From positions 1 to 22,269 of the IMG/VR virus record IMGVR_UViG_3300029448_000492: a DNA stretch of 22,269 nucleotides; one strand, given 5' to 3'. Each line of letters starts with the position of its first letter. Position 1 is the stretch's first letter. This DNA comes from a virus. A program made the translations under genes and the position numbers. Of this stretch, positions 1-22,269 are shown piece after piece. Below the pieces are notes generated by a model. It ran no database searches and was not told where the DNA came from. It saw only the letters and a program-made list of their open reading frames with translations.

Positions 1-3000
1 ACACCTGTGTTTGGTAAGTTACCTGGTTTTAATAAATCTTTTCTATTATCTTCTTGCCACCAAAAGAATGAATGTTCTTTAACAGGTTTTTTACCAACAG
101 TGGCACCTCTTGCTTGTTTTAATGGAACAGGATTAATTCCAAACTTAGCTTCAAACTCTTGGTCTGTTGTAAAATAATCGTAATCATTTCTAATAAGTAT
201 TTCATCATATTTATTTTTTAAAGCCTGTGTCATCCACCATTGTCCATTTTTATCTTGTACTTCTATTCTTGGTTGTATAGCAGTTGGTAATGTGAACTGT
301 GTAGTTCCTCTAAATATAAATAAGTTTCTAGCTTTTTCTACTGCTAGTTCTGTATATTTTGTAGTAGATTGTGCATCTGTTTGGTCAACTAAACCTGCTA
401 ATACAAATCCTGTGTATGCATCCATAACTGCATTAGCAAACTGTGCTTGTCTATCTGCATCTTTAGTATTAGCAGTCATAAACTTCTTTAACCAAGCAGG
501 CCATTGTTCCAGGTCTCTTCCAAAGTTACCTAAGAAAAAGTCTTGAATGTACTTAGGTGTTGGTACTTTATCTACAAAGAATGTCATAGGAACAGTAACA
601 AGTGGTCCAAATCCAGGTGCGAAACCATTCTGTGCAACTAAGTTAAGTCCACCTGCATATCCTGGTAGTGCTAACCTAACACCTTCTTCTTCTAAATTTT
701 CTCCGAATGCTGCTTTTTGTGCAAGTGCATCTAATGCTCTACCACCAACACCAAATGTTAATACATTTAAAACATCTACATAGTTAAACATAAGTTTTCC
801 TGTTGATGGGTCTCTTTCTAAAAATCCATTCTCACTATCCCATGGTTTAGCTTCTTCACCATTGTCTACAGTTATTCTTGCTTTGTTAAACTTCTGTGGG
901 TTTTCTGTTATTAACTTGCCCCATGTTTGAAATACCTCTGCCCATATCTCAGGGAATGGTATGTATTTATTAAACAACTCTGAGGCTACATGCCTTTTGT
1001 CTGTTGAGTAAAACAATTCTTTTACTTCACGCAAAGCTTTGGCCTTTAATATCATCTCTGCTTGTTCTAAACTTGTTACAGTATTTTCTACTGATGGTTG
1101 TTTTGCAGCTTGAATTAAATCATCCCATATTTCATTACCATCTACCCAAGTCTCTGCACCTTTTAAGAACTGTGATTTAGTTGCCTCATCCATAAATGGC
1201 ATAAGTTCAACTGCATTCTCATAAAAAGCATATCTAAATAATGGGTCTCTATTTAGTTTGTTAGATGGTTTTGATATCAATACATCATACATAAAGTCAA
1301 TGCTACGCATATAACCACCGAATGTTTTGTCATAATATTGAATGTCATCTGCTGTACCTGCAGGTACTATCTTTTCTCCAACAACCATAGTTCCACTTTC
1401 TGAAACTCTTTGCTTTGCATCAAATCTTGCAGGTAATGACTGTGGGCCTAGGCCTGCTGCATCTACTTCAGGTGTCAACAAATCTATTAGTTCATCAAAA
1501 AACTTAGCATTAGCTTGTCCCTTTTTAGGCCCTTTTCTTAATTGATTATGTTGTTTATATCTTACCCAGTCTTTTCTTCCAACTACTCCACCAGTCCTAA
1601 TCATTTCATATATTTTAGAATTAGTTCTGTTAGATAAATTAGATACGAATTTTGGATGTACTTTATATCCATTGTCAAAAGCTACTCTTGTTGCTTGTTC
1701 AGCAGACATAATAGCACCTGTTGTTGGGTCTAATAATGAATGTTCTGCACCTATCAATCTTGCTATTCTATATTGAACACTTTCTAAATATTCTTTTAAC
1801 GATGCATCACTTTGTAGATATAATCTGTCATCAGCATTATGACTTCTTTGTACTAAATCTTGTAATGTTTCTTTACCTTCATTTCTTAAATATTTTAAAG
1901 TATCATCTATACCAACATCAGCTACTTTAATTGCTATAGGGTCAGATGCTAATAATTCTATCTCTGTCCATAGAGCTTCCCAGTATCTAGGATTTATTTT
2001 TCCTGTTGGTAAATATTTAGGAACCTCAATAAACATATTTTCTATTAAGTCTTTTCTACCTGTCTTTAAAGCTTCTGTTACTGCATTTTCTCCTAGTGAA
2101 GCATTGTATGTGGCATCGGCACTGAAGAAACTTCCACCAGGCATTCCTCTCATAGCACCTTTTACATCACTTACTTTAATTCTTAATGCATCAAAGTTAT
2201 GAGGATACAATGCTTGTAGTGCAGGTTTGTTAAGAACACTATCAATATTTATATCTGCAGCTGCTTTCCCTTTTTGTTTTCTGTATAAATAAATTAAATC
2301 ACTATCACCTAGTGCATTTTTAAAACCTGCTTTTTCTGCAAGTTCTTTATTTGCAATATAAACACTTTCCTGGAATGCGTTCATTCCCATAAATACTGCA
2401 TTGGATACTGAGTTTTCACCTGATAAACCAACTGCAACATCTACCATAAAGTTTCCATCGCTATCTATGTATGTACCCATAACATGTTTGTCTTTAGACA
2501 ATAAACCTATGGTGTCTTCATCAAAAAATATATTGTCTAGTTGTTGATTTATATATTCTGCTTCATCAATTTTTAAGGCCTTTGCTTCTCTTTCAATGTC
2601 ACCTATTTTTCCAATACTGTATTCTTTTTCTTTGTATGGAGATACGAATGCATCACCTTCTGCAGGTCCTCTTGTTTTTAAATCAAAAAATCTTTTTTCA
2701 TCTAAATCAGTAGTAAATCCACCACCTTTTATAAAAGCTTCTCCCATAGAGTTGTAAGTGTTGCCATCATATCCCACAATAGACCCTTTAGATGTTGCTT
2801 TAATGCTTTTAGTTTTAGCAACAAAATCTTTATCTGTTAATTCTGCAAATTTTATTTGTCTTAAATCAAATCCATTAACAGCAGCATCAATCATATACTC
2901 TGATACTTGACCATTGTAATTAGTTTCTAACATGCTGTTCTTAATTAATTTCTGTGCTTTGTCGTAGTTTATAGCTTGAAACTTTTTGACATCTTCTACA

Positions 3001-5582
3001 TCAATAAAGTTTTTTAATAGCTCAATACTGTCAGGTGTCATTTGTGTTGTAAGTACAATTGCACCTGTGTTGTCATAAACTTGTGCTACTTGGTCCGCTC
3101 TACCTTCTCCAAAAAAGTCATAATATTTATTTGAAGTTAAAGATAATCTTTTGAAAGCAGATGTAAATGGATTTATCTTTCCACCGAATGCAGCTCTTAA
3201 TGCTTCTTCAGGTGCAATTCTTAACGCTAAAGCACCTCTAATCATCCAAGCAGGTTTAAGTACATTATTTTGTATCATGTTAAAAGCGCTATCAAAAGCA
3301 TCAGGCGCTCTTAATGTTTCACCTTCTTTTACATATCTAGGTATTTTAAGAATGTCAAAGTATTTTCTGTTATCCCAACTTATTTCTGCATTCTTCATAA
3401 ATGCATTTAACTTAGTATCTTTTTTACCAACTAATAATTGATGTCTTTTAGTAGCACGAATAACATCTTTAGGATTTGCTATAACTGAAAAAGTATTAGA
3501 TGCTTGTGATAATAAATGCATTGTAGGAACAGCTTCAAATACATATCTTTCAATATCATCAGGTTTAACTTCTAATCCTGTTTGTTTAAAGTGTTCATCT
3601 AAATCTTTAATTAACTGGGTATATCTTTTCTTTATTTTTGTACCATTGAAAGCTAAAGAACCTGCACTACCTTTGAAAAAACTTCTAAGCTCTTCCATTT
3701 GTGCATTAAAGTTTTCTTGTTGTTTTACTAACATATCAACATCTACATCTATTCCTGGATTATTTCTTTGAACAGAACGATATATGCTTACATTAACTCT
3801 GTTAACAATATCATCTAACTCTTGTTGACTTGCAACATTTAATGCCTCATCAATGTATCGGCCTCTTGTTCTAGCATCTACAAATGCATTTCTTAGATTG
3901 TTATCTATATTTTTAACACTTTCATCTAACTGACTAATCATGGCTGTAGTTTCAGGAACTAAGCTAAAAGCTCTTTGCATGTGTTTTGGAAGACTTAACT
4001 TAGCTTGCGCTCCTATACCAAGTAAACCTTGTGCAGGGTCAGCCTTAGTTAAAAATGCTGTTAGTTTTCTTAAAGGTGCAACATCAGTAGTTTGACCTGT
4101 AATTAATTTATTTATGTGATTAAATACTTCACCATAAACTGTAGGTCTAGCAGGTATAACATCTAGTCCAAAGTTAGTATTGTTCTTTGCAAGCTCTCTA
4201 ACATTATCTAGTTCCTTTTGTACTTTTGCAGGAACATACTCTTTTATAACATTAAAGATATTATCAAACTGACTGTCAGATAGATTACCTGCTTTAGCAA
4301 CAGCATCTAAAATATCCCATACATGAATAGGGTCATCTACTTCATTAATGACTTTTAACACTGATACTGGTAATTCTCTAAAGCTTGGTATATCTCTTAA
4401 AAATGCAAGACCTTCATCACCACTTACTTCAGCTAATGCTTTACCAAAATCTTGTCCCCATTTAGTATTTCTTACATCATCAACTGTTCTTCCATAATAT
4501 AATGCTCTGTTTCTAGCACCTGTTTTTCCTGGTAAAAAACCTTTTAGTAAAGTTGTAGTTGGGTCAATAGCTTTTGTTCCTTTAGCATAAGCACCTGTCA
4601 TACTTCTCATAGCTGTTTTGACACCTGCACCATACATCAATGCAAGGTTTACTGGGTCTGCTGCAATTCTAAATACACCATCGATAGCACCTGATACAAC
4701 ACTGTAACCTGTAGTTCCAGGTTCTAACATTTGTGAAGCTACTAATCTTCCAGGAGATATGTTTATTTTTTGGCCTCGTTTAGTTTCATATTTAAACTGG
4801 TCAGCTCGTGCATCGTGTAATCTTGTAATGCTACTTCCATATCTTTCTTTGGCTTTTTGATAAGCAACTGTTTTACTTTCGCCTGCTCTAATTGCATTGA
4901 GATACTCTTGTGTAGTTCTTAAATCTACTGACCTTGGCATAAAACCTGCACCTAAGTTAAGTGGGTTTCCTTTTCTTCTTTCGTTTAAGGCCATAGTTAA
5001 TTGTGTTGGTCCATACTTATCTCTTGCTGCTTGATAACTATCGCCAACACCATCACCCATAATTGTGTTTAATACACCTCTAGTAACATCTCCTCCACCT
5101 TCACCTTTTCTACCAATAAAGATTTCAGGTAATCCTGCAAGTGTAGCTAAAGCAACAGTTCCTAATACTGATTTATCGTTTTGTTGTGCTGCAACTACTG
5201 CAGATTTAAAACCTCTTGATACAGGTTGAAACGCTGCATCTAGTCCAAGCATTCCAAGTTGGATACTTCTTTTGAAAGGATTTACTTTTGTAATTGGGTC
5301 TAAGTTGTAATCATTTTGTTTTGCAAGTATTTCTTGTGTTCTTCTTGCTGTATTAAATGCAACTAAATCTTCAGCATTAGTACCTGCCATAGCCTGATAT
5401 GCATTCATTTGAAATGGCACATTTGGATATGCTTGTCCTAATGATGAAAACCTCTTTGCTAAATCGGGGTTTTGTTGTCCTGCTTTTACGCCTGCGTTAT
5501 ATGAGTTAACTTTATTAAGTGTCTCTTTTGCTAATGCATCGGCTATAAAAGAAGCAGAAAAAGATAACCCATTAAGCCTCAC
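1..5582 (-). CDS. Giant virion-associated protein (partial, at least 1,860 aa), C-terminus off the left edge
   Basis: I see one uninterrupted leftward frame from a GTG at 5582 to the window edge; I checked much of it codon by codon and found no stop. The GTG overlaps the end of the upstream gene by 11 bp and follows a GGCGAGG Shine-Dalgarno at 6-bp spacing. The translation is mostly soluble and helix-forming, with a short Gly/Ala-rich apolar patch about 140 residues in (around GTVALATLAGLP). No catalytic motif was recognised. Its place after terminase, portal and two small genes, and its size, fit a large internal virion (DNA-ejection) protein or another large structural protein of a podovirus-like phage; that role is inferred. 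A very long tail protein is an alternative. Confidence 0.85.
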   Translation of the reverse strand, partial: MRLNGLSFSASFIADALAKETLNKVNSYNAGVKAGQQNPDLAKRFSSLGQAYPNVPFQMNAYQAMAGTNAEDLVAFNTARRTQEILAKQNDYNLDPITKVNPFKRSIQLGMLGLDAAFQPVSRGFKSAVVAAQQNDKSVLGTVALATLAGLPEIFIGRKGEGGGDVTRGVLNTIMGDGVGDSYQAARDKYGPTQLTMALNERRKGNPLNLGAGFMPRSVDLRTTQEYLNAIRAGESKTVAYQKAKERYGSSITRLHDARADQFKYETKRGQKINISPGRLVASQMLEPGTTGYSVVSGAIDGVFRIAADPVNLALMYGAGVKTAMRSMTGAYAKGTKAIDPTTTLLKGFLPGKTGARNRALYYGRTVDDVRNTKWGQDFGKALAEVSGDEGLAFLRDIPSFRELPVSVLKVINEVDDPIHVWDILDAVAKAGNLSDSQFDNIFNVIKEYVPAKVQKELDNVRELAKNNTNFGLDVIPARPTVYGEVFNHINKLITGQTTDVAPLRKLTAFLTKADPAQGLLGIGAQAKLSLPKHMQRAFSLVPETTAMISQLDESVKNIDNNLRNAFVDARTRGRYIDEALNVASQQELDDIVNRVNVSIYRSVQRNNPGIDVDVDMLVKQQENFNAQMEELRSFFKGSAGSLAFNGTKIKKRYTQLIKDLDEHFKQTGLEVKPDDIERYVFEAVPTMHLLSQASNTFSVIANPKDVIRATKRHQLLVGKKDTKLNAFMKNAEISWDNRKYFDILKIPRYVKEGETLRAPDAFDSAFNMIQNNVLKPAWMIRGALALRIAPEEALRAAFGGKINPFTSAFKRLSLTSNKYYDFFGEGRADQVAQVYDNTGAIVLTTQMTPDSIELLKNFIDVEDVKKFQAINYDKAQKLIKNSMLETNYNGQVSEYMIDAAVNGFDLRQIKFAELTDKDFVAKTKSIKATSKGSIVGYDGNTYNSMGEAFIKGGGFTTDLDEKRFFDLKTRGPAEGDAFVSPYKEKEYSIGKIGDIEREAKALKIDEAEYINQQLDNIFFDEDTIGLLSKDKHVMGTYIDSDGNFMVDVAVGLSGENSVSNAVFMGMNAFQESVYIANKELAEKAGFKNALGDSDLIYLYRKQKGKAAADINIDSVLNKPALQALYPHNFDALRIKVSDVKGAMRGMPGGSFFSADATYNASLGENAVTEALKTGRKDLIENMFIEVPKYLPTGKINPRYWEALWTEIELLASDPIAIKVADVGIDDTLKYLRNEGKETLQDLVQRSHNADDRLYLQSDASLKEYLESVQYRIARLIGAEHSLLDPTTGAIMSAEQATRVAFDNGYKVHPKFVSNLSNRTNSKIYEMIRTGGVVGRKDWVRYKQHNQLRKGPKKGQANAKFFDELIDLLTPEVDAAGLGPQSLPARFDAKQRVSESGTMVVGEKIVPAGTADDIQYYDKTFGGYMRSIDFMYDVLISKPSNKLNRDPLFRYAFYENAVELMPFMDEATKSQFLKGAETWVDGNEIWDDLIQAAKQPSVENTVTSLEQAEMILKAKALREVKELFYSTDKRHVASELFNKYIPFPEIWAEVFQTWGKLITENPQKFNKARITVDNGEEAKPWDSENGFLERDPSTGKLMFNYVDVLNVLTFGVGGRALDALAQKAAFGENLEEEGVRLALPGYAGGLNLVAQNGFAPGFGPLVTVPMTFFVDKVPTPKYIQDFFLGNFGRDLEQWPAWLKKFMTANTKDADRQAQFANAVMDAYTGFVLAGLVDQTDAQSTTKYTELAVEKARNLFIFRGTTQFTLPTAIQPRIEVQDKNGQWWMTQALKNKYDEILIRNDYDYFTTDQEFEAKFGINPVPLKQARGATVGKKPVKEHSFFWWQEDNRKDLLKPGNLPNTG

Positions 5583-6042
5583 GAGTATCCTCGCCAAACT
5601 TTATTTGTTTTCTTTTATCTACCAATTGAGGAACTGCATCATCTTGTTGTAAGTATTCTGCAATTATTGGGTCATCAAACATAGACATTAGGCCCATCCA
5701 GTATGCTTCCATATTGGTAGGGTCTTTTGGTGCTACTGCTGCACCTGCTGATGCTAAATTATTTGTAATAGGTACATTTTGAAATTTAGTAGCAGCTCCT
5801 AATTTCATAGGCCTTCCTGGTTGTACTTGTACATCTCTTGTTACTTCGGCTGCTTCTTCACCTGATACATCTGCAGATAAACCTGCTGCCATAGTATTTA
5901 CTTCGCCTGATAGTCCTGTTGGGTCGCCTTTTTTTCTAGGTATATACAAATCTGCATATCCTGGGTCTGTAGTTAAATCTGTTGCTTTTTCTGCAGCTAC
6001 TTTAGAAGCAGGTTTCCTAACCATATTTCTCATCCTCTTCAT
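5572..6042 (-). CDS. Unknown 156 aa protein between portal and giant gene
   Basis: No family recognised. The protein has a basic N-terminus (MKRMRNMVRKPASK), an Ala/Gly/Val-rich middle that looks disordered, and a more structured C-terminal third containing MEAYWMGLMSMFDDP and a charged tail. The ATG at 6042 has a GGAGG 8 bases upstream. A second ATG at 6024 (MVRKPASK) is possible and would leave only an 8-bp overlap with the upstream gene. The gene overlaps the next one by 11 bp, so all these genes are probably translated from one late message. By position it could be a head-assembly or scaffold-like factor, but nothing in the residues proves this. Confidence 0.8.
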   Translation of the reverse strand: MKRMRNMVRKPASKVAAEKATDLTTDPGYADLYIPRKKGDPTGLSGEVNTMAAGLSADVSGEEAAEVTRDVQVQPGRPMKLGAATKFQNVPITNNLASAGAAVAPKDPTNMEAYWMGLMSMFDDPIIAEYLQQDDAVPQLVDKRKQIKFGEDTREA

Positions 6043-6304
6043 TTAGAAAACCTCCAAGATTATTTATAAATTCTAAAAAATCTACTTTTTGTTGTTCATC
6101 TCTTAGAGCCATACTAATTTTTATAAATACTCCAGGCATTGGTCCAGGTATCATGTATTCATAAACTACTGGAAAAAAATTTTCATCAGTATCTATATCA
6201 AAGATTTCTGTTTCTCTTGCGTAATTAAAATCCCAATCTTCCTGATTAACCATATCGAAGAAAGCTGCATTGGTTTCTACCATTGGGTCATACTCGCTAG
6301 GCAC
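6017..6304 (-). CDS. Unknown acidic 95 aa protein
   Basis: No family recognised. It is a very acidic small protein with a Pro/Gly turn (IPGPMPG) near the middle and a helical, charged C-terminus ending in NEEDEKYG. I chose GTG 6304 as start because a GGAGG lies 8 bases upstream and it leaves an 8-bp overlap with the portal stop. The same frame stays open further up to an ATG at 6343 inside the portal gene, but that start would give a low-complexity Gln-rich leader and lacks a good ribosome site. It sits in the late operon directly after the portal, so a connector or head-completion role is possible but unproven. Confidence 0.75.
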   Translation of the reverse strand: MPSEYDPMVETNAAFFDMVNQEDWDFNYARETEIFDIDTDENFFPVVYEYMIPGPMPGVFIKISMALRDEQQKVDFLEFINNLGGFLNEEDEKYG

Positions 6305-8048
6305 CTTGTCCACCTCCTTGTTGAGCTGCTGCTGCTTGTGCAAGAACTTGTGCTAACTGTGGAGGAGGTCCTTGTGGCCCTGCTTGTTGCGGAGCTGCCA
6401 TGGCCTGCTCTTCAGGTGTCATGTCCTCACCTTCAGGAGTATAGAACTTTTCTAAAATTTTATTCATGTTTTGAGGATTTTTCTTAATCTCAATAGCCGC
6501 CATAGTTGCCTTAGGATTACCTTGTGCAGCTTGGGCCATAAGACTTTCAAATAAAACATTTTCTGCTCTTTCAGAATTTATTCTTTGTTGTATTTGAGAT
6601 ATATTGTCTAATCCATCCATATTCTCTTGTAAAGTTTGTGTATCGATAATACCTTGTTGTTTTAGCTGTAAACCTGTAATAATTTTTTGTGGTTCATCAA
6701 ATCCTGCCATAACACCATAAATTCTTCTAGTCTTATACATTTCTCCAATATCAGAACTAGGAACATAAGTTTCTTTAAATGCTGTACCTTTACGATATCC
6801 TGCAATAGGCTTACGCATGTTACCATACATAACTTCATCCCATTCAAGTCTCTTAGTATCTATTTGCTCTAGAGCATCTTTAAGAATTGTTTGATATTCT
6901 CTTACATGCAATGAAGCAGATTGACCAAGTTCTTCTAGTCCTCGGCCTGTAACAAATGCATTAGGACTTTGTCCATCATCAGATACTGGATATGCCGAAC
7001 CTAAACGAAGATGTCTTTCTAGTCTATCTATCTGTTGGAACAACTGATAGGGAAGATTGTTAGTTGGTTTTATTACTTGACTACCAGGAGTTAAGTAGTT
7101 TACCGATAATCTACCTTTCTTATATTGTCCACTTTCTATCTCACCGATGATGTTGGTTTCTGTAAACACAGCATCTTCCATTGCAATGACAGATAGAACA
7201 TTTATCTTTGCCATATTCGCCATTAGTCCAATCACATGATGGAACTGGCCTTGCATTTGGTCGAAAGCAAATCTTTTTGCTACGACAAATCTTGGTCCTG
7301 ATTTTAAAGGATTAGGAATAAAATCTAATATAACTCTGTTTTCAGGTAAGAAGATATAAGTTCCTTCTTCATCATAGTATTCAGCTACGACTTTTCCTGT
7401 ACCGCTTTGATTACCCCAGGTCTTATCATAACTAGACATATAGGCCATAGTGTTATATTCACTATCGACTTCATCCATAATTACATTTTTATATTTTGGA
7501 TATAGATTAGCTAGTGTTGTGTGTGGAACTCTTTGCACTACTGCTAACTCTTTTGGTTGTTGGCCTTCTCCAAAATAACCTGGATAACATAAGTAAGGGT
7601 CTTTTACTTCTGCGTATGGATAAGGAATACCATTAGCATCCTTCTTTTCTTTTAAAACCCATACAGCAAAACCATAACCTGGTAACCATCTACCTACTTG
7701 TGGTAATTGTAAATCTACTTTTTGCAGTTCATCATAAGCGTGTACTATTCTCTCTAGTTTTTCTGCACGCTTTGCAGCTCTTTCGCTGTCTTTATCGTTA
7801 AAGATATCTACTTTTAAATCAGGCGCTCTACCTAATTTTTGTGCAAATCTTTCCATTGCGGAGTGAAGTAAGTTAGGTGCAGGTATTTGTTGGTAATCCA
7901 TATCTCTCATTTGTTTACCAAGTAATGCTTTTATACCATCAGCACCACCATTCATAATTGCTCTGATTTTATCTTTTTCTGCTACGACATCAGCATGTAA
8001 ACTTCTTAGTTCGTATACCCTGCTGTAAACTTCATCTGCTGTTTTCAT
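6297..8048 (-). CDS. Portal protein
   Basis: A 583 aa protein directly downstream of the large terminase. It has the size, alpha/beta-mixed core and low-complexity C-terminus (Gln/Ala/Gly-rich, ending QQGGGQGA) usual for phage portal proteins, which form the dodecameric DNA gateway at a capsid vertex. The N-terminal half contains the HSAMERFAQKLGRAPDL and PYAEVKDPYLCYPGY segments, and the middle region a helix-rich stretch around DRLERHLRLGSAYPVSDDG. I take ATG 8048 as start: it overlaps the terminase stop as TAATG with a GGAG just before it. A TTG at 8057 is in frame but has no ribosome site. The assignment rests on context plus general sequence character, so family membership is likely but not proven. 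Confidence 0.8.
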   Translation of the reverse strand: MKTADEVYSRVYELRSLHADVVAEKDKIRAIMNGGADGIKALLGKQMRDMDYQQIPAPNLLHSAMERFAQKLGRAPDLKVDIFNDKDSERAAKRAEKLERIVHAYDELQKVDLQLPQVGRWLPGYGFAVWVLKEKKDANGIPYPYAEVKDPYLCYPGYFGEGQQPKELAVVQRVPHTTLANLYPKYKNVIMDEVDSEYNTMAYMSSYDKTWGNQSGTGKVVAEYYDEEGTYIFLPENRVILDFIPNPLKSGPRFVVAKRFAFDQMQGQFHHVIGLMANMAKINVLSVIAMEDAVFTETNIIGEIESGQYKKGRLSVNYLTPGSQVIKPTNNLPYQLFQQIDRLERHLRLGSAYPVSDDGQSPNAFVTGRGLEELGQSASLHVREYQTILKDALEQIDTKRLEWDEVMYGNMRKPIAGYRKGTAFKETYVPSSDIGEMYKTRRIYGVMAGFDEPQKIITGLQLKQQGIIDTQTLQENMDGLDNISQIQQRINSERAENVLFESLMAQAAQGNPKATMAAIEIKKNPQNMNKILEKFYTPEGEDMTPEEQAMAAPQQAGPQGPPPQLAQVLAQAAAAQQGGGQGA

Positions 8049-9964
8049 TATCTCCAACTGTCAATATCTATGTTACTACCTTCATACCCACCAAAACTAG
8101 GTTCGTATTCAAGTCCCATTGTAGCAAGTCTTTCCTTCTGTAACCTACGAATTGTCTTCATAGGAAACCAACTTGCCATAACTAAGTCTGACTTTTGTCC
8201 TACAGTTCTACTTTTGTTTTGAGCAGAGCTGAAGTACACTAGCTGACTTTTATATAAGTTTACCTTTTCTTGTGCCTCAAATCCATTATAAGGCAAAGAA
8301 ATTAACTTTTCTGCAAACAATGGTCTCATAGCAGTCACACCAAATATTGGGTCGTGCTTATTAGAATAAGTCTGCGTTCCTTCTAAAAATATACCATGTT
8401 TTCCTGCAAATTCACGAATTGATTGGTCTTGTCTTATAGCTCGTTGGAAACCATTTTCTTCAATAACCCAATGTGCAAGATTGTATTTAACAAACCAATC
8501 TTTCATAATCTTTAAGGCCTGTGGAATACCACCACCTAAAGAGTTTTCCATATCAACCATATAAAGTTTATTTGATGCTTGGTCATAGGCCCACAAAAAT
8601 GCAGCCTGGTATCCAGTAGAAGCAGGGTCAAGTCCTGCAATTAGTCTTGTTCCTGGAGGAACTTGGCCTATATCTCTACTTTGGTCTCGACAACTATCTA
8701 TCTCTACGCTATCAAATAAGGCCATACCATCAGGCATTGCTACATTAAGATAAACCATTTCGTATATAGCTCTACCACCTGTAGTTTCTGCTGCAGACTT
8801 TCGGCCTGTTAACCACTTGTAAGTTCTTTTACCTGGCCATAACATACAATCAACATGGGCCTCATCATTCCATTCAGGTAAAGTACATCCAGTATCGTGT
8901 GCCTCTTCTACTATTGTGTTCCAACTTTCGTTGTCTAGTAGATGAGAATATAAATCATCGTAGTGTTGTCTTGAACCAATTACGACTAAGGCTGTATGTT
9001 CCTCTTTACGACTTGACAATGTTGTAGTCCACCATGTTCTAGTGTTTTCTCGGGAAGCTGGCTGCATAGTTGATGAGTGGTCTTCCAAGTCATCTCCGAT
9101 AATGATGTCACAATCTCGGGATAATATTTTTCCGCCCCTACCAATACCAACCATGGTAGGTGACTTAATACCAGTAACAGTCCTGGTACCAACAGTAAAC
9201 CCACTCTGCGACCACGCTTTTCCTGCTCTGCTAGTTGGTTTAAAGCTTCTTCCAGGTGGGCAAAGTTCTTCGATGAGTTTTTCATTATTTTCTAGTTGGT
9301 CGATTACTGAAGCTACTGCGTTCTTAGCTATCTCCTCATTACCACCTACCCATAATATTCTAACATTAGGGTTCTTGATTATGAGCCACACTGCGAAATG
9401 AATTAGTAAGTCTGTCTTGCCATGTCGAGGCGGAGATAGTATCATCTGCTGTCCACCTTCTTCTATGGCCTTTAAAATAGATTTAATCCATCTAATGTGA
9501 AACTCAGGTGTTTCGTAAGGTTTACCTTGTTCTGTTTCAAAGTATCTATCTCTAAATATTTTAAAATCGGCTAATGATTTTTCTGCTTTAGCAGGTAAAG
9601 TCCAGTTTTCTGCTTTTTCTTTTGTCTCCATATCTTCTACCCAAGCAGCGTATGCATAAGACAAAGCAGCTTTAGTACAACCTAATAACTCAGCAGCATC
9701 TTGTTTTTTTAAATCTCCTTTTAGTATTAGAGGTCCTAAGTTCTTTTCTATAAGTTTGTTATATACTTCACCTCTTCTTTTTTGTACATTAGGTTCTGCA
9801 ACTGGTTTACCATCGTGTTCAGGTTCATAGATTGCACCTTGTTGTTGTGCGTAATATTTTTTATTGTGATATGCTTTTGAGCATTTTGGTGAACAAAATT
9901 TTCTTGCAGGTGGTTTTAAAACATTATGACATGATTGTGCAAAACATACTTTTACTTTACTCAT
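8048..9964 (-). CDS. terL: Terminase large subunit with N-terminal zinc finger
   Basis: DNA-packaging motor ATPase/nuclease, 638 aa. Residues 7-28 carry Cys7, Cys12, Cys24 and Cys28, a small treble-clef-like zinc site. About 83-108 resembles a helix-turn-helix (KKQDAAELLGCTKAALSYAY). The ATPase has Walker A SPPRHGKT at 177-184 and Walker B DIIIGDD at 286-292. The RNase H-like nuclease domain begins near LIAGLDPASTG, with Asp446 as a likely metal ligand. The overlap with the upstream zinc-ribbon gene is ATGA, and with the portal gene TAATG. The extra N-terminal zinc finger plus HTH may do the DNA-recognition job of a small terminase subunit, since no separate TerS is visible nearby; that is an inference. 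Confidence 0.95.
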   Translation of the reverse strand: MSKVKVCFAQSCHNVLKPPARKFCSPKCSKAYHNKKYYAQQQGAIYEPEHDGKPVAEPNVQKRRGEVYNKLIEKNLGPLILKGDLKKQDAAELLGCTKAALSYAYAAWVEDMETKEKAENWTLPAKAEKSLADFKIFRDRYFETEQGKPYETPEFHIRWIKSILKAIEEGGQQMILSPPRHGKTDLLIHFAVWLIIKNPNVRILWVGGNEEIAKNAVASVIDQLENNEKLIEELCPPGRSFKPTSRAGKAWSQSGFTVGTRTVTGIKSPTMVGIGRGGKILSRDCDIIIGDDLEDHSSTMQPASRENTRTWWTTTLSSRKEEHTALVVIGSRQHYDDLYSHLLDNESWNTIVEEAHDTGCTLPEWNDEAHVDCMLWPGKRTYKWLTGRKSAAETTGGRAIYEMVYLNVAMPDGMALFDSVEIDSCRDQSRDIGQVPPGTRLIAGLDPASTGYQAAFLWAYDQASNKLYMVDMENSLGGGIPQALKIMKDWFVKYNLAHWVIEENGFQRAIRQDQSIREFAGKHGIFLEGTQTYSNKHDPIFGVTAMRPLFAEKLISLPYNGFEAQEKVNLYKSQLVYFSSAQNKSRTVGQKSDLVMASWFPMKTIRRLQKERLATMGLEYEPSFGGYEGSNIDIDSWR

Positions 9965-10062
9965 TTTCTATAACCCTCGCACTGCTTGTTTAAACAAGTC
10001 ATTTTAACCTTGTCATTATCGTATATTAGCGGTATACCACACTTAGGGCATGCTACCTTCAT
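9961..10062 (-). CDS. 33 aa zinc-ribbon micro-protein
   Basis: Short leftward frame from ATG 10062, preceded by AAGG 5 bases upstream, ending TGA in an ATGA overlap with terL. The peptide has a clear two-knuckle zinc pattern: Cys5-x2-Cys8 (CPKCG) and Cys23-x4-Cys28 (CLNKQC). The second knuckle is encoded by a copy of the 10-bp TGTTTAAACA palindrome, so Cys-Leu-Asn comes from that DNA site. Function unknown. Translational coupling to terL suggests a packaging or late role. Alternatively it is a small regulatory zinc protein. Confidence 0.7.
   Translation of the reverse strand: MKVACPKCGIPLIYDNDKVKMTCLNKQCEGYRK
9987..9996. repeat. TGTTTAAACA palindrome copy 1 (in 33 aa zinc-ribbon gene)
   Basis: Inside the zinc-ribbon gene; extends to the perfect 14-bp palindrome CTTGTTTAAACAAG (9985-9998). 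This is the leftmost copy in the window. Confidence 0.9.
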
Positions 10063-10069
10063 ACAAACC

Positions 10070-10264
10070 TTATTTTCTTTTTTTCTTACCTGCGTTAGCT
10101 CGTGACTTAGATACAGCTTTAACATTTACTTTTTTTCCTGACTTGTAGGCTTTAGCTGTTCTTTTTATTTCTGCTGCTTTTCTTTTTGCTGCAGCAGGGG
10201 ATAATCCTGCAGTATATTTAGCAGGAACACCAAATCTATATGGTTGTGTTCTCTTAGCACTCAT
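10070..10264 (-). CDS. Very basic 64 aa protein
   Basis: Lys/Arg/Ala-rich protein with the segment KYTAGLSPAAAKRKAAEIKR and a C-terminal tail ending GKKKRK. It starts at ATG 10264 in a TAATG overlap with the gene before it. The YTAGLSPA...KRKAAEI pattern resembles short basic proteins that I recall from marine phages, but I cannot assign a function. A nucleic-acid-binding or DNA-condensing role fits its charge; this is inference. It lies in the late leftward cluster just before the zinc-ribbon gene and terL. Confidence 0.75.
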   Translation of the reverse strand: MSAKRTQPYRFGVPAKYTAGLSPAAAKRKAAEIKRTAKAYKSGKKVNVKAVSKSRANAGKKKRK

Positions 10265-10476
10265 TATCGTAAATCCTTGTCATGTTTTTTAGAACCTTTG
10301 ATAAAACTATTTACTCTACCCATTGCCCAGGCGGCCATACTGACATTCCTGGAACCTGAAGATAAATAGGCACCTTGGCCTCTTTTGTAAACTTTTTTTA
10401 ATGTAGCTAACGATATACCACTCTCTTTTGCTTTTTTCTTTAAGCTAGTTAGTGCAGCTTCAGGTATCTTGGCCAT
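10264..10476 (-). CDS. Small basic protein with WAMGRVNSF motif, 70 aa
   Basis: Begins MAKIPEAALTSLKKKAKESG, followed by an HTH-like helix pair (GISLATLKKVYKRG) and the motif AAWAMGRVNSFIKG before a DKDLR end. This arrangement recurs, from memory, in short conserved proteins of aquatic phages whose function is not known. The start ATG 10476 is 3 bases after the preceding stop, and its own stop overlaps the next start as TAATG. The order of residues suggests a DNA- or virion-associated small protein. No catalytic residues are apparent. Confidence 0.75.
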   Translation of the reverse strand: MAKIPEAALTSLKKKAKESGISLATLKKVYKRGQGAYLSSGSRNVSMAAWAMGRVNSFIKGSKKHDKDLR

Positions 10477-10479
10477 TAT

Positions 10480-10737
10480 CTACCACATCTTGCAAGACCA
10501 ATATCTAGGGGTAGTTTTATCACTAGCGGTATCGCATTTGTGTCTAGCCCTAAATGATTTTCTTGCTTCAGGATTATCTTTTCTAATTTCCATGTTAGGG
10601 TCACCGAACATAACCTTCTTTACTTTGTCACCATCTTTGACATAGACCTTAAACTTTTTACGACCAAAGCCAGGTTCACCCTTACTAATCCTAGAAGGTT
10701 TATCAAGCGTGACTGTTCTACCTTGGTATTCGGCCAT
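10480..10737 (-). CDS. 85 aa protein with RHKC...YWSCKMW C-terminus
   Basis: Basic protein with a beta-rich middle (KFKVYVKDGDKVKKVMFGDP) and the characteristic end SFRARHKC...TTPRYWSCKMW. The two Cys and one His at the end could bind a metal. I recall the FGDPNM...RARHxC...YWSCKxW signature from small conserved proteins of marine phages, including cyanophage relatives, without a settled function. The start overlaps the stop of the 26 aa gene as TAATG, showing translational coupling in the late cluster. Confidence 0.8.
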   Translation of the reverse strand: MAEYQGRTVTLDKPSRISKGEPGFGRKKFKVYVKDGDKVKKVMFGDPNMEIRKDNPEARKSFRARHKCDTASDKTTPRYWSCKMW

Positions 10738-10817
10738 TATATTTTATCTTTCTTGATTAAATTCCATGCTAATGCATTAATACCAATAAAACATACCAAT
10801 ACTAAAAAAGCATCCAT
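10737..10817 (-). CDS. 26 aa single-span membrane micro-protein
   Basis: ATG 10817 to TAA 10737-10739. The peptide starts MDAFLVLVCFIGINALAWN and ends KKDKI: one hydrophobic helix followed by a positive tail, as expected for an N-out/C-in micro-membrane protein. Both junctions are TAATG, so it is locked between the 25 aa and 85 aa genes, which argues that it is a real gene. Function unknown. Confidence 0.6.
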   Translation of the reverse strand: MDAFLVLVCFIGINALAWNLIKKDKI

Positions 10818-10894
10818 TAGTATCCTTTTTTCTTAGAACCTTTTTTCTTTTTTTTCTTAGGCATACCTTTTGGATATCCAATTCCTTTTGGCAC
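10817..10894 (-). CDS. 25 aa Lys/Gly-rich micro-protein, first gene of the late cluster
   Basis: GTG 10894 is preceded by AAGGAG at 6-bp spacing. The product begins MPKGIGYPKGMPKKKK and ends KKKGY. Tiny MPKG-GYP-KKK peptides occur in marine phages as far as I recall, with no known function. An internal ATG (10864) could make a 15 aa version. The stop overlaps the next ATG (TAATG). Charge suggests binding to DNA or RNA. Confidence 0.65.
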   Translation of the reverse strand: MPKGIGYPKGMPKKKKKKGSKKKGY

Positions 10895-10920
10895 TTAAAT
10901 CTCCTTATATCTTTTAATCA

Positions 10921-10951
10921 TAATAACACAAAACTCCACCGAAGTGGAGTT
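10921..10951 (-). terminator. Leftward intrinsic terminator with UUCG tetraloop, in front of the late cluster
   Basis: An 8-bp stem AACTCCAC/GTGGAGTT (10932-10939 with 10944-10951). On the minus strand the loop reads TTCG and the stem is followed by TTTTGTGTTATTA. It ends only about 30 bases before the first late gene, so it would act on transcripts started further right and could be an attenuation or antitermination point for the late operon. Confidence 0.75.
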
Positions 10952-11051
10952 CTGTCGTACAGTGTCCAAACTGTTATGAAAGAAAATGAAATGTACACAA
11001 ATCCATACTGAACAATGTCCTATATGAAAAGCATTCTTTCTTTTCTAATTT

Positions 11052-11118
11052 TAGATATGGATATTTATTTCATATCTAGCGTTATATCCCCATACAACGC
11101 CCCAGGCACTTTACCTGG
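11052..11118. other. Three consecutive hairpins in the leader region
   Basis: Three adjacent stems. TAGATATG/CATATCTA lies at 11052-11059 and 11071-11078. GCGTTATAT pairs with ATACAACGC around a CCCC loop at 11079-11100, with one mismatch. CCAGG/CCTGG lies at 11102-11106 and 11114-11118. No reading frame with a ribosome site covers them. Read leftward they form the untranslated segment before the UUCG terminator. A structured leader or cis-regulatory RNA is the simplest reading; strand of action is unknown. Confidence 0.5.
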
Positions 11119-11156
11119 TGTACTTAATATAATTCGTTGTCGTTTTAATGGTGGGT

Positions 11157-11173
11157 AAAAAAATTTTTTTTTT
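11157..11173. other. A7T10 tract
   Basis: Seven A followed by ten T, abutting the stop codon of the 34 aa zinc-ribbon gene. Such a tract can bend DNA, ease unwinding, or act with a hairpin as a transcription end signal. No GC stem adjoins it, so I do not call it a terminator. Confidence 0.4.
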
Positions 11174-11276
11174 ATAAATTATATTCCTGACATGCTTCAC
11201 ATAGGCCTTCTTCTAAGGCATCTTCCCAAAAAGGGTTTAAGCAGTTGTCACAATCTCGTACATGAATATCTGTCAT
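11172..11276 (-). CDS. 34 aa zinc-ribbon micro-protein
   Basis: Leftward frame from ATG 11276 to TAA 11172-11174. The peptide contains CDNCLNPFWEDALEEGLCEAC, i.e. Cys-x2-Cys ... Cys-x2-Cys, a compact zinc ribbon of the kind found in many phage regulatory micro-proteins. There is no clear Shine-Dalgarno. A TATGAT box lies 10-15 bases upstream of the ATG, so translation from a nearly leaderless message is possible. It starts 27 bp beyond a leftward terminator. Function unknown; the four-Cys pattern makes chance unlikely. Confidence 0.55.
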   Translation of the reverse strand: MTDIHVRDCDNCLNPFWEDALEEGLCEACQEYNL

Positions 11277-11289
11277 GGTTCAATACTAT

Positions 11290-11322
11290 CATAAAAGAAC
11301 AAGACCTCGGTTGCCCGAGGCC
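11290..11322 (-). terminator. Leftward intrinsic terminator with GCAA (GNRA) loop
   Basis: GACCTCGG (11303-11310) pairs with CCGAGGCC (11315-11322). On the minus strand the 8-bp stem has one G-U pair and the loop is GCAA, followed by TCTTGTTCTTTT. It would stop leftward transcription coming from the ncRNA/intergenic side, just before the 34 aa gene. Confidence 0.65.
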
Positions 11323-11357
11323 TATGCTCTAATATACACAATAGAAAGGAGGAACAA

Positions 11358-11444
11358 ATGAATAAAACCTTTGAGGGTTTTCTTTGTTACCTATCTGTAA
11401 TAATCATAACATACTTTAGATTTAATGGGGTAGCTTTTCAGTAA
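11358..11444 (+). CDS. 28 aa membrane micro-peptide
   Basis: ATG 11358 with a strong AAAGGAGG 5 bases upstream, ending at TAA 11442-11444. The product (MNKTFEGF..., then LCYLSVIIITYF) is one hydrophobic helix with short polar ends. Function unknown. A second AGGAGG at 11444-11449 follows the stop, but no start codon stands at usable distance, so a downstream gene may have decayed or this is a decoy site. The only support is the ribosome site and the helix, hence moderate confidence. Confidence 0.5.
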   Translation: MNKTFEGFLCYLSVIIITYFRFNGVAFQ

Positions 11445-12110
11445 GGAGGCACTACCAAAAAACATACCCTAAATAATTGTAATACATTTTTAATGTGGTA
11501 TTGTTACATTACAAACACAGTAGATTGCAGGCATTAAGAACAATCTACTCGATAAGAAACAAATTAAAGTGGACTTGCCTGACCATGGTAACTAGCGTAA
11601 AAGGCTATTATTCTACATTTGTTTAAATGCTGCGATATGGATTTAATTCGGTTTGGGAGGGCGTAGCACAGGGTAAGAACCACTATATATCTTATTTAAG
11701 AAACATTACTACAGTAAAGAAACAGAGGTAGTTTTACTAGAAGTTAACAGTATATTTTTAGAGGGTACACATATAAATAAGTGACACCCAACATTTAACC
11801 TCCCCCTGTTTTTATTGGTAGTTTTTACCAAATATAATTGTTATTTTGTTACAGAATACAGCATATATAACCTAAGATTGTTGCATTGTTTAAACAGTCT
11901 AAAAAGTAATAGGATAGAAATTTAAACAAGTACCCCCCGATTGATTTACAAGTAACATTTTATCAGCCCGCCTCTTCAAAAGTCTTCGGCCAAATCTTGC
12001 ACTAAAATGAAAAAGTTTTTTTCTAATTTCTAAAGTTTTTTTTCAGCCCCCCGAAATACCCTTTATTCATTGGGTTTCTTCACATATATTTTTTATCTAT
12101 TTATTCAACA
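11445..12110. other. Gene-poor divergent control region, about 670 bp
   Basis: No convincing gene. It contains a 9-bp perfect stem AGTAGATTG/CAATCTACT (11519-11527 with 11541-11549), a TTGGTA/TACCAA stem around 11810-11830, one copy of the palindrome (11887), a near copy AATTTAAACAAG around 11920, two T-rich runs near 12015 and 12043, and a GAAA-ACCC/GGGT-TTC imperfect hairpin near 12052-12080. A 34-codon frame at 11627-11731 has no ribosome site. The region lies between the leftward late and rightward early genes, so it is a likely home of promoters and perhaps a replication origin. Confidence 0.5.
11887..11896. repeat. TGTTTAAACA palindrome copy 2 (control region)
   Basis: Intergenic copy with short symmetric flanks ATTG...CAGT. 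It lies about 230 bp upstream of the candidate ncRNA promoter. Confidence 0.9.
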
Positions 12111-12114
12111 GTTG

Positions 12115-12148
12115 TTGACAGGATAGAGGAAACCTGCTTGACTATATA
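12115..12148 (+). promoter_or_regulatory. Candidate rightward promoter of the structured RNA
   Basis: A perfect TTGACA (12115-12120) is followed by the AT-rich box GACTATATA (12140-12148). The spacing is 19 bases to GACTAT or 22 to TATATA, longer than the usual 17, so a standard sigma-70 promoter is uncertain. It lies just upstream of the purine-rich RNA segment, and a related TTGACTAT occurs at 13284 upstream of the SprT-like gene. Confidence 0.35.
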
Positions 12149-12160
12149 CATACACAAAAG

Positions 12161-12533
12161 AGAGGGGGCCAGGCCCTTCAGATAATAGCCCTGGAAAATG
12201 AGCAAGAACAGAAACCATTCGGAGGGTGTTTCAACTAAATACCTGGAGAGAGGCATAAGGCCCCAGGATACAGCCCAAAGAATGATAATCGGAAAAACTA
12301 GATGCCAGGGTGTAACCAGGCTAACCGATTAGCCGAAACAAAGTAGGCCACTGAAGGAGACTTTTAAATTCAACCTCATAAGCGAAAAATCTAAGCTAAG
12401 GAAACTTGAGACAATCGGTAAAACGCTAGAGAGATAGCATCAAACTAGCAGCCCCAGGGTTCTACGATATCAAGCCAACTTTACGCGAGGGAGCCAACAG
12501 CAGACAGGCCGCACAATCTTTCTAGCCCCCTTT
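12161..12533 (+). ncRNA. Candidate structured non-coding RNA, about 370 nt
   Basis: No open frame with a start site covers this segment on either strand, and its composition (purine-rich, more G/C than its surroundings) differs from neighbouring genes. The ends pair over 9 bp: AGAGGGGGC (12161-12169) with GCCCCCTTT (12525-12533), one G-U. Internal elements include a CCTGG/CCAGG hairpin with an inner GGC/GCC (12242-12267), GGCTAA-CCGA-TTAGCC (12319-12334) and GCTA/TAGC (12425-12438). ACCGATT (12324-12330) is complementary both to AATCGG at 12287 and to AATCGGT at 12413, suggesting a pseudoknot or a switch. A promoter-like box precedes it and a hairpin with T-run follows. I cannot match it to tmRNA, RNase P RNA or a group I intron. 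Large ornate phage RNAs (GOLLD, ROOL) are a comparison only. Confidence 0.6.
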
Positions 12534-12535
12534 AT

Positions 12536-12563
12536 AAAATGCATCATCGTGGTGCATTTTTAT
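12536..12563 (+). terminator. Hairpin with T-run after the ncRNA
   Basis: AAAATGCATC (12536-12545) pairs with GGTGCATTTT (12551-12560) around ATCGT, one G-U, followed by TAT. The A-run/T-run flanks make it terminator-like in both directions. The Shine-Dalgarno of the next gene starts right after it (12564), so it may instead be a partial terminator or leader hairpin. Confidence 0.5.
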
Positions 12564-12577
12564 AGGAGGAAAGAAAT

Positions 12578-12856
12578 ATGAATATAAAGTTAGAAAAACA
12601 AATAATAGATAGATGCGTTGAGAGAACAGACGAATTTAACGAGATTGTTTGGACGCTCAGAAATCTTGACACTATTAGCGATGATGATTTAATAACAGCC
12701 CAAAGTAAATTGGGAGTTACTTTATCAAAATTATTCGCGTGGTCACCGAGCTTAATTGCTACAGTATTTGTTTACGCTATGGAAGATAGCAACGCCCATT
12801 CTTTCAATGAAGATTTAATCAAATTGATTGAAAAGCATAGATATCAGCAAGATTAA
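12578..12856 (+). CDS. Unknown 92 aa protein, first rightward gene
   Basis: Mostly helical, acidic protein; no family recognised. ATG 12578 follows ATAGGAGGAAAGAAAT, a strong ribosome site. There is a Ser/Leu-rich middle (LGVTLSKLFAWSPSLIATVFVYAME) that could be a buried helix rather than a membrane span. As first gene of the early region behind a hairpin and the structured RNA, its expression may be coupled to that RNA by read-through. Function unknown. Confidence 0.75.
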   Translation: MNIKLEKQIIDRCVERTDEFNEIVWTLRNLDTISDDDLITAQSKLGVTLSKLFAWSPSLIATVFVYAMEDSNAHSFNEDLIKLIEKHRYQQD

Positions 12857-12867
12857 TTTAGTTAGCT

Positions 12868-12914
12868 TAGAGGATGTTTAAACAAGCATCCTCAAAGGTA
12901 ATTAAATAATTACC
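12868..12914 (+). promoter_or_regulatory. Two-hairpin intergenic module A with palindrome copy 3
   Basis: The first hairpin has stem GAGGATG/CATCCTC with TGTTTAAACA (12875-12884) across its loop. The second hairpin is GGTAATT-AAAT-AATTACC (12897-12914). A Shine-Dalgarno ATAGGAGG follows before the next ATG. Confidence 0.65.
12875..12884. repeat. TGTTTAAACA palindrome copy 3
   Basis: Intergenic, in the loop of the first hairpin of module A. Confidence 0.9.
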
Positions 12915-12934
12915 AAGATTATAGGAGGCAAAGA

Positions 12935-13234
12935 ATGAAATTACTAACTCAAGAAATTGAGAATAAAATACCAAAGTTATATGAAACTGATGGACAAGAG
13001 GACAAAATAGTTTACGCTAAGTTTTTTAACCCAATAGGTTCATGGACATGGTATGCGATTGAATACGATAGCGAAGAAAAATTATTTTATGGTGCAGTTG
13101 ATGGAGATTTTTTTGAATTTGGATATTTTAGTTTAGAAGAATTAGAGACAATCGAGCTACCTTTTGGAATGAAAATCGAAAGAGATATACATTTCAAACC
13201 AAAACCACTATCAGAAATTCAATTGAAAAAGTAA
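12935..13234 (+). CDS. DUF2958 family protein
   Basis: A 99 aa protein matching, from memory, the DUF2958 pattern over its full length: MKLLTQEIENKIPKLYET at the start, then IVYAKFFNP, SWTWYAIEYD, LFYGAVDGDFFEFGYFSL, the IERDIHFKP stretch and a PLSEI end. The family is widespread in phages and mobile elements, usually near replication or conjugation genes, and has no proven biochemical function. It is complete, with ATG 12935 behind ATAGGAGGCAAAGA. It lies in the early rightward cluster between two hairpin modules. Confidence 0.9.
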   Translation: MKLLTQEIENKIPKLYETDGQEDKIVYAKFFNPIGSWTWYAIEYDSEEKLFYGAVDGDFFEFGYFSLEELETIELPFGMKIERDIHFKPKPLSEIQLKK

Positions 13235-13241
13235 TTAGCTA

Positions 13242-13312
13242 ACTACTCATTGTTTAAACAGTGAGTAGATAGGTAGTTATTAATTGACTATCCGACATTA
13301 TTCAACTAATGT
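13242..13312 (+). promoter_or_regulatory. Intergenic module B with palindrome copy 4
   Basis: CTACTCATTG (13241-13250 region) pairs with CAGTGAGTAG around TTTAAA, a nearly perfect 10-bp stem with one T-G. GATAG/CTATC (13268-13292) and ACATTA/TAATGT (13295-13312) follow. TTGACTAT at 13284 could be a -35-like box. The Shine-Dalgarno TATAGGAGG comes next. Confidence 0.65.
13251..13260. repeat. TGTTTAAACA palindrome copy 4
   Basis: Intergenic, centre of the 26-nt hairpin of module B. Confidence 0.9.
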
Positions 13313-13345
13313 TGATATATACACAAAAAATATAGGAGGCAAAAA

Positions 13346-14062
13346 ATGAAAGAATTACTTTCAGAAAATCCAGTACACGAAGACCATCGTAAAATTTACG
13401 AAGGCAATCGTGAGCAGTGGCTTAACGAAGTTGCAGACTTCATCTACAACAAAGTAGAAGAAGAGTATCAGCCCGCAGTAGCGAGAGAAAATATCAAACT
13501 ATCCATCGGTTTTATGCCGAATGGTGCAGGTGGTTCAGCAATCGGAGTATGTCACTACGAAAACCATTCACAAGGTAACTTTAGAGAAATCTTTATCAAA
13601 CCTACTTTAGGTGCGAGTAACCTTGTTGAATGTATTGAGACCGCCCAGGTAGTTGCCCATGAAGTTGTTCATGCAATGTTACCAAGTGGCACAGGCCACA
13701 GCCCAAGGTTCGCAAGAATAATCAAGAATTATTTAGGAGCCGAGGGTAAGCCAACCGCTACAGTTGCAGGCCCGAGGTTCACTTTGATGATTAAAGACTT
13801 CATTGAGAATTTGGGATATCTTCCACATAGCAAAATGATAGAAGATAAAACAGGCAAGGGTTCAACTACAGTTGCGGTTCGATGCACAGGTGCAGAGACT
13901 TGCCCAGGTGCTAGCGACAAATCCTTAGCACAAGGATGGGGACTTATTGCGAGAGTATCCATTGCAGTCTACAAAAAAGTTGGAGACAATTTTAGATGCA
14001 TGGCTTGCGGTTCTTCTACAGTTGTAGAGTTACCCGAGAGACTACGCAAAGATTATCAGTAG
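13346..14062 (+). CDS. SprT-like zinc metallopeptidase
   Basis: 238 aa. The active-site helix reads VVAHEVVHAM with His105, Glu106 and His109 (HExxH). His118 in GTGHSPRF is the likely third zinc ligand, as in SprT/Spartan-like proteases. A separate zinc ribbon is formed by Cys180, Cys186, Cys218 and Cys221 near the C-terminus. SprT-like proteins cleave DNA-bound proteins in cellular organisms; in phages the role is not proven but fits replication or DNA-protein crosslink handling. ATG 13346 is behind ATAGGAGGCAAAAA. It is the largest of the first rightward genes and is isolated by hairpin modules on both sides. Confidence 0.88.
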   Translation: MKELLSENPVHEDHRKIYEGNREQWLNEVADFIYNKVEEEYQPAVARENIKLSIGFMPNGAGGSAIGVCHYENHSQGNFREIFIKPTLGASNLVECIETAQVVAHEVVHAMLPSGTGHSPRFARIIKNYLGAEGKPTATVAGPRFTLMIKDFIENLGYLPHSKMIEDKTGKGSTTVAVRCTGAETCPGASDKSLAQGWGLIARVSIAVYKKVGDNFRCMACGSSTVVELPERLRKDYQ

Positions 14063-14070
14063 ATATCTAA

Positions 14071-14121
14071 GACTGCTTGTTTAAACAGCGAGCAGTCATA
14101 GATACTTACACAAGGTAAGTA
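14071..14121 (+). promoter_or_regulatory. Two-hairpin intergenic module C with palindrome copy 5
   Basis: First stem GACTGCTTG/CGAGCAGTC (14071-14079 with 14089-14097, one T-G pair), loop TTTAAACAG. Second stem TACTTAC-ACAAG-GTAAGTA (14103-14121). AGAGGAGGCAAG and the next ATG follow. Confidence 0.7.
14078..14087. repeat. TGTTTAAACA palindrome copy 5
   Basis: Intergenic, spans the stem-loop boundary of the first hairpin in module C. Confidence 0.9.
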
Positions 14122-14140
14122 CACAATCAGAGGAGGCAAG

Positions 14141-14512
14141 ATGGATATCTATATCATCCAAGCAAAATGCATCTTTAGTAATTATACAGATGTATTTAAA
14201 GTCAATGCAGACAGTGCAACAGATGCAATCGAAATATGGACTAACCAACAAGCAAAGATAGGAATAACTACCGAGTACAGGTGGCCAAATCCGAAGGCTT
14301 GCAAGTTGGAGCATTTTAGAACAGACTTCGTTTATACAGATAACCTACCCGCCAACATGGCTAAGAGTGGACACAATGCACACGACCATGAATTTGTGAG
14401 CATGAGTAAGCTATCTAGTTCAGAGAGGCAGGAAGTATTAGAGTACGCCCAATGGGAGAGAAACTTTGAGAAAAACTTCAAAGAAGATTATCCCGATGGT
14501 TCGCCATTCTAG
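14141..14512 (+). CDS. Unknown 123 aa protein
   Basis: Not recognised. Starts MDIYIIQAKCIFSNYTDVFKV, a beta-rich beginning, followed by a helix that includes SATDAIEIWTNQQAKIG; this order resembles small phage proteins that modify or bind a partner, but no family can be named. The C-terminal half is charged and helical (SSSERQEVLEYAQWERNFEKNFKEDYP). ATG 14141 has the AGAGGAGGCAAG ribosome site. Flanked by modules C and D. Confidence 0.75.
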   Translation: MDIYIIQAKCIFSNYTDVFKVNADSATDAIEIWTNQQAKIGITTEYRWPNPKACKLEHFRTDFVYTDNLPANMAKSGHNAHDHEFVSMSKLSSSERQEVLEYAQWERNFEKNFKEDYPDGSPF

Positions 14513-14523
14513 TGTAACTAGTT

Positions 14524-14580
14524 AGACCTCATTGTTTAAACAGTGAGGTTTATAGTAGTTATCACAAGGATAATTACTAC
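14524..14580 (+). promoter_or_regulatory. Two-hairpin intergenic module D with palindrome copy 6
   Basis: First stem ACCTCATTG/CAGTGAGGT around TTTAAA, one T-G. Second hairpin GTAGTTATC-ACAAG-GATAATTACTAC (14555-14580) with a 3-base asymmetry. The ACAAG loop is the same as in module C. AGAGGAGGCAAG and an ATG follow. Confidence 0.7.
14533..14542. repeat. TGTTTAAACA palindrome copy 6
   Basis: Intergenic, centre of the first hairpin of module D. Confidence 0.9.
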
Positions 14581-14603
14581 ACAATAAGAATAGAGGAGGC
14601 AAG

Positions 14604-14774
14604 ATGACTACAACAGTAGAAATCGGAATGAGATATACAAAAGAAAAAATCAGCAGAGGTTTATTCGATTGTATCTCAGAAGAAATATTAATGATAGATA
14701 CAGATGCATCGCAAGTAGATGCATCGATAGAAGAAGTAATTAATAAATTAAAATTAATTACAGATAGAGAGTAA
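14604..14774 (+). CDS. Unknown acidic 56 aa protein
   Basis: ATG 14604 follows AGAGGAGGCAAG, identical to the site of the gene before. The protein begins MTTTVEIGMRYTKEKISRG and ends LKLITDRE, with an acidic helix-forming centre. No family recognised. Its stop is 10 bases before the next ATG, within the Shine-Dalgarno spacing of the next gene, so the two are probably translated together. Confidence 0.7.
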   Translation: MTTTVEIGMRYTKEKISRGLFDCISEEILMIDTDASQVDASIEEVINKLKLITDRE

Positions 14775-14784
14775 AGGAGGCACG

Positions 14785-15357
14785 ATGAGTGACCACAGTA
14801 GAGATGATGCAATGCAAGTTGCAGAACAGTTCAAGACAGACCTTGAACAAATTACAAAGTATCTACAGGCACTAAAAGTAAATGACCTAAGAGAAGGCCA
14901 AGAAATTCAGGTTAGGTTCTTTAGCGAGGTGTTTAGTGATACAGTACTAACAAGCGAGAGCGATACAGAGCTAGAAATCAAGGAAATAAATCACCATTGC
15001 AACCATTATGGATGCGAGGAGATGCTTGAAATTCATGTTCAAACTATCAGCAAAGCAAGCAGCGGACAGTTAGGTATCGATAATATAACATGGAATTGGG
15101 ATGATAAAAAAGATGAAATCGACCCAGTATTCGGAGCAGTAGTAACTTACATCGACAGGAGTAGGTTAGTTGCAAACGACAATAAGTTAGAAGACAATTT
15201 TGTTTTCAAACAAATCAAACTTATTGACATTCCATTCAGAAAAGCATGGTTAGAAGATACAACTCTTCAACCAGTACTGGACTATCTAGAAAGCGGAGAG
15301 TTCATTACATGGATAAGACTACTAAGCGATGTAACACACGCCCGAGTAGTTAACTAA
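14785..15357 (+). CDS. Unknown 190 aa protein
   Basis: No family recognised. Starts MSDHSRDDAMQVAEQFKTDL, a helix, then a beta-rich part with NHHCNHYGCEEMLEIHV, which places two Cys and three His close together and could bind a metal. The C-terminus is helical. ATG 14785 has AAAGGAGGCACG upstream. It is the last gene before the strong 15,371-15,410 hairpin. Confidence 0.75.
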   Translation: MSDHSRDDAMQVAEQFKTDLEQITKYLQALKVNDLREGQEIQVRFFSEVFSDTVLTSESDTELEIKEINHHCNHYGCEEMLEIHVQTISKASSGQLGIDNITWNWDDKKDEIDPVFGAVVTYIDRSRLVANDNKLEDNFVFKQIKLIDIPFRKAWLEDTTLQPVLDYLESGEFITWIRLLSDVTHARVVN

Positions 15358-15370
15358 CCCTAACAGGGAA

Positions 15371-15410
15371 AGTCATTCGGGGAAGAATTGCCTTGCTTCC
15401 CCGCTTGACT
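15371..15410 (+). terminator. Strong intergenic hairpin
   Basis: CGGGGAAG (15378-15385) pairs with CTTCCCCG (15396-15403). The outer arms AGTCA (15371-15375) and TGACT (15406-15410) extend it across a 2-base internal loop. It is the most stable stem in the rightward cluster. The sequence after it (AATTGTTTAAAC) is only partly T-rich, so it could be a terminator or an mRNA-stabilising stem. Palindrome copy 7 follows directly. Confidence 0.55.
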
Positions 15411-15413
15411 AAT

Positions 15414-15423
15414 TGTTTAAACA
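15414..15423. repeat. TGTTTAAACA palindrome copy 7
   Basis: Intergenic, four bases after the strong hairpin; extends to TTGTTTAAACAA. Shine-Dalgarno AAGGAGG is 15 bases further. Confidence 0.9.
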
Positions 15424-15448
15424 AGGCACTAAATTATAAGGAGGCATT

Positions 15449-15718
15449 ATGCCAGGACTAAATGAGATAAAAGATGGGGCAGAATATACCCTTAACGAAT
15501 ACAGCGTATGGTTAGAGGTAGCCCTTGATGGAGATGAGGACAGGAAAGTTCTTATTCACCCGAGTGCATTCGATAGCTTGACCAAAGCAATAGCTAAGGC
15601 CAAAGAAATCGGAAGTGTTGATGGGGACAAAGCAACAAAAGAGTGGGACACATTCGTGTTATCACAAGAATGTAAAGGAGCTAAATTTGGTAGAACAAGC
15701 AGATACGCTACCCAATGA
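15449..15718 (+). CDS. Unknown acidic 89 aa protein
   Basis: ATG 15449 behind AAGGAGGCATT. Begins MPGLNEIKDGAEYTLNEYSV, a beta-rich start, then a helix SAFDSLTKAIAKAKEIG. No known family. The end overlaps the next gene by 32 bp, suggesting translational coupling. Confidence 0.7.
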   Translation: MPGLNEIKDGAEYTLNEYSVWLEVALDGDEDRKVLIHPSAFDSLTKAIAKAKEIGSVDGDKATKEWDTFVLSQECKGAKFGRTSRYATQ

Positions 15719-15935
15719 CCAGGAGATTAGTTTCCAGGTTACAAAGGTAGTGACATACAAATACCAATACCCAATGAAAGAGAACGAATTGTTTGATGCA
15801 AGACAAGATGCATTGAATGAGCCTAATCGTTTTATGACCATGTGGGCAAATGAAAATGATGCAAAGCAAACAGGAGAAGAAATCCTAAGCATCGATGTAG
15901 TAGAAGGTGATGGTGAGAACGACTGGTTCGAGTGA
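15687..15935 (+). CDS. Unknown acidic 82 aa protein, TTG start
   Basis: The frame is open from 15615, but the upstream part is out-of-frame reading of the preceding gene. A GGAG (15677-15680) six bases before TTG 15687 marks the better start, giving a product that begins with L/M-VEQADTLPNDQEISFQV. The beta-strand pattern (QVTKVVTYKYQY) followed by a helix and an acidic end (VVEGDGENDWFE) looks genuine. No family recognised. If an ATG is required the start would be inside the gene (15774), which seems less likely. Confidence 0.6.
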   Translation: MVEQADTLPNDQEISFQVTKVVTYKYQYPMKENELFDARQDALNEPNRFMTMWANENDAKQTGEEILSIDVVEGDGENDWFE

Positions 15936-15950
15936 GCCAGTCAATCTCAT

Positions 15951-15960
15951 TGTTTAAACA
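15951..15960. repeat. TGTTTAAACA palindrome copy 8
   Basis: Intergenic; extends to TTGTTTAAACAA and runs directly into the Shine-Dalgarno AGGAGG of the next gene, so a protein or stem on the site could mask that ribosome site. Confidence 0.9.
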
Positions 15961-15970
15961 AGGAGGAATA

Positions 15971-16168
15971 ATGTTTAGTTGGCAAGGACTTCTCTTGATG
16001 TTCATGTTCGGTGTAGCATGCACGATGACAGTAATGTCATTGTGGCTTATGTATTCAGAACTAAAACTAGAGAGAGAAGACAAAAGACTAAAGCTAGAAC
16101 AAGAAGAAATAATTAAAAGAGCTATCAACAAGATACTCTTAGAGGAGGATGATGATGGCCCATTATAA
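15971..16168 (+). CDS. 65 aa single-span membrane protein
   Basis: ATG 15971 with AGGAGG 5 bases upstream. Residues about 5-27 form one strongly hydrophobic helix (GLLLMFMFGVACTMTVMSLW), followed by a long charged helix (KLEREDKRLKLEQEE...) that is probably a cytoplasmic coiled coil. An upstream in-frame GTG at 15932 would read through the palindrome and lacks a ribosome site. Function unknown; a membrane-anchored inhibitor or lysis accessory are possibilities. Confidence 0.75.
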   Translation: MFSWQGLLLMFMFGVACTMTVMSLWLMYSELKLEREDKRLKLEQEEIIKRAINKILLEEDDDGPL

Positions 16169-16427
16169 AGAAATAGCAGATGCCAAAGTGGTGTCTATAT
16201 GTTTTGAGTTCAACCTAAACACATTTACCCAAGGTAATGTGAAATGGATAATGTTCGATAGCAAGGACAATGCAATTAAAAAGCAAACTACAGAAGAGCT
16301 AGAGGAACCAACAGTGTTACAACACTTCGACATTCTAGGCAAGAATGAAGAAGGTTTTATCTTAGAACTTCAAGGTGGACTAGAAGTAAAAGCAGTGGAG
16401 GTGAAACAAGATGCCAAGGACAACTGA
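16155..16427 (+). CDS. Unknown 90 aa protein
   Basis: Three ATGs in a row (16149, 16152, 16155) follow AGAGGAGG; the third has normal spacing and gives MAHYKEIADAKVVSICFEF. The start overlaps the membrane-protein gene by 14 bp. The protein is beta-rich in the first half (VVSICFEFNLNTF, VKWIMFDSKD) and acidic. No family recognised. Confidence 0.7.
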   Translation: MAHYKEIADAKVVSICFEFNLNTFTQGNVKWIMFDSKDNAIKKQTTEELEEPTVLQHFDILGKNEEGFILELQGGLEVKAVEVKQDAKDN

Positions 16428-16560
16428 ACGAGGCAGTAGAACATTTACTTTGTTCAATCTATTCAATCGAAAGATAACTTTACGATATTCTTACACAAAG
16501 TTTTATCGTGAAGACATTATGACAGGTAAGAAATCATATTGGGATGGTGAGAGTAAATGA
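16411..16560 (+). CDS. Basic 49 aa protein
   Basis: ATG 16411, after GGAGGTGAAACAAG, overlaps the previous gene by 17 bp. The product is rich in Arg, Thr, Phe and Tyr (MPRTTERGSRTFTLFNLF...). It ends ATGA against the next gene. Function unknown; the charge suggests nucleic-acid or membrane association. Confidence 0.6.
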   Translation: MPRTTERGSRTFTLFNLFNRKITLRYSYTKFYREDIMTGKKSYWDGESK

Positions 16561-16703
16561 CAAACAGAGCCTCAAGAAGGAGAGCCGCTTCAAACAAAAA
16601 AGGTGGCACTCAAACAAACCATAGAACTATGGGACAGAAATTGAAAGCCGAAAGTGATGAGAAAGTTCATAACCGCAGGCTGTTTAAACAAGAAGATGAA
16701 TAG
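16557..16703 (+). CDS. Basic 48 aa protein containing palindrome-encoded LFKQ
   Basis: Starts in an ATGA overlap with the previous gene. The product is Arg/Lys/Asn-rich (MTNRASRRRAASNKKGG...) and near its end reads NRRLFKQEDE, where LFKQ is encoded by CTG-TTT-AAA-CAA, the TGTTTAAACA palindrome. No family recognised. Probably intrinsically disordered and nucleic-acid binding. Confidence 0.6.
   Translation: MTNRASRRRAASNKKGGTQTNHRTMGQKLKAESDEKVHNRRLFKQEDE
16681..16690. repeat. TGTTTAAACA palindrome copy 9 (in coding sequence)
   Basis: In the 48 aa gene, 13 bases before its stop codon; encodes LFKQ. Confidence 0.9.
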
Positions 16704-16741
16704 TCATCAATACTTGTTTAATTTTCAATAGGGGTTAAACT

Positions 16742-16909
16742 ATGAGTATGAAATACATTGTGAAAAGTGTAAGCATTTTTGACAGCAGTGTCATGATGTG
16801 GGAGTTCGACAATGAAGATGAGGCTAAGGCCAAAGTTCGTGAACTCAAAGACACAGGTTCAAACTATTTTATGGTAAAACTTTATCAAACAGTAGTAGAA
16901 CCAGTATAA
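16742..16909 (+). CDS. Unknown 55 aa protein
   Basis: ATG 16742 follows AATAGGGGTTAAACT, a weaker ribosome site than its neighbours. Begins MSMKYIVKSVSIFDSSVMMWEF and ends KLYQTVVEPV: a beta-alpha-beta pattern of a small folded domain. No family recognised. Confidence 0.65.
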   Translation: MSMKYIVKSVSIFDSSVMMWEFDNEDEAKAKVRELKDTGSNYFMVKLYQTVVEPV

Positions 16910-16937
16910 GCAAGTAATTAAATGAATAGGAGGCAAC

Positions 16938-17156
16938 ATGCCAGGCCCTAGGCTTAACTTTAACGACCCCGCAAGTATAAAAAATTGGGCTATTGAATTA
17001 GCAAATGCTTGCGGTGGTAGCCAAATTTATTTTGGTAAACTAAAGCCACCCAACGCAACCAAGGCGAATGCATTACTAGATGAGTTCGCCATAGCATTCG
17101 ACACACAATTAGTAGGAGGAAATAAAGATGCCGAAAGCGGAGAAGAAGAAGAATAA
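16938..17156 (+). CDS. Unknown acidic 72 aa protein
   Basis: ATG 16938 after AATAGGAGGCAAC. Starts MPGPRLNFNDPASIKNWAIELANACGG; the remainder contains a helix and a very acidic end (ESGEEEE). The last 29 bp overlap the next gene. No family recognised. Confidence 0.65.
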   Translation: MPGPRLNFNDPASIKNWAIELANACGGSQIYFGKLKPPNATKANALLDEFAIAFDTQLVGGNKDAESGEEEE

Positions 17157-17310
17157 AGTAGAGGTATTAAATATCTCAGTCATAATTGACAGCACTTCAA
17201 GATATAACGCAGTTGAAAGAGAAAACTTTTTCAGAGGTTATATCAACAACATCGATGGATGCCAAGTGCTAGATACAAGTATAGAAGATGCGGAGGTGAT
17301 TAAAATATGA
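17128..17310 (+). CDS. Unknown 60 aa protein
   Basis: ATG 17128 follows TAGGAGGAAATAAAG inside the end of the previous gene. Lys-rich start (MPKAEKKKNKVEV) then a beta-rich stretch (LNISVIIDSTSRY) and an acidic end. The stop overlaps the next ATG as ATGA. No family recognised. Confidence 0.65.
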   Translation: MPKAEKKKNKVEVLNISVIIDSTSRYNAVERENFFRGYINNIDGCQVLDTSIEDAEVIKI

Positions 17311-17510
17311 CAGAGCAGAGTGTTATAGTAATGAATAATCTTCGTGGCATTCAAGCAGAGATAAACAGACTGCAGAGAATGACCGCAGAGAAGAGAGATA
17401 TACGCAAGCAATACATCACTGATTGTTTAAACAATGGGATTAAAGTCAAGCAGATTGCGGAGACTTTGAAAATTAGTGTTGCAAGGGTATACAAAATATT
17501 GGAGAAGTAA
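17307..17510 (+). CDS. Small HTH DNA-binding protein with a palindrome in its own gene
   Basis: 67 aa. An N-terminal helical part (residues about 10-35, possibly a coiled-coil dimer arm) is followed by a helix-turn-helix at about 44-66: GIKVKQIAETLKISVARVYKIL, of the Hin/resolvase-like or sigma4-like type with a clear turn (TLKIS). Such proteins are usually transcription regulators. The gene contains the TGTTTAAACA palindrome (17424-17433), encoding CLNN just before the HTH. That suggests autoregulation or simply one member of the site set. It overlaps both neighbours (ATGA, TAATG). Binding to the palindrome is a hypothesis only. Confidence 0.75.
   Translation: MTEQSVIVMNNLRGIQAEINRLQRMTAEKRDIRKQYITDCLNNGIKVKQIAETLKISVARVYKILEK
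17424..17433. repeat. TGTTTAAACA palindrome copy 10 (in HTH gene)
   Basis: Extends to the perfect 14-bp palindrome ATTGTTTAAACAAT. Lies in the codons for C-L-N-N of the HTH protein. Confidence 0.9.
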
Positions 17511-17725
17511 TGCCAAAGACATTACCAAGAAACCCTGCATATACTTTTTTTGGTAAAGGCTATCCATGCCGACACCACAAAAAGTGGAATAAGAATTGCA
17601 AGCCATACGAGAAGTGGGATACAAGTTATTGTGACTTCGCAACATGGTGGCAATTCTGCATTAAAAATAAGAACGCAAAGAAGAACTTTAACAACTATCG
17701 TAGATGGGTTGGAGAGTTCAGATAG
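17510..17725 (+). CDS. Cys/His- and aromatic-rich 71 aa protein
   Basis: Starts TAATG-overlapped with the HTH gene. Four Cys (20, 30, 41, 50) and HH at 22-23 in a basic, Trp/Tyr-rich protein (KWNKNCKPYEKW, CDFATWWQFC) point to a small zinc-binding fold. It ends ten bases before the Rad52-like gene and may take part in the same DNA transaction. No family recognised. Confidence 0.7.
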   Translation: MPKTLPRNPAYTFFGKGYPCRHHKKWNKNCKPYEKWDTSYCDFATWWQFCIKNKNAKKNFNNYRRWVGEFR

Positions 17726-17734
17726 GAGTAAACA

Positions 17735-18667
17735 ATGGATGAGAAAACGCTTAAAGCGTTAACTAAAAACTTTCCGAAGGATGTAGTTAAAGATGCACCT
17801 AAAGGTAAGTTTGGAAAATATGTGCCGCACCACATTTACACACAAAGGTTAGTAGATGTGATACCTGGAGGGTATGACTTCACCTATGAAGTTGTTAGAG
17901 GCAAAGACAATGGCATCATTGGAGCAGCATGCACATTGTATATTAAATCAACAGAACAGACCATACAAGAAGTAGGTGATGTTGATATGAATGCAGTCAA
18001 TAGAAATATTACAGAGAGCGAGATGCTTAAACTTGCTGTTTCTGATGGTATTAAAAGATGCTGCATGAGACTAGGCATAGGCCTGGAGTTGTGGACTGGT
18101 GATACTTCAGAAGAAGAACACTATGCAGATACAACACCTGCACCACAACCAAAGCCAAAGCCAAAGGAAGAAGTTCCAACGAAGTTCCTGGATGAGGACC
18201 CAAGCGATATGTTGAATAGACTTCGTGCAGGCCTTGCCCACCACGAACCTAACGAAGATGTTCGCAAGAAATTAAAAGACATCGCATGGAATAATTGGAA
18301 AGAAACTAATAATGAAACAGATGTATCTAAGTGGACTGAACAAGACTACGATGCATTTATGGATTTGTTTGTAGAGTTCCAGGCATCAGAAGGCTCAGGC
18401 CTTATGGATAATCTAGGCGATGTGTTTGAACAAGGCGTAATAGATAAGACAGATGAACTTAAATTATGCCCTGGATGCAACAAGGGTGATGACATAGAAG
18501 ATATGAGAGCAAAGAAGGCCGAGGCCCCCGAAGGTAGCGGCATAAAAAGATTGCCCGATTTTATGTGTCAACAGAATGGCAAGTATAACCCGAACAACAA
18601 TGGCTGCGGATGGGGCGGCTACATTGGGGCCAAGGGTGAGAAGGCTGTTCCCGAGCATTGGCTTTAG
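17735..18667 (+). CDS. Rad52-like single-strand annealing protein with C-terminal zinc ribbon
   Basis: 310 aa. Residues about 23-120 show the Rad52/Rad22 annealing-domain pattern: FGKYVPHHIYTQRLVDVIPGGYDF, then a beta-sheet region and the conserved MLKLAVSDGIKRCCMRLGIGLELW helix. Proteins of this class form rings that anneal single-stranded DNA during phage recombination and replication. A Pro/Lys linker (about 134-147) leads to a helical segment and a zinc ribbon built from Cys245, Cys248, Cys278 and Cys291, which is not part of the core family. ATG 17735 has TAGGAG upstream. The nearby nuclease-like gene (19359) could be its processing partner. Confidence 0.9.
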   Translation: MDEKTLKALTKNFPKDVVKDAPKGKFGKYVPHHIYTQRLVDVIPGGYDFTYEVVRGKDNGIIGAACTLYIKSTEQTIQEVGDVDMNAVNRNITESEMLKLAVSDGIKRCCMRLGIGLELWTGDTSEEEHYADTTPAPQPKPKPKEEVPTKFLDEDPSDMLNRLRAGLAHHEPNEDVRKKLKDIAWNNWKETNNETDVSKWTEQDYDAFMDLFVEFQASEGSGLMDNLGDVFEQGVIDKTDELKLCPGCNKGDDIEDMRAKKAEAPEGSGIKRLPDFMCQQNGKYNPNNNGCGWGGYIGAKGEKAVPEHWL

Positions 18668-18966
18668 AGCAACCTAGCTTACAAGTTGATAAGCTAATAA
18701 AAAAATTAAAGAAGAGATATCCAAACCACAATTTTGATATACCTTCTATGCCATCTACAGAATGTAAGATGAAGGGCAAATGCCCTGCAACAAAACCCAC
18801 ATTCTATGACAACGATGGCAATTATTATTGTGGAGTGTATGTAGATTATGTATCAGACTTACGCTCCATGAAAAAAGAGAAGAGAGAATGCGGGGCTTAC
18901 TTAGTAGATTTATCTATTAGGAAGGCCGAGCAACACAGGAAGAACAATGTTCAACCTCTTAGCTAG
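18658..18966 (+). CDS. Unknown 102 aa Cys-containing protein, TTG start
   Basis: TTG 18658 overlaps the Rad52-like stop by 10 bp; there is only a weak AAGG before it. The reading MALEQPSLQVDKLIKKLKKRYP looks like continuous protein, so a later ATG (near 18749) seems less likely. Cys36, Cys42, Cys58 and Cys78 could bind zinc. No family recognised. The gene overlaps the lysozyme by 20 bp. Confidence 0.6.
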   Translation: MALEQPSLQVDKLIKKLKKRYPNHNFDIPSMPSTECKMKGKCPATKPTFYDNDGNYYCGVYVDYVSDLRSMKKEKRECGAYLVDLSIRKAEQHRKNNVQPLS

Positions 18967-19375
18967 CATTCTCCCTTTATGTCTTGTTCCCATAAACGAG
19001 ACACCCGAAAGCATAATGTCTTTTGTTGATTGCATTAGGCAAGAAGAGAAGATAGAACATGTAATTGAATGGGAGCCTTTAGTCACTGAATACTTCAAAG
19101 AAGAGGATATTCCGCAGGCTCTTTTAATTATATACTGCGAAAGCAGTGGAAGGCCCAAGGCTGTAGGCCTTAATCGCAATGGCACCAGGGACATCGGATT
19201 GTGGCAATTTAACGATGACACCTGGGCCTGGCTTTCGGATAAATTAAATATACAAGGTAGTAGATACGACCCCAGGGTTAGCACAAGATATGCGGCCTGG
19301 CTTTACTACAACGATGGTAACCACCATTGGAATAGTTCTAGTAAATGTTGGAGGACAAATGACAGAACGAAATAA
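18947..19375 (+). CDS. Lysozyme-like endolysin (SLT/transglycosylase type)
   Basis: 142 aa. A hydrophobic start (MFNLLASILPLCLVPI) could be a signal or membrane anchor. The catalytic region reads ALLIIYCESSGRPKAVG with Glu65, followed by GTRDIGLWQFNDDTW and YDPRVSTRYAAWLYY, the usual order in lysozyme-like transglycosylases that cleave the glycan strand of peptidoglycan; the end HWNSSSKCW matches the W-x-x-S...CW closing of that fold. ATG 18947 has AGGAAG upstream. It lies in the rightward early-type gene block and not next to the holin, which is on the opposite strand about 2 kb away. Confidence 0.85.
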   Translation: MFNLLASILPLCLVPINETPESIMSFVDCIRQEEKIEHVIEWEPLVTEYFKEEDIPQALLIIYCESSGRPKAVGLNRNGTRDIGLWQFNDDTWAWLSDKLNIQGSRYDPRVSTRYAAWLYYNDGNHHWNSSSKCWRTNDRTK

Positions 19376-19775
19376 AAAATTTGATAGAGACTATAGCAAA
19401 GGTGTAGCAATGGAGAAGTTGTTTGACACTTTTATGATAGGTTATCAAGTTGAAATAAAATCTGAAAGGCATATATGGGAGAATACAAAAAATCATTTTG
19501 TTGAATTTAGTTATCTTCCATTCGGCAAAGAAGATATCGATGAGAACTGGGAGGATAGTGGGATAGCAGCTACAACTTCTACTTACTGGGCCTTGATGCT
19601 TGTCGATAAAAACGAACAGTGCATAGCTACTTACTTCGTATTAGTTGAAGACCTTAAAAATCTAGCAAGAGAAATATACCACGAAAGTGGATTTGTTAGA
19701 GGAGGAGATGACAATAGAAGTAAGGGAGTGAAGGTACCTATTGAGCGTATTGCTGCAATACCCTTTAATCGTTAG
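19359..19775 (+). CDS. PD-(D/E)XK-like nuclease
   Basis: 138 aa from ATG 19359 (GGAGG 4 bases upstream); a longer frame from 19290 is the wrong-frame reading of the lysozyme. The sequence shows FDRDYSKGVAMEKLF, VEIKSE (E32-x-K34), NHFVEFSYLP and SGIAATTSTYWALML. This order, E..., (D/E)-x-K, N-x-x-x-E and SGI-x-TT-x-x-YW, matches small phage PD-(D/E)XK nucleases. Catalytic residues would be Glu19, Glu32, Lys34 and Glu49. The role could be a recombination or replication nuclease paired with the Rad52-like protein. Assigned from pattern recognition only. Confidence 0.65.
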   Translation: MTERNKKFDRDYSKGVAMEKLFDTFMIGYQVEIKSERHIWENTKNHFVEFSYLPFGKEDIDENWEDSGIAATTSTYWALMLVDKNEQCIATYFVLVEDLKNLAREIYHESGFVRGGDDNRSKGVKVPIERIAAIPFNR

Positions 19776-19787
19776 CTTATTGCTAGC

Positions 19788-19797
19788 TGTTTAAACA
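19788..19797. repeat. TGTTTAAACA palindrome copy 11 (convergent junction)
   Basis: Contains the TAA stop of the leftward phosphoesterase gene, 12 bases beyond the stop of the rightward gene. CTAGCT/AGCTAG arms (about 19783-19811) flank it, so it may also act as a bidirectional end signal. Confidence 0.85.
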
Positions 19798-20990
19798 ATG
19801 ACTGGAAAGCTAGGCCCTCTGTCATTTATCAAGAGGGTCAGCACTCCAGGGTGTGACCATAAACCACTTCTTTGAGTAAAGTCTATGGATTTATCAAGAG
19901 ATGGGCATTGAAACCAGTGCCTGTCTCCTTGATTTTTAGCACGAAAGTGATGATAATGTGCAGTTATAAGTATCTGTGCCTCACCTGTTGGCAAGAAACC
20001 AAACATCTGACCCTTCCACCAAGCCTCTATTTTAGCCTCTGCATTCCCACTACCACTGGTCATATGGCCATGTGTGAACGCAGTCTTCTTACCTTTAATC
20101 TCTAAATTTAAGTGATATCCTTCGGGAACAATTACCTCTACATCTTTGTATCTTACTCTATTAGCAGCAAATATTTCATCCATTATCTCTAAATGCATGG
20201 TATCTGAGTTGTCTAATCTGTTAGATAACACCTGGCCTTTACCACTTCTAGTCATTTCACCATGGTTCCCTGGCACACCAGTCAATATAATCTTATCTAC
20301 ATGAGGTAAGAATGTCTCTACTGTTTTAAATATCATAGCTCTTGCTAATGAGTATTGCTCCAAAAGGTTGAGAGAAACATTGTGTGGCTGACTGTCGTAA
20401 AAGAATTTACTACACCCTTCTGTAAGGTCGCCCATTCCTACTAAATAAATCTCATCTATCTGCATTCCCATTTTTCTGTAGTTCTTTAGCAGCTTGACTG
20501 CATCTTGTAATGCAACATCATATCTAGCTACTGTAGCTTCAACTCCATAATCGTCCTTTCCGAGTTGCCAGTCACTCATCATAAATAACATCGCTGTATC
20601 ACCGCCAAATAGATTACGCTTCGTTAATGGCGGCTTCTTTACTGCCTGTTTAAACAATGCGTTGTAATGTTTGTCGTGAGTTGCAGATTTTCTGCGTATA
20701 GTTCCTTTAAATGCGTGAAAAGTCTCAACAATACCACCTTTTAACTGTGCATTCCAGGAAGAAACTTTTAAGATACCATCTATCTCATAGATGTTGGGGT
20801 CGAACCCCCATTTTTCAATGATTTTATCGAAGTCGTTTTCATAATTAGGGTTAGTCCCAACATGTACAACTTCACCTCTACCTGTATTAGGGTCTATATC
20901 GATAGAAGGTTGCCATCCTGCTTTATAAAAATTGTTAGCATTCTCTACAGGAACAGCTGTTTTCTTTTTCTTATTGTTTTTACTAGGCAT
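19791..20990 (-). CDS. Calcineurin-like (Mre11-type) phosphoesterase
   Basis: 399 aa. Metallophosphoesterase motifs appear in order: SDWQLGK with Asp140 and Gln142 (motif I, usually D-x-H), GMGDLTEG with Asp188 (motif II), GVPGNHGE with Asn242-His243 (motif III), FTHGH with His307 (motif IV) and TAHYHH with His345/His347 (motif V). Such enzymes bind two metal ions and cut DNA or other phosphodiesters; in phages they are often called Mre11-like nucleases. The Gln in motif I is odd and may alter metal binding. The N-terminus (about 100 aa) is unlike the catalytic core and may be a separate domain. ATG 20990 follows AGAGGTGGAAT. It is convergent with the nuclease-like gene. Confidence 0.9.
   Translation of the reverse strand: MPSKNNKKKKTAVPVENANNFYKAGWQPSIDIDPNTGRGEVVHVGTNPNYENDFDKIIEKWGFDPNIYEIDGILKVSSWNAQLKGGIVETFHAFKGTIRRKSATHDKHYNALFKQAVKKPPLTKRNLFGGDTAMLFMMSDWQLGKDDYGVEATVARYDVALQDAVKLLKNYRKMGMQIDEIYLVGMGDLTEGCSKFFYDSQPHNVSLNLLEQYSLARAMIFKTVETFLPHVDKIILTGVPGNHGEMTRSGKGQVLSNRLDNSDTMHLEIMDEIFAANRVRYKDVEVIVPEGYHLNLEIKGKKTAFTHGHMTSGSGNAEAKIEAWWKGQMFGFLPTGEAQILITAHYHHFRAKNQGDRHWFQCPSLDKSIDFTQRSGLWSHPGVLTLLINDRGPSFPVIV
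20647..20656. repeat. TGTTTAAACA palindrome copy 12 (in phosphoesterase gene)
   Basis: Encodes LFKQ in NALFKQAVKK on the minus strand (residues about 111-115). Confidence 0.9.
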
Positions 20991-21041
20991 ATTCCACCTC
21001 TTTCTATATATATGCCTAGTTTAAAACAAGTATTGAATTAC

Positions 21042-21057
21042 CTAAGTATTTACTTAG
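21042..21057 (-). terminator. CTAAGTA/TACTTAG hairpin at the holin stop
   Basis: Seven-bp stem CTAAGTA-TT-TACTTAG overlapping the holin stop codon. Stem is AT-rich with no clear T-run, so weak as a terminator. A degenerate palindrome AGTTTAAAAC follows at 21019-21028. Confidence 0.3.
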
Positions 21058-21355
21058 ATATTTTTTGTGCGTTAGAACCGCCAATTTGCTTTTTAGCGTA
21101 TGCTTTAATAACAGCTAATGCAGCAGCACCACCTGATAATGCAGCAAGTTGTACTGTTTCGGCTTCAATACCAACTAAAGGTGCAATAGTTAACGCACCA
21201 ATGAAGGCCTCAATGAAGGTCCAAGCAGTACGCTCTAACATGTCTTTTAAATCATCAGACATTTTGTACTCCCATGCTTCGTTCCAAGGGGTCCACGCCA
21301 CATCCTTCTTGAATGTCCCATCAGAGTTTCTTTTTCTTTTAAATCTCTCAAACAT
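21050..21355 (-). CDS. Holin, r1t-like
   Basis: 101 aa. The N-terminus is polar and charged (MFERFKRKRNSDGTFKK), then the pattern DMLERTAWTFIEAFIGALTIAPL, a short link, and AALSGGAAALAVIKAYAKKQIG gives two hydrophobic helices. This order matches class II r1t-type holins, which make membrane holes to release the endolysin, though the extended N-terminus (about 35 aa) is longer than usual. ATG 21355 overlaps the DUF5675 stop as TAATG, which ties the two lysis-type genes together. Confidence 0.75.
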   Translation of the reverse strand: MFERFKRKRNSDGTFKKDVAWTPWNEAWEYKMSDDLKDMLERTAWTFIEAFIGALTIAPLVGIEAETVQLAALSGGAAALAVIKAYAKKQIGGSNAQKISK

Positions 21356-21945
21356 TATCGTATTAATCTACCTTTTAACATTGCATTTGTCTGTAATACA
21401 TTGCCATTTATTTCTTGTAGTTTTTCATACACTGTATCAGCTAATACAACATGGTCTTTAGCTTTGTTATCTACTGGTTGTTTAAACAGCTTGTCAATAG
21501 TTGTGATTTCTATTTGTACTGGCTTACCTTGTAGTAATTGATTAGCAACTTTCCTATACATTTTTTGATATGACACAGCACTTCTTCCGATAAACCCATC
21601 TTTACCCATATCTAAGTCTTGTTGTGTCTCACCTGTCAGGATGCAACCTGATGTATGTTCATCAGTATTCCCTGAATGAATAAGTATGTAAGTAAAGTTA
21701 GGAACATCCTGTAAATGCAACATTCCATGGTGTGCATTCTTGTATTTCTTATCATATTTAGTGTGAAATCCACCCTCTTTTCTAAACTTTATATCGTATG
21801 TTCCTTCAGGTATGCAAGTTTCATGCATAACTTTTACCGCTTGATACTGGTCTTCTAGTGTATAACATTCAAATACACCATCAATAAACAATAAACCATT
21901 GGTCGCATCAGTTCCGAACTGATGTCTAACTACAGTTAGTTTCAC
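21355..21945 (-). CDS. DUF5675 family protein, probable lysis-related
   Basis: 196 aa. The GTG at 21945 has GGAGG 5 bases upstream. The sequence carries the DUF5675 hallmarks: a beta-rich start (KLTVVRH), GLLFIDGVFECYTLEDQ, CIPEGTYDIKF, NFTYILIHSGN and the HTSGCILTG core. The conserved His and Cys could be catalytic, as in L,D-transpeptidase-like enzymes, and the family is often seen in phage lysis cassettes, but its activity is not established. The C-terminal 50 aa (after KLFKQPVDNK) are an extra helical tail. The LFKQ at this point is encoded by the palindrome at 21479. Confidence 0.85.
   Translation of the reverse strand: MKLTVVRHQFGTDATNGLLFIDGVFECYTLEDQYQAVKVMHETCIPEGTYDIKFRKEGGFHTKYDKKYKNAHHGMLHLQDVPNFTYILIHSGNTDEHTSGCILTGETQQDLDMGKDGFIGRSAVSYQKMYRKVANQLLQGKPVQIEITTIDKLFKQPVDNKAKDHVVLADTVYEKLQEINGNVLQTNAMLKGRLIR
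21479..21488. repeat. TGTTTAAACA palindrome copy 13 (in DUF5675 gene)
   Basis: Encodes LFKQ in DKLFKQPVDNK on the minus strand. Rightmost copy in the window. Confidence 0.9.
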
Positions 21946-22027
21946 CTATACCTCCATGTTCGCAGTCGCATATTGTTATATGCGTACCATTTTCATTAAT
22001 GGTTGTGCAGCACTTATTTTCCGCCAC
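21926..22027 (-). CDS. 33 aa Cys-rich micro-ORF, GTG start
   Basis: GTG 22027 to TAG 21926-21928, ending 20 bp inside the DUF5675 gene, whose GGAGG ribosome site lies within this frame. The product begins M/V-AENKCCTTINENGTHITICDC, with CC, C-x-C and a Cys near the end, suggesting metal binding or disulfide links. No good Shine-Dalgarno precedes the GTG, though a GGTGGTGG lies upstream. A perfect 7-bp hairpin CGCATAT-TGTT-ATATGCG (21967-21984) lies inside it. Moderate support only. Confidence 0.4.
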   Translation of the reverse strand: MAENKCCTTINENGTHITICDCEHGGIGETNCS

Positions 22028-22052
22028 AACAGCCACCACCACAGCATTCCAT
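22014..22052 (-). CDS. 12 aa Cys/Gly-rich micro-ORF
   Basis: ATG 22052, with AAAGGAA 6 bases upstream, encodes MECCGGGCCGGK, a CC-GGG-CC pattern that is very unlikely by chance and would bind metal. It lies three bases after the stop of the upstream membrane-protein gene. It might be a real micro-protein or a leader peptide. Confidence 0.4.
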   Translation of the reverse strand: MECCGGGCCGGK

Positions 22053-22054
22053 AA

Positions 22055-22240
22055 CTATTCCTTTCTGAAACTTATGGTTAATAACCATACTGCTAATGTA
22101 ATTATAGTCGCAAGTCCTGTAATTTGTTGTGCAGAACCAGTAAGTGTAAGCGTAGCAATAACTAAACCAACCAAAGTCCAACTAAGGTTAAGCGTTTCTT
22201 TTATTGCTGCTACAAACCAGGTCCATAACTTCTTTATCAT
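22055..22240 (-). CDS. 61 aa membrane protein, possible second holin
   Basis: ATG 22240 follows AGGAGAAGTCT. The protein has an amphipathic start (MIKKLWTWFVAAIKETLNLSW), one hydrophobic helix (TLVGLVIATLTLTG) and a second one (LATIITLAVWLLTI), ending FRKE. Two short spans and a positive end are typical of small holins or antiholins, and it stands in front of the lysis-type genes. Other small membrane proteins would look the same. Start overlaps the upstream stop as ATGA. Confidence 0.65.
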   Translation of the reverse strand: MIKKLWTWFVAAIKETLNLSWTLVGLVIATLTLTGSAQQITGLATIITLAVWLLTISFRKE

Positions 22241-22269
22241 AGACTTCTCCTAAATACAAAAGCTGCCAT
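22237..22269 (-). CDS. Partial upstream gene end
   Basis: An open leftward frame enters from the right edge (MAAFVFRRSL then TGA) and its stop overlaps the ATG of the 61 aa membrane-protein gene. Only 10 codons are visible. It may be a complete micro-ORF or the end of a longer gene. Confidence 0.3.
   Translation of the reverse strand: MAAFVFRRSL

Follow-up and report, generated by a model that had tools for sequence, protein, structure and literature searches.

A compact pseudoknotted RNA at the head of a phage operon that looks like a new structured RNA family

Introduction

Few large structured RNAs are encoded by phages, and most of them have no known function. The put RNA of phage HK022 is a short two-hairpin element. 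GOLLD and ROOL, which phages and prophages carry, are large and ornate and have been studied by cryo-EM; ROOL env-120 measures about 660 nt, many GOLLD RNAs exceed 800 nt, and both are often located near tRNA islands (PMC12286853). Phage RNA anti-CRISPRs (Racrs) are small, mimic CRISPR repeats, and show by example that a phage RNA can act in trans to counter its host (PMC10651486).

Here we analyzed IMG/VR record IMGVR_UViG_3300029448_000492 over its full 22,269 nt (hereafter, the window), and describe a locus that looks like a new RNA family on sequence comparison, the newness covering family and architecture and not a demonstrated mechanism. GOLLD and ROOL are nearest to it in style, being likewise phage-borne, highly structured, pseudoknotted, and of unknown function, and GOLLD likewise combines a conserved region with a less conserved one. 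However, a GOLLD or ROOL member would be roughly 600 nt or longer and tRNA-associated, while the RNA body described here spans 254–365 nt (20 members with both ends) and a tRNA search of the window returned none; it also stands at the head of an operon, matches no Rfam family, and has its own architecture, with a 5' pseudoknot and a single long-range core helix. Like the putRNA/EAR leaders, it lies directly behind a promoter and precedes the first gene of a rightward operon that is probably early. In contrast to these leaders, it is much larger, occurs once per record, is followed by a strong hairpin, and appears unrelated in sequence and fold, as compared through Rfam scans, in which no family matched. 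It resembles phi29 pRNA as a phage-encoded structured RNA near packaging genes, but this phage has an ordinary large terminase (phrog_38) rather than the phi29-type packaging ATPase that pRNA serves. Unlike in Racrs, nothing repeat-like was seen. Given that the RNA is smaller than GOLLD and ROOL and offers many compensatory changes, a clear phylogenetic boundary, and natural 3' domain swaps, it represents a tractable test case, in a phage group that offers relatives both with and without it.

Results and Discussion

Genomic setting and extent of the locus

Leftward genes of the window encode the large terminase, a protein distantly similar to Streptomyces phage portals, and a 1865-codon ORF, while rightward genes encode a DUF2958 protein, an annealing protein, a lysozyme-like domain, and a weak SprT-like match. 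The leftward genes end at 10737 and the rightward ones start at 12578, leaving a 1.84-kb gap in which no ORF reaches 60 aa. Given that terminase and portal are only ∼24% identical to the nearest sequenced phages, this phage group has no isolate in the collections searched. A guess at an actinobacterial host via WhiB was not borne out, as WhiB was not found. The wider phage group is abundant in public data, with at least 596 confirmed terminase relatives in IMG/VR, and the RNA itself was found in ∼30 contigs.

The long intergenic region also carries, on the minus strand, two strong terminator-like hairpins (10928-10955 and 11302-11323). A second intergenic element, at 11567-11677, is kept in 31 loci, including clades without the RNA, and several relatives show a compensatory change in its hairpin, with TAGG..CCTA in place of TAGC..GCTA; this element could be either a DNA site or a further RNA.

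The RNA occupies the rightmost part of the gap:

12150-12513 (+): structured RNA body, supported by the match to covariance model R1, alignments, and a helix table of 22 members

We placed the 5' end from the promoter and the 3' end at a conserved CGCA behind the last hairpin, so that the RNA extends over ∼12150-12513 with a tail on to ∼12563, compared with 12161-12533 in the first-pass annotation. That annotation had noted that no gene fits and that composition differs from the surroundings, and both observations hold: no ORF in the stretch reaches 60 aa, and its GC content (0.43–0.48) and AT skew (∼+0.4) contrast with upstream values of ∼0.32 and ∼0, respectively. The sole forward ORF (12198-12332, 44 codons) lacks a Shine-Dalgarno sequence, overlaps helices H2 to H6, and is neither conserved nor open in relatives, and a coding reading was therefore rejected.

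Distribution among related phages

Relatives were retrieved via searches with the terminase and the third rightward gene and via DNA patterns, and were sorted into three RNA groups: A (window, L085/L014, L112/L012, L089, L086, and the more distant L091, L093, and L094), B (L102, L095, L099, L096/L005, L097, L101, L116, and L019), and C (L087/L025, L006/L114, L034, L036, L039, L041, L104, L105, and L108). For covariance model R1, we used the eight group C sequences and a structure predicted automatically, leaving out groups A and B. R1 nevertheless matched window positions 12151-12389 (E = 1.1e-13), group B (E = 1e-24 to 1e-19), and the remaining group A members (E = 1e-15 to 3e-6), and all of its matches in groups A and B were at the expected syntenic place and orientation. 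Among the matches listed, 28 distinct uncultivated phage contigs, counted by name and including the window, carried the RNA at the same place with E < 1e-5, and incomplete contigs L013 and L016 added two members; other weak R1 matches (E = 0.02–1) were treated as chance, these two contig-end ones excepted. In all 16 whole records carrying the RNA it was single copy, and R1 detected no second copy in any of them.

Eight relatives with 70–75% terminase identity (L052, L058, L059, L061, L063, L071, L073, and L076) shared the upstream region and lacked the RNA, and R1 gave no match anywhere in the complete L059 and L076 records. On this comparison, the RNA appears to be universal within one phage clade and missing from sister clades; given that sister phages live without it, it is not a core function. 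These observations bear on the possibility of a DNA-level element, such as an origin or packaging site, or of a pRNA-like packaging RNA. Although the locus adjoins a long conserved intergenic region and the terminase gene is ∼2 kb away, packaging can evidently proceed without the RNA, as phages with a 70–75% identical terminase lack it, a further difference from phi29 pRNA, and the GNRA loops and G-U pairs described below mark a folded plus-strand RNA. We therefore consider such an element or packaging RNA highly improbable.

Elsewhere, four pattern matches in GTDB bacterial genomes were inspected and rejected as chance, with the helices present in none, and direct DNA searches of sequenced phages and plasmids gave no matches or short chance ones. 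In Rfam 15, the window had no match at the gathering cut-off and only unrelated low-scoring matches at relaxed E-values up to 10, and six relatives had none overlapping the RNA at E up to 5. A keyword search of open-access papers found no description of it.

Architecture and covariation

The fold starts with an H-type pseudoknot, continues into a multibranched core, and reaches the 3' domain through a conserved joint. The elements are as follows, with window coordinates and, where they differ among relatives, the pairings observed:

12162-12166/12175-12179 (+): H1 hairpin, 98.9% of cells paired; GAGGG/CCUUC in the window, AGAGG/CCUCU, GAGAG/CUUUC, GAGAG/CUCUU, AGAAG/CUUCU, AGUUG/CAACU, AGAUG/CAUCU
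12169-12173/12190-12194 (+): H-type pseudoknot formed by the H1 loop, from covariation and permutation; CCAGG/CCUGG in the window, CCGAG/CUCGG, CUAGG/CCUAG, CUGGG/CCCAG, CCUUA/UAAGG, CUUAG/CUAAG, CCGA/UCGG
12198-12202/12375-12379 (+): H2, long-range helix enclosing the multibranched core, found by RNAalifold in two alignments; AUGAG/CUCAU in the window, GUGAG/CUCAC, AUCGG/CCGAU, GUGGU/ACCAC, GUGUU/AACAC
12216-12220/12280-12284 (+): H3a, CAUUC/GAAUG, two-sided changes; a conserved UGU..ACA adjoins H3
12224-12226/12274-12276 (+): H3b, GGG/CCC, two-sided changes
12242-12246/12263-12267 (+): H4, from covariation, absent from most of group C; CCUGG/CCAGG in the window, CUCGG/CCGAG, UUCUC/GAGAA, CCUUG/CAAGG
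12252-12254/12260-12262 (+): H4b, the tip, GGC/GCC, GCC/GGC in relatives
12288-12292/12325-12329 (+): H5a, AUCGG/CCGAU, many two-sided changes; H5 examples are AGAGA/UCUCU, UAGCC/GGCUA, GUGAG/CUCAC, UAAGG/CCUUA
12304-12307/12318-12321 (+): H5b, GCCA..AGGC, two-sided changes
12332-12348 (+): H6 hairpin, from covariation, with a GCAA (GNRA) loop in L112, L086, and L091; GCC/GGC in the window, CCC/GGG, ACC/GGU, CUC/GAG, UUC/GAA
12354-12363 (+): H7 hairpin AAG-GAGA-CUU with a GNRA tetraloop, from covariation, the loop being mostly GNRA among members and CGAA in group B; AAG/CUU in the window, AGG/CCU, AGA/UCU, GCC/GGC, GUG/CAC, GUC/GGC, GUC/GAC, GCU/AGC
12380-12389 (+): conserved joining segment AAGCGAAAAA, from conservation across members, of which AGCGAAAAA is kept in all members except for one substitution in L019
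12390-12513 (+): 3' domain, present in the window in its long form, ending in CGCA
12425-12429/12445-12449 (+): H8, GCUAG/CUAGC, in the 3' domain
12493-12495/12507-12509 (+): H9, last hairpin, GCC/GGC, with its 5' strand beside the loop AACAGCAGACA

Single-sequence folding energy was unremarkable (MFE z-score of −0.8 on the plus strand and −0.7 on the minus strand, the latter folding no better than its own shuffles). The z-score was rejected as a criterion because it is uninformative, thermodynamics alone would miss this RNA, and the argument is instead a comparative one, based on relatives. A single MAFFT alignment of all groups misaligned H5 and gave a poor RNAalifold fold (−5.7), and groups were therefore aligned separately. 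RNAalifold applied separately to groups C and A recovered a common core of H2, H3, H5a, H5b, H6, and H7, plus H1 in group C, and plus H4 and the pseudoknot strands in nested form in group A. These independent folds together with R1 are the unbiased part of the structural evidence.

In an alignment of 22 sequences fitted to R1, 33 of 40 pairs had two-sided (compensatory) changes. Paired cells amounted to 90.8%, a figure to be read beside the slid-partner control of 33–40% because this alignment leans to the R1 structure and leaves most of H5b unaligned in group A and B members; none of 500 shuffles reached any of five measures. Of the 54 pairs in a helix table made by hand, 45 had two-sided changes, and canonical pairing was seen in 358 of the 371 cells of distinct strand pairs vs. 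62% when strands were re-dealt, values biased upward because registers were picked by eye; a script placed all strands automatically and in order for eight members only, its spacing limits and one overlap having excluded the others. Another script placed the 5' strand of H9 at 12474-12476 instead of 12493-12495. The distinct strand pairs included 10 G-U cells vs. 6 A-C, which, together with the GNRA loops, identifies the plus strand as the folded RNA.

Automatic folding misses the pseudoknot together with H1 because the pseudoknot helix crosses H1. In 14 distinct loop-linker pairs, the longest stretch of perfect complementarity averaged 5.2 nt vs. 3.0 nt with shuffled linkers, and the observed total was not reached in any of 1000 permutations. 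The idea that unconstrained intergenic sequence folds this way by chance, which the z-score of −0.8 would suit, is refuted by the covariation and also disagrees with the R1 E-values and the synteny, leaving it a negligible probability. Based on sequence comparison, selection on the RNA and its fold at the syntenic locus is well supported.

These results also refine the pairings proposed previously. The several internal hairpins anticipated by the first-pass annotation are real and backed by covariation, while its nine-base-pair closing helix (12161-12169 with 12525-12533) does not stand: although possible on paper, it uses a strand of the conserved H1 and would break that helix, it is impossible in group C, and both of its sides are nearly invariant where it could form. 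A shorter terminal helix, with candidates AAUAGA/UCUAUU in group C and AGAAAGA/UCUUUCU in L086, was not supported either, being no better than permutation (4.36 vs. 4.12, 66/500). Of the two alternative partners suggested for ACCGATT, AATCGG at 12287-12292 corresponds to the well-supported H5a, but the one near 12413 is not conserved; in L085 and L112 it is not complementary, with H5a there reading AGAGA/UCUCU and AGAGG/CCUCU. All seven CCAGG/CCTGG words reported are present, six of them in three separate helices (pseudoknot, H4, and H5b) and the seventh (12454) unpaired in the model. Given that these three helices have unrelated sequences in relatives, the words belong to independent helices and are not the arms of a switch; the annotation had suggested that they could form alternative helices. 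The broader suggestion of a large phage RNA class not described before, or of a remote relative within a known class, is supported by the lack of a significant Rfam match in the window or six relatives and by the abundance of compensatory changes in homologues.

The 3' domain behaves differently from the core. L099 and L101 are nearly identical as far as the joint and then differ, and the 3' domain of L108, a group C member, ends in ACCAACAGCAGAUAGGUCGCA, as in group A. H9 has eight different pairings among members, always with CGCA directly after. As judged from these comparisons, the 3' domain is exchangeable behind the core and joint.

Promoter, downstream hairpin, and the possibility of a cis-acting leader

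Three features frame the RNA:

12115-12143 (+): sigma70-type promoter, TTGACA (12115-12120), 17 nt, TTGACT (12138-12143)
12105-12118: inverted repeat TCAACA-GT-TGTTGA, read from sequence, overlapping the −35 box, a possible operator
12536-12563 (+): terminator-like hairpin AAAAUGCAUC..GGUGCAUUUU (12536-12560), 11-nt arms, 91% complementary, then UAU

The promoter-like box already noticed before the RNA proved to be TTGACA directly upstream, kept in relatives: TTGACA, 17 nt, and a −10-like hexamer were found in all 16 listed group A and B members, including the window, and in L087/L114, while most group C members have TTGGCA instead. The −10 hexamers of relatives (e.g., TATATT, TATAGT, and TATTGT) end 9–12 nt upstream of the RNA reference start. 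In the window, the −10 box (TTGACT) is weak, and the promoter falls below the threshold of a generic scan. The inverted repeat across the −35 box suggests regulation, and is imperfect in some relatives (e.g., TCAATG-GT-TGTTGA). At the same site, group C members L036, L041, and L108 have a different imperfect palindrome, TGACAACATAAGTTGGCA, which suggests exchange of the regulator at the RNA promoter. A partial second operator- or promoter-like copy, TTATTCAAC..TGTTGA followed by ATATATACACAAAA, occurs in the window at 13298-13339, before the SprT-like gene.

The terminator-like hairpin annotated after the RNA was likewise borne out: it stands between the RNA and the Shine-Dalgarno sequence of the first gene, and a strong hairpin separates CGCA from the first start codon in every relative, measuring ∼11 bp in the group of the window and reaching ∼26 bp in group B. 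The group B and C hairpins differ from classical GC-rich intrinsic terminators. Group B loci (e.g., L096:2904-3060) carry near-perfect hairpins of 20–26 bp from the RNA to the first gene, whose stems are kept while their insides vary among close relatives. The first downstream gene itself varies among relatives, encoding unrelated proteins of 48–238 aa, while the RNA is constant.

In all relatives, the RNA directly follows the rightward operon promoter, where put-type elements also lie, and it could be a cis-acting leader that, attached as nascent RNA, modifies RNA polymerase (processive antitermination, as with HK022 put/EAR) or controls the rightward operon. No downstream gene is conserved enough to require control of its own, a situation compatible with an operon-wide antiterminator. 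However, the RNA occurs in one copy per record, not per operon, is far larger than put RNA, and is separated from the genes by a strong hairpin that is terminator-like in the window's group. Moreover, a 7.7-kb scan of the operon yielded three plus-strand terminator-like sites (both strands, ten vs. 5.4 in shuffles), leaving little clear need for antitermination. We regard a cis-acting leader as less likely than a stand-alone RNA, but as its main rival.

Possible function of the RNA

We consider that 12150-12513 on the plus strand probably represents a new family of structured non-coding RNA, one that stands alone and acts in trans; the RNA and its fold are well supported by sequence comparison. 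Trans action is favored by the variable downstream gene next to a constant RNA, the single copy, and the strong separating hairpin. Against a stand-alone RNA count its invariable position upstream of an operon, which would also suit a cis role, the non-classical separating hairpins of groups B and C, the weak −10 box of the window, and a sequence that points to no target. From the 5' H-type pseudoknot, such a molecule would lead through a multibranched core, held by the long-range 5-bp helix and bearing GNRA-capped hairpins, to the AAGCGAAAAA joint and the 3' domain. Host RNA polymerase would transcribe it first in infection, from the upstream promoter, and the hairpin behind it, as a terminator or nuclease site, would set it apart from the mRNA. 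Once folded, the RNA could then act in trans, alone or as an RNA-protein particle, on a host component as a decoy, inhibitor, or scaffold, with the 3' domain conferring variable specificity. More tentatively, we suggest an undescribed class of trans-acting RNAs made from the onset of infection, a compact pseudoknotted particle with interchangeable 3' domains that disables or redirects a host machine, which may be the polymerase, ribosome, a nuclease, or a defense system.

The same architecture might instead suit a catalytic or self-processing element, a ribozyme cutting or splicing the early transcript, perhaps at the CGCA end: a large multibranched pseudoknotted fold with GNRA loops and invariant unpaired AAGCGAAAAA, CAACUAAAU, and CGCA is in the style of large ribozymes. 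Nonetheless, no Rfam ribozyme or intron model matched, even at relaxed thresholds, and there is no interrupted gene nearby, which makes catalysis improbable.

Finally, the window contains 13 copies of the palindrome GTTTAAAC vs. 0.8 expected (at 9988, 11888, 12876, 13252, 14079, 14534, 15415, 15952, 16682, 17425, 19789, 20648, and 21480). This palindrome is possibly a processing site, an operator, or an mRNA end signal; it is often the center of hairpins separating rightward genes, and also occurs near genes of relatives without the RNA.
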